Of a DNA stretch of 64,000 bases, positions 1-64,000 are shown one piece after another. The notes below the pieces were generated by a model that did not search any database, was not told the DNA's origin, and was given only the letters and a program-made list of their open reading frames with translations. The stretch covers positions 1 to 64,000 of the forward strand of contig SVEA01000011.1 of the NCBI GenBank assembly GCA_015057615.1, in the 5' to 3' direction. The translations under genes were made by a program, and so were the position numbers. Position 1 is the stretch's first letter; the number at the start of each line of letters is the position of its first letter. Source of the DNA: Lachnospiraceae bacterium. Its GTDB lineage: Bacteria > Bacillota > Clostridia > Lachnospirales > Lachnospiraceae.

Positions 1-108
1 TGGGCTGGCAGCCTGCCACTGCTATCTAAATCCATAAAAACTATGAAAAAGCTTCATAGGGGGGGATTGTTGCGTCTTTTTGCTAACAAAGAGACGTTTT
101 CATAATAA

Positions 109-378
109 AAGCCTTCGTAGCAAATATTCTTCGCCACTTTACACTAGATCAAGGTATACCTTTAAGTAATCGGAAACAATATTTTAATACGCAACTGTTT
201 GAAGTCGTTGGTACTTAGAACACGTATTTTACGTTCTTATGTACCATTACGTACTTCAATCCAAGTACTGCGTTTTATGCAGTGCTTTGGGAATTAACGT
301 GTTGCGAATGAAATTTGTTTCCTATTACTTGTCAATGCATAAATTGTGTAAATTGACAAAACTGATTTACAAATCAAT
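109..378 (+). repeat. Family A palindromic element, copy A1 (full length, diverged ends)
   Basis: Shares the core gaagtcgttggtacttag...cttatgtaccattacgtacttcaatccaagtactgcgttttatgcagtgctttgg with copies near 12012, 20929 and 53409. Confidence 0.85.
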
Positions 379-1209
379 CTCACCGTCAAATACCTTCACC
401 GCCGGACCTGTCATGAAAACCCGGTCCAATTTTTCATCATAGCGTATCGTCAAATCACCGCCGAGAAGCGATACCGTTACCTCATGGTCGGTAAAGCCGT
501 TGAGGATGCATGCGATCACACAGGCACATGCGCCCGTTCCGCAGGCTAAAGTTTCTCCGGCACCGCGTTCCCATACACGCATCTTAATATGGCTGCGGTC
601 TATCACATGGACAAATTCAGTATTCACTCTCTCCGGGAACATTTCATGATGTTCAAAAAGAGGACCAATCGTTTCTATCGGAAGGTTCTTCGTATCGTCA
701 ACAAAGACCACCGCATGGGGATTTCCCATTGACACACAGGTGACCTCATAAATCGTATCACCTACAGTAACCGGCTCCCTAACAACGATCTCTTTATCGG
801 AAATGACCGGAATCAGGAACGGCTTTAAAACCGGTTTTCCCATATCCACCGTTACCAAAGTAACTTCGCCGTCCACCACCGTTAATTCCAGATCTCTTAC
901 TCCGCTTAATGTTTCAATCTGAAGGTGCTTTTTATTCGTCAGTTTATTATCATAGACATACTTTGCAACGCATCGGATCCCATTTCCACACATTTGCGCC
1001 CGGGATCCATCATAATTATACATATCCATCATAAAATCAGCGATCTTTGAGGTTCGGATCAAGATAAGTCCATCGGACCCGATACCAAAATGCCGGTCAC
1101 TTACCCTGCGGGCAGTCTCCGGTATGCTATCAATGACATCCTTCGTACAATCAACATAGACATAGTCATTTCCACAACCCTGCATCTTTGTAAATCTCAC
1201 TAGCATCAC
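367..1209 (-). CDS. dapF: Diaminopimelate epimerase
   Basis: MVRFTKMQGCGNDYVYVD, MCGNGIRC and ACGTGACA motifs of DapF. Confidence 0.95.
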   Translation of the reverse strand: MMLVRFTKMQGCGNDYVYVDCTKDVIDSIPETARRVSDRHFGIGSDGLILIRTSKIADFMMDMYNYDGSRAQMCGNGIRCVAKYVYDNKLTNKKHLQIETLSGVRDLELTVVDGEVTLVTVDMGKPVLKPFLIPVISDKEIVVREPVTVGDTIYEVTCVSMGNPHAVVFVDDTKNLPIETIGPLFEHHEMFPERVNTEFVHVIDRSHIKMRVWERGAGETLACGTGACACVIACILNGFTDHEVTVSLLGGDLTIRYDEKLDRVFMTGPAVKVFDGEIDL

Positions 1210-1432
1210 CTTCCTGTTCTTAAATCTTAAGAAAATCGGATCATTTACTCTCTTATTGACTGCTATTATAGCAAAATACGATCCCCTGGTAAAGACTTCA
1301 TTTATAATACTGGTAAAATAGGAACGCTATTCAACACAATATTACCAAAAAAGATAATTTTTTACAAAATTGTTGTAAGTTGTGGAAAATTATTATATAC
1401 TAAGGGAAGTAATTTTATTGGGGGTATGCATT

Positions 1433-2125
1433 TTGCAGATAAGTGAGATTCAAATAGGCGCAAAGATAGAGATCGAAGTAAAGTACAACGGAAGGAATGT
1501 AAGCTTTCGCAGCCAGGTTGTATTAATTCAGGATTCGTCTATTATTGTAAATGCCATAACTGTAGATGATCAAACCCTGGGTTTTACCGAGAATTGTCAA
1601 ATAAATTTTCTATATATTGTAGATGGTAAGGTTTTTGCCTGGGAAAATGTAACCGTTAAATTGATAAAATACGAAGGTAAACTTTACCACCTGATTGTGC
1701 TGAGCGGGGAAGGCATGCCCTATAACCGCAGAAATTCTTACCGTATGTATATCGGCGAGGATATGCCACTTTATATCAATACCGCCAGCGGGTCAAGCGC
1801 AATCAATGTATTAGTAAAAGATATCAGTGAAAATGGTGTCGCTTTTATTACAAAGGATGACCTTAGCATTAATCGTACCTTTCGGCTAAAGCTGAAGGAT
1901 AACAATCGGTTCATTACGCTATCCGGAATTATTATTCGTAAGGAATATCTGGAGCATCTGCAATCCTATCTGTATGGATGCCGGTTTAATGAAAACAATT
2001 CCATACTTAGCAGATACATCGCACAAAGGCAGATTGATCTGCTGCGGAAGAAATCCAGCAGTTCCATGCTCAGCCAGAATCGGACGAGACACATTTTAAG
2101 ACAGAAACCAAATCGACATAGATAA
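1433..2125 (+). CDS. PilZ-domain / YcgR-like flagellar brake type protein (TTG start at 1433 likely)
   Basis: RRNSYRMYIGEDMPLYI...VKDISENGVAF pattern of PilZ domains; ORF track start is 1382. Confidence 0.7.
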   Translation: MQISEIQIGAKIEIEVKYNGRNVSFRSQVVLIQDSSIIVNAITVDDQTLGFTENCQINFLYIVDGKVFAWENVTVKLIKYEGKLYHLIVLSGEGMPYNRRNSYRMYIGEDMPLYINTASGSSAINVLVKDISENGVAFITKDDLSINRTFRLKLKDNNRFITLSGIIIRKEYLEHLQSYLYGCRFNENNSILSRYIAQRQIDLLRKKSSSSMLSQNRTRHILRQKPNRHR

Positions 2126-2127
2126 GT

Positions 2128-2263
2128 AGCAAAGAGTTTGCCTTGGCAAACTCTCGCGCTGAGCACGGTTGGCAAAGCCAATATATACCTAACGTGCGAG
2201 TGCGCATCCTATACGGAGCGCTTTTTATGTTATAGATAAGTTCGGAGAACTTTCCTATAACAT
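2128..2263 (+). repeat. Family D structured intergenic repeat, copy D1
   Basis: gagtttgccttggcaaactc hairpin, gcgagtgcgcatcc...ggagcgcttttt, terminal hairpin tgttatag...cctataaca; matches 33632, 37524 and 57996. Confidence 0.8.
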
Positions 2264-2267
2264 AATA

Positions 2268-2310
2268 AAAATTACCCGGATAGGAACAGAAATTCGTAAC
2301 CGGGTAATTT
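2268..2310. terminator. Bidirectional intrinsic terminator
   Basis: aaattacccgg...ccgggtaattt between convergent genes. Confidence 0.75.
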
Positions 2311-2347
2311 GATCTATTTCTTCTGCCTCTTTACTATTCTATCACTA

Positions 2348-3661
2348 TCAATTCTTGTTCGTGACAATATTTTTCTCTTTTTCCTCCTTTTCATCCAGGA
2401 AGATAAATTGATATAATTCCTTAATATTATTCTCCCACTCAAGCACCAGCGGAGAGGATACCCCGTTATATTCATCCGGATCATCAAACATTCCGTTTAC
2501 CGGGATTCGCATTGTCTCCATAGTGGTTATTTTATTTTCAACGATTGCCTCCAGCATTGCTTCGATCTGTGCTTGTGTGACATCCGTTTTGACATAGCCG
2601 AGACATTTCTTTGTAATGGACAATAATTCAAACAGATTCTTATTCTTATATTTGTTAAAAACCGCCGTCATTACCCTTCGCTGGCGGAGCGTTCTTCCGT
2701 AATCATCATTGGAGCCTCCCAGGGTTGGAACTCTGCGTACCCGGCAGTAACCAAGTGCCTGATTTCCATTTAAATTATTCCATCCGGGCACCACTTTCCG
2801 ATATGCCCGATTCGAGATATAATTACTTTTATTCAGATATTTTGCCTCTTCCTCGCCAAGCTCAATGGATATTCCGCCAAGAAGATTAATCGCCGCCTCA
2901 AAGGCTTCAAAATTAACCGACGCATAACCATCAATCTTGATCCGATAGCTCTGCTCTATGGTTGTTATTAACAGGCTTGCACCGCCCTTTGCATAGACTG
3001 CATTCAGCTTCCGCGGAGTATAGCCGGAAGGCGTCACCAAGGTATCCCGAAGTAACGAGGTCAGCTTGATCGTCCTATCCCTGGTATTGATCGACGCAAG
3101 CAGCATCGCATCCGTATTCTTTGCTCCCTTGATCTCTTCGATACCAAAGATTAAAAAATTGCTTACATAATCCTCTTGCCTTGGAACAATCGCCGGCTCG
3201 GCAGCATTTTCTTTTGCATCATTTAACTTGGTATAATCAAAATCGTTTTTACGATAGGAATCTTCTATTTCTCCCGATACGGCTAAGGAATCTCCTTTCT
3301 CTTCTTCCATACGATCTACCTGTTCTATACTGTCATGAATAAAATCCCCTGCAATCCGGTAGATAATTCTTCTGCCCGGCTTTGTTTTCACTAAAAAGAT
3401 GACCGATAAGCATAGTACAGCGACCGCAATACCGGCAATGGTGAAAGAACGTTTTAAAATTTTATTTCTCCTAAAAGCTTTTTGATCTTCCTCTTCGCTT
3501 CCGGATAACTCGTCGTTTACCTGCTGCTTTAACGCTTCGTTAAAGGCATCCCAGTCCAGATCAAGATCATATTCCTCCGTCGTATCTATGTGAATGGAGA
3601 TATCCTCTCTTTCTTCCTCGGTATCATGCTTGGATAAGTTCGTGTTTTCCCCCTTTTTCAT
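2348..3661 (-). CDS. LytR-CpsA-Psr (LCP) family cell-envelope protein
   Basis: Single TM, NFLIFGIEEIKGAKNTDAMLLASINTRDRTIKLTSLLRDTLV, YCRVRR...DDYGRTLRQRRV. Confidence 0.93.
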   Translation of the reverse strand: MKKGENTNLSKHDTEEEREDISIHIDTTEEYDLDLDWDAFNEALKQQVNDELSGSEEEDQKAFRRNKILKRSFTIAGIAVAVLCLSVIFLVKTKPGRRIIYRIAGDFIHDSIEQVDRMEEEKGDSLAVSGEIEDSYRKNDFDYTKLNDAKENAAEPAIVPRQEDYVSNFLIFGIEEIKGAKNTDAMLLASINTRDRTIKLTSLLRDTLVTPSGYTPRKLNAVYAKGGASLLITTIEQSYRIKIDGYASVNFEAFEAAINLLGGISIELGEEEAKYLNKSNYISNRAYRKVVPGWNNLNGNQALGYCRVRRVPTLGGSNDDYGRTLRQRRVMTAVFNKYKNKNLFELLSITKKCLGYVKTDVTQAQIEAMLEAIVENKITTMETMRIPVNGMFDDPDEYNGVSSPLVLEWENNIKELYQFIFLDEKEEKEKNIVTNKN

Positions 3662-3836
3662 GTTCGCATCCTTTCAACGTTACATAACGTATCGTTTTTT
3701 ATAAAAATTTCATTTATGCGCACGGAATTATCCATTGCCGAAACCCAATGGAATCGCAGCTGCCGGATAATTCTAGTAAATGGTAAATCCTTCAAATTAT
3801 TTTACCATCAACTTTTCTCAATGTCAAACAAAGAAA

Positions 3837-4736
3837 TTAGGCGAAAATAGTAATTGCATCCGGAACAATTTTAATCTTCGTTGATGTACCGCCGGGTTCA
3901 TATTCCCCGTCAATGGTCCAGGAGGTGTGCTCCTTCATTGTGAAGGTTGCCTCCGTTGTTTTTAAGAAGACAATCATTTCATTATCACTCTCCTTCTTGG
4001 AAAGGAAGAGGATGATTTTATGCAAATCCAAAGGGGTTTTTGGAGATTTTACAAGAATCAGCTCGAGAAGTCCATCATTTAAGTCCACCTGGTCCGCATC
4101 CAGCTTTACGATACCGCCAATCGAAGTAGAATTACTTACTGCTCCGAAGATATAATCATCCTCATATACCTCACCATTGGCCTCTACCCGCACATGATAC
4201 GGGTGAATACTGGGAATATCCTTAACTCCTTCTAAGACATAAGCCAGATGGCCTATGATATTTTTTGAAGATTGTGGTGTTGAATACGAGCTTCCGGTAA
4301 ATGCACCGAAGGAAGCAATATAGTTAAAATACCTTTTATCGTTAAAGCAGCCAATATCTATGTTCTTTTTCTGCCCTGCCATGATGGTCTCAGCCGCAAC
4401 ATCAATCCGGCTTGACAGATTAAGGCTGGTTGCAAAATCGTTGGTAGTCCCAGCCGGAATGTAACCGACCGGTATTTGAACTCCCAGCTGCATAACCCCG
4501 GATATTACCTCATTTAGTGTTCCATCGCCGCCACAGCAGGCGATGATATCATTTTCTAAAGCGTGGTCTAGCACAAGCTGCGTGGCATGACCTTTCGCTT
4601 CGGTCGATTTCATGTTAACTTGATAACCGTTTTTGCGAAATAACTCTGCCATACGGAAACGGCTCGCCTTTGTACTCATTTTACCTGCAATCGGGTTTAT
4701 AATTAATAAGATTTTCTTTTTATCCTTCATTAGCAT
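3837..4736 (-). CDS. Diacylglycerol kinase-like lipid kinase (YegS/DgkB family)
   Basis: INPIAGK, ACCGGDGTLNEVISG; start taken at MLMKDKKK after aagaggt RBS. Confidence 0.92.
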   Translation of the reverse strand: MLMKDKKKILLIINPIAGKMSTKASRFRMAELFRKNGYQVNMKSTEAKGHATQLVLDHALENDIIACCGGDGTLNEVISGVMQLGVQIPVGYIPAGTTNDFATSLNLSSRIDVAAETIMAGQKKNIDIGCFNDKRYFNYIASFGAFTGSSYSTPQSSKNIIGHLAYVLEGVKDIPSIHPYHVRVEANGEVYEDDYIFGAVSNSTSIGGIVKLDADQVDLNDGLLELILVKSPKTPLDLHKIILFLSKKESDNEMIVFLKTTEATFTMKEHTSWTIDGEYEPGGTSTKIKIVPDAITIFA

Positions 4737-5117
4737 GGGCACCTCTTTGTAAATACTTCTTTTTACTAGTTTTATTGTTATGTTAACTACTTTATACAGT
4801 GTTTTAGCAAAATTAGCAATAGTATTTTCTATATTAGTTAAATTATCCCCCAAATAAGTACTGATCCATACAAAATACAAGCTTGCATTTTTAACATATT
4901 TCCTGTAGGAGGGCAAGCTTTAAATACCTATTCACCTTTATATTTTGCTTTTTCGACGGCATTTTACCGCATATGCCCCGTGAGATATTGACATTAAAGT
5001 TGGTTTAACCTTTATAATACTCTTTGTGTGTTTTTAAACAACAGAAAGAACCGTCATCGGCTTCACTTGGTTAAGAAGCTAGGAAAGGCTTTTATTTTAT
5101 AAAAGGGGAACGATATC

Positions 5118-5627
5118 ATGAGAGCATTAGAGGTAAGCCTGAGGCAGGAGGTCACACGCAGCGACGCATTGACCATTATGACCTGGATGGAGGATAACGA
5201 GGTTACCAGATATCTAAATGAGTTATCGAACATATCACAGGAAATTTACCAGGCAGTAAACCGCGTCAATATGTATATCATGACGCATTTATTTAACCGC
5301 AATGGCAGTTTCTTCGTGGTCTGCACAGAGGATAATGAGCCGATCGGTTTCATAAAGCTTGTCCGAAAGGTAAAGGATGCGGAAATTGTCGTAGTGATTG
5401 GAGATAAGGAAAAATGGGGAATGGGATTTGGTACCGAAGCCATTATTCAGGGCTTAAACCAGGCATTCTTCGAATGGAGAATTCCCCGTGTAATCGCAAA
5501 AATAGATCCGGACAACGCAAGATCCATTAAAGCCTTTAAAAAAACCGGATTTCAATTTGAAAAAGAACTGGCACATACGAATCTTTACAGCATCACATTG
5601 GATCAATACATCCATCTGTTAAATTAG
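5118..5627 (+). CDS. GNAT family N-acetyltransferase
   Basis: GFGTEAIIQGLNQAFF...NARSIKAFKKTGF. Confidence 0.85.
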   Translation: MRALEVSLRQEVTRSDALTIMTWMEDNEVTRYLNELSNISQEIYQAVNRVNMYIMTHLFNRNGSFFVVCTEDNEPIGFIKLVRKVKDAEIVVVIGDKEKWGMGFGTEAIIQGLNQAFFEWRIPRVIAKIDPDNARSIKAFKKTGFQFEKELAHTNLYSITLDQYIHLLN

Positions 5628-5645
5628 CAGCTTTGATGGTATAAT

Positions 5646-5689
5646 AAAAGCGTAGTGAAAATATGCTCACTGCGCTTTTATTTTTTTAT
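5646..5689 (+). terminator. Intrinsic terminator
   Basis: aaaagcgtagtga...tcactgcgctttt followed by attttttt. Confidence 0.85.
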
Positions 5690-5718
5690 CGTATAGGAAA
5701 TTGCGTCCAAGGCAAACT
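5686..5718 (-). repeat. Family D deletion derivative (D5)
   Basis: Reverse complement reads agtttgccttgg joined to acgcaatttcctatacgataa, i.e. the two ends of family D. Confidence 0.55.
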
Positions 5719-5763
5719 TTTTATGCTACTTGAATATAAGCTACTGGAGAAGGTGATACTGGA

Positions 5764-6510
5764 TTGAAGAAAACATTTCACATCGGAGAATTATCGAAGC
5801 TCCTGGGAATACCAAAATCAACGCTTCGTTATTGGGAAAAGGCAGGACTGATAACATCTCCAAGAAACACGGAGAATAATTATCGTAAATATTATCCCAG
5901 TACGATCTATACCATATCCGATTTGGCGCATTACCGGTGCCTTCGTATGTCCTTGCAGGATATGAGAAAGCTGCCGCAGCTTTCCCCCTATGAGCTAGCG
6001 GATTCCTTGACCGACCTAGATCATAATTTAGACCAGCAATTGGAAGAACTCTATACCGCGAAGGAATATATTCATCGGAAAATCCAGTACATCAAGGAGT
6101 ACAAAAGGCTCTGCCAGAAAGAGTACCGGGCGGAGGATCCGGATTATAAGAAAGTCTATCTCTTTTCCATTGAGGATACCGATGCATGGTCCGAATATAT
6201 CAAGGACCAGTATCAAAGCATTCTTCTCTATCATACGAAGGATAACCGACTTGAAACCGGACTTGTGGTTCCGACCGCAGAGGATTCCCCGCAGATTTGG
6301 AATAAAGACCGGAACGCCTCTTACGTTTCCTTTGTTCTAAAGGTGGGTTATAGTAATCCGTCACAGGATGATTTTAAGCCTCATCTGGATCACCTGCAGA
6401 ATCAAGGCTATAAAGTAACGAATATTCTGGCAAGGTATTTATTTTCCGCCTGTGATGATAAATATTACGACTATTACAAAGCATTTGCAGAAGTTTATAA
6501 GGAGGAATAA
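5764..6510 (+). CDS. MerR family transcriptional regulator with C-terminal effector domain
   Basis: FHIGELSKLLGIPKSTLRYWEKAGLI. Confidence 0.9.
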   Translation: MKKTFHIGELSKLLGIPKSTLRYWEKAGLITSPRNTENNYRKYYPSTIYTISDLAHYRCLRMSLQDMRKLPQLSPYELADSLTDLDHNLDQQLEELYTAKEYIHRKIQYIKEYKRLCQKEYRAEDPDYKKVYLFSIEDTDAWSEYIKDQYQSILLYHTKDNRLETGLVVPTAEDSPQIWNKDRNASYVSFVLKVGYSNPSQDDFKPHLDHLQNQGYKVTNILARYLFSACDDKYYDYYKAFAEVYKEE

Positions 6511-6563
6511 TTTATAATATATCATTACCCGACATCTTGACAAAAACCTTTCCTTTATTATAT

Positions 6564-6640
6564 CATGAACTGAAAAACATATTCATGACCTTTGGCTGCG
6601 ATCGCACATTGCATGCAAACTTGCATATGCTCACTCGGCT
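6564..6640 (+). repeat. Family F short intergenic repeat, copy 1
   Basis: catgaac..aaaaaca..ttcatga..tt.gct.cgatcgcacattgca.gcaa.cttgc shared with 9863. Confidence 0.7.
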
Positions 6641-6707
6641 AAATCAATCCGCTTTTCTAGTGGACATAATGATGAATTGGTTTCATTGATAAATTGGAGG
6701 TTATATT

Positions 6708-8297
6708 TTGACTGATTATAGTAAGGAAATAAAAAAAAGGAGGACATTTGCGATTATCTCCCACCCGGATGCGGGTAAGACAACTTTGACGGAAAAGCTT
6801 CTCTTATACGGCGGAGCTATTAATCTTGCCGGTTCCGTAAAAGGAAGAAAGACAGCAAAACATGCCCTCTCCGACTGGATGGAGATTGAAAAGCAGCGTG
6901 GTATCTCCGTTACCTCTTCCGTTATGCAATTTAATTATGACGGTTTTTGTATTAATATATTGGACACACCGGGACATCAGGACTTCTCCGAAGATACCTA
7001 TCGTACCTTAATGGCAGCCGATTCCGCCGTCATGGTCATCGATGCCTCCAAAGGTGTGGAAGCACAGACGAAAAAATTATTTAAGGTATGCGTGATGCGT
7101 CACATCCCAATTTTTACATTTATCAACAAAATGGACCGGGAAGCAAGGGATACCTTTGAACTTCTGGATGAAATCGAGGAGGTACTTGGAATCCATACCT
7201 GCCCCATCAATTGGCCGATCGGATCCGGCAAGAACTTCAAAGGGGTATATGACCGAAGTACCCAGAAAATCATGCGTTTCTATGCGTCCCATAACGGTCA
7301 GAAGGAATTAGACGCCCTCGAAGCAGAGCTTGGCGATCCCAGCCTGGATTCCCTTATCGGTAAGGAGAACCATGCTGTATTATCCGATGAAATTGAACTT
7401 CTAGATGGCGCCAGCAGTGAATTTGATATTGATCGGGTATTAAAGGGCGATCTTACGCCCGTTTTCTTTGGATCCGCATTAACAAACTTCGGTGTGGAAA
7501 CCTTTTTAAAACACTTTCTGACAATGACAACTCCGCCCCTGCCAAGGAATTCCTCAATCGGGCCAATTGATCCGGTGACAAATGATTTTTCAGCTTTCGT
7601 ATTTAAGATTCAGGCAAATATGAATAAAGCCCACCGGGACCGTATTACCTTCATGCGAATCTGTTCCGGGAAATTTAGTGCCGGTATGGAGGTTTTCCAT
7701 ATGCAGGGCGATAAAAACATCCGCCTGTCGCAGCCGCAGCAATTGATGGCGGATGATAGAAAGATCATTGAGGAAGCCTATGCAGGAGATATTATCGGCG
7801 TCTTTGACCCCGGTATTTTCTCGATCGGAGATACCTTGTGCACGCAGGATAATAAGTTCGCCTATGAAGGGATTCCTACCTTCTCTCCGGAACATTTCGC
7901 CAAGGTCCGGCAGGTGGATACGATGAAACGGAAACAATTTTTAAAAGGGGTAAAACAGATTGCGCAAGAGGGTGCCATTCAGGTATTCCAGGAATACAAT
8001 ACCGGTTTGGAAGAAATCATTGTCGGTGTGGTTGGTACCCTTCAGTTTGACGTTCTAAAATTCCGATTGGAGAACGAATACGGCGCAGAGATTCGGATGG
8101 AACCTCTTCCTTACGAGTATATCCGGTGGATCGAGAATAAGGATATTGACATCCGCTCCCTCGGGGTTTCCTCCGATACAAAGAAGGTGAAGGATATGAA
8201 AGGGCATCCTCTTCTTCTGTTTGTTCATCAATGGAGTATTCAGACTGCCCTGGAGCGAAACGAAGGCTTGAAGCTTTCCGAGTTCGGCAGGTCATAA
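6708..8297 (+). CDS. prfC: Peptide chain release factor 3
   Basis: RRTFAIISHPDAGKTTLTEKLLL, DTPGHQDFSEDTYRTL, NKMDREARDTFELLDEIE; TTG start. Confidence 0.96.
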   Translation: MTDYSKEIKKRRTFAIISHPDAGKTTLTEKLLLYGGAINLAGSVKGRKTAKHALSDWMEIEKQRGISVTSSVMQFNYDGFCINILDTPGHQDFSEDTYRTLMAADSAVMVIDASKGVEAQTKKLFKVCVMRHIPIFTFINKMDREARDTFELLDEIEEVLGIHTCPINWPIGSGKNFKGVYDRSTQKIMRFYASHNGQKELDALEAELGDPSLDSLIGKENHAVLSDEIELLDGASSEFDIDRVLKGDLTPVFFGSALTNFGVETFLKHFLTMTTPPLPRNSSIGPIDPVTNDFSAFVFKIQANMNKAHRDRITFMRICSGKFSAGMEVFHMQGDKNIRLSQPQQLMADDRKIIEEAYAGDIIGVFDPGIFSIGDTLCTQDNKFAYEGIPTFSPEHFAKVRQVDTMKRKQFLKGVKQIAQEGAIQVFQEYNTGLEEIIVGVVGTLQFDVLKFRLENEYGAEIRMEPLPYEYIRWIENKDIDIRSLGVSSDTKKVKDMKGHPLLLFVHQWSIQTALERNEGLKLSEFGRS

Positions 8298-8340
8298 TCG
8301 AGGGAGCATGCTCCTACCGGTACTCCCTTCTGCAAACAAA

Positions 8341-8398
8341 TTAAGATATGAGTGACAAAGCCGATTTGTTAAGAAGGCTTTGGTCACTCATATCTTAT
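8341..8398. repeat. Family A mini-derivative A7 (long perfect hairpin, also a plausible terminator)
   Basis: taagatatgagtgacaaagcc gatttgttaagaa ggctttggtcactcatatctta. Confidence 0.75.
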
Positions 8399-8554
8399 TA
8401 AATAGTATGTACACAATATAGCAGAAAAATGATATAAGAAAGAATCGTTCCGCCGCAGGTTCCATCCTTTCTTATATCATTTTTCTTGTTTTGCAGCTTT
8501 CTAACGCTTACTCTGCTGCCCATCCGTTCTTTCACTATTTTAAAGTACGTTGTC

Positions 8555-9370
8555 CTACCGATTGATAAATGACACCACTTCTTTGTTAAACTTCTCTTTT
8601 TCCTCATAGAACAACGCATGCCCGCTGTTCTCAAACGGAACCAGCCTGGAATTACGAATTCCCTTATGCAGCGCCTCTCCAAGCGTAAAGTAGCAGACTG
8701 CATCATGGATTCCGTGAAGAATTAGAGTCGGCGCATATATTTTACCCATATCATTGAATAGCTCTTCCTCATCCAGCCATGTATTGGCTACCGCAGCTGT
8801 TGCCCATCCTGCCGCTTGCAGCCCCAACTGAAAGAACCATTCCTTTAAAGGCTCGCCCACTGGCTGATAGAAGAACATCTCCCCGAACCCCTGCAGCATC
8901 TTTGGACGATCCGTTAACGTTCCGTCAATAATGTCCAATATGGCTTTCCGGTCCTGACCATAGGGGAAATAAGGACGTTTAATCAGGCTTGGTGCAGCTG
9001 CGGCGCAGAGAACCAGTCTTGCAACTCCGTAACCGTTATACCTTGCCATGTATCGAATGGCGATCGCACCGCCGGTGGAATGACCAAGGAGCGTAACCTC
9101 CTTTAACTCCAGCACTTCCATGATACACCGGACATCATCCGCAGATCGGTTATAATCGTATCCGTGCAGGGGCTTATCCGATTTACCAAACCCTCTTTGG
9201 TCAATACCGATACACCGGTATCCCATCGCGGCAAGCTGATTAAATTGGTATTCAAACAGCCTATGGCTTCCCGGCCAGCCATGCAAGAATACGATTGTCT
9301 TACATCCTTCCGGATTTAAATCCTCGACATACAGATTGACATTGTGTTCAACATTAATAAAATAACCCAA
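8555..9370 (-). CDS. Alpha/beta hydrolase
   Basis: VFLHGWPGSHR, GIDQRGFGKSD, LLGHSTGGAIAIRY, NSGHALFYE. Confidence 0.93.
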   Translation of the reverse strand: MGYFINVEHNVNLYVEDLNPEGCKTIVFLHGWPGSHRLFEYQFNQLAAMGYRCIGIDQRGFGKSDKPLHGYDYNRSADDVRCIMEVLELKEVTLLGHSTGGAIAIRYMARYNGYGVARLVLCAAAAPSLIKRPYFPYGQDRKAILDIIDGTLTDRPKMLQGFGEMFFYQPVGEPLKEWFFQLGLQAAGWATAAVANTWLDEEELFNDMGKIYAPTLILHGIHDAVCYFTLGEALHKGIRNSRLVPFENSGHALFYEEKEKFNKEVVSFINR

Positions 9371-9432
9371 GAGTATACCTCCGGTAAATGTGGTTAATTC
9401 ATTTTATTCTGTGGGAGGATTTCAGTGATTGG

Positions 9433-9795
9433 CTATTTCAAATTCGGATTTTCTTTTCCGCAATTCGGACAAAACGAACTTTCCTGCGGGTAAGTCGCTC
9501 CACAATTCCGGCATTTTCGATTGCCTTTCGCTATCGCGATTTCCTCTTCGTATCTGGCAATCTCTGCATCACATTTCTCGATTGCTTCGATAACATCAGC
9601 GATTTCTTCCTCCGGGTCATCTTTTAATAATTCATAACACTTCTTACCTAATTTATAGTACAGCTTTGACCGGCTTAATTCCGTTTCCTTTAACTGTACA
9701 TTTAATTTCCCCATTTCGGCAACATCCTTAGCGAAATTAGCAACTTCTTTCCCTGTCGTAGTAATTGTATCACCTAATTTATCAAAGATATCCAT
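9433..9795 (-). CDS. Zinc-ribbon protein with N-terminal helical region
   Basis: CRNCGATYPQESSFCPNCGKEN. Confidence 0.8.
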   Translation of the reverse strand: MDIFDKLGDTITTTGKEVANFAKDVAEMGKLNVQLKETELSRSKLYYKLGKKCYELLKDDPEEEIADVIEAIEKCDAEIARYEEEIAIAKGNRKCRNCGATYPQESSFCPNCGKENPNLK

Positions 9796-9862
9796 ACTAA
9801 TAAAACCTTCCTTTCATAAAATACATACATCATTAATTATTAACGTTATTTTCCTATTCTAC

Positions 9863-9938
9863 CATGAACCCAAAAACAGTTCATGATTTTTCGCTCCGAT
9901 CGCACATTGCAAGCAAGCTTGCCTATGTTCACTACGCT
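9863..9938 (+). repeat. Family F short intergenic repeat, copy 2
   Basis: catgaacccaaaaacagttcatg...gatcgcacattgcaagcaagcttgc, matches 6564 copy. Confidence 0.7.
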
Positions 9939-9992
9939 GTTATTATATCACATCGTTTCCTATTATAAAGCAACAGAAATAGGAAAACTTAA

Positions 9993-10044
9993 GAAAAAAA
10001 GAGGCTACTGCATTTTCATTCTCCTTTGTTCAATGCAGCAACCT
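9993..10044 (-). terminator. Intrinsic terminator downstream of GH13 gene
   Basis: On minus strand gaggttgctgcatt...aatgcagtagcctcttttttt. Confidence 0.8.
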
Positions 10045-10145
10045 CTCTCGGTTTCATATCATAAAATGTCGTCTTTATTTTGATTTATTTTCTAACGCCC
10101 ATACTTTTGAGCATTAAATTTAGAAGAATAGCGCTTCTTGCATTC

Positions 10146-11765
10146 TTATTCCAGAAGGTACATCACCGCCTCATAAGGCTGTAAGTAATGCTCCTCATGG
10201 TTATCGTAGTTGCTGATCAGACATTTCTTATTCCTATTATATTCCTGTGGCATAGAAAACGGTACTTTTCTTCCATAGAAATTAGCAGCTACAAGCAACA
10301 CCTGATTCTCCCAGGTCCTAGTATATACAAACAACTCCGGATGATCTGCAAACAGCAGTTCAAATTCACCTTTGACGAAAATCTCATGCGTTTTTCTTAA
10401 TTGTATTAATTTTTGATAGATATGGAAAATAGAGTTTTCATCTGCCAACTCGTTTTTCGCATTGATCCTTTTATAATTCGGATTCACCTTGATCCAGGGC
10501 GTACCCTGCGTGAAACCTGCATGCTCACTATCATCCCAATGCATGGGAGTCCTGGCATTATCCCGCCCCTTCGCATAGATGGACCGCATAATCTCTTCCG
10601 GTGTATATCCCATTTCGATCCGCTCTTTATAGAGGTTAAGCGTCTCGATGTCGCGGTATTCCTCCAGTGCGTATCTTACATTCGTCATACCAAGCTCTTC
10701 CCCTTGATAGATATAAGGAGTTCCCTGCATGCCGTGAAGGAGAATGGCAAACATTTTGGCAGCTTCTACACGATATTCCTTATCGTTGCCCCACCGTGAC
10801 ACAATTCTCGGTAAATCGTGATTATTCCAGAACAAGCTGTTCCAGCCAACCTGAAACATCTCCTTCTGCCATTTTGCTAAAATAGTCTTTAGCTTTACAA
10901 AGTCCAGAGGTGCCAGATCCCATTTGTCTTTTCCCTCCTGCTGATCCAATCCGATATGCTCAAACTGGAATACCATAGAGAACTCGCTGTTATCCGGATT
11001 ACTGTATAATTTTGCCCGCTCCGGATTCGCTCCCCATGCCTCTCCGACCGTGATGATATCCCCTTTCTGAAAGGTCTCTTTCGACATCTCCCGGATATAT
11101 TCATGGAGCTTTGGTCCATTGTTGGTTATCTTTTTATCCGGTTCTTTGGCTATCTGATCAATAACATCCAGCCGGAAGCCGCCGACGCCCTTATCCATCC
11201 ACCAAAGTATCATATCATACAGCTCCCTGCGCACCTTCGGATTCTCCCAGTTCAAATCCGGCTGCTTTATAGAAAACTGGTGAAAATAATATTGCTCCAC
11301 TTCCGGCACCCATTCCCAGGCAGAACCTCCGAAGCTGGCACGCATATCATTTGGCGGTGTTCCCTCTACGCCGTCTCTCCATACATAGTAATCATGGTAT
11401 GGATTCGTCCGGCTCCTTTTCGCTTCTAAGAACCATGCATGCTCATCCGAGGTATGGTTGAGAACCAGATCCATAATAATACGGATCTCCCTCTTTTTTG
11501 CCTCCGTAATCAGCTCCTCCATATCGTTTATCGTGCCGAACATCGGATCAATATCCTGGTAATCCGAAATATCATAGCCGTTATCATCTTGGGGAGAACG
11601 GTATACCGGGGACAGCCAGATAGCATTGATTCCAAGCTCCTGTAGATAATCCAGCCGGGAGATGATACCCGGAATATCACCTATTCCATCCCCGTTACTG
11701 TCCTGAAAGCTCCTGGGGTAAATCTGGTATATGACAGCGTTCTTCCACCATCTATCTTTCTTCAT
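10146..11765 (-). CDS. GH13 oligo-1,6-glucosidase / alpha-glucosidase
   Basis: WWKNAVIYQIYPRSFQDSNGDGIGDIPGIISRLDYL, GFRLDVIDQIAKE, FWNNHDLPRIVSRWG; start set at MKKDRWW. Confidence 0.95.
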   Translation of the reverse strand: MKKDRWWKNAVIYQIYPRSFQDSNGDGIGDIPGIISRLDYLQELGINAIWLSPVYRSPQDDNGYDISDYQDIDPMFGTINDMEELITEAKKREIRIIMDLVLNHTSDEHAWFLEAKRSRTNPYHDYYVWRDGVEGTPPNDMRASFGGSAWEWVPEVEQYYFHQFSIKQPDLNWENPKVRRELYDMILWWMDKGVGGFRLDVIDQIAKEPDKKITNNGPKLHEYIREMSKETFQKGDIITVGEAWGANPERAKLYSNPDNSEFSMVFQFEHIGLDQQEGKDKWDLAPLDFVKLKTILAKWQKEMFQVGWNSLFWNNHDLPRIVSRWGNDKEYRVEAAKMFAILLHGMQGTPYIYQGEELGMTNVRYALEEYRDIETLNLYKERIEMGYTPEEIMRSIYAKGRDNARTPMHWDDSEHAGFTQGTPWIKVNPNYKRINAKNELADENSIFHIYQKLIQLRKTHEIFVKGEFELLFADHPELFVYTRTWENQVLLVAANFYGRKVPFSMPQEYNRNKKCLISNYDNHEEHYLQPYEAVMYLLE

Positions 11766-11778
11766 CTTTATAACCATG

Positions 11779-11848
11779 CTCCTTTCAAAGTCTGGAGACT
11801 TTGTGCGTAGCACAAATCTCCGGTTGAAAGAATGAAATTCTTTCAACC
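11779..11848 (-). promoter_or_regulatory. Tandem hairpins in leader of GH13 gene, one arm complementary to the RBS
   Basis: ggttgaaagaa/ttctttcaacc and ggaga-tttgtgc/gcacaaa-g-tctcc immediately upstream of aaaggag. Confidence 0.5.
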
Positions 11849-12011
11849 TTAACCTCATTCCTGCGCGGCTTTTTTCTTATCATGGAGCTTATGGATGCCG
11901 CGCAGCCACAAACTCGGTAGACTTTTGTAGAGTGAATGCGAATGACACAAGAAGGTCTCAGGAAATGCAACTGCCTTCTCGGACACTCTATTTTATATAA
12001 ATGATTAGTCC

Positions 12012-12287
12012 GACAAAAGCCTTCGTAATAAATCGTCTTCATCAATTTGCACAAATCAAGGTAAAACTTAAGTAATAGAAACAATATTTTAATGCGCAAC
12101 TATTTGAAGTTGTTGGCACTTAGATCACGTGTATTTTGTGATCTTATTACGTACTTCAATCCAAGTACTGCGTTTTATGCAGTGCTTTGGGGAACACGCG
12201 TTGCGAATGAAATTTGTTTCATATTACTTGTTAACACATAGATAGTGCAAATTGATGAAATCAAGTCTATAAATCGGCTTTTGTCAC
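12012..12287 (+). repeat. Family A palindromic element, copy A2
   Basis: gacaaaagcc...ggcttttgtc termini, full family core; right end abuts GH66 stop codon. Confidence 0.9.
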
Positions 12288-14192
12288 TCATTTCATATAA
12301 ATCATATTCCAATATTGCAGATAGGGCAAGGTAAATTTGATGTAATTTCCCTTGCTGTCTGCTCCTTTTTCGAAGCTAATTTCCGTACTTTTGCACTCCT
12401 TTTGATCCGGGGAGGCAAGATAGATGCTGCTGATATCCCGGTCTGTGTAGTAAGTGATCTTAAGGTCATGCGCTTCTATCGGTGCAGCCTTTTTCCCACG
12501 CTCATCCCGCCATTCATTATCGGTACCCAGTAAATTGATCAGATGCAGAATCTCATACTCAGAATCTGCCCGGGTATAGGTCCAGATCGTATCGGAGGCT
12601 CCTTCCTTCCCATAAGCATATCCCTCAATATGCACCGGATTGTCCGTCGTCCATTGACCGTCCCGCAGCAGGTTTTCATATGCTACGACAAAGTCGTACA
12701 CACGCTTCATCTGCTCCTTTAACGCTTCCTCCATGAGGATCCCATCGTCAGGATAATATTCCACATGCAGCATCCGATCCCCATTCCCAAGCTCCAGCCT
12801 GCTGCCTCCGGCAGCATATACGGCAGCATCCGCCAGAAGTACGCCGGGTGCATTCATGTATCCATTCGTTTTATAATAATTGATATACGCTTTTACTGCC
12901 AGGGACTTTCCTTTTTTGTCAAAGGAGACTGCTTTGCTATCCTCCATCGACTGCTCGATCTCTCTTACGAGAGAGGCATACGTGTCATAAGGCTTTCCTT
13001 CCCGGTCCTTATCCCATGGCCAGAATTCCGTATACAGGACATCGGTCCGGCTTACATTCGCATTCTCTATTCCCTGAGCACCTACCGGATTAAAGGAAAG
13101 GTATTTTTCTCCCAGTGCCTCTTTGGCAGCATTCAGAAACTGAGTGTAGGTATCTGTCACCTGGTAGATCGGGGTTCCATCCTCCTGATACCCAAGAGGT
13201 TCTCCGCTGGCAGTTACCATCTCCCCCCAGTCACCAACCGTATCCCCGTGCCACCCGTCAAATAAAAAGGCAGAGAATACCTTTAATTCCTCCGAGAAAA
13301 TGTGCCGTTGCCATTCTTTGTTTAGCGGATTAAGAAAATACAGATTCCCATTGCCGGAGGGCGAGATTCCCATATGAAAAGTAAAATCGCCTTTCCCGCG
13401 GTCATTTTCCTTGGCAAAATACAATTTCCAAGCATTTGCTTTTGTGTCCCTGCCGTTTTGATCCTTAAAAAAGGTATCCGTTCCCGCATAAATCATGTTG
13501 TAAGCCATATTTACCATATTGCTTTCTTTCGCTTTCTCTATATAATCCGCAATCGTTTCTCCGGAGATCTCCCTGCCGGACCAATCCTTCCAGCTCCCCG
13601 GCTCCTGCGCTGTGATTCCGTAGGCAAGCGGCTGATGATGCAGGTAATGCCAGTCATAATATTCGATCCCATTGATATGGTATCGATTCATTTGCGCAAT
13701 CTTGCTGCCTGCATCAACCTCCTTTCCAAAATCGCAAAGGTAACCGTAGCGGGGGAACTTAACCCAATCTGAGGATACATCTATACCGATCGTGTCCGAG
13801 CCGTGAAGCGCTCCCTTGTGATCCGCGAAACCCAGCTCCAGAAGATAACCGGTAAAATCCTGCACCGGAACCGTCCATTGAGCTTCCAATGTCTTAACTT
13901 CCCCGCCGGTAAGCCAAACGGTCTGTACCGGAATCTCTGCGATCACCTGCTCCAGATGCATCACCTTTAACACAATGGAGGTTTCCTTCCTCTCTTTCGC
14001 CATACTGCTTACCTGATAGCGGATCACGCATCGTTCCTCCGGGGAATACATGGCACGGTCCGTATCAAGGATCACAAGCTTGTAATCCTTCCATTCTACT
14101 TGATTTTTCCTATACATGGTATACATCATCACTCCTGCACCTGCTATTAAAATTACAATCCCAATCCGTAACCCTACTCTTTTCTTTCTCAT
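12288..14192 (-). CDS. GH66 family dextranase / cycloisomaltooligosaccharide glucanotransferase-like, N-terminal membrane anchor
   Basis: PRYGYLCDFGKEV...MNRYHINGIEYYDWHYLHHQPLAYG, LFDGWHGDTVGDWG, TEFWPWD. Confidence 0.88.
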   Translation of the reverse strand: MRKKRVGLRIGIVILIAGAGVMMYTMYRKNQVEWKDYKLVILDTDRAMYSPEERCVIRYQVSSMAKERKETSIVLKVMHLEQVIAEIPVQTVWLTGGEVKTLEAQWTVPVQDFTGYLLELGFADHKGALHGSDTIGIDVSSDWVKFPRYGYLCDFGKEVDAGSKIAQMNRYHINGIEYYDWHYLHHQPLAYGITAQEPGSWKDWSGREISGETIADYIEKAKESNMVNMAYNMIYAGTDTFFKDQNGRDTKANAWKLYFAKENDRGKGDFTFHMGISPSGNGNLYFLNPLNKEWQRHIFSEELKVFSAFLFDGWHGDTVGDWGEMVTASGEPLGYQEDGTPIYQVTDTYTQFLNAAKEALGEKYLSFNPVGAQGIENANVSRTDVLYTEFWPWDKDREGKPYDTYASLVREIEQSMEDSKAVSFDKKGKSLAVKAYINYYKTNGYMNAPGVLLADAAVYAAGGSRLELGNGDRMLHVEYYPDDGILMEEALKEQMKRVYDFVVAYENLLRDGQWTTDNPVHIEGYAYGKEGASDTIWTYTRADSEYEILHLINLLGTDNEWRDERGKKAAPIEAHDLKITYYTDRDISSIYLASPDQKECKSTEISFEKGADSKGNYIKFTLPYLQYWNMIYMK

Positions 14193-14194
14193 AC

Positions 14195-15088
14195 CTACTC
14201 CTTTACAGACCCCATAACAATTCCCGTAATCAGATATTTTTGCAGTATCGGATAGATCACCAATAACGGTATTACGGCTACCACAATTTTCGCCGCATTA
14301 AGATTCTTGTTCGACAGCTCTGTAATATTCTGCAATGCACTGCTGTTCATGCCGGACCGAAGCATTTCCTGAATATCAACATTTAAGGACTGTATGTAGG
14401 TCATGATCGGGTAATTCTTCGGCCTCTGGATATAGATCAGTCCGCTGTAAAAGTCATTCCAGCTTCCGACCACACTAAATAATGCGATGGTTGCCAGGCA
14501 GGGCTTTGCACACGGAAGTAAAATCTTTAGTAATACCTGTAACGGCCCAGCACCGTCAATAATCGCAGCCTCCTCCATAGATTTCGGAATTCCAAGGAAG
14601 AAATTCATCAGCAGGATAACGCTGAAGATCGGAAGGGCGCCGGGCAGAATCAAAGCCCATATGGTATTTAATAGTCCCAGCTCCTTCACGAGGATAAAGG
14701 AAGGGATCATGCCTCCGTTAAAAAGCATTGCAAAGATCAGCAGATTCATATAGATATTTCTGCCTCGGAACTCCTTACTGCTTTTTGTCAGCGGATACGC
14801 CATTAGAACAATCAGTATCAGATTAATTGCCAGCGCGATCACGACACGGGCGACCGAAATCAGGAAGGAGCGCCAGAACTGACTATCCTCTAATATTTTT
14901 TTATAAGCCGCCAGGGTAAAGTCCACCGGCAAAAGTCCGACTCTATTCGCTGTTACCGCAGCGCTTCCGCTAAAGGAAATCGCCACAATATTCCATAGGG
15001 GAAATAAGCAGCTTAAGCCGAGCAATATTACTATGACATAAATGATTACAATTCGTAATCTGGATGAAAAACTCTTATTTTCTATCAT
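14195..15088 (-). CDS. Carbohydrate ABC transporter permease (LplC/YtcP type)
   Basis: FNGGMIPSFILVKELGLLNTIWALILPGALPIF, MEEAAIIDGAGPLQVLLKILLPCAKP; start MIENKSF after gaggttgcccc. Confidence 0.93.
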   Translation of the reverse strand: MIENKSFSSRLRIVIIYVIVILLGLSCLFPLWNIVAISFSGSAAVTANRVGLLPVDFTLAAYKKILEDSQFWRSFLISVARVVIALAINLILIVLMAYPLTKSSKEFRGRNIYMNLLIFAMLFNGGMIPSFILVKELGLLNTIWALILPGALPIFSVILLMNFFLGIPKSMEEAAIIDGAGPLQVLLKILLPCAKPCLATIALFSVVGSWNDFYSGLIYIQRPKNYPIMTYIQSLNVDIQEMLRSGMNSSALQNITELSNKNLNAAKIVVAVIPLLVIYPILQKYLITGIVMGSVKE

Positions 15089-15099
15089 GGGGCAACCTC

Positions 15100-16008
15100 C
15101 TAGAATATTTTTCTGTCCGTCAGCTTCTTCGTCAGACGGTTCGCAGTCAGAAGAAGGATCATACCGACAAAGGAGCGGCATAAACCGACTGCCGAACCAA
15201 AGCTGTACTGCCTTCCGACCAGGCCGATCCGGTAAACATAGGTATCCAGCACATCCCCGGATTCATAAACGATCGGGGAATATAGGTTATAGATCTGATC
15301 AAAGCCTGCGCTTAGAATACTGGTCAGGCTCATCGCCGCCATCAAAAGAATAATGGGCAGCATCCCAGGCAGGGTGACATGCCATACCCGTTTCCACCAG
15401 GAGGTGCCATCGATTGCGGCAGCCTCATGTAACCCGGGATCGATCGACGTGATCGCCGCGAGATAAACGATGGAATTATAACCGAATTCCTTCCATACAT
15501 CCGTTCCGATAATCAAAGGCTGAAAGGTCTTATTGCTGCCCAGAAAATTGATTTTCTCCATACCAACTGCTGATAAGATTTGATTGACCGAGCCATCCAG
15601 ATTAAACATATTGACAACAACCGACGCCAATACGACCCAGGAAAGAAAATGGGGCAGATAGACGATGGTCTGTACGCTCTTTTTAAAGAATTTATGCCTT
15701 ATTTCATTAAGTAAGATGGAAAAAGCGATCGCCATAAAGGTGCCGATTATAATTTTCCCCAGTGCTATCGTTACCGTATTTCTTACGATTTTAGCGATAT
15801 CTGGCAATTGAAACATATAGATAAAATGCTTTAATCCCACGAATTTTGATCCCCACAACCCCTTCGCCGGAACAAAATCCTGAAACGCCATCAAGATTCC
15901 GACCATGGGAACATAACTAAATAATATCAGAAAGAACATCCCCGGCAGCATCATCAAATGATACATTGTCTCCGAATATCTTCTTCTGGATTTCTTCTCT
16001 TTCTTCAT
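15100..16008 (-). CDS. Carbohydrate ABC transporter permease (LplB type)
   Basis: YLPHFLSWVVLASV, DPGLHEAAAIDGTSWWKRVWHVTLPGM. Confidence 0.93.
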   Translation of the reverse strand: MKKEKKSRRRYSETMYHLMMLPGMFFLILFSYVPMVGILMAFQDFVPAKGLWGSKFVGLKHFIYMFQLPDIAKIVRNTVTIALGKIIIGTFMAIAFSILLNEIRHKFFKKSVQTIVYLPHFLSWVVLASVVVNMFNLDGSVNQILSAVGMEKINFLGSNKTFQPLIIGTDVWKEFGYNSIVYLAAITSIDPGLHEAAAIDGTSWWKRVWHVTLPGMLPIILLMAAMSLTSILSAGFDQIYNLYSPIVYESGDVLDTYVYRIGLVGRQYSFGSAVGLCRSFVGMILLLTANRLTKKLTDRKIF

Positions 16009-16027
16009 ACCAGTTCCTCCTTGCTAA

Positions 16028-16073
16028 TAAAAAACAGCCATACTTATAATGTCCGAAGCATGGCTGTTTTTCG
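16028..16073 (-). terminator. Intercistronic hairpin between SBP and permease genes
   Basis: aaaaacagccat...atggctgttttt. Confidence 0.7.
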
Positions 16074-16089
16074 TTACCTTATGCTGTGA

Positions 16090-17820
16090 TTATTTTAACT
16101 GCTCTTCAATTTCTGATATAATCTGCTCTCCGCCCTGGGAATACCACTCTTTTACAAATTGATCAAAGCCGGCTTCTACTTCTATTGCACCAGTAGCCAT
16201 CTTAATAAAGGCTTCCTCCTCCAATTTGCCGAGATTTGCCCAGTTTGTTTCCATCGTCTGTGTTGTCTGCGGGAAAATAGGCGTAAGCCACACAAAGGTA
16301 TCACTCTCTGTTAAGCTCTGTATTAATGCAATTCCCTTCATACGAGAATGGTATTTTGACCAGTCAACGATTTCTGCATTGGCAGGATCCGCTAAATAGT
16401 TCTTGATATTTGAAATCACATTCTTTGACTCGGTGGTTCTTGCATCTTCGATTGCAATTTCTCCGCTCACGCCTCCTTTAATATCGGAATAGTCATCCAA
16501 TAGGGAGGTGTAGGAATTTACTTCTATATTAAACGGACGAACCGATCCATCCACACCGTCTGCCTGGTATTTCATAACCTCCGGATATTTCTCTCCTAAG
16601 GCTTTCGAATTGACAAGCTCATCATAGAACAGATTCGCAATCTTAACCGCTGCTTCAGGATATTCATAGCCTTTTCTTACCACGATGTATCCGGCTGTCG
16701 CATCATTATGCTTGCAGTTGACCTTTCCATTGGCATCCTCAATGACATATGCTTCAAATGCCGCCTTACTGTCCATAGCACGGACATTATTTAAAAGCCA
16801 GTCCGGAATATGCCAGGTACCGAAGGTAATCCCCGTCTGTCCATTTGCCAGAAGCGCCGAGATATCATCCCAGGTTCTGGTTCCCAGCTGTGGATCTAGC
16901 AAACCGGTTTTAAACCATTCTGCAACCTTAACCATCGCATTCTTCGTCTCCTGCGTCGTTGAACCGTATACGGCCTTTCCGTCTACCTTCATCCAGGTCT
17001 TTGGGAATGCACCCATCGCATACGCAATGGAGTTCATGCTGAAGGTACCGTCCGAATCACCCGATGTCAGCCAGGGTATTAATGCGATACCAACGACGTT
17101 TTCTGCCTTTCCCGGATTTTTATCCATGAACTCTCTTGCCACCATCTCCAGTTCCTCAATGGTAATGCAGTTATTGTTATCCTCATCCACGGTAATTCCC
17201 AGCTGCTCCATCCAGTCGCTGCGAATCCATACCTCACTTGGTCCGGAATCCGCATTGGTTCCCGGAAGCGCTATGATCTTACCGTCAAAGGTTACATTAT
17301 TTAATGCACGATCTCCGTAGGAAGCATAGACCTCCTTCAAATAATCGCTCGCATAGGTATGGTAGGCATCCGTTAAATCGGCGATCAAATCATTCTCATA
17401 TAATTCGATGAGTTCATCCTGGCTCACAACCTTCATCATATCCGGAATCTCACCTGCAGACAACGCTAAGGACACCTGACGGTTGTAGTCATCCCCATTG
17501 GCTTCAAATTCATCTGTAATCTTAATGTTCAACCGATCCTTTAACCAGCGTGTATACGCATTATCCTCATACGTATCCCCTTCCGGCATCTTCGGGTTCT
17601 GTAGGGTCTGTCTGCCCACCGTAACCGTAATTTCATTCTCATACGCACCGAATGGATCCGCTGATTTCGTATCCTTTGCTTCGTTCTTAGAATCCGTATT
17701 CTCTGTCTCCACCGGTTCCTTCTCTTTATCCTTTGTATGATCTGCTTTGCAGGCTGTCATGGAAAATGCCAGAACAGCTGCCAGCATTGCAGCAGAAAAT
17801 CGCTTGTATAACTTTGTCAT
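16090..17820 (-). CDS. Extracellular solute-binding lipoprotein (LplA-like)
   Basis: Lipobox FSMTACK, SBP-type fold; start MTKLYKRF. Confidence 0.92.
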   Translation of the reverse strand: MTKLYKRFSAAMLAAVLAFSMTACKADHTKDKEKEPVETENTDSKNEAKDTKSADPFGAYENEITVTVGRQTLQNPKMPEGDTYEDNAYTRWLKDRLNIKITDEFEANGDDYNRQVSLALSAGEIPDMMKVVSQDELIELYENDLIADLTDAYHTYASDYLKEVYASYGDRALNNVTFDGKIIALPGTNADSGPSEVWIRSDWMEQLGITVDEDNNNCITIEELEMVAREFMDKNPGKAENVVGIALIPWLTSGDSDGTFSMNSIAYAMGAFPKTWMKVDGKAVYGSTTQETKNAMVKVAEWFKTGLLDPQLGTRTWDDISALLANGQTGITFGTWHIPDWLLNNVRAMDSKAAFEAYVIEDANGKVNCKHNDATAGYIVVRKGYEYPEAAVKIANLFYDELVNSKALGEKYPEVMKYQADGVDGSVRPFNIEVNSYTSLLDDYSDIKGGVSGEIAIEDARTTESKNVISNIKNYLADPANAEIVDWSKYHSRMKGIALIQSLTESDTFVWLTPIFPQTTQTMETNWANLGKLEEEAFIKMATGAIEVEAGFDQFVKEWYSQGGEQIISEIEEQLK

Positions 17821-18032
17821 CGTAAAACCTCCCACAAATATTCGAATGGTATACACTGCTCAACGGCCATTGATAAGCTTAATTCTAGTATAATAACAGA
17901 TCTCTTCTACGTAAATGATAGAATTTCCACATTCACAATACTATTTCCATAACATTTTCAATCTAATTGTGCAGATTTTCGGGAAATGTTATACTATATA
18001 CACCAGATACACCAGCGTTTTAGGAGGATACC

Positions 18033-19166
18033 ATGTATAAAATATTAGTTGTCGATGACGAAAAGGACGAGCGTGAAGTCATCCTGTTTTTAATAAAAAA
18101 ATATAACTTTGCACTGGAGGTATTGCAGGCAGCAAACGGAAGAGATGCGATGGAGCTATTGGGGAATCAGCCGATCGATATTCTGCTGACCGATATTCAA
18201 ATGCCTTTTATGAATGGCATGGAGCTGGCCGCCAAGGCAAGGAGCATCCAGCCGGAGATCGAAATCATATTTTTCAGCGGATATGATGATTTTGAATATG
18301 TCAAGACCGCATTGTCCCTTCGTGCCGTCAATTATATCCTAAAGCCGGTAAACGAAGAGGAATTTAATAAATCCATCTCCGGTATCCTAAACACGATTCA
18401 AACCAGAGATGCCATGCGGGCACAATCCGATAAATATATTGAGGAACGCTTTTATCTTCATACCCAGGAGGAAGTCGATGATAACGCTGCCTATGGCGAT
18501 ACCGCCGATATCGAACAGGACAATACCCTGATGCAGAATATCTCCCAGGCGATCCAGTTAAAAAATGCAGCGTTGCTGCAGGAAAATGCGCATTTACTTT
18601 TGGAAAAATACAACAATGTATCGAACGTGTCGCATATCTACATCCGTTACCTGTGTACGACCCTGCTTCAATTACTAATTCGTGCTTTACCAGAGATTAA
18701 GGAGAATGACTTTAAGAAAATCGCGGAAGAAATCTATACCTTTCGTTATTTTGCAAACATCCGTCAATATATCGAGGGCTTCGTAGATCAGGTGGTACAG
18801 CAGATCGAATCGGAAAGCCAGTCGCCGAACCATGCCATTCTACTGGTAGAGCAATACATTCACTCCCACTATAAAGAGGACTTAAGCCTGAATACCTTAG
18901 CAAATATTGTATTCTTAAGTCCAAAATACTTAAGTAGTATGTTTATCCAGGTGACCGGAAGCAATTTGAATAAATATATCAAAAATGTACGAATGGAAAA
19001 GGCAAAGGAGCTTTTGCTTACCACCAATATGAAAATCGCAGATATCAGCCAGGAGGTCGGCTATAGCTATGTGTCCTATTTCTGCAGAATTTTTCAGGAG
19101 GACTATAAAATGACACCGGACACCTACCGGCAGACAAGGGGGCAGGGAGAATGCGGCATCCAATAA
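18033..19166 (+). CDS. Response regulator with AraC-type output domain (YesN-like)
   Basis: ILVVDDEKDEREV, LLTDIQMPFMNG, C-terminal AraC HTH KIADISQEVGYSYVSYFCRIFQEDYKMTPDTYR. Confidence 0.95.
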   Translation: MYKILVVDDEKDEREVILFLIKKYNFALEVLQAANGRDAMELLGNQPIDILLTDIQMPFMNGMELAAKARSIQPEIEIIFFSGYDDFEYVKTALSLRAVNYILKPVNEEEFNKSISGILNTIQTRDAMRAQSDKYIEERFYLHTQEEVDDNAAYGDTADIEQDNTLMQNISQAIQLKNAALLQENAHLLLEKYNNVSNVSHIYIRYLCTTLLQLLIRALPEIKENDFKKIAEEIYTFRYFANIRQYIEGFVDQVVQQIESESQSPNHAILLVEQYIHSHYKEDLSLNTLANIVFLSPKYLSSMFIQVTGSNLNKYIKNVRMEKAKELLLTTNMKIADISQEVGYSYVSYFCRIFQEDYKMTPDTYRQTRGQGECGIQ

Positions 19167-19171
19167 ATATA

Positions 19172-20866
19172 ATGAAAAATCTCAGTTTCCGAAAAAAAAT
19201 CACGTATCTGTCTCTGGGAATCAGCTTGATCCCGGTTCTTTTGCTGGGAACCTTTTCTTATTCACAAACCCGTCATCTGCTGATCGAACGGGAGGAGATC
19301 GCGCTAAAGGAGTCCTTACAGCAGGAAGTAAGAAACCTGGACTATAAGCTGGATTCCTATCTGGCTGCCATGAATCTCATTATCTGGAATGAAAATATAC
19401 GATCTGGCCTGTCCAAAACCTACGATAATAATTTTACTATGTATCTGACCTACCGGGATATTATAGATCCCTTATTTCTTACCATACGGTCCCTTCACAG
19501 TACTGTTGATTCCATTACGATTTATACGGACAATCCCATCCATCCCCACGGGGATGTTCTGCGTCCTCTCTCCGATATCACCGGTGCGTCCTGGTACGAT
19601 ACCGCGTATCAGCATACCACCCCTTTCTTTGTTCTGTCGGAGGATGCGGGCGTCCTGTCCTTGGTCTGTCAGATGTATAATAAGCATTCGCCCTATACCA
19701 GCATCATCCGTATGTCCATCCATGCACAGACCCTCTTTCATTCCATGGAGAAGCTCTTTGATGAATCTTACGGGATCCTTCTGCTTAATGAGAAGGGGGA
19801 GGTCCTCTACCGGTATGCAGATTTCCCCGAAGAGGGATATGATGATACGGCAATCCTTAAAAAGCTGACATCAAAGGCAGAGCAAACTCCGGAAATCGCC
19901 GATTATGTGGTGAAGAATGCCGCATTATCCTCCGTGAACTGGAATGCCTATATTTACCGTCCCGTTAAGACGGTATCCGATTCCGTGAACCAGATCGTAA
20001 TTATCGTACTGCTGATTATCCTATTATGCCTTACTATCGTGCTGCTCTCCTGCATCCTGCTTTCCAGACTGGTTGTCCGGCCGCTGGAGGATTTATCAAA
20101 GAATATGGAGCTTATCGAGCAGGGGGACTTGACCATCACAGTAGACTATGACTCCTCTGATGAGATTGGAAGCTTAATCAAGGTCTTTGGAAAAATGGTG
20201 GAGCAGTTAAAGCACCTCATTGACGAGGTATTAAAAAGCAAAATCACCCAGCAGGAGTATGAAATGAAGGCATTGCAGGCACAGATCAATCCACATTTTC
20301 TGTATAACAGTCTCTCCCTGATCAATGGTAAAGCAATCATTGCCGGGCAGGAGGAGATCAGCAAAATGGCACAGCTGCTCTCCACCTTTTACCGGACCAC
20401 CTTAAATAAAGGAAGAAGTCTTACCACGGTCAAGGATGAAATGCAAAACACCCTGTCCTATGCCAAAATCCAGCAGATCATGCACACAGACTCCTTCGGC
20501 ATCGTGTATGATATTGACGAAGCAGTCTACTCCTATACCATGCCAAACCTGCTGCTGCAGCCCCTGGTAGAAAATGCAATCATGCACGGCATTGATCATA
20601 AGGAAACGCCGGACAAAGGAATCCTTACGATTTCCTGCTATCCGGACGGGCAGACCCTGGTATTCAAGGTGCTGGATAACGGCTGCGGTATGACGAAAGA
20701 GCTATGCAGCCATATCCTTACCTCGAAAAGTAACGGGTACGGGGTACAGAATGTGCATCATCGGGTGCAGCTTTACTACGGAACGGATTTCGGACTTTCC
20801 TATACCAGCACCAAAGGGATTGGAACCTGCGCCACTCTGATCATCCGAAAAGAACTGAAAACATAA
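19172..20866 (+). CDS. Sensor histidine kinase (YesM-like, HPK7)
   Basis: HAMP, LQAQINPHFLYNSLSLI, LLLQPLVENAIMHGI, start after overlap with RR. Confidence 0.95.
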   Translation: MKNLSFRKKITYLSLGISLIPVLLLGTFSYSQTRHLLIEREEIALKESLQQEVRNLDYKLDSYLAAMNLIIWNENIRSGLSKTYDNNFTMYLTYRDIIDPLFLTIRSLHSTVDSITIYTDNPIHPHGDVLRPLSDITGASWYDTAYQHTTPFFVLSEDAGVLSLVCQMYNKHSPYTSIIRMSIHAQTLFHSMEKLFDESYGILLLNEKGEVLYRYADFPEEGYDDTAILKKLTSKAEQTPEIADYVVKNAALSSVNWNAYIYRPVKTVSDSVNQIVIIVLLIILLCLTIVLLSCILLSRLVVRPLEDLSKNMELIEQGDLTITVDYDSSDEIGSLIKVFGKMVEQLKHLIDEVLKSKITQQEYEMKALQAQINPHFLYNSLSLINGKAIIAGQEEISKMAQLLSTFYRTTLNKGRSLTTVKDEMQNTLSYAKIQQIMHTDSFGIVYDIDEAVYSYTMPNLLLQPLVENAIMHGIDHKETPDKGILTISCYPDGQTLVFKVLDNGCGMTKELCSHILTSKSNGYGVQNVHHRVQLYYGTDFGLSYTSTKGIGTCATLIIRKELKT

Positions 20867-20928
20867 GACGAAGAATCCTATAGCTTTCCTCCGGTATTTT
20901 TGGTAAAATGGATATCATTATTATGATA

Positions 20929-21210
20929 TGACAAAAGCCAATCTATAAACTCGGCTTCGTCAATTTGCACTATCTATGTGTTAACAAGTAATAAACAAAT
21001 TTCATTCGCAATACGTGTTCCCCAAAGCACTGCATAAAACGTAGTACTTGGATTGAAGTACGTAATGGTACATAAGTTCATAAAACACATGATCTAAGTA
21101 CCAACGACTTCAAACAGTTGCGCAGTAAAATATTGTTTCCTATTACTTAAAGGCATACCTTGATTTGTGCAAATTGATGAAAAGGATTTGTTAAGAAAGC
21201 TTTTGTCACT
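20929..21210 (-). repeat. Family A palindromic element, copy A3
   Basis: tgacaaaagcc...gcttttgtcact termini and full core in inverse orientation. Confidence 0.92.
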
Positions 21211-21243
21211 CATATCTTATTATACTAATCGGAGGATTTCATC

Positions 21244-22626
21244 ATGGTTAACAACAAGGATAAACCATTAGCAATTGAAGATACAAAGGAAAAGAAGCAT
21301 TTTTACCGGCTGGTATTCTCTCTGGTTCTGCCAATGGCATTGCAGAATCTGATCAATGTGGGTGTCTCCGCAGCCGATGTAGTTATGCTTGGTAAGGTAG
21401 GGGAAACCGCTCTTTCCGCCTCTTCCCTTGCCGGTCAGATTCAATTTATTATGTCCTTAATTTTTTTCGGTCTTGCCTCGGGTGCTACTATATTATCCGC
21501 GCAGTACTGGGGAAAGAAGGACACCCGTACCATTGAGAAAATTCTTGGTATTACAATGAGTATTGCTTTGGCGGTCGGAATCCTATTCACCCTTGTGGTA
21601 CTGCTCTTTCCGGCACCTCTTATGCGGATCTTCTCCAATGAACCAGAGGTAATTGAGCAGGGAGTTATATATTTAAGAATCACCGCCTATTCCTATATCA
21701 TGATGGCAATCACAAGTGTATATCTTAATATTATGCGCAGTGTAGAACGGGTAATTATATCCACCGTTGTCTATCTGCTTTCCTTAATTACCAACGTTAC
21801 CCTCAATTCCATCCTGATCTTTGGCTTATTTGGAATGGAACCGATGGGAATCAAAGGTGCTGCCATTGCTACCTTGATCGCAAGATTTGCCGAACTTATA
21901 ACGGTATTCCTCTATGCGAAATTCAAAAATAATTTGATTATCTTCCACTGGAAGGATCTGTTCCACTGGGACAAGCTTTTGATCCGGGATTTCTTTAAAT
22001 ACTCCATTCCGGTAACAATGAATGAATTGGTCTGGGGTGCGGGAACCTCTGTTAACGCTGCCATCATCGGGCATCTGGGCAAGAGCGTTGTTGCCGCGAA
22101 TTCGATTACCCAGGTCACCAGACAGCTGGCAATGGTCGTTTGCTTTGGACTTGCCAATGCTACGGCAATCGTTATCGGGAAAGCCATCGGGGAAAATAAG
22201 GAAGCCATGGCGAAGCTGTATGCAAAGCGCTTTGTCCGCCTGACCCTTCTGCTCGGCTTTCTTAGTGCATTTATCATTCTTATCGTTGCTGAGATTGCAA
22301 AAAACAACTTAAGCCTGAGCGAGGAAGCACAGACCTATCTTAGCTTTATGATGTTTGTGATGTCCTATTTCGTAATTGGGCAGGCTTACAATACGACCAT
22401 GGTCGTCGGCGTATTCCGTGCAGGAGGCGATACGAACTTCGGCTTATTTCTCGATGCATCGACCCTCTGGGGAGGCTCGATTCTTTTCGGCGCTCTTGCT
22501 GCGTTTGTATGGAAACTGCCGGTACCATTGGTATATATGATTTTGATGAGTGATGAGATCATTAAGATTCCCCTGTCAACCATTCGCTACAAATCCATGA
22601 AGTGGCTAAAGAATGTGACCAGGTAA
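21244..22626 (+). CDS. MATE family efflux transporter
   Basis: 12-TM, LALPMALQNLINVGVSAADVVMLGKVGETALSASSLAGQI. Confidence 0.95.
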   Translation: MVNNKDKPLAIEDTKEKKHFYRLVFSLVLPMALQNLINVGVSAADVVMLGKVGETALSASSLAGQIQFIMSLIFFGLASGATILSAQYWGKKDTRTIEKILGITMSIALAVGILFTLVVLLFPAPLMRIFSNEPEVIEQGVIYLRITAYSYIMMAITSVYLNIMRSVERVIISTVVYLLSLITNVTLNSILIFGLFGMEPMGIKGAAIATLIARFAELITVFLYAKFKNNLIIFHWKDLFHWDKLLIRDFFKYSIPVTMNELVWGAGTSVNAAIIGHLGKSVVAANSITQVTRQLAMVVCFGLANATAIVIGKAIGENKEAMAKLYAKRFVRLTLLLGFLSAFIILIVAEIAKNNLSLSEEAQTYLSFMMFVMSYFVIGQAYNTTMVVGVFRAGGDTNFGLFLDASTLWGGSILFGALAAFVWKLPVPLVYMILMSDEIIKIPLSTIRYKSMKWLKNVTR

Positions 22627-22653
22627 AACAAGAAATAAGAAAAGGAGCCTCCT

Positions 22654-23865
22654 ATGAAAAAGAAGAATTCACCCGCCTTCCAGCTGACTATAAAATACGC
22701 TTTTCTACAATCCCTATTCTGGATAATCTATGCGATTATCGGATCCTTTGCAAATGTATACCTACTGGACAGGGGTTTTTACAATACCGAGATCGGTATT
22801 ATACTATCCGCCGGGGCAGTTCTTTCTATCATATTTCAATCGATCCTTGCTGCTTTAATTGACCAGTTTCAAAAGGTTCAATTAAAGTACGTAATTTTCG
22901 TACTGTTGCTCCTGCTTTTCCTATCGGTTACAAACCTCAGCCTTCATCCAAATAACAAATACATAACGGGCGGCTGCTACATTCTGATATTTACGATACT
23001 TACCGCGATGATTTCCTTTCTGAATTCCTTTGCAATGGAATACATAAATCTTGGGATTGATCTTAATTACGGGCTGGCAAGAGGGATGGGCTCGATCAGC
23101 TTTGCTCTGATTGCTTATATCATAGGACATATAATCGAAAAATTAGGTTCCGGTATTATCCTTCCGGCATCCATGCTTGCTGTTGCTATTATGATCGGGA
23201 TCACCCTCAGCTTTCGATTGCCGGCTACCTACGAGGCAGCCAGGCAGAATGAGCCAGCGGTTACCGGCACAAAGAAGGAAAAGAAACTGAATTTCTTCAC
23301 CTTTTTTATGCAGTACCGGCAATTCTTTTTGCTGCTCACTGGCTTCTCCCTGCTTTATATCGGTCACAGCTTCATTAATACCTATCATATCAATATCATT
23401 CAAAATGTCGGCGGCAACAGTTCTAATCTGGGTTTATCCATCTCCATTGCGGCAATCGTTGAGCTGCCTGCCATGGCTTCCTTTGCCTTTTTGTCCTCCA
23501 AAACGAAATGTTCTACTCTAATAAAAATAAGCGCCGCCTTTTTTGCTATAAAAGCTTTGATCACCTTTGTGGCACCGAATATCGGCTTCATCTATTTCTC
23601 CATGGTATTCCAGATGGGATCTTTTGCTTTATTTACACCATCATCGATCTATTATGTGAATAAAATCATGGACCGATCGAACCGGGTAAAGGGGCAGGCT
23701 CTCCTTGGCACCGCTACCTTAGGAATCGGAGGGACCTTAGGTAACTTCATCGGCGGTAAGCTATTAGATACCTTTTCCGTTAGTGTCATGCTCGCTGTTG
23801 GGCTTATTCTCTCCATTATCGGATTTATCGTCACCCTTATTTTCACCGATCGTAACGTAGAATAA
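22654..23865 (+). CDS. MFS transporter (oligosaccharide:H+ symporter-like)
   Basis: 12-TM, GLARGMGSISFALIAYIIG, AFLSSKTKC pattern. Confidence 0.85.
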   Translation: MKKKNSPAFQLTIKYAFLQSLFWIIYAIIGSFANVYLLDRGFYNTEIGIILSAGAVLSIIFQSILAALIDQFQKVQLKYVIFVLLLLLFLSVTNLSLHPNNKYITGGCYILIFTILTAMISFLNSFAMEYINLGIDLNYGLARGMGSISFALIAYIIGHIIEKLGSGIILPASMLAVAIMIGITLSFRLPATYEAARQNEPAVTGTKKEKKLNFFTFFMQYRQFFLLLTGFSLLYIGHSFINTYHINIIQNVGGNSSNLGLSISIAAIVELPAMASFAFLSSKTKCSTLIKISAAFFAIKALITFVAPNIGFIYFSMVFQMGSFALFTPSSIYYVNKIMDRSNRVKGQALLGTATLGIGGTLGNFIGGKLLDTFSVSVMLAVGLILSIIGFIVTLIFTDRNVE

Positions 23866-23874
23866 AAAACGTAG

Positions 23875-24023
23875 GCTGGCTGCTGCATTAAGTTGAAGCA
23901 ACAAGAAGAGCAGTGATCTTCCGTCGCACACTGAATGAAGAATCGGTCTTTCAAACAGTGCATTACAGGAAGCTCACTGCCCCTCTTGTATTATTGCACT
24001 TTACCTTGCAGCATCCCTGTGTT
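23875..24023. repeat. Imperfect palindromic intergenic element (family E candidate)
   Basis: gctgctgcattaag...aagaagagcagtgatcttccg...cactg / cagtgcattacaggaagctcactgcccctctt...cttgcagc. Confidence 0.5.
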
Positions 24024-24107
24024 ATCTTTCGATTATTGTGAATTCAGGAATACTGCTTTTCTAAGATTATATCAAATGAATTACTTGACTATTTCTTTAT
24101 CTTATTC

Positions 24108-26201
24108 TTATTCGTTATCACTTTCCGGCATTTCAACCGCGTCGGTCTTATAGATGAACCTTACGCAGCCGTCCATCTCATCACTGATTCCGGCAAAGGA
24201 CTTATAATCTTTTGATACATCTGCTGTTGCACGAATTCGAGAAAGCAGTCCGTCCAGATCACCGTCTACCGCATCGATCAGCTTCTGTACACCCTTCTCA
24301 TTGAATTCCTTAAGTCCATCGGAAAGCTCTTCTGCACCGTCCTTTAGCTGTGTCACACCATCGATAAGTGCATCACTGCCCTCTTGTAGGCTACCAAGAC
24401 CGTTATGCAGCTCTTCTGCACCGTTCTTTAGTCCTGTGGTACCTTCCTTTAAGGAAGCGGTTGCATCCTTTAATTCCTTTGCACCGGTGCTTGCTTCTGC
24501 AACACCGTCTGTATAAGCGATAAGTCCCTGATAGAACTGATTGTAGGCATCCAGCTGTGTTTTCAGGGCGGCAATTCCAGATGCTCCGGATTTTGCACCC
24601 TTTACTGCTTCATTAATCTGTGCCTTTACTTCCTCTGAACCCATTTTCTGCTCAGTCAGATCCTTAATTTGCTGCTCTGTATTCGTTGTGATCTGTTTCT
24701 GGATCTCTTTTTGAGCCATCTGCTCTTCCACTGCCGCATTGATCTTTGCCTGCGCCTCGGCAGGAAGCTTACCTGCATTCACAGCCGCTTCATACTGCTT
24801 TGCTGTCATTGGCTGACCAGCGGCTTTGAGAACACCCTCCAGAACCTTTTCCCGAACAGCAGCCTCTACCTTTGTACGAATAACCGCTTCCTGTGCACGA
24901 ACAGCCTCTTCTACCTTGCTGTATGCCGTATTGTATGCCAGCTTATACACAGCTTTTTCATCCAGATTGGATAAAACACCGTTTAAAACCGTTGCATAGT
25001 TATCTATGGTCAGCTTCTTTACCTTCAGTCCGGAATCTGCAAGCTGTGTATTTGCAACGGAAAGCAGTGATTCAAATACCTGCTTTGCTCCGGCATTCAG
25101 GGTTATATTATTGGAAGACAAGGTATCCAGTCCACCGGATAATTTTGCTGCACCGGACTGTAGCTTAGAAGCACCACCGTCCAGCTCTTTGTTACCTTGG
25201 GCAAGCTTATCCGCTCCGTCAGCCAGCTTGTTAATTCCATCCTTCATTTCACCGGACTTATCCAGTAACTCATCCAGTCCGTCGTAGAGCTTGGAGGAAC
25301 CGTCGATCAGCTTATCCATAGCGTCTGTCATTTCATCCAGAGAACCGGAGAGTCCCTCCAGATCGTTCACATCGTTAAAACTCACATTATTGAAAAGCTC
25401 ATTGGTAGCAATCGTCATGCTTGCTGCCAATTCAAAATCGGTAACATCCGCTGTAATTTCTACATAGTCCGGAATATCAAGCGTATCTTTGTCTAAGTCT
25501 AAGTTGTCAGAAACACCGGGGAAAGCCATACCGACAAGGATGGTACGGTCACCATCATTGATTAATTTACCATTTGAAACCTCAATGTTCTTGAAATTAT
25601 CATTGTCAAGAATCATTCCGGTCAGCATAGCAAACGGTACATACATCTTTTCCTGTTTACCGTCGACGTCCACCATCTCATACTGATGATTGGTATAATC
25701 AAAGCGGATGGTTGCTTTACCGCTCTTTCCTGCCATCTCTTCGGCGGATATCGATTGGCCGTCCAGCTTGTAGCTTACCTCAATGGAAACCGGCAGCTCT
25801 TTCTCAATATCTCCCTGGTAGTAGATGTCATTCCCCTGCGCATCCCAGACATGCATGCTGCCGTCCTGGGTATAGGTTTCATCTCCTTTGACATTCGCTA
25901 CATTTTTAAGATCGGTCTGATCCTGGATTTTGTCACTTGCAATAGCATTTTTGATCCAATCACTGACAATAACCTTTTTTGCGGCACCGTCTGCGCCGGC
26001 AATAATATAAACCGTTTCATCCTTACTGATCTCATTTGTATCTTCTTTATTTATCGTAACCGTATGCTTCCCGGTCTCTTTATTTGCAACGGTATCCTTT
26101 TTACCGGTTGCATGGACTGCAATACCCATACCGCCGCTTACAAGGACACCACATAATAGTATGGAAAGTATCTTCTTAAGATGCTTCTTTGTGTTATTCA
26201 T
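24108..26201 (-). CDS. Secreted coiled-coil protein with LxDG/LxxG repeats (YhgE/Pip-like helper of MMPL transporter)
   Basis: Signal peptide, repeats such as LIDGSSKLYDGLDELLDKSGEMKDGINKLADGADKLAQGNKELDGGASKLQSG. Confidence 0.7.
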   Translation of the reverse strand: MNNTKKHLKKILSILLCGVLVSGGMGIAVHATGKKDTVANKETGKHTVTINKEDTNEISKDETVYIIAGADGAAKKVIVSDWIKNAIASDKIQDQTDLKNVANVKGDETYTQDGSMHVWDAQGNDIYYQGDIEKELPVSIEVSYKLDGQSISAEEMAGKSGKATIRFDYTNHQYEMVDVDGKQEKMYVPFAMLTGMILDNDNFKNIEVSNGKLINDGDRTILVGMAFPGVSDNLDLDKDTLDIPDYVEITADVTDFELAASMTIATNELFNNVSFNDVNDLEGLSGSLDEMTDAMDKLIDGSSKLYDGLDELLDKSGEMKDGINKLADGADKLAQGNKELDGGASKLQSGAAKLSGGLDTLSSNNITLNAGAKQVFESLLSVANTQLADSGLKVKKLTIDNYATVLNGVLSNLDEKAVYKLAYNTAYSKVEEAVRAQEAVIRTKVEAAVREKVLEGVLKAAGQPMTAKQYEAAVNAGKLPAEAQAKINAAVEEQMAQKEIQKQITTNTEQQIKDLTEQKMGSEEVKAQINEAVKGAKSGASGIAALKTQLDAYNQFYQGLIAYTDGVAEASTGAKELKDATASLKEGTTGLKNGAEELHNGLGSLQEGSDALIDGVTQLKDGAEELSDGLKEFNEKGVQKLIDAVDGDLDGLLSRIRATADVSKDYKSFAGISDEMDGCVRFIYKTDAVEMPESDNE

Positions 26202-26262
26202 GTTTCAGCCTCCAAATCAATTTCTTTCTGTTATATTTCATGTCTTTATATCTTTGATATGA

Positions 26263-26378
26263 TGTCAAAAGCATTCTTAACAAATCGTCTTCATCAATTT
26301 GCACAAAGCAAGGTATCACTAATCCATGCATAAATTGTGCAAATTGAGGAAGTCAAGTTTATAAATTGGCTTTTGACC
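26263..26378 (+). repeat. Family A internally deleted copy A5
   Basis: tgtcaaaagc...aaatcgtcttcatcaatttgcacaaagcaagg joined to right arm aaattgaggaagtcaagtttataaattggcttttga. Confidence 0.8.
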
Positions 26379-26401
26379 CTCAAATCATCTTTATACAGTT
26401 C

Positions 26402-28495
26402 TTACGCATTGTTCAGCTCCGTTTTCTTTTCGTCCGGCTTAAATCCAGCACTTGTGGCACAGATTACACCATCCAGCAGCATAAAGGTGGCAGGCAGTAT
26501 AAAGATGACACAGAACATACTGATGATCGCACCTCTTGCCATCAACATACATATGGAACTTACAATATCAATGTCCGAGTAGAGTGCAACACCAAAGGTA
26601 GCTGCAAACAAGCCCAAGGCACTGACGATAACGGACGGGATGGATGCGGCAAGTGCGGTCGTAACCGAACTGCGTTTATCATTGCCGCCGCGGCGCTCTG
26701 CCTTGTATCTTGTCGTCATCAATATCGCGTAATCGACGGTGGCACCAAGTTGAATCGTACTGATACAGATCGGTGCTATAAACGGCAGGGACTGGTTGAA
26801 ATAATACGGTAAGCCGAGGTTTATAAAAATTGCAAGCTCGATCACCGCAACCAGAATAACAGGGAGTGAAATACTCTTTTGTACCAATGCAATGATGATA
26901 AAGATTGCAACGATGGAGACAATGTTGACAACTTTAAAGTCTGTATCCGTGGTTTCAATCATATCTTTCATTAAGGGAGCTTCTCCGATCAGCATTCCGC
27001 TTTGATCATATTGCTTCAATATCGTATTCAGTGCAACGATTTGATCATTTACCTCGTCGCTTGCTACTTTATATTCGGAATTAACAAGATATAATTTCCA
27101 TTTATCACTTTTTAAAGCATTTGTTATGGATTCCGGCAGGATTTCCTCCGGAACACGGGAACCTACTACCGATTCCATACCGAGGACATATTTCACACCC
27201 TCTACATGCTCCATACTCTTTATCATGGATTTGACTGATCTGGCAGACAGATTTGCATCCACCAGCAACATATGCGTTGACGCGATATCAAAGTCGTCAC
27301 TAAGTTTGGAATTGGCTATGACGTATTTCATATCCTCCGGCAGGCTTTCGCCCATGTCGTAGTAGACATCATCATTGGTCTTACTGTAACCATAGTAAGC
27401 AGGCGCAATAAGAATTACAAAGACCGCTAGGAATACCGGGAACACTTTGGTCACCCTTCCAGCCAATTTGTCCATGCTGTGAAGCAACGTCTTGTGCTTT
27501 GTCTTATGCAGAGGGCCATCCAGCAGAATAATGAGTGCAGGAAGCGTTGTGATACAGCCGACTACGCCGAAAAGTACACCCTTTGCCATAACAATTCCCA
27601 GGTCACGTCCAAGCGTAAAGCTCATAAAGCACAGTGCCGCAAAACCTGCAACGGTCGTCAATGAACTTCCGATTACCGATACCAGGGTTTCATTGATTGC
27701 GGTTGCCATAGCTTCCGTATGATCAGCATAACGCTCTCTTTGTTCATTATAGCTATGCCATAGGAAAATGGAGTAATCCATGGTTACAGCAAGCTGCAGA
27801 ACAGCAGAAAGAGCTTTCGTTATATAGGATATTTCTCCGAGAAAATAATTTGTTCCCATATTGAGCAGTATCGACATACCAATACTTGCCAGGAAAATAA
27901 ATGGTATCAGCCAGCTGTCCATGAATAACATCATGGCTGCGCAGGCAAGAATAACAGCAATGGCAACATAAATCGGTTCTTCTTTTTCACTTAAGTCCTT
28001 CAAGTCGGTTACCAGAGCTGACATACCGGATACAAAGCATTGCTCCCCGGTAATGGAGCGGATTTCCCGAATTGTATCCATGGTATCGTCCGATGATGTA
28101 GAAGTATCAAAGAAAATTGCCATCATCGTAGAATCTTCTGAATTAAAAGCCTTATAGATCTTATCCGGCAGAAGCTCCATGGGGACTGAGATATCTGCTA
28201 TGCTGTCATACCAGAGTACGGTATCCACATGCTCTACCTGCTCTATTTTTGATTTTAAGGTGGATACATCCTTAAGCGGCATATCCTCCAGAATTACGAA
28301 TGAAAATGCACCCTTTCCATAATCATCCAAAAGTATATTCTGACCAACCACTGTGTCCATGTCTTCCGGCAAATAATTCAGCATATCATAATTGATTCTG
28401 GTAGATGTCATGCCGAAAACAGAGGGAACCATTAGGATGACAGCAATGATCAGAATTGGTATGCGGTATTTCATAACCACTTTCCCAAATTTCAT
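26402..28495 (-). CDS. MMPL/RND family transporter
   Basis: Two 6-TM MMPL halves, AVTMDYSIFLWHSYNEQ, GATVDYAILMTTRYK. Confidence 0.95.
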   Translation of the reverse strand: MKFGKVVMKYRIPILIIAVILMVPSVFGMTSTRINYDMLNYLPEDMDTVVGQNILLDDYGKGAFSFVILEDMPLKDVSTLKSKIEQVEHVDTVLWYDSIADISVPMELLPDKIYKAFNSEDSTMMAIFFDTSTSSDDTMDTIREIRSITGEQCFVSGMSALVTDLKDLSEKEEPIYVAIAVILACAAMMLFMDSWLIPFIFLASIGMSILLNMGTNYFLGEISYITKALSAVLQLAVTMDYSIFLWHSYNEQRERYADHTEAMATAINETLVSVIGSSLTTVAGFAALCFMSFTLGRDLGIVMAKGVLFGVVGCITTLPALIILLDGPLHKTKHKTLLHSMDKLAGRVTKVFPVFLAVFVILIAPAYYGYSKTNDDVYYDMGESLPEDMKYVIANSKLSDDFDIASTHMLLVDANLSARSVKSMIKSMEHVEGVKYVLGMESVVGSRVPEEILPESITNALKSDKWKLYLVNSEYKVASDEVNDQIVALNTILKQYDQSGMLIGEAPLMKDMIETTDTDFKVVNIVSIVAIFIIIALVQKSISLPVILVAVIELAIFINLGLPYYFNQSLPFIAPICISTIQLGATVDYAILMTTRYKAERRGGNDKRSSVTTALAASIPSVIVSALGLFAATFGVALYSDIDIVSSICMLMARGAIISMFCVIFILPATFMLLDGVICATSAGFKPDEKKTELNNA

Positions 28496-28521
28496 ATTCT
28501 ATTTCTCCTCCTTCGATGTCA

Positions 28522-29094
28522 TTAATTCGTATTGGATTCCGGGTATTGGTTTTTAATAATTTTCACCGTAAATAACATGACACAGAAATTCAGAAATCCT
28601 TCCGCCAGCAAGGAGATACCAAGCATTATCATAAGAAGGTTTGAATTACTGAATGGATCAATCATCAAAAGGATACCAAGAGTACCGGCCACAACCGCAA
28701 GAATGGTAATCAGCCACCATTTACGGATTCCAAATTTTTTGGAATCTATTGCAATCTGGACCTTAAAGAGTCCGTCGGCCAGAATGATAATTCCAAGTAC
28801 AAAGTTCACTAGTGTAATCATGTGGGTTGGATGTAGTACCATAATAAGTCCTACGACAACGACCAACAGGCCGAATGCCAAGTCAAATTGAAACGCAAGG
28901 CGAAACAAATCTTTTGACAAATACCCGATTACCTTAAAAATACCGTAGCATATCAGCAAAACGCCGATTAAAATGCAGAGTGCCTTAGCAGAAACTTCGG
29001 GATGTAGGATTAATACTATTCCAAGGATGCAAAGCAGCAAAGACATAATAATGTATCCGGTTTTTGCGGCCTGGATAGGCTTTGTTGGATGCAT
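28522..29094 (-). CDS. HdeD / DUF308 family membrane protein
   Basis: Six short TMs; GVLLICYGIFKVIGYL, ADGLFKVQIAID; start at MHPTKPIQ. Confidence 0.8.
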   Translation of the reverse strand: MHPTKPIQAAKTGYIIMSLLLCILGIVLILHPEVSAKALCILIGVLLICYGIFKVIGYLSKDLFRLAFQFDLAFGLLVVVVGLIMVLHPTHMITLVNFVLGIIILADGLFKVQIAIDSKKFGIRKWWLITILAVVAGTLGILLMIDPFSNSNLLMIMLGISLLAEGFLNFCVMLFTVKIIKNQYPESNTN

Positions 29095-29643
29095 CAAGCT
29101 CACTTCCTTTCTAACTGTAATAAAATTCAGCAATTGCGAAGCTCTCTTGTTTAATGAATTGTGTATACATAGATGAATATTTCTCCGATCCAATGCTACC
29201 CATCTAAGGGATGATATCGGAGCGGTATACACAATAGCTATATAAGGAAGTTTCACAGTTACCTACTATACTAGAGCGGGTAACGATTTGGCAGTCTGTT
29301 TCCCAAACAGTAGGTTCATTCTAGCGGAGTTCCGGAAAAAACGGAATAGACACAAAATGCCTCGTGTCATAAAATTAGGCACGAGGCAGAAAATGACTGA
29401 AAATCAGACATTTGATGGATTTTGTTGAAAAAGTAGACAGAACCGCCGGTTTGCCTATTCCATAATACATCATTTCAGGCTATATTTGCCATAAGGCAGA
29501 TGTTTCCATAATATTATAAAAACACCAGATTCTATTCATATTTCCGGAGTCAGTGTCTGCGCGGCATTCCGCAGACTCCGGGATATGCAAAAAGCCGCGT
29601 AAAGTAATATGGTCGAAATGTATAATATAAAGGAGGATATACT

Positions 29644-31065
29644 ATGCCATTTGAAAATTTTAAAGCAAATGCGACCCGTACAGCTGTCAGTAAGACCATT
29701 GACGGTGTGATCAAATATGTCAATAAAGATCGTCAGGCGCATATGACGAAGTTGATCGACATGTCGGAAAAACTGATCGGGGAGCGTGTTAACCCAGATG
29801 TTTTTGCCGGTGCCAGGAGCTTCGTGAATGACCCAGACTGCAAATGGATGCAGTATACCAATAAACTCTTAGATGAGATTGATCCCAAGGTGATCAAAAT
29901 GCATGCTTTGAATCTCGGTTATCAGGCTGGCTTCTACGGACTTTCCAAAACCCATGAGGTGGCTAAGAAATATGGAGTTAATATTCCCTGGGTGATTCTT
30001 GTGGATCCTACCTCCGCCTGTAACATGCATTGTACTGGCTGCTGGGCTGCGGAGTATGGTCATAAGCTGAACCTGTCCTATGAAGATCTTGACAGCATCA
30101 TTACGCAGGGGGAAGAGCTTGGTATCTACTTCTATCTCTTTACCGGCGGAGAACCGCTCGTACGCCGCGATGACCTGATCCGGCTGGCAGAAAAGCATAA
30201 AAAGTCTGCTTTCCATGCCTTTACAAACGGAACCCTTGTGGATGAGGAGTTCTGCCGTGAAATGAGGCGTATCGGCAACTTCTCGCTTTCCTTAAGTATT
30301 GAAGGCTTTGAAGATGTCAATGATCTGCGCCGTGGAGCCGGCTCCTTTGAAAAAGTAATGCATGCTATGGACCTGCTCCGCGAAAACAAATTGCTGTTCG
30401 GTACATCCATCTGCTATACCTCCAAGAACTATAAGACCGTTACCAGCGATGAATTTCTTGACCTGCTGATTGAAAAAGGCGTCCGCTACAGCTGGTACTT
30501 CCATTACATGCCGGTGGGCAACGAAGCGGCAACAGAGCTGCTCCTCTCTCCGGAACAGCGGGTTTATATGTACCATCGTGTACGTGAGGTACGTGCCGCA
30601 AAGGGTGGAAAACCGATCTTTTTAATTGACTTCCAAAATGACGGCGAATATGTCAGTGGCTGTATTGCGGGAGGTAAATACTACTGTCATATCAATCCGA
30701 ACGGGGATGTTGAACCCTGCGTATTTATCCACTATTCCGGAGCGAATATTCACGATAAAACGCTGCTGGAATGCCTGCAGCAGCCGTTATTTAAAGCCTA
30801 TCAAGACGCACAGCCTTTCAATGATAATCCGCTGCGCCCCTGCCCTATGCTGGAGAACCCGGAATGCCTACAGGAAATTGTTAAAAAATCTGGTGCTGCC
30901 AGCACGGATCTTCAAAGTCCGGAGACAGTGGATCATCTTTGTGGAAAATGCATAGACTATGCAAAAGACTGGGCACCTTCTGCCGACCGGCTGGTTGAAG
31001 AAAATCCGCCGAGAAAAAAGCTTAAAAAAGGACATTCATCCTATTATGGAACCGTTGAAAAATAA
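29644..31065 (+). CDS. Radical SAM protein with SPASM-like C-terminus
   Basis: CNMHCTGCW (CX3CX2C), LFTGGEPLVR, C-terminal Cys clusters CHINPNGDVEPCVF and CGKCIDY. Confidence 0.92.
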   Translation: MPFENFKANATRTAVSKTIDGVIKYVNKDRQAHMTKLIDMSEKLIGERVNPDVFAGARSFVNDPDCKWMQYTNKLLDEIDPKVIKMHALNLGYQAGFYGLSKTHEVAKKYGVNIPWVILVDPTSACNMHCTGCWAAEYGHKLNLSYEDLDSIITQGEELGIYFYLFTGGEPLVRRDDLIRLAEKHKKSAFHAFTNGTLVDEEFCREMRRIGNFSLSLSIEGFEDVNDLRRGAGSFEKVMHAMDLLRENKLLFGTSICYTSKNYKTVTSDEFLDLLIEKGVRYSWYFHYMPVGNEAATELLLSPEQRVYMYHRVREVRAAKGGKPIFLIDFQNDGEYVSGCIAGGKYYCHINPNGDVEPCVFIHYSGANIHDKTLLECLQQPLFKAYQDAQPFNDNPLRPCPMLENPECLQEIVKKSGAASTDLQSPETVDHLCGKCIDYAKDWAPSADRLVEENPPRKKLKKGHSSYYGTVEK

Positions 31066-32077
31066 AAAAGAAGACGGAGGCTCCCGTAAAAAATCCGTTC
31101 CTCCGTGGGTAAAAAGCGTTGTTTTTTATCTCATAATCGTTATATTGCTTGTAATAGCCATATTCTCTCATTGGGATTTTTTCCTGGATGTTATAAAATC
31201 CATCGGAGAAATTCCCTTATGGCTATTTCTATTGGTCTGCCTGAACGGCTGCCTATATCGAATCATAGACGGTGACCAATTATACCGGCTTAGCAGAAGA
31301 TATCAGCCTGATCTGAAATGGGGACAGGGAGTCGCCTGTGCCTTCTGTGGGGCATTCTTTCAGGTAACGACCTTTGGAAATGCTATGGGTATCTCAAAGG
31401 TGTATTATCTTACGCGCCTGGGAATTCCAGCTGCAAACAGTACCGGCATATGTCTTATACAGTACATTGTATATCGGGCTGCCATCTTTCTATACGGGTT
31501 TACGGCATACTTAGCATTTCCGAAACTGCGTGCTGCCCTGGGTCCATACCGGTCCTTCGGTATCCTTGGTATTGTCATATGCCTTCTGACGATCGTTGTG
31601 CTTCTTATCGTTGCCACATCCAATCAGTTGTCAGCCTTGTTGCTGCGCATCGTTCGTCCTATTTGTAAAAAACACCCCAAATGGCTTACCAAACTTGATC
31701 ATGCCAAGGAGCAGATCACACTGCTTCAGACCGAAGCAGCGCTGGTCTTTCGCGACAAGAAATTAACGGTGCAATTAATTCTTGAATGCCTTCTTATGCA
31801 GACGGCCTGGTATATCATACCGTTTCTAGCGATGCGGGGAAAAGGGCCGGATCTTCTTACCTCGATCGCCTTAACGAGCGTAGCACGCATGCTTGCCGGT
31901 TCCGTTCCGTTACCGTCCGGATATGGTTCCCTTGATATCATATTCATTGTTCTGCTCTCCGATATGGTAGAAACAGCCATAGCTGCTTCCACCATGGTAT
32001 TGTTCCGATTCGCCACAACCTTCGTTCCGTTCTTTATCGGAGCCGTTATCGTATTCGTATGGAGAAAGAAAAAGTAG
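31046..32077 (+). CDS. Lysylphosphatidylglycerol synthase TM region / UPF0104 flippase-like membrane protein
   Basis: Multi-TM, FCGAFFQVTTFGNAMGISKVYYL, GSVPLPSGYGSLDIIF; ATG overlaps upstream stop by 20 bp. Confidence 0.85.
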   Translation: MEPLKNKKEDGGSRKKSVPPWVKSVVFYLIIVILLVIAIFSHWDFFLDVIKSIGEIPLWLFLLVCLNGCLYRIIDGDQLYRLSRRYQPDLKWGQGVACAFCGAFFQVTTFGNAMGISKVYYLTRLGIPAANSTGICLIQYIVYRAAIFLYGFTAYLAFPKLRAALGPYRSFGILGIVICLLTIVVLLIVATSNQLSALLLRIVRPICKKHPKWLTKLDHAKEQITLLQTEAALVFRDKKLTVQLILECLLMQTAWYIIPFLAMRGKGPDLLTSIALTSVARMLAGSVPLPSGYGSLDIIFIVLLSDMVETAIAASTMVLFRFATTFVPFFIGAVIVFVWRKKK

Positions 32078-32091
32078 CAAAAAACTACAGC

Positions 32092-32150
32092 AGAAAAAGT
32101 GGCTGTTTCATTTTCATCTGCAAATACACTCTGAAACAGCCACTTTTTCT
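32092..32150. terminator. Bidirectional intrinsic terminator
   Basis: agaaaaagtggctgtttca...tgaaacagccactttttct. Confidence 0.9.
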
Positions 32151-32183
32151 ATTTTTCCTTTGCCGATGCGAAAATAACCATCC

Positions 32184-32741
32184 TTACTTCTCTGCGCTTC
32201 TTTGAATGGCAATCTGGGTTGTACCCTCAAAAAGCTCACAGAGGCGCCGCACCTGATTCCTTATATCATACCGCATACCATCCGACATCCAGTCCAGGAT
32301 ATATCCAACCAGTTCGCATTTAAAGAACTTGATTATGATTTCAATGTCCTCTTCCTTGGCTGGAATCTCCACAAAAGTACTCTCTATGTATTTGGTCACC
32401 ACATATTGAGAAACCTTATCCAGATATCTTTCGTAGGATTCACGATTGGCAGAACTATAGATGTGCATAACCGCTTTCTTATTCTCTAAAGCGAACTCGA
32501 TCGCTACACACAGGCAATCCTCCAGGGAATTGATGTCTCCGTACTTATCTATGATTTTATCGGCTTCTTCCATCATGATTTCTTCCACCAGAGAGGACAT
32601 ATCTTCGAAATGGTAATAAAAGGAGTTCCGGTTGATCCCGCAATCTTCTACGATATCCTTTACGGTAATTCGATTCAGAGGACGTTCATTAAGCAATTTA
32701 AGAAACGATTCTATGATAGCTTTTTTTGTAAAAGAAGCCAT
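32184..32741 (-). CDS. TetR family transcriptional regulator
   Basis: TKKAIIESFLKLLNERPLNRITVKDIVEDCGINRNSFYYHF. Confidence 0.93.
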   Translation of the reverse strand: MASFTKKAIIESFLKLLNERPLNRITVKDIVEDCGINRNSFYYHFEDMSSLVEEIMMEEADKIIDKYGDINSLEDCLCVAIEFALENKKAVMHIYSSANRESYERYLDKVSQYVVTKYIESTFVEIPAKEEDIEIIIKFFKCELVGYILDWMSDGMRYDIRNQVRRLCELFEGTTQIAIQRSAEK

Positions 32742-32968
32742 ATCTTTTCTCTCCTTTTCCTCTTGTAATATCCATTCGTCATCCAGCAGAGCAGCCGACC
32801 CTTCTCTGCCCCACATTGCTGCAAATTATATACCCCTTACATAAAACGATAACCACTAACTGCCTTCCGAGGTAAATTCGGCGTTTCTATGCATCCCTTA
32901 CTTATAACCTATTCTATTAACACACATTCCAAAAAAATGCAAGTATTATTACAACAAAATGCAGTCTT

Positions 32969-33577
32969 TTACGCTAATACTTTGCCTTCTTCCAGAATTC
33001 TCATCTTGGCATCCTTGATTTCAATCACCGTAACCGCACAATTCTTTTGAAATGTTCCAGACCAGAAATCCTTCTTCTCCAGCTTCTTTACATAGGTCAG
33101 AATCGCTTTGTTCATCGCCCCATGGGCAACGATCAATACCCTTTCACAGGACTTTTCCAGAGGAAAGATCTTATTTTCCAGAAAATCAGCCGCCCTTTTG
33201 CATAAGTGTTCGATTGTTTCTCCTCCCTGCGGCGGGGCATATTCCTCCGGATGCTTAAAAAATTTATAGATGGGACTTTCCGTATTACACATCTCTTCCT
33301 TATAAAGGGAGCCTTCCATTATACCAAAACCGATTTCCTTCAGCTCCTCCTGTTTCTCGATCGCTATATTTCTCTTTCCACGAATGAGCTGTGCTGTCTC
33401 ATAAGCCCGCACCAAAGGACTGGAAAATATCCGGTCAAAATGCACGTTTTCCAATGCTTTCCCGGTTGTCGCCGCTAACGACCTTCCATTTTCATTTAAA
33501 GGGATATCGGAATATCCTTGAATTTTACCCGCCTTGTTCCAAACGGTTTCCCCGTGTCTTATGATATATAATTCCAT
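32969..33577 (-). CDS. Histidine phosphatase (phosphoglycerate mutase) family protein
   Basis: LYIIRHGETVWNKAGKIQGYSDIPLN, VAHGAMNKAI. Confidence 0.93.
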   Translation of the reverse strand: MELYIIRHGETVWNKAGKIQGYSDIPLNENGRSLAATTGKALENVHFDRIFSSPLVRAYETAQLIRGKRNIAIEKQEELKEIGFGIMEGSLYKEEMCNTESPIYKFFKHPEEYAPPQGGETIEHLCKRAADFLENKIFPLEKSCERVLIVAHGAMNKAILTYVKKLEKKDFWSGTFQKNCAVTVIEIKDAKMRILEEGKVLA

Positions 33578-33631
33578 CTTTTATCTCCAATCTATGTCCT
33601 ATTATGCATCCTATTATGCAGCCGCCTGCTT

Positions 33632-33746
33632 TTGTTATCGTATAGGAAATTGCGCCCTATACGATAACAAAACGCTCCGCTAAGGATGCACACTCACGCG
33701 TAAGGTATTTATCTGCCTGCGGCAGAACGCGCTTGGCGCTGCCCTG
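33632..33746 (-). repeat. Family D structured intergenic repeat, copy D2
   Basis: Reverse complement gcgcgttctgccgcaggcagataaataccttacgcg...gcatcc ttagc ggagcgttttgttatcgtatagg...cctatacgataa. Confidence 0.8.
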
Positions 33747-33773
33747 CCAGGATTTTCTTACCGCTATTATACA

Positions 33774-34409
33774 CTAGGAAGTATGCCAGTTGGCAAGCCT
33801 TTTTTCCAATTTTCCAAGAACAAGGTCGGAAATAACCGCCATCAGAGCGGTTGGCAGAGCACCTGCCCAGATGATAGCAGACCCGTCGATTACATTAATT
33901 CCTCGTGAGATAATGTCGCCCAGCCCGCCGGCACCGATAAATGTTCCGATCGCCGTGATGCCGATCGCAATAACAATTGCATTCCGAATGCCTGCCATAA
34001 TCACCGACAAGGACAGCGGGACTTCAACCTTAAGCCTTATCTGGCCACGCGTCATTCCCACACCCTTCGCTACATCCAGCAGATTTTTGTCAACATTGCT
34101 GACTGCCGTATACGTATTTTTCAGAATAGGCAGCATCGAATAAAGAAATACCGTCATGATCACCGTTCCCGTTCCAAGACCCATACCGACCATCAGAAGC
34201 GACAGCATAGCAAGCGATGGAATCGTTTGAATAATATTCGCCAGTGAAATGACCCATCCTGCCAAACGGCTATGTCTGGCAATTAAGAAGCCTATAGGTA
34301 TTGCAACGATCGCTGCAAATAAAACGCCATACACCGAAATCAAGAAATGGGTCCGGAACTGATCCAGTACGTAGCCCCCATTCATCTGATAATATTTTAG
34401 TAAAGCCAT
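33774..34409 (-). CDS. Osmoprotectant ABC transporter permease (OpuCB/CD type)
   Basis: IIQTIPSLAMLSLLMVGMGLGTGTVIM, TAIGTFIGAGGLGDII. Confidence 0.93.
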   Translation of the reverse strand: MALLKYYQMNGGYVLDQFRTHFLISVYGVLFAAIVAIPIGFLIARHSRLAGWVISLANIIQTIPSLAMLSLLMVGMGLGTGTVIMTVFLYSMLPILKNTYTAVSNVDKNLLDVAKGVGMTRGQIRLKVEVPLSLSVIMAGIRNAIVIAIGITAIGTFIGAGGLGDIISRGINVIDGSAIIWAGALPTALMAVISDLVLGKLEKRLANWHTS

Positions 34410-35434
34410 TATCTGCCCTCCTTATCCTTATTAAGCGGAAGAATATCCCGCACCACATCCTTATAAAGCTCACGTTCTGCGAGCGGTATGGTATCCTTTT
34501 CCTCAAAATAATTATTTTCCTCAAGAAACTGTCCAGCGGCAACTCTTGGTTCCACCTGCTCCTCATCCGAGATTCGATTCAGCTTCTGCATAGCTTCGGA
34601 ATCAATTGCTCCTTCCAACTTTAAAAGTATGGTTTCAATCTCCGGATATTTTCGCAGGAGCTCCTTTGTCACAACGGGACTTGCATCATAGGGCGGGAAA
34701 AGATGCATATCGTCCTCCAGAATAACAAGATCATACGCATTGATACGACCGTCCGTTGAATATCCCAGAACCACATCCATTTCGCCTGCCTGGACTGCAT
34801 CGTAGACCAGACCGATCTCCATGGAGTTCATCTTGTCGAGCGAAAAACCATACAGCTGCTGAAAGCCCTCATAGCCATCCCCTTTTCGTTCGATCCAGGC
34901 GGTGTCGACTCCGACTTTTAACGTGTCAGCGTAGGCTTTCAGATCACTAACTTTATGAATCCCTTTCTCCTCTGCCAATTGCCGGGTAACCATAAATGCA
35001 TAGGTATTTTCAAAACCGTAGGACGGAAACCAGACCATGTTATATTTGCTGCTATAGCCATTAACGACTTCCTCCATTGCCTTGTCCGGATCGGCAGTCG
35101 GTTCCAATGCCAGCTCGCCAGTCAGGGAAGTACCGGTATACATCGCACCGGAGATATTGGCATCCTTCCCATTCAGCGCCTGCAGGATCAGCAGGGTGGA
35201 TCCCAAATTGTTAATCAGCGTTATATCGGTATCAGACATATAATGCTCACACATCTGACTTACGATTTCTGCAAGTATCTGACGCTCCGTTGTATTGCCT
35301 CCCGCGATAACAATGCCATTGCTCGCCACACTTTTCCCCAGACCGGGAAGCGAACATCCAAGCAGGGTCAATACCACAAGAAGGAGCAGCCCGATAATCC
35401 TGCCTGTTTTTTTAGTTCTTATTTTTCTACACAT
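34409..35434 (-). CDS. Osmoprotectant ABC transporter substrate-binding lipoprotein (OpuCC type)
   Basis: LTLLGCSL lipobox, GGNTTERQILAEIVSQM, overlaps neighbours. Confidence 0.92.
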   Translation of the reverse strand: MCRKIRTKKTGRIIGLLLLVVLTLLGCSLPGLGKSVASNGIVIAGGNTTERQILAEIVSQMCEHYMSDTDITLINNLGSTLLILQALNGKDANISGAMYTGTSLTGELALEPTADPDKAMEEVVNGYSSKYNMVWFPSYGFENTYAFMVTRQLAEEKGIHKVSDLKAYADTLKVGVDTAWIERKGDGYEGFQQLYGFSLDKMNSMEIGLVYDAVQAGEMDVVLGYSTDGRINAYDLVILEDDMHLFPPYDASPVVTKELLRKYPEIETILLKLEGAIDSEAMQKLNRISDEEQVEPRVAAGQFLEENNYFEEKDTIPLAERELYKDVVRDILPLNKDKEGR

Positions 35435-36092
35435 TTGCCCTTTCCTTTCCTGCCTGATCCCTCATCTCACTGCTTGTCTTCGGAGTGAATCTGTGTTCGA
35501 GTACACCAAGCGCACCATCGAGTAGTAATGCCATCAGCGTAACCGGTACGGTTCCAGCGATAATCGCATAGAAGTTAAAATTATTTAATCCCATGAAGAT
35601 AAAATCCCCCAGACCGCCTCCGCCAATGTAAGAGGCGAGGGTTGCCCATGCCACCATATAGACGGAGGATAAGCGGACTCCCGACATGATGACTGGGAAG
35701 GCAAGCGGAATCTGCACACGGACAATGATTTGACCGGGTGTCATTCCCATGCCCTTTGATGCATCAATGACATTTCTATCAACCGAATTCATCCCAAGAT
35801 ACGTATTCCGTATAATCGGGAGTAAGGAATATATGATCAAGGCTATCGTAGCCGGTAATTTTCCAACACCAAAGATAGGTACCATGATTGCCAATAATGC
35901 CAAGGATGGTACGGTCTGTAAAATCGAACAAAAAGCCAAAACTGCCTGTGACAATTTTTGGCACCTTGTCAGCAGGATTCCTGCCGGCACGGCAATTGCC
36001 GTACCAATTCCCAATGCCAGAATCGATATAAGGAAATGCTCTCCGATTTTTTCCGCAAGTACGGTACTGTTTTGTAATATATAATTCAGCAT
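35427..36092 (-). CDS. Osmoprotectant ABC transporter permease (OpuCB/CD type)
   Basis: ILQTVPSLALLAIMVPIFGVGKLPA, ASYIGGGGLGDFI. Confidence 0.93.
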   Translation of the reverse strand: MLNYILQNSTVLAEKIGEHFLISILALGIGTAIAVPAGILLTRCQKLSQAVLAFCSILQTVPSLALLAIMVPIFGVGKLPATIALIIYSLLPIIRNTYLGMNSVDRNVIDASKGMGMTPGQIIVRVQIPLAFPVIMSGVRLSSVYMVAWATLASYIGGGGLGDFIFMGLNNFNFYAIIAGTVPVTLMALLLDGALGVLEHRFTPKTSSEMRDQAGKERANV

Positions 36093-36101
36093 ATGCCCCT
36101 C

Positions 36102-37274
36102 CTAAACTGTCATTTTTTCCGGCTTGATCTGCGCAATATCATCGTCACCCTCCGGTTGGTAATCGCTCCAATAGCTTTCGTATATTCTATCAACTGCTGC
36201 GGCACGGGTCACAAGTCCGACCAATACCCGATCCTCATTAACCACCGGAATATTCCGATACCCAAGGTCATTGATATAGTAAATGGCATCCCGAATCTTT
36301 GTATTATTGAAAATATAAGTCGTTTTCTTTATGTGATTGCCGATAAGGTCATTCCCCATACGGCTTCGGTCAAGATCAAAAATGCCGACATGACCCATCA
36401 GATGCTTTTGTTCATCGACTACAAACAGCATATCGACACGATTCTTTTTCATAATATGAATCGCTTCGCTTACCTTTATATTTGGCAAGGTACAGATCGG
36501 ATTGGGTACCATCATTTTCTCAACCGTCTCATAGTCAAACTGAGCATGATTTAAGCGTTCTTCCCCAAGCATGTTCCGTACGAAATCATTCGCCGGGTTC
36601 GCTAAGATTTGATCCGGTGTGTCAAATTGAACAACCTGCCCCTGGTTCATGACAACCATCCGATCCGATAATTTTAATGCTTCGTCCATATCATGCGTTA
36701 CAAATATAATGGTCTTTCCCATTTCGCGCTGCAAGCGTTTAACCAGCTGCTGAAGAGTATCCCGGGTAATCGGATCCAAGGCGCCGAAAGGCTCATCCAT
36801 AAGGATGATCTCCTGATCTGCCGCGAGGGCACGTATTACACCGATCCTCTGCTGCTGTCCACCGGAAAGTTCGGACGGATAATAGTCAAGATAACTTTCC
36901 GGCAGATCCACCTTCCGCAGCAATTCCCGTGCAACCTGATTCATCTTATCTTCCGGCCATTTTAGCAGCTTTGGTACCATGATGATATTTTCATAAATGG
37001 TCATATGAGGCATTAAGCCAATCTGCTGAATGACATATCCGATACGTCTTCGCAGATTGATCTCATTGATCTTACTAATGTCCCTGCCATCAATTTCAAT
37101 CGTTCCTGAGCTAGGAATGTTCATGCGGTTAATCATCCGCATACAGGTCGTCTTACCGCTGCCGGAGGTTCCGACAAAGCATATAAACTCGCCTGTTTCA
37201 AACTTAAGGTTAACATCCTTTACCGCAACCTTATTCCCAGAATAAATTTTTGATACATTCTTAAATTCTATCAT
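36102..37274 (-). CDS. opuCA: Osmoprotectant ABC transporter ATP-binding protein with CBS domains
   Basis: GTSGSGKTTCMRMINRM, LSGGQQQRIGVIRALA, tandem CBS; start MIEFKNVSK. Confidence 0.93.
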   Translation of the reverse strand: MIEFKNVSKIYSGNKVAVKDVNLKFETGEFICFVGTSGSGKTTCMRMINRMNIPSSGTIEIDGRDISKINEINLRRRIGYVIQQIGLMPHMTIYENIIMVPKLLKWPEDKMNQVARELLRKVDLPESYLDYYPSELSGGQQQRIGVIRALAADQEIILMDEPFGALDPITRDTLQQLVKRLQREMGKTIIFVTHDMDEALKLSDRMVVMNQGQVVQFDTPDQILANPANDFVRNMLGEERLNHAQFDYETVEKMMVPNPICTLPNIKVSEAIHIMKKNRVDMLFVVDEQKHLMGHVGIFDLDRSRMGNDLIGNHIKKTTYIFNNTKIRDAIYYINDLGYRNIPVVNEDRVLVGLVTRAAAVDRIYESYWSDYQPEGDDDIAQIKPEKMTV

Positions 37275-37523
37275 ATAAATTAAACCTCTTTCCTGCGCAT
37301 CTTTCCACGCATTTTGAGCCCGTGCCTGCATGGTATTCACAAACTCACTTAAAAAAATCATATTCTTGTAGAATCTTATCCTACATCAATATCATCCCCC
37401 TATTACTCGAAACAAAATCTGTCCCATGGAATTTTTAGATAGAAAAGCGCCGCAAATCTAAAGTAACCATATAACTAATTTATAAGCTGTTACTTTACAA
37501 AAAATTCCACCTAATTATATTTA

Positions 37524-37672
37524 GTAGCAAAGAGTTTGCCTTGGCAAACTCTCACGCTGAGCGTGCTCTGCCGCAGGCAGATAAATACCTTATGCGCGAG
37601 TGCGTCATCTCCATGCGAACTATGTTCGCATGGAGGTTTTTTCATTGAATAGGACGAGCCTTCCTATTCAAT
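37524..37672 (+). repeat. Family D structured intergenic repeat, copy D3
   Basis: gagtttgccttggcaaactc...ccgcaggcagataaatacctta...ccatgcgaactatgttcgcatggaggtttttt attgaatagg...cctattcaat. Confidence 0.85.
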
Positions 37673-37933
37673 AAAAATAGAGAAGCGCTCTACTTCTCTA
37701 ACGGAATGCTTTCTTATGTGTGTTCACTTGCACTTATTGTATCACAATTTACAGAGTTTGTAAAATGCAGCTGACACAGCCTATGTTTTCTAGCTTTTGG
37801 GCCTTTTTGGCGCCCTGAATCACATTATCTATTTACATATCCTTAGAGCATAGTATAATAGTTAGATATATACCTGAAAATCCGACAGGTAATTTCAATT
37901 TTCTATTTTATATTACTTTTATAAACGATACGA

Positions 37934-38082
37934 GTGCTAAAAGTCTTCCTGGCAAATCGTCTTCATCAATTTGCACAAAGCAAGGAAAAACTCAAGTAAT
38001 AGGAAGTAATATTTTGTTGAGCAACTGTTTGAAGTCGTTGGCACTTAGACCACGAAGTTGGCTTATAAATTGGCTTTTGACT
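37934..38082 (+). repeat. Family A internally deleted copy A6
   Basis: aaatcgtcttcatcaatttgcacaaagcaagg...caactgtttgaagtcgttggcacttagaccacg joined to ttggcttataaattggcttttgac. Confidence 0.8.
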
Positions 38083-38122
38083 CTCAAACCATAAATTTAT
38101 CATTAAATTAAGGAGTTTTATC

Positions 38123-39472
38123 ATGCAGAAAAAATTATTTCTCAAGGACTATACCTATATTGCATCAATGCTGTTCGGCATGTTCTTTGGTGCGGGCAAT
38201 TTAATCTTTCCTGTATATATGGGGCAGATGGCGGGGCAAAATGTCTTGCCGGCAACGATTGGCTTTTTAATCACCGGAGTAGGCTTACCGCTTCTTGGAA
38301 TTGTAGCAATGGGTATCTCTCACAGCAACGGTTTAAATGAAATGGGCAGCCGTGTTCATCCGGTTTACAGTCTCTTCTTGACCTGTATGCTGTATTTGAC
38401 CATTGGCCCCTTCTTTGCAATTCCAAGGACGGCTACCGTTTCTTTTGAAGTTGGTATCGCTCCGCTGCTGCCGGATCAAAAGATATCGATTTATTTAGCT
38501 GTATTTTCCCTGCTGTTTTTTATAACGGTCTTATGGTTTTCGATCCGGCCTTCCAAAATTTTAACCTGGATCGGTAAAATTTTAAATCCGATTTTTTTAA
38601 TTTCCCTTGGCATATTAGTCATTACCGCCCTGCTCAATCCCATGGGCCAGGTAGCGGAAATTCCGGTCATGGAGAGCTATCAAAGCAATAGTTTTTTCAC
38701 CGGTTTTCTGGAAGGGTATAATACGATGGATGCACTTGCCTCCCTGGCTTTCGGCATCGTTGTTATCAAGGTGATCCGTAATTTAGGAATAGAGGATTCC
38801 AGTGCAGTTGCTGTTGATACGGTAAAATCCGGACTATTTAGCATGACCTTTATGGCTTTGATCTATATCTCCCTTACGATCATTGGGGCACAGAGCAGGG
38901 GCGTATATGAAGTAAGCGCCAACGGCGGCGAGGCACTGTCGATTATCTCAAAGCATTACCTCGGTAATGTAGGTTCGATCGTCCTTGCGATCACCATGAT
39001 ATTTGCCTGCTTAAAAACAGCGGTCGGTCTGATTACCTCCTGCAGCGAAACCTTTGTAACCCTTTTTCCCCATTCCCTTCCTTACAAAGGTTATGCGATC
39101 CTGTTTTGTATCATATCCTTCGGCATAGCAAACTTTGGTTTGAAGAACATTATTTTCTTCTCCATCCCGGTCTTAATGTTTCTATACCCGCTTGCAATCA
39201 CGTTGATTCTACTCAGCTTATTTCATCGTTTTTTCCATGGGGCACGCTGCGTATATCTGTCCGTAACCGGCTTTACTGTGTTTGCCGCTATTTTTGATTT
39301 TATTAAGGCACTTCCGGATACCGTGAAAAATGTTCCGTTTGTGAATGCCCTTGTTTCTTTCGCTTCAAAATATCTGCCCTTCTATGACCTCGGCTTAGGC
39401 TGGGTCGTACCTGCTATTACCGGTCTTATCGTCGGTCTTATCATCAAGCGTACCGTAGCAAGCCGTTCATAG
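38123..39472 (+). CDS. brnQ: Branched-chain amino acid transport system II carrier
   Basis: FGMFFGAGNLIFPVYMGQMAG, GFLEGYNTMDALASLAFG. Confidence 0.96.
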   Translation: MQKKLFLKDYTYIASMLFGMFFGAGNLIFPVYMGQMAGQNVLPATIGFLITGVGLPLLGIVAMGISHSNGLNEMGSRVHPVYSLFLTCMLYLTIGPFFAIPRTATVSFEVGIAPLLPDQKISIYLAVFSLLFFITVLWFSIRPSKILTWIGKILNPIFLISLGILVITALLNPMGQVAEIPVMESYQSNSFFTGFLEGYNTMDALASLAFGIVVIKVIRNLGIEDSSAVAVDTVKSGLFSMTFMALIYISLTIIGAQSRGVYEVSANGGEALSIISKHYLGNVGSIVLAITMIFACLKTAVGLITSCSETFVTLFPHSLPYKGYAILFCIISFGIANFGLKNIIFFSIPVLMFLYPLAITLILLSLFHRFFHGARCVYLSVTGFTVFAAIFDFIKALPDTVKNVPFVNALVSFASKYLPFYDLGLGWVVPAITGLIVGLIIKRTVASRS

Positions 39473-39489
39473 AATTCACTTACCAAAGC

Positions 39490-39544
39490 TTGATAGGGGT
39501 GTCAAAAGCCGATTTGTTAGGATAGCTTTTAACACTCCTATCAA
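39490..39544. repeat. Family A mini-derivative A8 (hairpin after brnQ)
   Basis: ttgataggggtgtcaaaagccgatttgttaggatagcttttaacactcctatcaa. Confidence 0.7.
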
Positions 39545-39594
39545 GCATGGAGGACATAAATGTACCGCAACTCTCTACCGCGGCCTGGGTCGTA

Positions 39595-40947
39595 TCAGAG
39601 GTCCAGCATAACGTTTGCAATGTTAAAATATATAATCAGAGAAAACGCATCTACAATTGTGGTTATAAAAGGACTCGCCATAACGGTAGGATCAAATCCC
39701 AGTTTCTTTGCAATCATCGGGAGCGTGCATCCTACTAACTTAGCTAAGAATACAGTCATAGCAAGGGTAGTACAAACAACCAATGCCACATAGATACCAA
39801 CCTTATCTATCAGTAGCAATTTAGCAAAATTGAACACTGCAAGGGTAATTCCGCACGCAATTGCTACTCGGAATTCTTTCCAGACAACACGGAAGATATC
39901 CTTAAAATCCAGTTCATGTAAGGACAAACCGCGAATAATGGTAACCGATGCCTGGCTTCCTGAGTTTCCGCCCGTATCCATAAGCATGGGGATATATGCG
40001 GTAAGTACCACATACGTTTTCAACGCATCCTCAAAACGGGTGATGATCATTCCGGTAAAGGTTGCGGAAACCATAAGAATGAGCAGCCATGGCGTACGGC
40101 TCTTCCAGATTTCAAAAACTGATTTCTTAAGATACGGCTTATCCGTCGGCGTAATTGCTGCCATAATCTCGATATCCTCGGTTGTTTCCTTCTGCAGTAC
40201 GTCGATCGCATCATCGACGGTTACAATACCAACCAGTCTTGAGTCCTTGTCTACCACCGGTAATACAGTCAGGTCGTATTTGGCAAATAGATTCGCCACC
40301 GTCTCCTGATCCTCTGTCGTCGTTACGTGAATAACATTGCGGTCCATCACATCTGCAATCAGTGTACTGTCATCGGAGAGGATCATGGTTCTGATCGTTA
40401 CAAATCCGATCAGATGCCTTACCGGGTCCATCACATAGCAGGTATCAATCGTCTCGCTGTTCAGCCCTTTTTGCTTGATTACCTTGATGGCATCCGCAAT
40501 TGTCATATTTGAATGCAAACCGATAAACTCCGTTGTCATAATACTTCCGGCGGAATCATGCGGATATTTTAATATCTCATTGATCAGCATACGAGTATGG
40601 GTATCGGAGTTCATAAGAATACGCTCTACCACATTTGCAGGCATTTCTTCCACAAGGTCTACCATATCATCGATATATAATTCATTCACGACTTCACGGA
40701 TCTCCGTATCCGAGAAGCTGCGGATCAGCATCTCCTGCTGCTCTGTGTCCATTTCTGCAAAGGATTCCGCTGCAAGATCCTTGGGTAAAATCCGAAACAT
40801 TAAAAGGATATTCTTCTCCGGTATATTTTCAAATAGTGCTGCAATATCGACTGGTTTCATCTTAGAAAAAATGCTCTTGATCGCCTTGTACTTTTTCTCT
40901 TCCATAAGTTCCATAACGTTTATTTCAAGTGAATTAAATTTTGCCAT
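39595..40947 (-). CDS. mgtE: Magnesium transporter MgtE
   Basis: MgtE_N, tandem CBS, GGNSGSQASVTIIRGL, LVGCTLPMIAKKLGFDPTVMASPFITTIVDA. Confidence 0.96.
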   Translation of the reverse strand: MAKFNSLEINVMELMEEKKYKAIKSIFSKMKPVDIAALFENIPEKNILLMFRILPKDLAAESFAEMDTEQQEMLIRSFSDTEIREVVNELYIDDMVDLVEEMPANVVERILMNSDTHTRMLINEILKYPHDSAGSIMTTEFIGLHSNMTIADAIKVIKQKGLNSETIDTCYVMDPVRHLIGFVTIRTMILSDDSTLIADVMDRNVIHVTTTEDQETVANLFAKYDLTVLPVVDKDSRLVGIVTVDDAIDVLQKETTEDIEIMAAITPTDKPYLKKSVFEIWKSRTPWLLILMVSATFTGMIITRFEDALKTYVVLTAYIPMLMDTGGNSGSQASVTIIRGLSLHELDFKDIFRVVWKEFRVAIACGITLAVFNFAKLLLIDKVGIYVALVVCTTLAMTVFLAKLVGCTLPMIAKKLGFDPTVMASPFITTIVDAFSLIIYFNIANVMLDL

Positions 40948-41040
40948 AAAGTCTTACCTCCTTATAAAGTATGTAATGAGAGCACCCGTATCAGAGGCCC
41001 CCTGTCTTCGACAGGAGCAAGACACAATTTGGCCGAAGCA

Positions 41041-41118
41041 TCAGTGATAAGCGGATACATCCGCAGTCATCTTACACCATCGACCAGGAATTGTGCCGCT
41101 ACTACTGCCAGTATCCAT
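41041..41118 (-). CDS. Candidate 25-aa leader ORF MDTGSSSGTIPGRWCKMTADVSAYH between M-box and mgtE
   Basis: ATG preceded by aaaggagcgaggtg on minus strand; ends in TGA; not in supplied ORF track because short. Confidence 0.55.
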   Translation of the reverse strand: MDTGSSSGTIPGRWCKMTADVSAYH

Positions 41119-41146
41119 CTTTTTCACCTCGCTCCTTTCTAAAACA

Positions 41147-41180
41147 ATAATCCCGGACTACAAAAAACGTATGTCCGGGA
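41147..41180 (-). terminator. Expression-platform terminator candidate of M-box
   Basis: tcccggac atacgttttttgta gtccggga then ttattgtttt. Confidence 0.65.
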
Positions 41181-41181
41181 C

Positions 41182-41342
41182 ACGAATATTCTACAGCACC
41201 GTCTGAGCTTTAGCTTCGCAGGGCAATGTAATTGCATTATGCTGCACCTTATGCTTCGACGCAGCCTGTTCAAACCTGCTCATGGTGTCTCCACCAATCC
41301 GCGGCAGCAATCCGTATCCCTGTGGTAGCCTTACCTACCGGA
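41182..41342 (-). promoter_or_regulatory. M-box (ykoK) Mg2+ riboswitch
   Basis: Minus strand ggtaggtaaggctaccacagggatacggattgctgccgc...ctgcgtcgaagcataaggtgcagc...gaagctaaagctcagacggtgctgtag, upstream of mgtE. Confidence 0.88.
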
Positions 41343-41428
41343 TCAATTAACACTAATTAGTTTAGCCGTTATTTTCGAAACTGTCAAGTTCATGGAAATC
41401 AATTTTTATAAAAGGGCAAAAAAGGATT

Positions 41429-41626
41429 ACTGTTCACACCCACCCTGTATACCAAGTTATGATTTTGTCAAATGTATCCGTATCGGAGACGCTTTCGCTT
41501 AAGATTCATTACGTAGCGGTACATAAGGCTCCAAAATACGGAGCCAAAGTACCAACGAATGCAAATACTCCTGATGGGATATCATTTGTCGAAATCATAT
41601 TATAGACTTATTGGGGTGTGAACAGT
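41429..41626. mobile_element. Palindromic MITE-like element B
   Basis: TIRs actgttcacacc / ggtgtgaacagt; flanked by 11-bp direct repeat caaaaaaggat at 41417-41427 and 41629-41639. Confidence 0.75.
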
Positions 41627-41762
41627 AACAAAAAAGGATCTGCAGCCTTCTTTCGCATGCGGGAGGATAAGACACTGATTCCTTCTGTCTTTCCAACCGT
41701 GTACTACAGGAAGGTTACACACCCTCTTCTATGCTTGCAGAGCTGCTGCCTTTTCGTAAACG

Positions 41763-42057
41763 GGGGCTGTCGCACTAACAACCTAAAAAGGCGCCCACAT
41801 AGAACTAGAATGTTTATCACATCAATGTCTAAAAAAAGAGTATGTGAATTATTATCCATAAAGAGACCGTTTGTCGCCATCGGTACTTAGGTTGTGGCAG
41901 ATAAATATCTGTCACAGCCTTATGTACCGCTATGAGCGACAACCGAGTGAGAACGTGTCTTATGTTGGATAATAATCACACACTCTTATTGAAAACCTAA
42001 AAGGTGATAAACATCATTAGCGTGAAAAGGGCGTCGTATATTTAGTGCGACAGCCCC
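41763..42057. mobile_element. Full-length palindromic MITE-like element C
   Basis: TIRs ggggctgtcgcactaa / ttagtgcgacagcccc with arm complementarity continuing to a central hairpin gttgtggcagataaatatctgtcacagc. Confidence 0.75.
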
Positions 42058-42079
42058 TGCAGCCGCATGTTTTCAAATA

Positions 42080-43663
42080 CTATTTGGAACTCTGCCATTC
42101 ATCAATTTGACTCTGCATTTCATCAATTACATCCTGAACACCGGTTGCTTCAAGCTTCTTAATTAATTTTGGAATTACATCATCCGGATCCACACTACCC
42201 GTATAAAGTGCAGCGCCAAACTCGTCTAAAATACCTCGAAAGCCTGCAATCTGTGTCGAAACAGGATCCGTATCAAAGTCAAATCCAAAGCTTGGGGTCG
42301 ATATCGATTTATTATTAAAGTCTCTGAATTCTGCCCATTTATCGAGCGGTTCTTTCTCTTGTACATACGTATTAAACAATCCGCCCTGTACCCAATAAGG
42401 CACCGAATAATTCTTTCTGTTTTCCTCATTAATCTGTATCTTACAGTTATATACAAATGGTCTGCCCTCGGTTTGCTCGATTTCCTCCTGCGTTGCATCC
42501 ACCTTATCATAATGAACTCCCTCAATACCATAGTTCAAAAGATTTCGTAAATATTCATCTGTATTAATCAGGTTTAATAATTCAACTGCTTTTTCCGGAT
42601 GCTTGGAGGTTCTTGAAACACCAGTCATTGCACCTCTGGCGGAAGCATTCGTTACTACCGTATCCATAATAGGAGTCGCAACGACTTCATAGCCTAAGTC
42701 CTTCCCCCAGATCAGTTCTGCATACGGCTGACCGTCGCCCTTTGTAACAAAACGCTTCACTGACTTATCATCGCTTGCCGTTGCCGCATCTTTGTTAATA
42801 TATCCTGCAAGAAAATACTCTCTAATTGTTCGCAGCGTACTCTGCATCTTCTCTGTCTCAAATACATTCTTAACAACTAAATGATTCGGATCGCAATCAT
42901 ATTCAATTCCAATCGGATCCTGTATCTTATCCATGTAGGTTGGTGCCGTGAAATCTCTTGTTAAATACATCGGAACGACTTCCGGCTCATTCTCCTTAAT
43001 TACCTTTAACCATGGCTCCAGATCCTCTACAGTTTTGATCTCCTGATACGGGATATCATACTTATCTACATATTCCTTTGTAAATACCCACATCGGCATA
43101 CTTCCGATTTCCTTCTCATTCGGCACGGCATAGGTGATGCCACCGATTTTGGCTGCCTCCCAGAATTTCGGATCAATATTATCATACATTTCTTTCCCAT
43201 ACTCTTTGAGCAAATCATCCAATGCAAGGAACGCACCCTTTTGCGCATTTTGCACATAATCATTTGCCCAGGAGCAGGTAAACATTAAGTCGAATTCATC
43301 ACCAGTATTAATTAATACCTGCATCTTCTTGTTGTAATCGCCCCAGCCAATCTGATTGATCTTCAGCGTTACACCGATTTTCTCTTTCGTATACTCATTT
43401 ACCTTTTCCAAAACGGTATCCATATCCTTCTGCGGATCCCCGATTTGATACCAGATCAATTCCACGACTTCATCTTTGCCGGAATCCTTCTTAGCGGAAT
43501 CATCCTTTTTATCATTCTCTTTATTCATATCGGTTTGCTTTGTCGCCTCGGTGGTATCCTTTTCATTGACTTTGGGCGATTTTTGGCATCCTGTCATCAA
43601 GGATAAAACCAGAACAAAGGAAAGTATTAATGCAAATACCTGTTTACTCCTTCTTACTTTCAT
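42080..43663 (-). CDS. Extracellular solute-binding lipoprotein
   Basis: Lipobox LSLMTGCQK; DUF3502-like C-terminus; downstream of LplB/LplC permeases. Confidence 0.92.
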   Translation of the reverse strand: MKVRRSKQVFALILSFVLVLSLMTGCQKSPKVNEKDTTEATKQTDMNKENDKKDDSAKKDSGKDEVVELIWYQIGDPQKDMDTVLEKVNEYTKEKIGVTLKINQIGWGDYNKKMQVLINTGDEFDLMFTCSWANDYVQNAQKGAFLALDDLLKEYGKEMYDNIDPKFWEAAKIGGITYAVPNEKEIGSMPMWVFTKEYVDKYDIPYQEIKTVEDLEPWLKVIKENEPEVVPMYLTRDFTAPTYMDKIQDPIGIEYDCDPNHLVVKNVFETEKMQSTLRTIREYFLAGYINKDAATASDDKSVKRFVTKGDGQPYAELIWGKDLGYEVVATPIMDTVVTNASARGAMTGVSRTSKHPEKAVELLNLINTDEYLRNLLNYGIEGVHYDKVDATQEEIEQTEGRPFVYNCKIQINEENRKNYSVPYWVQGGLFNTYVQEKEPLDKWAEFRDFNNKSISTPSFGFDFDTDPVSTQIAGFRGILDEFGAALYTGSVDPDDVIPKLIKKLEATGVQDVIDEMQSQIDEWQSSK

Positions 43664-43754
43664 TATAAATCCTCCCTTAATATATGATAATTATATTTTA
43701 TAATACTTCCATGCTTTTCCAAGTGCATTAATTACAGTTTTACTTCACAAATTA

Positions 43755-44720
43755 TTATTCCTTAACTGCACCAATCGTCAAACCTTTTACAAAGTACCGC
43801 TGAAAGAAAGGATAGGCAAAAATGATCGGCAAAGTGGCAATGACAACGATCGCCATCTTCGTACTTTCCTTCGGCAGATTTAAAGCCATTTCAACACCAT
43901 CGATCCCCATTACCGTTGCGTTATTAATAAAGAATTCCATATTGGATTCAATCTTAATCAGCAGATACTGCAGCGGTATAATGGAGTTATCATCAATATA
44001 CAGCATCGCATTAAACCAATCGTTCCAGTATGCTAAGGTCAGGAACAAACCGATCGTTGCTAAACCGGGCAATGCCATGGGAATAACGATCTGGAAAAAG
44101 AGTCTTAGCTCCGATGCTCCGTCAATCTTCGCCGATTCAACCACGGATTCCGGAATACTGGTATTAAAAAAGGTCCGCAATACGATAATATTAAACGAGT
44201 TGAGAGCTAATGGAAGTATTAATACCCATATGGTATTTTTTAACATAAGCACCTTCGAGATCACGAAATAATTTGCCACCAAACCGCCGTTAAACAGCAT
44301 CGGGATTGCAATCAGCTTCGTGAAAAACTTACGGTACGCGAATGTTTTTCTGGATAAGGCATAGGCGTAAGTGCCGGTCAGCAATAATCCGATTATGGTT
44401 CCTAAGACCGTTACGGTAATTGTGGAGCCATAGCTTTTCAAAATATTGGTTCCCGAATCAAAGATATACCGATAAGCCTCCAAGCTTAGCTTTTTTGGTA
44501 TAAATTGATAGCCGTATAACGTCAGTGCCTTCTCATCTGTAAAGGAAATTATAATTACAAACAGGTAGGGAATAATACAAATCAATGCGAGAAAAGCCAG
44601 AATAATGTTGAAAATTGTATTGGTTGCCGGCTTAATCTGATTATATTTGCATTGTGCTTCCTCTATTTTTTCGATATGTTTCTCCTGCTTGGTACGCTTA
44701 AAGCCAAGTAACATATTCAT
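43755..44720 (-). CDS. Carbohydrate ABC transporter permease (LplC/YtcP type)
   Basis: LFNGGLVANYFVISKVLMLKNTIWVLILPLALNSFN, KIDGASELRLFFQIVIPMALP. Confidence 0.93.
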   Translation of the reverse strand: MNMLLGFKRTKQEKHIEKIEEAQCKYNQIKPATNTIFNIILAFLALICIIPYLFVIIISFTDEKALTLYGYQFIPKKLSLEAYRYIFDSGTNILKSYGSTITVTVLGTIIGLLLTGTYAYALSRKTFAYRKFFTKLIAIPMLFNGGLVANYFVISKVLMLKNTIWVLILPLALNSFNIIVLRTFFNTSIPESVVESAKIDGASELRLFFQIVIPMALPGLATIGLFLTLAYWNDWFNAMLYIDDNSIIPLQYLLIKIESNMEFFINNATVMGIDGVEMALNLPKESTKMAIVVIATLPIIFAYPFFQRYFVKGLTIGAVKE

Positions 44721-44730
44721 TCACCTCCGT

Positions 44731-45678
44731 CTAGAATAATGCATTATCACTGTCGATTTTAGATACGATCTTATTTGCCGTCAAAATAAGTATAAAGCCT
44801 ACCGTAGATTGAAATAATGCCGCAGCCGAACTCATACCGATCTCTCCGGATGCCGTCAATGCGCGGTATACATAAGTATCAAGAACGTTAGTGTAATCAA
44901 ACAGGGCTCCTGAGTTTCTTGGAATCTGATAGAACAATCCAAAATCTGCACTGAAAATTCTGCCTACCGATAGGATAAATAAAATTGTGATTACCGGCTT
45001 GATCAGGGGAATTGTTATGTACTTGATTTGCTGAAATTTTGTAGCTCCGTCTATGACTGCCGCTTCATAATAGGTCTTATCAATGCCGCATATCGAGGCA
45101 AGATAAACGACGGTATTATAACCGATTCCCTTCCACTGGCTGACCAGAATAATAATGAACGGCCAGAACTTTTTCTCACTGTACCAGGCGATTTCTGTTT
45201 TCCCCATGCTTTGCAGAAGGTTATTAATAAATCCCTTATCCGGGTTTAAGAATGCATATAGAAAATAGCTTACGACTACCCAGGATAAAAAGTACGGCAA
45301 AAACATAGAACTTTGATAAATTTTAGCAAGGGTCTTCTTTCGGATCTCATTCAGCATTAATGCCACAAGGATCGGCAGTACGATACCCAGAACGATAAAA
45401 ACGATATTGTAGCAGACGGTATTTCGAAATACGATCCACATGTCTCCGCTGTAAAATAAAAACCTGAAATTATCAAAACCGCACCACTCACTATCAATTA
45501 AGCTTTTTATAAACCCGCCAGTCAGCTTGAGTTTTTTAAAAGCCACAATAACTCCGAACATTGGCAAATAGGCAAATATAAGAAACCATATTGCACCCGG
45601 AAGACTAAGCATAATCAATTGCCGGTTTCTTTTTAATCTGCTCATAAAGCTTGACTTTCTCGATTTCTGTCCCTGCAT
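44731..45678 (-). CDS. Carbohydrate ABC transporter permease (LplB type)
   Basis: MFLPYFLSWVVVSYFLYAFLN, YYEAAVIDGATKFQQIKYITIPLIKP. Confidence 0.93.
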   Translation of the reverse strand: MQGQKSRKSSFMSRLKRNRQLIMLSLPGAIWFLIFAYLPMFGVIVAFKKLKLTGGFIKSLIDSEWCGFDNFRFLFYSGDMWIVFRNTVCYNIVFIVLGIVLPILVALMLNEIRKKTLAKIYQSSMFLPYFLSWVVVSYFLYAFLNPDKGFINNLLQSMGKTEIAWYSEKKFWPFIIILVSQWKGIGYNTVVYLASICGIDKTYYEAAVIDGATKFQQIKYITIPLIKPVITILFILSVGRIFSADFGLFYQIPRNSGALFDYTNVLDTYVYRALTASGEIGMSSAAALFQSTVGFILILTANKIVSKIDSDNALF

Positions 45679-45850
45679 CTTGTCTGATTTCCTCCTTTAT
45701 TGCTTTCCTGCTTATACTATACCATTTATGAAAATAAGGTTATAGTTAAAAACTTTTAGGTTTAGTGAACATTCTATTGATATTATCCGGATTACGTTTC
45801 CAAACAAGTAAAACAGCCATTTTCTAAAACGATAATTTATGACGCTCCTA

Positions 45851-47377
45851 TTAATAATTTTTCATTTCACGCAGGGAAGCCGGTGAGGTACCATAGCACT
45901 GCTTAAACTTCCTATAAAAATAACTGGCATCCGTATAGCCGACCTCTTTTGCGATGTCATTTATTTTCATATTCGTTTTTAAAATCAGATCTTTCGCCTT
46001 GCTATTCTTAATATTCGTAACATATTGTGAAAACGAGCATCCTACCTCCTTTTGAAAAAGCTGTCCTAAGTAGGAGGTGTTCATGTTATAGGCATTTGCC
46101 AGTGTCTTTAAATTCATATCTTCCCGGTAATTATGCTCTACATCGCTTAAGATCTGCCGTACCACCGGAGTATACTGCGAATCTTCTATATTGATGCACT
46201 CCATAATCTCAATGATTTCAAGCAAAAAGATGCCTTTGATATCGGATAATTCATCCGCCCGAAATAATTCTTCAATCACTTCCGCCAGATTCTTCAGCTT
46301 ATTTTTCTTCGTTAATTTGAACTCATTGATAATATTTTGAAGAGCTAGGGCAAGTTTAATTGACAAATGATAGATCACGTCACTTGTCACCTGCTCTATG
46401 GCAATATTATTGACAAATAAATCTTCAATATAGGCATTAACCGCCAATCGGTCCTTCGCAAGAATCATCTTTTGAAGGTACCCTTCATCCAGGGCAATAT
46501 TCTTTGATTTTCTGCCGCTGACATAGCTTTTGTCAATACAGCTGCTATAGCCGGCAAACATGATATATTTTTGAAGCTTTCTTATTTCCTTTAGGGCGGG
46601 TCTTAGATTATTAAGCTCTGTGAACAGGCTGCTTACGGTAAAGAAAGTAAGCACTTCAAAAAAAGCCTCTATCTTATCCTGCAATTGTGAAAAGTAGGAC
46701 ATAAGACAGGCTTCCTCTGCCGTGTCGGTAAAGAACAAAAGGATGATCTCATCTTTTGCATAATTAAAGAAATGCATGTCATGTTTCTTGCATTCCTCTT
46801 TCAGATAAGACAATATATCCGCCATCTTCTCTTCTTTGATATTCTTCTGCTTAATCTTAATATTGGCGGCAACGCCGTAGGGCTTATCCATGTGGATGCC
46901 AAGCTCTTTAAAGTAGTCCGTACTCCCTTCCTTCATTTCACCGGATAAAAAGCGCAATAATTTCTGCTTGGAGATAATGCTCCTCTTCTCCCCATGGTCG
47001 ATTTTCTTCAATTTCTCAACCGCCTCGGTCAGAATATTTTCCAATTCCACCTCATTGATCGGTTTTAAAATATAATTCTCAACATCCAGCCGAATCGCTC
47101 TTCGCGCATATTGAAACTCATCATACCCGCTCAGAATCACACACCTCATACGCTTATCCTTTTTTCTGACCTCGGTCAGTAGCTCCAACCCATCCATGAC
47201 CGGCATATTAATATCAGTTATAATAATATCGACCGGCTCTTCCTCCAGCTTCGTAACCGCCTCCATCCCGTTACGAACCATATGTACCACCTGTAACCCA
47301 AGCTTATCCCAATCAATAATCTTAGAAATCCCCTCAAGAATTAATCCCTCATCTTCGGCAATCAGTACTTTATACAT
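45851..47377 (-). CDS. Response regulator with AraC-type output domain (YesN-like)
   Basis: VLIAEDEGLILEGISKII, IITDINMPVMDGLELL, C-terminal AraC HTH. Confidence 0.95.
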   Translation of the reverse strand: MYKVLIAEDEGLILEGISKIIDWDKLGLQVVHMVRNGMEAVTKLEEEPVDIIITDINMPVMDGLELLTEVRKKDKRMRCVILSGYDEFQYARRAIRLDVENYILKPINEVELENILTEAVEKLKKIDHGEKRSIISKQKLLRFLSGEMKEGSTDYFKELGIHMDKPYGVAANIKIKQKNIKEEKMADILSYLKEECKKHDMHFFNYAKDEIILLFFTDTAEEACLMSYFSQLQDKIEAFFEVLTFFTVSSLFTELNNLRPALKEIRKLQKYIMFAGYSSCIDKSYVSGRKSKNIALDEGYLQKMILAKDRLAVNAYIEDLFVNNIAIEQVTSDVIYHLSIKLALALQNIINEFKLTKKNKLKNLAEVIEELFRADELSDIKGIFLLEIIEIMECINIEDSQYTPVVRQILSDVEHNYREDMNLKTLANAYNMNTSYLGQLFQKEVGCSFSQYVTNIKNSKAKDLILKTNMKINDIAKEVGYTDASYFYRKFKQCYGTSPASLREMKNY

Positions 47378-49136
47378 TATGATCCTCCTTCATCGGCAAT
47401 TTTAATGTAACGCATAATCCATGCGGCATATTCTGTTCCAGGAATACCCCATACTCCGCTCCATATGCAGCCGTCATTCTTCGATGAACATTTAATAAAC
47501 CTAACGAACCTTGTGATGTACTTTTTGCTTTCAATTCTTCTTCGATTTCTTCCAGCTGTTCCTTTGTCATCCCTTTGCCATTATCCTTGACAAAGACCAG
47601 CAGATCCCCATCCTCCTCCGTCACCTGAACGGCAAGACGGTTATCGTCATCCTCCAATCTTATCCCATGGACAAAATAATTTTCAATAACCGGCTGTATG
47701 GTAAACTTAATTACCGGAACCAGCATATATTTCTCCGGACAATCAAGCTCAAACCGAAAATTACCCTGGTACCGGAATTCAAAAATTTCAAGATACTTCT
47801 TACAATAATAAATCTCCTTTGCCAGGTTGATAATATTACTGTCCTTGATCTGACTACGGAAAATCACCGCCAGATCATAGAGCATCTTGCCGACCTCCTT
47901 ATCCTCGTTGCAGATCGCTTTCATTCGAATTGCTTCTAAGGTGTTATATAAAAAATGAGGGTTGATCTGACTTTGCAGGGCACTCATTTCTGCATTTTTC
48001 TGCTCGATTTCTGCAATGTAACTTTTCTGTATATAGGAATCCAAGTTTTTGCACATTTCGTTAAAATACTCGGCGATAATATCAAGCTCATCCTCATGCC
48101 CGACCCTCAGCCTAATTCCAAAATCACCGCTCATCGCCTGTTTCATACCGCTGATTATGGTTTCCATCCTTGAGGTCAGCTTTTCCAATCTCCGATTTAC
48201 TAAAAATGTACCGCAGATCAGCAGCATCGCTCCCACCAAAATAAGCATGATATAAACAGGAATGGATATATCATTCGTTTCCTTCTTATCGACATAAGCA
48301 AGAACATTCAGATCCTTTTTCTGCTGTCTATGAATATAGACATCATATTCTTTTTCAATCTCACCGCTGCTATTAAATTGCTGCAGATTTTCAAATCTGC
48401 CCGGCTCCGATTCGTAAACAATACTCCCATCGTCGTGATAGACAAAAATCTTTGCTTTTCCATAACGATTCTCTAATCTGGTAAAACCCTGGCTGCTGAA
48501 TGCCACCTGCATGCAGCCGGCACTGGCAAAGGTATGCGGATCACGGATCTCCTTTTCAAATACAATATTTCCATCCGATACAAATACATTTTTCTCCATC
48601 GCATTATGCCGGATATGAAAGGTAGTGCTCTTCATCGAGCCGTCCGGGGTATAGGTGTATTTCGTAAGGAAGCGGTAACTGATTAAATTAATGTCTGTTA
48701 TGTAAGAGCTTCTTGTTAAGGCATCCGCGACAAAGGTCCGGATGCCCTGGAACACATTATCCTTGTCCTGGACAAAGGAATCAAACTTTTTATTATAGTA
48801 TTCATCGGTATCCAGGCTCAAAAACCAAATCACATCCTGAAGCTGCATCTTATTCTGATATAGGCTGAATTGTACAGAAGAGGCTTTGGTTGCTATATCA
48901 TCCACATATTCAATTCCGCTCTGACACATCATATCGATATATTCGAGATTCTTTTTGCGGGTCTCCCGATAAATGCTGATTAAAAAATATGTCTCTAAAA
49001 GCAATATGATGCAGATTAAGACAGACATATAGTTAATCATTAGCTTTTTATATATTTTTCTGGAATTCCGGTTCGTAGCAATCACTCTACTTTCTATTAT
49101 CTTCTGTTTTACAGCAGGAACAACATGCATGGTCAT
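47370..49136 (-). CDS. Sensor histidine kinase (YesM-like)
   Basis: HAMP, ALQSQINPHFLYNTLEAIR, DNGKGMTKEQL. Confidence 0.95.
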   Translation of the reverse strand: MTMHVVPAVKQKIIESRVIATNRNSRKIYKKLMINYMSVLICIILLLETYFLISIYRETRKKNLEYIDMMCQSGIEYVDDIATKASSVQFSLYQNKMQLQDVIWFLSLDTDEYYNKKFDSFVQDKDNVFQGIRTFVADALTRSSYITDINLISYRFLTKYTYTPDGSMKSTTFHIRHNAMEKNVFVSDGNIVFEKEIRDPHTFASAGCMQVAFSSQGFTRLENRYGKAKIFVYHDDGSIVYESEPGRFENLQQFNSSGEIEKEYDVYIHRQQKKDLNVLAYVDKKETNDISIPVYIMLILVGAMLLICGTFLVNRRLEKLTSRMETIISGMKQAMSGDFGIRLRVGHEDELDIIAEYFNEMCKNLDSYIQKSYIAEIEQKNAEMSALQSQINPHFLYNTLEAIRMKAICNEDKEVGKMLYDLAVIFRSQIKDSNIINLAKEIYYCKKYLEIFEFRYQGNFRFELDCPEKYMLVPVIKFTIQPVIENYFVHGIRLEDDDNRLAVQVTEEDGDLLVFVKDNGKGMTKEQLEEIEEELKAKSTSQGSLGLLNVHRRMTAAYGAEYGVFLEQNMPHGLCVTLKLPMKEDHNV

Positions 49137-49246
49137 GCTTCCATACCCCCATCAAAACCCAGGTAAGGCTTTCATTTCCATCCCATTATAGCATATTTTT
49201 GTACTCATTTATAACTCTTTTACTTTTAGAAAACGCAAAAAGAGAG

Positions 49247-49906
49247 TTATTCACTCTCTAATTTGCTAAATAGTTTTCGATTCGTTATTACAATTAAGAA
49301 AGAATAAATACTCCCCATAAATAAAAAAGTTGTTCCCGCCATGACCTCAAACAATACCAGCATAAATAAAAATATAACCGCATTTGCCAACGCATATAAT
49401 GGTTTCCCGATTACGATTGCGAAAGCATTTTTTATAATTTGAATATTCTTCATGATATATCTGCTGATAAACAAATATAAAAACGGTGTCATTAAAATTA
49501 TAACCGCCAGTACAAGAATAAATGTCACGGTAAAAATCGCAACCTTCGGTACATGAACAAAATATTTTATACTGGTACAAAGCATAAATACAGCCATAAG
49601 CTGTATCACTCCCATTGCTGCCGATTGCATGAAATTCATCCGATAGCCTTTAAAATACTCACGAAAAGGGTAGATATCCTTGTTCTTTACCAGCTTATTC
49701 ATACAATGAAATAAGGCACAAAGGGACGGCGCCATTGGCAGAAGGCAAAGCAAAAACAAAGGCAGGTATTCACCTATGCTGCTTATCCCCACCAGAAAAT
49801 AAAATCCCAGGAAAGGGATATTGCTTAATTGAAAAAGTATATTCAAAACGAAAAAGTAATAGACATAGTCAAAAAACGACATCAACTTTTCCATATTAAA
49901 ACCCAT
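49247..49906 (-). CDS. YesL / DUF624 family membrane protein
   Basis: Small multi-TM protein, position beside YesMN-type TCS and sugar ABC transporter. Confidence 0.75.
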   Translation of the reverse strand: MGFNMEKLMSFFDYVYYFFVLNILFQLSNIPFLGFYFLVGISSIGEYLPLFLLCLLPMAPSLCALFHCMNKLVKNKDIYPFREYFKGYRMNFMQSAAMGVIQLMAVFMLCTSIKYFVHVPKVAIFTVTFILVLAVIILMTPFLYLFISRYIMKNIQIIKNAFAIVIGKPLYALANAVIFLFMLVLFEVMAGTTFLFMGSIYSFLIVITNRKLFSKLESE

Positions 49907-50217
49907 ATGATCGACCTCCTTTCGTAAGCTATCCCATTCATTAGCATTGCAAAAGGAATTGCTGTTAATTGCTTGATGAAATCAGCTATAGTAAACTTAT
50001 ATACCATGGATATTATACTTTTATAATGACGAATTTTTACGAGTTACTAGATATCATTAGGAAATTCACTTTTGTCTCTGTCATACCAGAAAGTAAAATT
50101 CCTTAGGATATCGTAACGAGTAAGTCTGAGTCAGAATAAAAATATAATATTCCATGGTAGCAGGCCGACTTCTGATTTCATCAAGCATTGGCCATTTCTT
50201 TTACTGTGAATTTTCTG

Positions 50218-53055
50218 TTATTTCTTTAATCCGTGTACCTGGATTTCATAGATGCGCACTGCGGAGTCAGCTCCCTGGGTAGGCTTGATTGCGGTTACCT
50301 TTACATAACGAGCTTCTCTTGGCTTAAAGGTATCAAGTGTTTCACCAGCAGCATTTTTCTTAATCTCAATTGCCGGCTCAAACGTTGTTCCGTCAGTACT
50401 GGTCTCAATTGTGTACCATAGTGTATTCATACCGGCGCTTTCATTTCCTTTTTCCGCATGCGCCATATAAACCTCGCTCACCATCATTACCTTACCAAGA
50501 TCAATCGTTAAGTCATGAGGTGCCGGACCGGTTGCACACCATTTCGTATCGGTCTTTCCGTCCACTGCAAATTGCGGTGCTTCATTCTCATTTACATAGC
50601 CAGATGCACTGGTTTCCTTGCCCTGGGAAATCAAAGGCAGTTCTCCGGAAGCGTCCTTGCGGACTACGATCATTTCTTCCACCTTACACTCTGCTGTACC
50701 TTCGTCATTCTTAGCCACCAGGGTAACATCATAAACACCTTCGTTCGAATAGGTAACCTTCGGATTCTCCTCCGTTGAGGTCGCGGTATCAGCGCCGTCA
50801 AAGGTCCATTCCCAAGCGGTGGTATTCTGGGATGCCAGGCTGGTAAACTCTACTGTTTCACCAGGAGCAACCATCGTCTTAGAGGCTTTCATATTGGACT
50901 TTGGAAGACTGATATTCGGCCAATCCATAACGACACTGCTGCCGTCTCCTCTTTGCAGATATTCATTGACCGCCACCACTTCAAAGGTTGACTGCTTTTC
51001 CTCTGCTTCTCTTGCGAGTGCATGTATATAGTGAGCAGTTGCCGTTGTTGCACCCATAAAGGATTTGCTTCCGTCTTCGTATGTCTTATATACTTCATAA
51101 TATTTTGCATTGTCTACAGCGTTCCAGGTAAGCTTAACACCTGCGTAAATGCCGTCATCATCAAATTGCTGGTAAGCTACTGCCACATTTTCCGGTGATG
51201 CAGGTACCTGATCCGACTTTTCTGCAATGGTAATGTTTCCAAGGTTGATCTGAACGATCTGTGTATCGCTTGTCAGCCGGAAGCTTAGACCTATTTTCTT
51301 GATCGATTTGCCTGCTGATTTTGCTATATCATAAGAAATCTTTGTCCATTCCGTACCGGCTTCCTCATCGCCTGTCAGCTGTTCTTTTGAACCATCGTGA
51401 TATTCCAGAACCAGATCCACGGCTGCCGGATAATCTGCTTTTACCATAACCGATGCTTCTGTCTTGTCCGTAAGCGGCAGATCTGCACTGTAAAGGGTAA
51501 GCTCGGAATTCTTGCCGGCTTCCATTTTACCATACAGCTTAATCGAGTTGCCGCCATAAATGCTGCTCGCATAGTCAAAACTCGGTTTTAGCTTATTCTC
51601 ACCTTCCTGGTTTAAAATCCAACGGTAGGTCGGCATAATATCCATCATACTTCGGTTGTTCCAATCCAGTGCAGATACCTTTTCACCATCAATAAAGAAA
51701 CTATAGCCATTACCGAGACTAAAGTTTGTAATAAACGGAAGGGTATGTACAACGGACTTCTCTATTGCATAGGTAGAAACTCCGTGCCATTCATTGTCTC
51801 GTGCCTTTGTCGGAATCATCGGGTTGCCGTTTTCATTTACCCACAGACGATTCTCTGCTTTTTCATATTCTTCCAAAGTCTCCGCTGAAAAATATGCCCA
51901 GCTCGGACAATATAAACCTAACGAAGTATAAGGAACATTGTTCTCTGCAAATAAGTTCCATTTGATTGGCGTACGGATACCATTTGCCTGAACATCCATA
52001 CCGGCATAGATATCATATGGATCAATTCCAAATTTCTGTGCATTCTCCTTCGATTGCTTCAACAGATTCTGATCTGCCAATTGGTCCACGGTCCACCAGA
52101 AATTCAGGAAAATATTGTCTGCACCTTTTTTCCCGTCGGCATCCAATAGGAAAACAGAGTTCTTGTCGGTTAATGCATTTTGATAATCCATAACACCTTC
52201 TTTTGTCATGGAATCATACCAGATAAGATCTAATTTATCATCTGCTTTTTCTCTAAACTGCTGAACAAAAGCTAGCATCTTATCTGCATGCTCCTTTGTT
52301 AACGGAGCTTCCTCAGTTCCGCCAACCTCCTGATTGATAAACCAGCCATCGAATCCGAGCGTAGTTGCCGCTTCGATCAGCTTATCAACTAAGGGGAACT
52401 TTCCGTCTGCATCCATGGTAAGGAAATCATCTAACCACTGCATCTTGCCTCCCCACGCTTCGGGAGCCAGGAAGATGGTTCCGAGAACGGGTACGCCGTT
52501 TGTGTGACCCGCATCAATGACATCTGCCGTAGGCGGAACGATAAGTCCCTCACCTGCAGAACCGCCCCAGTATACCAATTGGTCAACGTACTGCCAGTAG
52601 GAAAATGTATTTGCGTCAAATACATTAAGGCCGTGCGGGGAGTTCCCGCTTGTACTGGCATTCATAATAGACAGTGCCGCAACCTTAAATTCCTTCTTTT
52701 GCGTAGAATTGCTTGGTTCTAACTTGTCTTTGTCAATCCGTTCCTTTAGAGGAATCGTGCTGACATACAAGTCTAAATCCTCTTCCTCCCCGGGATTCCA
52801 CTCTAATAATTCGTTCGGGAACCAGTAGGGTGCATTGGGCTGATTCAGCATCTTCATATCCGGATTTGCTTCCGGTGTAATACGATAAACCACTTTTTCT
52901 ACTTTTGGTTCTTCTGCTTCCGGCTCTTCTGCTGTTGTAGCAGGTGTTACTTCCGGCTTAGAAGTTGCATCCGTATCTGGCTTCTTCGCGCATGCCGTAA
53001 TACTCATACTTGCTATCAGAATAAGTGACATAAACCTTAAAGCATTTTTTTTCAT
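50218..53055 (-). CDS. GH85 endo-beta-N-acetylglucosaminidase lipoprotein with PKD and F5/8-type C (CBM32-like) domains
   Basis: SITACAKK lipobox; YVDQLVYWGGSAGEGLIVPPTADVIDAGHTNGVPVLGTIF; GFDGWFINQEV; PKD WEWTFDGADTATSTEENPKVTYSNEGVYDVTL; C-terminal discoidin-like domain. Confidence 0.92.
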   Translation of the reverse strand: MKKNALRFMSLILIASMSITACAKKPDTDATSKPEVTPATTAEEPEAEEPKVEKVVYRITPEANPDMKMLNQPNAPYWFPNELLEWNPGEEEDLDLYVSTIPLKERIDKDKLEPSNSTQKKEFKVAALSIMNASTSGNSPHGLNVFDANTFSYWQYVDQLVYWGGSAGEGLIVPPTADVIDAGHTNGVPVLGTIFLAPEAWGGKMQWLDDFLTMDADGKFPLVDKLIEAATTLGFDGWFINQEVGGTEEAPLTKEHADKMLAFVQQFREKADDKLDLIWYDSMTKEGVMDYQNALTDKNSVFLLDADGKKGADNIFLNFWWTVDQLADQNLLKQSKENAQKFGIDPYDIYAGMDVQANGIRTPIKWNLFAENNVPYTSLGLYCPSWAYFSAETLEEYEKAENRLWVNENGNPMIPTKARDNEWHGVSTYAIEKSVVHTLPFITNFSLGNGYSFFIDGEKVSALDWNNRSMMDIMPTYRWILNQEGENKLKPSFDYASSIYGGNSIKLYGKMEAGKNSELTLYSADLPLTDKTEASVMVKADYPAAVDLVLEYHDGSKEQLTGDEEAGTEWTKISYDIAKSAGKSIKKIGLSFRLTSDTQIVQINLGNITIAEKSDQVPASPENVAVAYQQFDDDGIYAGVKLTWNAVDNAKYYEVYKTYEDGSKSFMGATTATAHYIHALAREAEEKQSTFEVVAVNEYLQRGDGSSVVMDWPNISLPKSNMKASKTMVAPGETVEFTSLASQNTTAWEWTFDGADTATSTEENPKVTYSNEGVYDVTLVAKNDEGTAECKVEEMIVVRKDASGELPLISQGKETSASGYVNENEAPQFAVDGKTDTKWCATGPAPHDLTIDLGKVMMVSEVYMAHAEKGNESAGMNTLWYTIETSTDGTTFEPAIEIKKNAAGETLDTFKPREARYVKVTAIKPTQGADSAVRIYEIQVHGLKK

Positions 53056-53357
53056 ATTATCCTCCCTAACACATTATTTATAACATAAGTGTACATGGGG
53101 ATTTCAAATACATAAAGTGTAAAAATTCCATATTAACTGCATTCATTCTAGCCAGTTGGTCCATATTCCTATGAATGGCAGGGAAACCGATTGTAACGGA
53201 TTCCTTTATCTTCTGTCTGTCTTGAAGCCATTGCATTTGCTATCGCCAGTGTAATTATATGCGCAGGTGTTATTATCACGATGATTCCAGCATGAATAAT
53301 ATTTATCCTGTAAATCTTTGAAATTGAAAATCCATACAGGCGCATTGTATCTTCCAT

Positions 53358-53397
53358 AAAAAGGGTGTATTATGTAGGAAACATAGTACACCCTTTT
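53358..53397. terminator. Strong hairpin terminator
   Basis: aaaagggtgta...tacaccctttt. Confidence 0.8.
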
Positions 53398-53408
53398 ATG
53401 ATAGGAAT

Positions 53409-53690
53409 GACAAAAGCCGATTATAAACTCATCTTCATCAATTTGCATATTTTATGTATTGACAAGTAATATGAAACAAATTTCATTCGCAGCACGCAGT
53501 CCCGCAAAGCATTGCAAAAACGCAATACTTGGGTTGAAGTACGTAATGGTGCATAAGACCACAAAATACGTAGTCTAAGTGCCAACGGCTTCAAACAGTT
53601 GTGCAGTAAAATATTGTTGCCTATTATCTAAGTTTTTCTTTTATTTATTCAAATTGATGAAGACGATTTGTTAAGAAGGCTTTTGTCGCT
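53409..53690 (-). repeat. Family A palindromic element, copy A4
   Basis: tgacaaaagccg...ggcttttgtc termini; full core in inverse orientation. Confidence 0.92.
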
Positions 53691-53896
53691 CACTCGCTGA
53701 TGATAGTGACCCAAATATCATTTACAGTATCTGGATATCCACTGCCCCGCTGGTATACAAGGAGAATACTAAATCCGAATTCTTTGGAAACACAGGAAAG
53801 GAGTTTATCTTCTCCGTCAATGATGATCCTGCCACCATACGAAAAGCTATGATTGACTATTTTTCAAACAATACAACCACACCGGATACAAAATGA
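53691..53896 (+). pseudogene. Open C-terminal CDS remnant of unknown family directly abutting copy A4
   Basis: DDSDPNIIYSIWISTAPLVYKENTKSEFFGNTGKEFIFSVNDDPATIRKAMIDYFSNNTTTPDTK* with no start, followed by terminator. Confidence 0.5.
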
Positions 53897-53920
53897 GATT
53901 TTCCGGCTGCTTATTCATGT

Positions 53921-53969
53921 AATTCCGCCAACCATACCTTTTGCGGTTCTTTGGCGGAATTGCATTTTT
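53921..53969. terminator. Intrinsic terminator
   Basis: aattccgccaa...ttggcggaatt gcattttttt. Confidence 0.85.
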
Positions 53970-56165
53970 TTATAAGTCATAGAATACTCTCTTCAAGCGA
54001 GAATCACTTAATCTACTGAGCAGCTCGTTCGTAATTGTTCCGGCACTACCTGCCACCTGTTCTGCAGTGATTTCTTCCAAACCGTCTTTACCGATCAGAG
54101 TAGCAATATCGCCCTTCCTAATATCCGGGATATCGGTAACATCGGCAACAAGCTGATCCATACAGATACGCCCAATAACCGGCACACGATACCCTCGGAT
54201 CAAGACATGACTCTTCCCCTCAGAAAGGCTGCGTGGGAAACCGTCTGCATAGCCGATGGAAATAACGGCAATTTTCCTTTCTCTTTGTGCAATAAAGGTC
54301 CGGCTGTAGCTGACACTCTCCCCGGCTTTGATCGTTCTGACAAGAACTACTCTGGATTTTAATTCCATAACAGGCTGTAAATCCAAGGAACATTTTGTAT
54401 TTTTCTCCGTACTGCTTAAAACACCGTAAAGCGCAATTCCAATTCTGGCATAGCTGCATTTTAATTCTGGATAATTTAAAACTCCATAGCTGCTTTGAAT
54501 ATGTGTCGGAGGAATCGGAATGTGCTTTGCCTTTAATCGGTCGATAAGCTCGTAAAAGTTCTGAATCTGCTGCTTCGTAAAAGCAACATCGGATTCCTCC
54601 CGGCTATCCGATGCACTCAGATGTGTAAAAATGCCGGAAACCTTAAGATTTTTACAGGCAAATATTGATTCAATTTCTGACGCATGCTGATAGCTTTCCC
54701 CAAGCCGGTTCATGCCCGTATTCACTTTAATGTGAATACAAATCGGTCTTCCATACTGATTCAATTCTTTTGCATGCTCCAGATTCACTACGGTCTGTGA
54801 TAATTGATAGTGAAGCAATGCGGCTGCTCTTACTGCCGGAGTATAGCCTAAAATCAGAATTTCCCCCTGAATCCCTTCCTTACGCAGCCGGATGCCTTCG
54901 TCAATTGTTGCCACAGCGAACGCGTGAATACCAATGCGGCTTAAATACGCCGCGACCGGGACTACACCATGCCCGTAGGCGTTTGCTTTTACAACCGCCA
55001 TAATCTCACATCCGGCAGGAAGCACCTTCTGAAATTCCTTCACATTATGGTTGAGATTCGTCCGGTTGATTTCTGCCCATGCCCGGTCCCTGCTCCCGAT
55101 AGAAGCATCACGATCGGCACCGGCATCGGCGGTATGTTTCGGCTTTCTGCGAACAAGCAGGCTAAGCACAGCGGCAGCGGCAAGAGAGCTGATCGCGACC
55201 GCTATATAATGGAGGATACTGTTATCAATCAAAAGCTTCTGCATTCCTGCTGCTTTTGCAAAACCACGGATGGCCACGATCATTGCCGGGTGAATTAAAT
55301 AAATGAACATAGATAGATTTCGCAGGTATCTTCGACTTTTTCCTTCCCATAACAGCAGGCTCTGAAACAGGAAAATCATGCAGGGTAGAAGCATAATATA
55401 CATACTATCATGTCTTTGAACATGAAACTTATAAAGCAGCAGCGCTTCAATAAGCAGAAGACCAAAACTCACCGTAAATCCCAAAAGGCAGGTTCGTAAT
55501 GGCAGTCTTTTTCTCTTTTGTGCCAGAAAAGCCCCCAGCAGGAAGAAAATCGGTGCAAAAAACAAACCATTCCGCGTATAGTCGGTAAAACGGAACAAGA
55601 TCTGATAAACCGCTTTTAGAAACGGGATTTTCTCTGAAATACCGTAATAGCTGTCACCAAACAGACCGATGAGATATAGAACCATACTGATTCCTAATGC
55701 CTGCCCCGCTGTCCGCCTTTTCAGCAATAGCCAGGTGATACAGGCTCCCAGGATAGCTGCGGGAAGATACCATAGATGATAAAAGGTACCGTCAAAAATA
55801 ATAGCCTTTAGAAGATTCGGCAGATGCCTCCACTCCTTTATCGTTCCTGTATAGATATTGAGCGGCAGGTAGAGCAGGATGGTAATGCCATAGAGTTCGG
55901 CGGTCTTTTTCACAAAAGCCATCAATCTGCCGGACTGTTCACGGGCTTCCTCCTTTTTTGAAAATAGGAAGAAACCAGAAGCCATAAAGAAGAATGGAAC
56001 CGCGACGCGGGCAATTACTCTTGTCAGAATAAAATCTGCTGTTGTGTTAAGGCTCGTTAACGGTGACGTATGAATTGCAACCACGAGAAAAGCGGAAATC
56101 AATCTGAAATAGTCAATCCCGGTATATTCTTTTCTTTGCATATTTGTCATAGCCGCTCCCTCCAT
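53970..56165 (-). CDS. vanT: VanT-type membrane-bound serine/alanine racemase (acyltransferase-3 + racemase domains)
   Basis: N-terminal acyltransferase-like TM domain; C-terminal AVVKANAYGHG and IGRICMDQL alanine racemase motifs; gene order. Confidence 0.92.
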   Translation of the reverse strand: MEGAAMTNMQRKEYTGIDYFRLISAFLVVAIHTSPLTSLNTTADFILTRVIARVAVPFFFMASGFFLFSKKEEAREQSGRLMAFVKKTAELYGITILLYLPLNIYTGTIKEWRHLPNLLKAIIFDGTFYHLWYLPAAILGACITWLLLKRRTAGQALGISMVLYLIGLFGDSYYGISEKIPFLKAVYQILFRFTDYTRNGLFFAPIFFLLGAFLAQKRKRLPLRTCLLGFTVSFGLLLIEALLLYKFHVQRHDSMYIMLLPCMIFLFQSLLLWEGKSRRYLRNLSMFIYLIHPAMIVAIRGFAKAAGMQKLLIDNSILHYIAVAISSLAAAAVLSLLVRRKPKHTADAGADRDASIGSRDRAWAEINRTNLNHNVKEFQKVLPAGCEIMAVVKANAYGHGVVPVAAYLSRIGIHAFAVATIDEGIRLRKEGIQGEILILGYTPAVRAAALLHYQLSQTVVNLEHAKELNQYGRPICIHIKVNTGMNRLGESYQHASEIESIFACKNLKVSGIFTHLSASDSREESDVAFTKQQIQNFYELIDRLKAKHIPIPPTHIQSSYGVLNYPELKCSYARIGIALYGVLSSTEKNTKCSLDLQPVMELKSRVVLVRTIKAGESVSYSRTFIAQRERKIAVISIGYADGFPRSLSEGKSHVLIRGYRVPVIGRICMDQLVADVTDIPDIRKGDIATLIGKDGLEEITAEQVAGSAGTITNELLSRLSDSRLKRVFYDL

Positions 56166-56911
56166 AAAGTTACCACAACTCCATCCTCGTTGTTGCCGGA
56201 CACCTGATAAGGAAGGTTATCCGGGATTTCTATCATAACCTCCTGATTCTCCGGAACCGAAACATGGAAAATCTCGAAATTATAACGATTCTTACAAAAC
56301 CGCAAATGTTCCCTCTGATAGGAGAACTCTTTTAGATAATCCGTGTATTCTTCCAAGGTGAAATTATTTTCCCGCATAGCTTCGGAATGGGGATACCCTA
56401 CATAGCGGAAATGCCACGGCTCATGAGCAATCTGCGTAATCTGCTCACTTCCAGCTGGGTAACGCTCAATAAAACCGTACTGTACCGAAAGCTCACGGAA
56501 ACGTCCGCAGATTCCGGTATACGGAAAATCAGGACGAATAAAATCAATGACGTCACTATTTTTAGCAAGATCGATAGCAAGGCCCGTCTGATGCTCACTG
56601 CATCCTGGAATGGCAACGAACTTCTTAGTAAATTCATCTCCATTCTCCCGCAGGGAGTCCGCATAGATCTCCTGCTGCTCCCCCATCGTCCGGTAACCGC
56701 TGACCGGAATAATACCATCTCCGCATTCTAAATCAAACGTGACCTCGGACAGCATTTTAGCCGTCTGTTTTTCCAAAAGGATGTGAGCGGCATCGGGCTG
56801 TACCGGTGCCAGATAATTCTTGCGCATATCGCTTTTCAGCGGATGGGATGGATTGACAAGAATTAAGTACCCCCTGGAAATATCTGTCGTGTTAAGTCGG
56901 AGCGTTCTCAT
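56147..56911 (-). CDS. vanXY: VanXY-type D,D-dipeptidase/carboxypeptidase
   Basis: SGYRTMGEQQEIY, SEHQTGLAIDL, EPWHFRYVGYPHS zinc peptidase motifs. Confidence 0.92.
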   Translation of the reverse strand: MRTLRLNTTDISRGYLILVNPSHPLKSDMRKNYLAPVQPDAAHILLEKQTAKMLSEVTFDLECGDGIIPVSGYRTMGEQQEIYADSLRENGDEFTKKFVAIPGCSEHQTGLAIDLAKNSDVIDFIRPDFPYTGICGRFRELSVQYGFIERYPAGSEQITQIAHEPWHFRYVGYPHSEAMRENNFTLEEYTDYLKEFSYQREHLRFCKNRYNFEIFHVSVPENQEVMIEIPDNLPYQVSGNNEDGVVVTLWRERL

Positions 56912-57957
56912 GGCTGCATCGCCAGCTTAATTAGTTCATCTACAATCTGAGAAAAGGTCATCCCGATCCCTTTCAGCATACTGGGGTAGCGGCTATGAGA
57001 AGTAAAGCCGGGGATGGTATTTACTTCATTAAAGATGATTTCCTCATCGGGGGTCAAAAACATATCTACCCGTGCAAAGCCCGAACAGCCGAGTGCCTGG
57101 TAAATCACTGCTGCTGCCTGCTTGATACGTTTCGCCGTCTCCGCACCGATACGAGCAGGCATGTGAATCTTGGAGGTTTTTAGCGTATACTTTTCCGTGT
57201 AGTCAAAGAAGCCGTGCGACAATTCGATTTCATCAACCCTGCCGATCGTAAGCGTTTCGTTACCAAGAACCGCACATCCCACTTCAAAACCGTCAACCGC
57301 CTCCTCAATAACCACCTTGCGGTCATGCTGGGCGGCTGCATGCACCGCATCAATCAACTCATTTTTACCGGAAACCTTGGTAATACCAAAGGATGACCCA
57401 GCATTTGCCGGTTTCACGAACAAAGGATATTGTAGCTGCGCTGCCTGCTGCAAAAGCTCCGCCTCCGTTACAGGTGAATGCAGAACAACGGAAGCAGGCG
57501 TTTTTATGCCCGCTAAGCTTACCAGCCTATGCGCGAAATCCTTGTCCATGCAGAGAGCGGAGCTGAGAATCCCGCATCCGACACAGGGAATGCCCGCCAT
57601 TTCAAGTAATCCCTGCACCGTACCGTCCTCGCCGTTTTTACCGTGCAGTATGGGAAATGCTACATCAATCGGAAGCTCGACTGCCTTGCCGCCTTCCAGA
57701 ACAAGAATACCGTGGGTGGTACGGTCCGGCGAAATGACAGCCGGAACGCAGGAAGCATGCCTGCTCCATGTATCGTTTCTGATCTCTTCAATACCCCCGC
57801 TGTATTTCAGCCATTCTCCCTTCTGGGTGATTCCCAGCAGAATAACATGGTACTTCTTTGGGTCAAGATTCTCTATCACGGAGCAGGCGGACTGTAAAGA
57901 CACCTCATATTCCGTAGAATTGCCGCCAAATAAAACGGCGATTGTTGTTTGTTTCAT
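56908..57957 (-). CDS. vanG: VanG-type D-alanine--D-serine ligase
   Basis: AVLFGGNSTEYEVSLQSACSVIENL, EKYTLKTSKIHMPARI omega-loop EKY, NEVNTIPGFTSHSRYPSMLKGIG; start MKQTTIAV. Confidence 0.93.
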   Translation of the reverse strand: MKQTTIAVLFGGNSTEYEVSLQSACSVIENLDPKKYHVILLGITQKGEWLKYSGGIEEIRNDTWSRHASCVPAVISPDRTTHGILVLEGGKAVELPIDVAFPILHGKNGEDGTVQGLLEMAGIPCVGCGILSSALCMDKDFAHRLVSLAGIKTPASVVLHSPVTEAELLQQAAQLQYPLFVKPANAGSSFGITKVSGKNELIDAVHAAAQHDRKVVIEEAVDGFEVGCAVLGNETLTIGRVDEIELSHGFFDYTEKYTLKTSKIHMPARIGAETAKRIKQAAAVIYQALGCSGFARVDMFLTPDEEIIFNEVNTIPGFTSHSRYPSMLKGIGMTFSQIVDELIKLAMQP

Positions 57958-57995
57958 AAAATCAATCCTTTCCAATATTTCGTATGACTGGGCGA

Positions 57996-58150
57996 AGTAA
58001 CAAAGGGTTTGCCAAGGCAAACTCTCGTACCGAGCGCGTTCTGCCGCAGATAGATAAATAAATACCTTACCCGCGAGTGCATCATCCCAATGCGAACTAT
58101 GTTCGCATGGAGCGTTTTTTGTCGTATAGAACGCAATTTCCTATACGACA
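57996..58150 (+). repeat. Family D structured intergenic repeat, copy D4 (in vanG leader)
   Basis: gggtttgccaaggcaaactc...ccgcagatagataaat...ccaatgcgaactatgttcgcatggagcgttttttgtcgtatag...cctatacgaca. Confidence 0.85.
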
Positions 58151-58152
58151 AA

Positions 58153-58198
58153 AAACCTGTCTGGTTCGATACTATCATCTTACCGAAACCGGACAGGC
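58153..58198 (-). terminator. Intrinsic terminator after vanS
   Basis: Minus strand gcctgtccggtttc...gaaccagacaggttttttg. Confidence 0.8.
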
Positions 58199-58214
58199 AA
58201 TATTGGATTTTTGA

Positions 58215-58233
58215 CTTATTAAAACCTTAAGAA
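58215..58233 (-). promoter_or_regulatory. Candidate VanR operator upstream of vanG
   Basis: ttcttaaggttttaataag, 16/19 match to the element upstream of vanR. Confidence 0.5.
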
Positions 58234-58258
58234 TGACTTATGGAGAACTTATTTTTCA

Positions 58259-59386
58259 CTAAGGCTGCGAATACTGCGGGTTGCTTTTTCCGGCATTCAA
58301 ATTCCCGGTCGGAAGAGCAACCGTAAAGGTTGTTTTGATCTCATCGCTCTGGGCCGAAATCGTACCTCCGTGAGCAGTGACAATCTCTTTGGCAATAGCG
58401 AGACCAAGTCCGGAGCCGCCAGTTTGAGAAGAACGAGAGGTGTCCAGCCGGAAAAACCGTTCAAAAATAACCTCCAGCTTATGCGGCGGAATCGGGTCAC
58501 CACTATTCGTAAATTGAATCACTACCTTTTCTGCTTTTACAGAGGCTGTGACTTCAATCGTACTGTCACTATAGCTGTAAGCAATCGCATTTTTCAGAAT
58601 ATTATTAAATACGCGTGCCAGCTTGTCCGCATCTCCCCAGATAACGAGGTCATCCGGCACATGTACTATGGTTCGTTTATTTTGAGGCATCATGATCGGA
58701 TAGAATTCGTCCGCCATTTGCTGCAGCATAAAGGTTAGATTGATCTTCCTCTTATTTAATACAATAGTACTCAGATTAAAACGGGTAATCTCAAAAAATT
58801 CTTCGATGAGCTGTTCCAGACGGTACGCCTTTTCCAGCGTAATGCCCGTATATTTTGCTCTTTGCTCCACCGGCATATCTGCCGCCTCATCTAAAAGGTT
58901 AAGATATCCAATCACAGAAGCAAGCGGTGTCCGGATATCATGTGCAAGATTGACAACAAGGTCATTTTTGCGCTGCTCCGCCTCTTTGGCATCCCGCTCA
59001 TTTTTCAGGGCGGTCTTTTTGATCTGATTCATTCTGTCCTCGATTTCCCGAAGCTCCGCAGGCAATCGAATGTCCTCATCATCTTGTCGTACCAAAGCCG
59101 CGCTCGCTGCTGCGATGTCCTCAATATAGCCGACCGTTTTTCTCCAATAGACATAAATAACAGCAAGAATCAGGATTATCCAGCCGACCGGAATCAAAAG
59201 GTAAGCATAAAGCTCGACCCTTTTTAAAAAATAATACAAGGGGGAAGGCTGCCATACAATACGATTAACAATAACATATGCAGCAACAATTAAAAGCGCA
59301 TATAGTATCGAGGCTAGAACTGCCGCCCCCGCGCATCGAAATGTAATTTTTTTCATAAATTTCGAACGAAAGGATTTATTTGTCAA
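58259..59386 (-). CDS. vanS: VanS-type sensor histidine kinase
   Basis: NLAHDIRTPLASVIGYLNLL, SGLGLAIAKEIVTAHGGTISAQS. Confidence 0.9.
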   Translation of the reverse strand: MTNKSFRSKFMKKITFRCAGAAVLASILYALLIVAAYVIVNRIVWQPSPLYYFLKRVELYAYLLIPVGWIILILAVIYVYWRKTVGYIEDIAAASAALVRQDDEDIRLPAELREIEDRMNQIKKTALKNERDAKEAEQRKNDLVVNLAHDIRTPLASVIGYLNLLDEAADMPVEQRAKYTGITLEKAYRLEQLIEEFFEITRFNLSTIVLNKRKINLTFMLQQMADEFYPIMMPQNKRTIVHVPDDLVIWGDADKLARVFNNILKNAIAYSYSDSTIEVTASVKAEKVVIQFTNSGDPIPPHKLEVIFERFFRLDTSRSSQTGGSGLGLAIAKEIVTAHGGTISAQSDEIKTTFTVALPTGNLNAGKSNPQYSQP

Positions 59387-60074
59387 TCTTATAGCCGACC
59401 CCCCATACTGTTTTTATATATTTCGGGCGTTCCGCGCTGTCATTCATTTTCTCCCGTAAATGCCGGATATGAACCATTACAGTATTATTGCTGTTCGTAA
59501 AATATTTATCCCCCCATACCTCCTGAAACAATTCTTCCGAGCTGACCACATGCCCGCGATTGGATGCCAGCACCCAAAGAATCGAAAACTCCGTTGGAGT
59601 AAGGGAAAGCGGTCTTTCATTTAAGGTACATTCATGCTTGTCCTTATCTAATACGATACCGGAAAAGACGATAATATTTTCTTCCTGTGCCGGTTCCGCC
59701 GCATTGTATTTTGTAAATCTCCGTAGCTGTGCCTTCACCCGCGCAACCATTTCAAGAGGACGAAATGGTTTTGTAATATAATCATCCGCACCTAACGTAA
59801 GCCCGGTGATCTTGTCAATTTCCTCATCCTTTGCAGTTAACATAATAACGGGGAAATTATGCTTTTCCCTGATCCGCTGGCAGATCGCAAGACCGCTCAT
59901 ATCGGGAAGCATTATGTCCAAGATTGCTAAGTCGATCTCTTCTTTCTCAATGCATTGCAATGCATCATGCCCGTTATAAAATTTAAACACGTGAAAATTC
60001 TCGTTTTTCAGATACACTTCAAGCAAGTCCACTATGGACTGCTCATCATCCACCACTAGAATATTTGCCGGCAT
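59376..60074 (-). CDS. vanR: VanR-type OmpR/PhoB response regulator
   Basis: ILVVDDEQSIVDLLEVYLKNENF, LDIMLPDMSGL, C-terminal winged helix ending YIKTVWGVGYKI. Confidence 0.92.
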   Translation of the reverse strand: MPANILVVDDEQSIVDLLEVYLKNENFHVFKFYNGHDALQCIEKEEIDLAILDIMLPDMSGLAICQRIREKHNFPVIMLTAKDEEIDKITGLTLGADDYITKPFRPLEMVARVKAQLRRFTKYNAAEPAQEENIIVFSGIVLDKDKHECTLNERPLSLTPTEFSILWVLASNRGHVVSSEELFQEVWGDKYFTNSNNTVMVHIRHLREKMNDSAERPKYIKTVWGVGYKIDK

Positions 60075-60151
60075 CGTATGTTTCAGCTCCTTTATTTATA
60101 AAAACCCATACAATCATATCATATAATCCGAAACGATTTTACAGGCAAAAT

Positions 60152-60170
60152 CTTATCAAATCCTTAAGAT
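60152..60170 (-). promoter_or_regulatory. Candidate VanR operator upstream of vanR
   Basis: atcttaaggatttgataag. Confidence 0.45.
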
Positions 60171-60332
60171 AATCTTAATGTAAGTGATTTTTCTGTTTAT
60201 TTTCAACCTTTATTTTCAACCTTTATAGTAGCATATGTTTTTTACTCTGTAAAATATTTATACCATTATTTCTATTATACTCGGTAAAATGTTTGTACAA
60301 TTGCTTCATATTGATATGGTGTTGGCATTAAT

Positions 60333-60632
60333 TTGCATTTTTTAGATCAACTATTGAATAATCTAATGAATAATGCTGCAATAACTGATAATTATATGAT
60401 TACCTACTCGCCAAAGGTTATTTCGATATTTCATAATCTATCAAGTGAGAAAGAGGCGTTGATCTACCTTTTATCTTTCGCCCCTATTGCTATTTTGGTT
60501 ACATTGATCGTGGGATCCTATATTTTCTATAAATCGTTAAAGTGGAAGAAAGACATAATAATAAGAGATCACAATGCTATATATTCAAAGAAGTATAGAA
60601 GTTTTTTTGATACCCATCCGAATAATGAATAG
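60333..60632 (+). CDS. Small membrane protein (hypothetical)
   Basis: 99-aa ORF with one TM segment APIAILVTLIVGSYIFYKSLKW; no family recognised. Confidence 0.4.
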   Translation: MHFLDQLLNNLMNNAAITDNYMITYSPKVISIFHNLSSEKEALIYLLSFAPIAILVTLIVGSYIFYKSLKWKKDIIIRDHNAIYSKKYRSFFDTHPNNE

Positions 60633-60647
60633 AAAAGGGGAAGCGAA

Positions 60648-60966
60648 TTGACCGGCATATATTTTAGTGGTACAGGAAATACATAGTATTGTATAGAAAA
60701 GTTTTTAGAATACTATAACGGGAACAAGCCCGTTTCAATCGAAAATCCTGACGCTCTCGAAGCGATTAAAAAGTCAAAAGATATCATTTCAGGTACCTGA
60801 TTTATTATAGTAATCTACCAAAAATCGTAAGAGATTTCATTATCCAGAACAGAGCTGCCTAAAAGAACAAAAGGCAACCGCTGACAGTGAATGTACCATA
60901 TGCTATCGCTGTATCAGTAATTGCCCGCAAAAAGCAATTACACTCTTAGGAAAGGAAGTTATGAAG
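60648..60966 (+). pseudogene. Degraded EFR1-type ferredoxin/flavodoxin-domain protein
   Basis: MTGIYFSGTGNT*YCIEKFLEYYNG..., out-of-frame YYSNLPKIVRDFII, then ECTICYRCISNCPQKAITL. Confidence 0.75.
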
Positions 60967-61023
60967 TGTGTATTTTTACTGGTAAAAACAGAATATTTTA
61001 TACTTTATTGTTTATATTTATTA

Positions 61024-61041
61024 TTGACAATATTTTAACAA
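61024..61041. promoter_or_regulatory. Candidate Rex operator 1
   Basis: TTGACAA-TATT-TTAACAA. Confidence 0.7.
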
Positions 61042-61057
61042 TAATCTATAATTTAAA

Positions 61058-61075
61058 TTGTTAATAATTTAACAA
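61058..61075. promoter_or_regulatory. Candidate Rex operator 2 (perfect arms)
   Basis: TTGTTAA-TAAT-TTAACAA. Confidence 0.85.
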
Positions 61076-61107
61076 TGTGATTTTAATTATCAATAGGAGG
61101 ATATCAT

Positions 61108-63738
61108 ATGGCTAAAAAAGATGCTGCAGTTAAGAATAAGGCAGAAAATAATACAACGGTAATTGATACAGTGGATGCCCTTCTTACAAAAATGAATGAG
61201 ATGAGAGAGGCACAAAGAATATTTGCAACTTATTCACAAGAACAAGTAGACAAAATCTTCTTTGCTGCTTCTGTGGCAGCCAACAAAAATAGAATTCCCC
61301 TTGCTAAAATGGCGGTAGAAGAAACGGGAATGGGAATCGTAGAGGATAAGGTGATCAAAAACCATTTTGCTTCTGAATATATTTACAACGCATACAAGAA
61401 TACTAAGACCTGCGGTGTTATCGAAGAAGATCTCGCTTATGGAACTAAGAAAATAGCGGACCCAATTGGTTTGATTGCGGCTATTATTCCAACTACTAAC
61501 CCAACTTCCACAGCCATTTTCAAAACATTGATTTCCCTAAAGACAAGGAATGCTATTATAATATCCCCACACCCGCGGGCAAAAAAAAGTACGATAGCAG
61601 CTGCCAAAGTTGTACTAGACGCTGCTGTAGCTGCTGGTGCTCCGGAAGGCATCATCGGATGGATCGACACCCCTTCCTTAGAGTTGACCAACGAAGTAAT
61701 GAAAAATTCGGACACAATCTTGGCAACTGGTGGTCCTGGTATGGTAAAATCCGCATATTCCTCTGGTAAACCTGCCTTAGGTGTAGGTGCTGGAAATACT
61801 CCAGTAATCATTGATGATACTGCAGATATTAAGCAAGCCGTCAGCTCAATCATCGTATCGAAAACTTTTGATAATGGTATGATCTGTGCTTCCGAACAAT
61901 CCGTTACCGTATTGGATGGTATCTATGATAAAGTGAAAGAAGAATTTGCTTATCGAGGATGCTATATACTAAATTCTGAAGAAATCGAAAAGGTTAGAAA
62001 GACCATTCTAATCAATGGCTCACTTAATGCAAAAATAGTCGGACAATCCGCTTATACGATAGCGAAGTTAGCAGGCGTTAAAATTCCTGAAGATACGAGA
62101 GTTTTAATTGGAGAAGTAGAAAGTGTAGATATCTCGGAAGAATTTGCTCACGAAAAGCTTTCACCTGTTCTGGCTTTATACAAAGCAAAGACTTTCGATG
62201 AAGCAATTGCAAAATCAGAGCAGCTAATTGCTGACGGAGGCTATGGTCACACCGCTTCCATATATATTAACGTAAATGAAAAAGAAAAACTTGCTAAATA
62301 TACACAGGCAATGAAAACCTGTCGTATCCTAATTAATACTCCTGCTGCCCAGGGTGGTATCGGTGATTTGTACAACTTTAAATTAAGACCATCCTTGACC
62401 TTAGGCTGTGGTACTTGGGGAGGCAACTCGGTTTCTGAAAATGTTGGTGTAAAACATTTACTTAATATTAAAACAGTTGCTGAAAGGAGAGAAAATATGC
62501 TTTGGTTTAGAGCTCCAGAAAAAACATATTTTAAAAAGGGATGTATGCCCGTAGCCCTTGATGAACTCAGAACCGTTATGGGCAAGAAAAAAGCTTTCAT
62601 CGTAACGGACTCCTTCCTATATAAGAATGGATATATAAAACCGATTACTGATAAATTAGACGAAATGGGAATTACGCATACTTGCTTCTATGACGTAGCG
62701 CCGGATCCAACCCTTGCATGTGCAAAGGAAGGAGCCGAAGCTATGGCTTCCTTTGAACCAGATACCATCATTGCTTTCGGTGGCGGTTCTGCTATGGATG
62801 CGGGAAAAATCATGTGGCTTATGTATGAGCATCCAGAGGCTGACTTCCAGGATATGGCGATGCGGTTTATGGATATTCGTAAGAGAGTGTACACCTTCCC
62901 TAAGATGGGTGAAAAAGCTTACTTCATCGCAATCCCTACAACCTCTGGTACCGGTTCTGAGGTAACTCCTTTCGCCGTTATTACAGATGAGGTTACCGGT
63001 GTAAAATATCCGCTCGCAGATTATGAGCTGATGCCAGACATGGCAATTATTGATACGGATAACATGATGTCTCAGCCAAAAGGCTTAACGAGTGCTTCCG
63101 GAATCGATGCTATGACACATGGTCTTGAAGCTTATGCTTCCATGATGGCAACCGATTACACCGATGGACTGGCATTAAAAGCGATTAAAAACATTTTCAA
63201 ATACTTACCGATTGCATACGAAGATGGTTCGAATGTAAAAGCAAGAGAGAAAATGGCGAACGCTTCCACAATGGCTGGTATGGCTTTCGCTAATGCATTC
63301 CTTGGAGTCTGCCATTCCATGGCACACAAATTAGGTGCATTCCATCATTTACCCCATGGTATCGCAAATGCATTACTAATTAACGAAGTAATGAAATTCA
63401 ACATATCGGAACGACCTGCTAAGATGGGTGCTTTCTCTCAATATGAATACCCGAATATCTTAGAGCGTTATGTCGAAGTAGCTAACTTCCTTGGAATCAC
63501 TGGCAAAGATGATATGGATACCTTCAACAAATTGTTGGATGCCATTGATAAGTTGAAGGAACGCATTGGAATTAAAAAATCCATTAAAGAATATGGAATT
63601 GATGAAAAAGCCTTCTTTGAAACATTGGATGAAATGGTAGAACTGGCTTTTGATGATCAATGTACCGGGGCTAACCCAAGATATCCTTTAATGAGCGAAT
63701 TAAAAGAAATGTATACCAGAGCTTATTACGGAAAATAA
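61108..63738 (+). CDS. adhE: Bifunctional acetaldehyde-CoA/alcohol dehydrogenase
   Basis: N-terminal ALDH (GVGAGNTPVIIDDTA, FDNGMICASEQS) and C-terminal Fe-ADH (FGGGSAMDAGK, GICHSMAHKLGAFHHLPHG-like). Confidence 0.97.
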   Translation: MAKKDAAVKNKAENNTTVIDTVDALLTKMNEMREAQRIFATYSQEQVDKIFFAASVAANKNRIPLAKMAVEETGMGIVEDKVIKNHFASEYIYNAYKNTKTCGVIEEDLAYGTKKIADPIGLIAAIIPTTNPTSTAIFKTLISLKTRNAIIISPHPRAKKSTIAAAKVVLDAAVAAGAPEGIIGWIDTPSLELTNEVMKNSDTILATGGPGMVKSAYSSGKPALGVGAGNTPVIIDDTADIKQAVSSIIVSKTFDNGMICASEQSVTVLDGIYDKVKEEFAYRGCYILNSEEIEKVRKTILINGSLNAKIVGQSAYTIAKLAGVKIPEDTRVLIGEVESVDISEEFAHEKLSPVLALYKAKTFDEAIAKSEQLIADGGYGHTASIYINVNEKEKLAKYTQAMKTCRILINTPAAQGGIGDLYNFKLRPSLTLGCGTWGGNSVSENVGVKHLLNIKTVAERRENMLWFRAPEKTYFKKGCMPVALDELRTVMGKKKAFIVTDSFLYKNGYIKPITDKLDEMGITHTCFYDVAPDPTLACAKEGAEAMASFEPDTIIAFGGGSAMDAGKIMWLMYEHPEADFQDMAMRFMDIRKRVYTFPKMGEKAYFIAIPTTSGTGSEVTPFAVITDEVTGVKYPLADYELMPDMAIIDTDNMMSQPKGLTSASGIDAMTHGLEAYASMMATDYTDGLALKAIKNIFKYLPIAYEDGSNVKAREKMANASTMAGMAFANAFLGVCHSMAHKLGAFHHLPHGIANALLINEVMKFNISERPAKMGAFSQYEYPNILERYVEVANFLGITGKDDMDTFNKLLDAIDKLKERIGIKKSIKEYGIDEKAFFETLDEMVELAFDDQCTGANPRYPLMSELKEMYTRAYYGK

Positions 63739-63936
63739 AACTTACAACGTATCGCTAGAGAGCCTTTACCAAGGTACCTTTATCATCATAAAAACATCTG
63801 TTATACTATGAGTGAAGGTTAACAAAATATTATGGTAAGATTGCCAATCAGCAAAGATTAAAGAACTTATTGCTAGATTGGCAATGAGGCAAAAATCAGC
63901 AAAACATTACAGTAAGATAGGAAAGGGGATATCACT

Positions 63937-64000
63937 ATGAATCTGGAACATGTATTAGCAAAGCAAACCAATAAGACCATCTATAATTCTGAAGATACAG
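63937..64000 (+). CDS. Start of a gene truncated by window end; possibly an APH/kinase-like protein
   Basis: ATG after aggaaagggg; MNLEHVLAKQTNKTIYNSEDT. Confidence 0.45.
   Translation, partial: MNLEHVLAKQTNKTIYNSEDT

What the first reader, a model, noticed from the sequence alone, without database searches (positions are those of the whole stretch)
41041..41118. 25-codon ORF between the M-box terminator and mgtE
Minus strand: aaaggagcgaggtgaaaaag ATG GAT ACT GGC AGT AGT AGC GGC ACA ATT CCT GGT CGA TGG TGT AAG ATG ACT GCG GAT GTA TCC GCT TAT CAC TGA, encoding MDTGSSSGTIPGRWCKMTADVSAYH. It has a strong RBS and lies after the riboswitch terminator, so it is only transcribed when the M-box permits read-through (low Mg2+). 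Suggests a second, translation-based control layer (a leader peptide) or a regulatory small protein for MgtE.
Basis: partly seen in the sequence, partly recalled or inferred. Interest (0 to 1): 0.78.

Follow-up and report, generated by a model that had tools for sequence, protein, structure and literature searches.

The report
Leader peptide guarding a magnesium importer
A 25-codon mini-gene between a magnesium riboswitch and the magnesium importer gene mgtE belongs to a widespread, apparently undescribed set of leader peptides found before magnesium importers in Clostridia, and it resembles the MgtL peptide that enteric bacteria use to sense low magnesium.

Summary
The ORF is real and at the stated coordinates: strong Shine-Dalgarno, ATG, 25 codons, after an M-box riboswitch (RF00380, 85.5 bits) and before mgtE. 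It is not a chance ORF. The closest relative keeps M-box and ORF with a 9-nt in-frame insertion; nine more genus members and one genome of another family keep an ORF starting MD(A/T)G or MDADG before mgtE. Across about 180 mgtE upstream regions in the same class (Clostridia), 86 carry a strong-SD short ORF with Asp/Glu at residue 2 (shuffles 2-3; glyA control 0 of 30). The commonest start is M-D-x-[G/D]-P-x-P. A pattern for it independently retrieves enterobacterial MgtL (MDPDPTPLP) before mgtA, mgtE leaders, and a corA leader. The window genome's own corA also has one (MDAGPDSSS). In 19 regions the leader lies between an M-box and mgtE. Two hairpins with compensatory changes enclose the leader start and the mgtE SD. 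Best reading: a second, translation-based Mg2+ control layer that works like MgtL. Translation and Mg2+ response are inferred. The window's own peptide lacks the EPDP motif; many of these leaders share an otherwise rare CGA codon that I cannot explain. I found no description of mgtE leader peptides in the open literature searched.

The parts
41359..41387 (-). sigma-70-like promoter TTGACA-17-TAAACT
   Evidence: consensus match only
41188..41349 (-). M-box Mg2+ riboswitch aptamer (RF00380)
   Evidence: 85.5 bits; one search finds no other in the genome
41141..41180 (-). presumed M-box terminator hairpin and weak U-tract
   Evidence: sequence; conserved in L003; not flagged
41124..41138 (-). Shine-Dalgarno of the leader ORF (AAAGGAG..GAGGTGA)
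   Evidence: AAAGG invariant in 12 relatives
41041..41118 (-). leader ORF MDTGSSSGTIPGRWCKMTADVSAYH + stop
41080..41082 (-). CGA arginine codon (residue 13), the otherwise rare codon conserved in this class of leaders
41035..41135 (-). hairpin 1: leader SD/start pairs with leader 3' end
40951..41023 (-). hairpin 2: anti-SD GCTCC region pairs with mgtE SD
40957..40963 (-). mgtE Shine-Dalgarno AAGGAGG
   Evidence: sequence
39595..40947 (-). mgtE, 450 aa Mg2+ importer

Best explanation
The ORF is a translated leader peptide that forms a second, translation-dependent Mg2+ control layer for mgtE behind the M-box. When Mg2+ is low the M-box lets RNA polymerase through. Ribosomes then load on the leader. 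When Mg2+ is adequate they finish it, which keeps the mgtE ribosome-binding site sequestered or occluded. When Mg2+ is low they pause or fall off near the start of the leader (acidic/Pro/Gly/Ser N-terminus, then a conserved CGA codon), the RNA refolds and mgtE is translated. Shown by sequence: the ORF, its SD, its conserved position, the class-wide N-terminal signature, the shared signature with MgtL and with corA leaders, and the conserved hairpins. Inferred: that it is translated, that Mg2+ is the signal, that drop-off or pausing is the sensor, and the direction (low Mg2+ = ON).
For: Frame kept in the closest relative with a 9-nt insertion. Strong-SD short ORF with residue 2 D/E in 86 of 180 mgtE upstreams (65 with ATG) vs 2-3 (0-2) in shuffles and 0 of 30 upstream of glyA (Fisher p 7e-6 to 2e-50). 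D2 uses GAT 45/GAC 28, and all four Pro codons occur, so the residue is kept rather than one DNA word. Pattern SD + MDx[D/G]PxP: 6 hits in 196 class genomes, 5 before mgtE, reversed pattern 0. The same pattern over all genomes returns 17 MDPDP-type short ORFs of enterobacteria, 16 of them seen to precede an MgtA-like P-type ATPase, plus mgtE leaders and a Brevibacillus corA leader. corA of the window's own genome carries MDAGPDSSS.... The leader lies between M-box and mgtE in all 19 tandem cases. Hairpins: covariation 0.292 vs 0.224 shuffled, 19 double-change cells vs 8.3; slid controls at most 0.128. Published: MgtL drop-off at EPDP derepresses mgtA (PMC11282234); corL translation represses corA (PMC11552253).
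Against: The window peptide has one acidic residue in its first 20 (D2) and one Pro (P11), not EPDP, so classical ribosome destabilisation may be weak. Within-genus dN/dS is only 0.67-0.87 and the first codons are also conserved at silent sites, so RNA-level constraint is mixed in. 94 of 180 mgtE regions lack a candidate by the strict criterion. In 21 of 86 leaders the stop lies 5-20 nt before mgtE, which could mean coupling with the opposite sign. No expression data.
Confidence: 0.6

Rival explanations
1. The conserved thing is an RNA structure (an expression platform or a second riboswitch-like hairpin); the reading frame is incidental.
For: Covarying hairpins enclose the ORF; dN/dS 0.67-0.87 and invariant silent sites in the first codons.
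Against: Strong SD plus M-D start recurs before mgtE in many families whose RNA around it is unrelated; Pro and Asp codons vary while residues stay; coding gaps among the ORFs of close relatives are whole codons; same peptide start in MgtL and corA leaders.
Confidence: 0.15
2. The leader works by slow decoding of the conserved CGA codon after Pro-Gly (rare-codon or Arg-tRNA attenuation), not by acidic/Pro destabilisation; Mg2+ or tRNA supply alters the pause.
For: First Arg is CGA in 35 of 51 leaders vs 14 of 126 other Arg in the same ORFs; 29 of 37 motif Arg vs 42 of 561 in mgtE starts (p 8e-23).
Against: Many leaders with the PxP start have no such Arg; CGA may instead serve an RNA contact (CGAAG/CTTCG in the close relatives L047 and L048).
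Confidence: 0.25
3. It is a functional micro-protein that binds MgtE or stabilises it.
For: MgtR-type precedent for small proteins on Mg2+ transporters (own knowledge).
Against: C-terminal sequence unconserved, no membrane helix apparent in the window peptide, leaders run into mgtE in some genomes.
Confidence: 0.04
4. Translational coupling: finishing the leader opens the mgtE SD, so translation of the leader activates mgtE.
For: 21 of 86 leaders stop 5-20 nt before mgtE; mgtE SD tends to be paired in predictions.
Against: In the window group the stop is 93 nt upstream; the sign is opposite to MgtL/CorL.
Confidence: 0.15
5. Chance ORF.
For: 25 codons is short.
Against: Conservation and enrichment.
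Confidence: 0.02

Closest known systems
MgtL, leader peptide of mgtA (Escherichia/Salmonella and relatives)
   Same: Short strong-SD ORF before a Mg2+ importer, starts M-acidic with Pro repeats; found by the pattern derived from clostridial leaders; two alternative structures reported for mgtA, two hairpins here.
   Different: Target is mgtE (or corA), phylum is Bacillota, often combined with M-box; the window version lacks EPDP and has PGR with CGA; Rho dependence unknown.
CorL, leader peptide of corA (E. coli, Salmonella; PMC11552253)
   Same: uORF before corA whose translation is inversely related to corA expression; few Pro/acidic residues, like the window peptide.
   Different: Different host and target; window peptide precedes mgtE, though the same genome's corA has a related leader. 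CorL sequence itself was not compared here.
rv1805A, uORF between M-box and pe20 in M. tuberculosis (PMC12810186)
   Same: Conserved small ORF directly after an M-box, with a conserved Pro near the N-terminus.
   Different: Precedes pe20, not mgtE; reported specific to mycobacteria; function unknown.
M-box riboswitch RF00380
   Same: Upstream layer of this leader, full-length match.
   Different: Does not account for the ORF; most leaders in the class have no detected M-box (67 of 86).

Membership tests
M-box riboswitch (RF00380) | covariance-model match above gathering score before a Mg2+ gene | tested here: met
   85.5 vs 44 bits, 1-169/169
MgtL/CorL-type Mg2+ leader peptides | short translated-looking ORF in the 5' region of a Mg2+ importer gene | tested here: met
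   translation itself not tested
MgtL/CorL-type Mg2+ leader peptides | acidic/Pro destabilising motif (EPDP) at the N-terminus | tested here: inconclusive
   class consensus MDx[G/D]PxP fits; the window peptide has D2 and P11 only
MgtL/CorL-type Mg2+ leader peptides | mutually exclusive RNA structures linked to leader translation | tested here: inconclusive
   two conserved hairpins with compensatory changes; switching not shown
MgtL/CorL-type Mg2+ leader peptides | Mg2+-dependent expression through leader translation | not testable with these tools
   needs reporter or Ribo-seq
MgtL/CorL-type Mg2+ leader peptides | Rho-dependent termination in the leader | not testable with these tools
   no transcript data
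rv1805A-type M-box uORF | sequence similarity to rv1805A homologues | not tested
   paper reports it specific to mycobacteria (PMC12810186)
Named protein family (NCBIfam) | profile match of the peptide | tested here: not met
   0 families

The most novel reading that the evidence does not exclude
Clostridia carry a broad, undescribed class of Mg2+-sensing leader peptides before mgtE and corA, sharing the ribosome-destabilising logic of enterobacterial MgtL across phyla and transporter families, frequently stacked behind an M-box, and using a conserved CGA codon as a pause site.
Probability: 0.45. Interest if true: 0.85.

Novelty: new variant of a known kind. Interest (0 to 1): 0.7.

Why it matters
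Ribosome-stability sensing of Mg2+ by a nascent peptide is described for enteric bacteria. A shared start motif before unrelated Mg2+ importers (mgtE, corA, mgtA) in distant phyla would suggest a general, repeatedly used sensor, and tandem M-box plus leader would be a two-layer Mg2+ circuit in Clostridia. It gives a direct, cheap test: mutate residue 2, the Pro and the CGA codon in a reporter at low and high Mg2+.

Tried and rejected
(1) Upstream GTG start (28 aa): rejected because the ATG is the conserved start. (2) Rfam search of relatives for another RNA family: none beyond M-box. (3) H-type pseudoknot GGAYRC/GYRTCC with CCGAAG/CTTCGG: fits L047/L048 but not the wider set; kept only as a possibility. 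(4) Intrinsic terminator formed by the leader 3' end: suggested by eye in a few loci (e.g. L058) but no U-tract in others such as L151 and L155. (5) Phylum-wide pattern scan: only 5 hits and the reversed control gives 4, so hit counts there are not enriched; but three hits (L403, L404, L406) precede mgtE, one ends at a contig end, one is unrelated. (6) The sixth class hit (L282) reads through into a long membrane protein that looks like a CorC/HlyC type by eye, not a leader. (8) Profile matches for the leaders in NCBIfam: none.

Full report
WHAT IS THERE. On the minus strand the order is: a sigma-70-like promoter (41387-41359), a full-length M-box (41349-41188, 85.5 bits), a GC-rich hairpin TCCCGGAC..GTCCGGGA with a weak U-tract (41180-41141), AAAGGAG..GAGGTGA, the ORF ATG..TGA (41118-41041; MDTGSSSGTIPGRWCKMTADVSAYH), about 90 nt of structured RNA, AAGGAGG, and mgtE (40947-39595; Pfam MgtE_N, CBS, MgtE). 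It is the only M-box match in the genome.

CLOSE RELATIVES. A DNA search of 61 relatives found the segment conserved in the same genus. G024 keeps M-box, terminator hairpin and ORF; the ORF has a 9-nt insertion that keeps the frame (MDTGSSSGTIPGRGWKIRKITAAVSAYH). G007, G022 and G008 show no M-box but have the ORF (MDAGSSNGIPDRS.. and MDAGSSNDIYDRR..). Six further genus members have MDADGSC.. in the same place. L109, a genome of another family with 76% identical MgtE, has MDAGSSSGTIPDRRR. The ATG is the conserved start.

CLASS-WIDE. I collected mgtE upstream regions across the genus, family and class. Two genomes of the set match named Clostridiales MAG contigs of identical length (L288, L366), so the class is taken to be Clostridia. 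With one rule for all regions (start codon at -330..-15, SD duplex -8 kcal/mol or better, 12-60 codons), 111 of 180 mgtE regions have a candidate, 86 with Asp/Glu at residue 2, 65 of these with ATG. Dinucleotide shuffles give 20-31, 2-3 and 0-2. The control gene glyA gives 2, 0 and 0 of 30 (tests). The regions are related to each other, so the p-values overstate independence, and the Asp/Glu criterion was chosen after seeing the first set. The residue profile is M-D-(S/A/G/T)-(G/S/D)-P-(L/S)-P, with Pro at position 5 in 46 and at 7 in 29; Asp codons are GAT 45/GAC 28 and Pro codons CCT 61, CCC 30, CCG 8, CCA 5.

INDEPENDENT TEST. A DNA pattern for SD plus MDx[D/G]PxP gives 6 hits in 196 class genomes, 5 of them short ORFs immediately before mgtE, with 0 for the reversed pattern. 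In 16 a following MgtA-like P-type ATPase ORF is visible (one checked by profile, TIGR01524 best match on a partial sequence); in Kosakonia the stretch ends too soon. It also returns four mgtE leaders and one before a Brevibacillus corA. Thus the known sensor peptide MgtL came back from a motif learned on clostridial mgtE leaders.

OTHER MG2+ GENES. Of 24 corA upstream regions in the class, 5 have an Asp/Glu candidate, 3 with ATG: MDIDPYPNYS.., MDTDPYPNRS.. and MDAGPDSSSNQ.., the last in the window's own genome. This links the leader type to Mg2+ import rather than to mgtE alone.

RELATION TO THE M-BOX. A sequence profile grown from the window M-box finds M-boxes at 31 of 180 mgtE regions; 19 also have a leader and in all 19 it lies between M-box and gene. 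67 leaders have no detected M-box, so the leader also stands alone.

RNA STRUCTURE. Twelve aligned relatives give two hairpins: one pairs the leader SD and start with the end of the leader, the other pairs an ACTCC stretch with the region of the mgtE SD. Double-change cells are 19 against 8.3 in shuffles, covariation score 0.292 against 0.224, and at most 0.128 for slid structures. In six relatives a stretch of about 10 nt in the middle of the leader (AGCATAACT) is complementary to AGTTATGCT just before the mgtE SD (read), a ready-made alternative pairing that a translating ribosome would block; the window itself does not show it. In general the leader and mgtE SDs are predicted paired somewhat more than in shuffles.

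CODING SIGNAL LIMITS. Within the genus dN/dS is 0.67 and 0.87: weak. Conservation is concentrated in the first 5-7 codons and includes silent sites, so peptide and RNA constraints overlap. The C-terminus is not conserved.

CGA CODON. The first Arg within residues 2-15 is CGA in 35 of 51 leaders, against 14 of 126 for other Arg codons of the same ORFs and 42 of 561 in mgtE starts. The window has CCT GGT CGA TGG. Slow decoding of CGA is a possible reason (own knowledge), RNA pairing another; neither is shown.

MECHANISM AND STATUS. In E. coli, low Mg2+ makes ribosomes drop off at the EPDP motif of MgtL, which lets mgtA be transcribed (PMC11282234), and corL translation is inversely related to corA (PMC11552253). 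By analogy the clostridial leaders would sense Mg2+ through ribosome stability or pausing and release mgtE when it is low. The window version fits this only in part (D2, P11, CGA), so a pause at PGR is an alternative. An M-box followed by a conserved uORF of unknown role is known in M. tuberculosis (PMC12810186). Searches of open-access papers found no mgtE leader peptide; subscription papers were not covered.

Noticed in passing
window 41425-41650 (-): 226-bp element with terminal inverted repeats, MITE-like, just upstream of the mgtE promoter; about 40 long copies, most at 89-97% identity, scored in the same genome, from 209 first-look candidates.
   Followed up: partly
L225 (window's own genome, corA): corA is preceded by a strong-SD leader ORF MDAGPDSSSNQRTQTNIQGLQQAADCHMKLSFGITFLP.
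   Followed up: partly
leader ORFs in mgtE upstream regions; window 41082-41080: The otherwise rare arginine codon CGA is the first Arg codon in 35 of 51 leaders (14 of 126 for other Arg in the same ORFs); unexplained.
   Followed up: partly
L036, L039, L033, L034 and similar family members: Leaders start MK.. rather than MD.., carry ..PGRS or ..PRS with CGA AGT, overlap the mgtE start, and their SD region can pair with a stretch such as AAAACCAC just before the mgtE SD.
   Followed up: partly
L154, L164, L181: A sub-family MDGYPGRLC / MDAYPGRLC with GTG start and CCC GGT CGA TTA, followed by long hairpins before mgtE.
   Followed up: no
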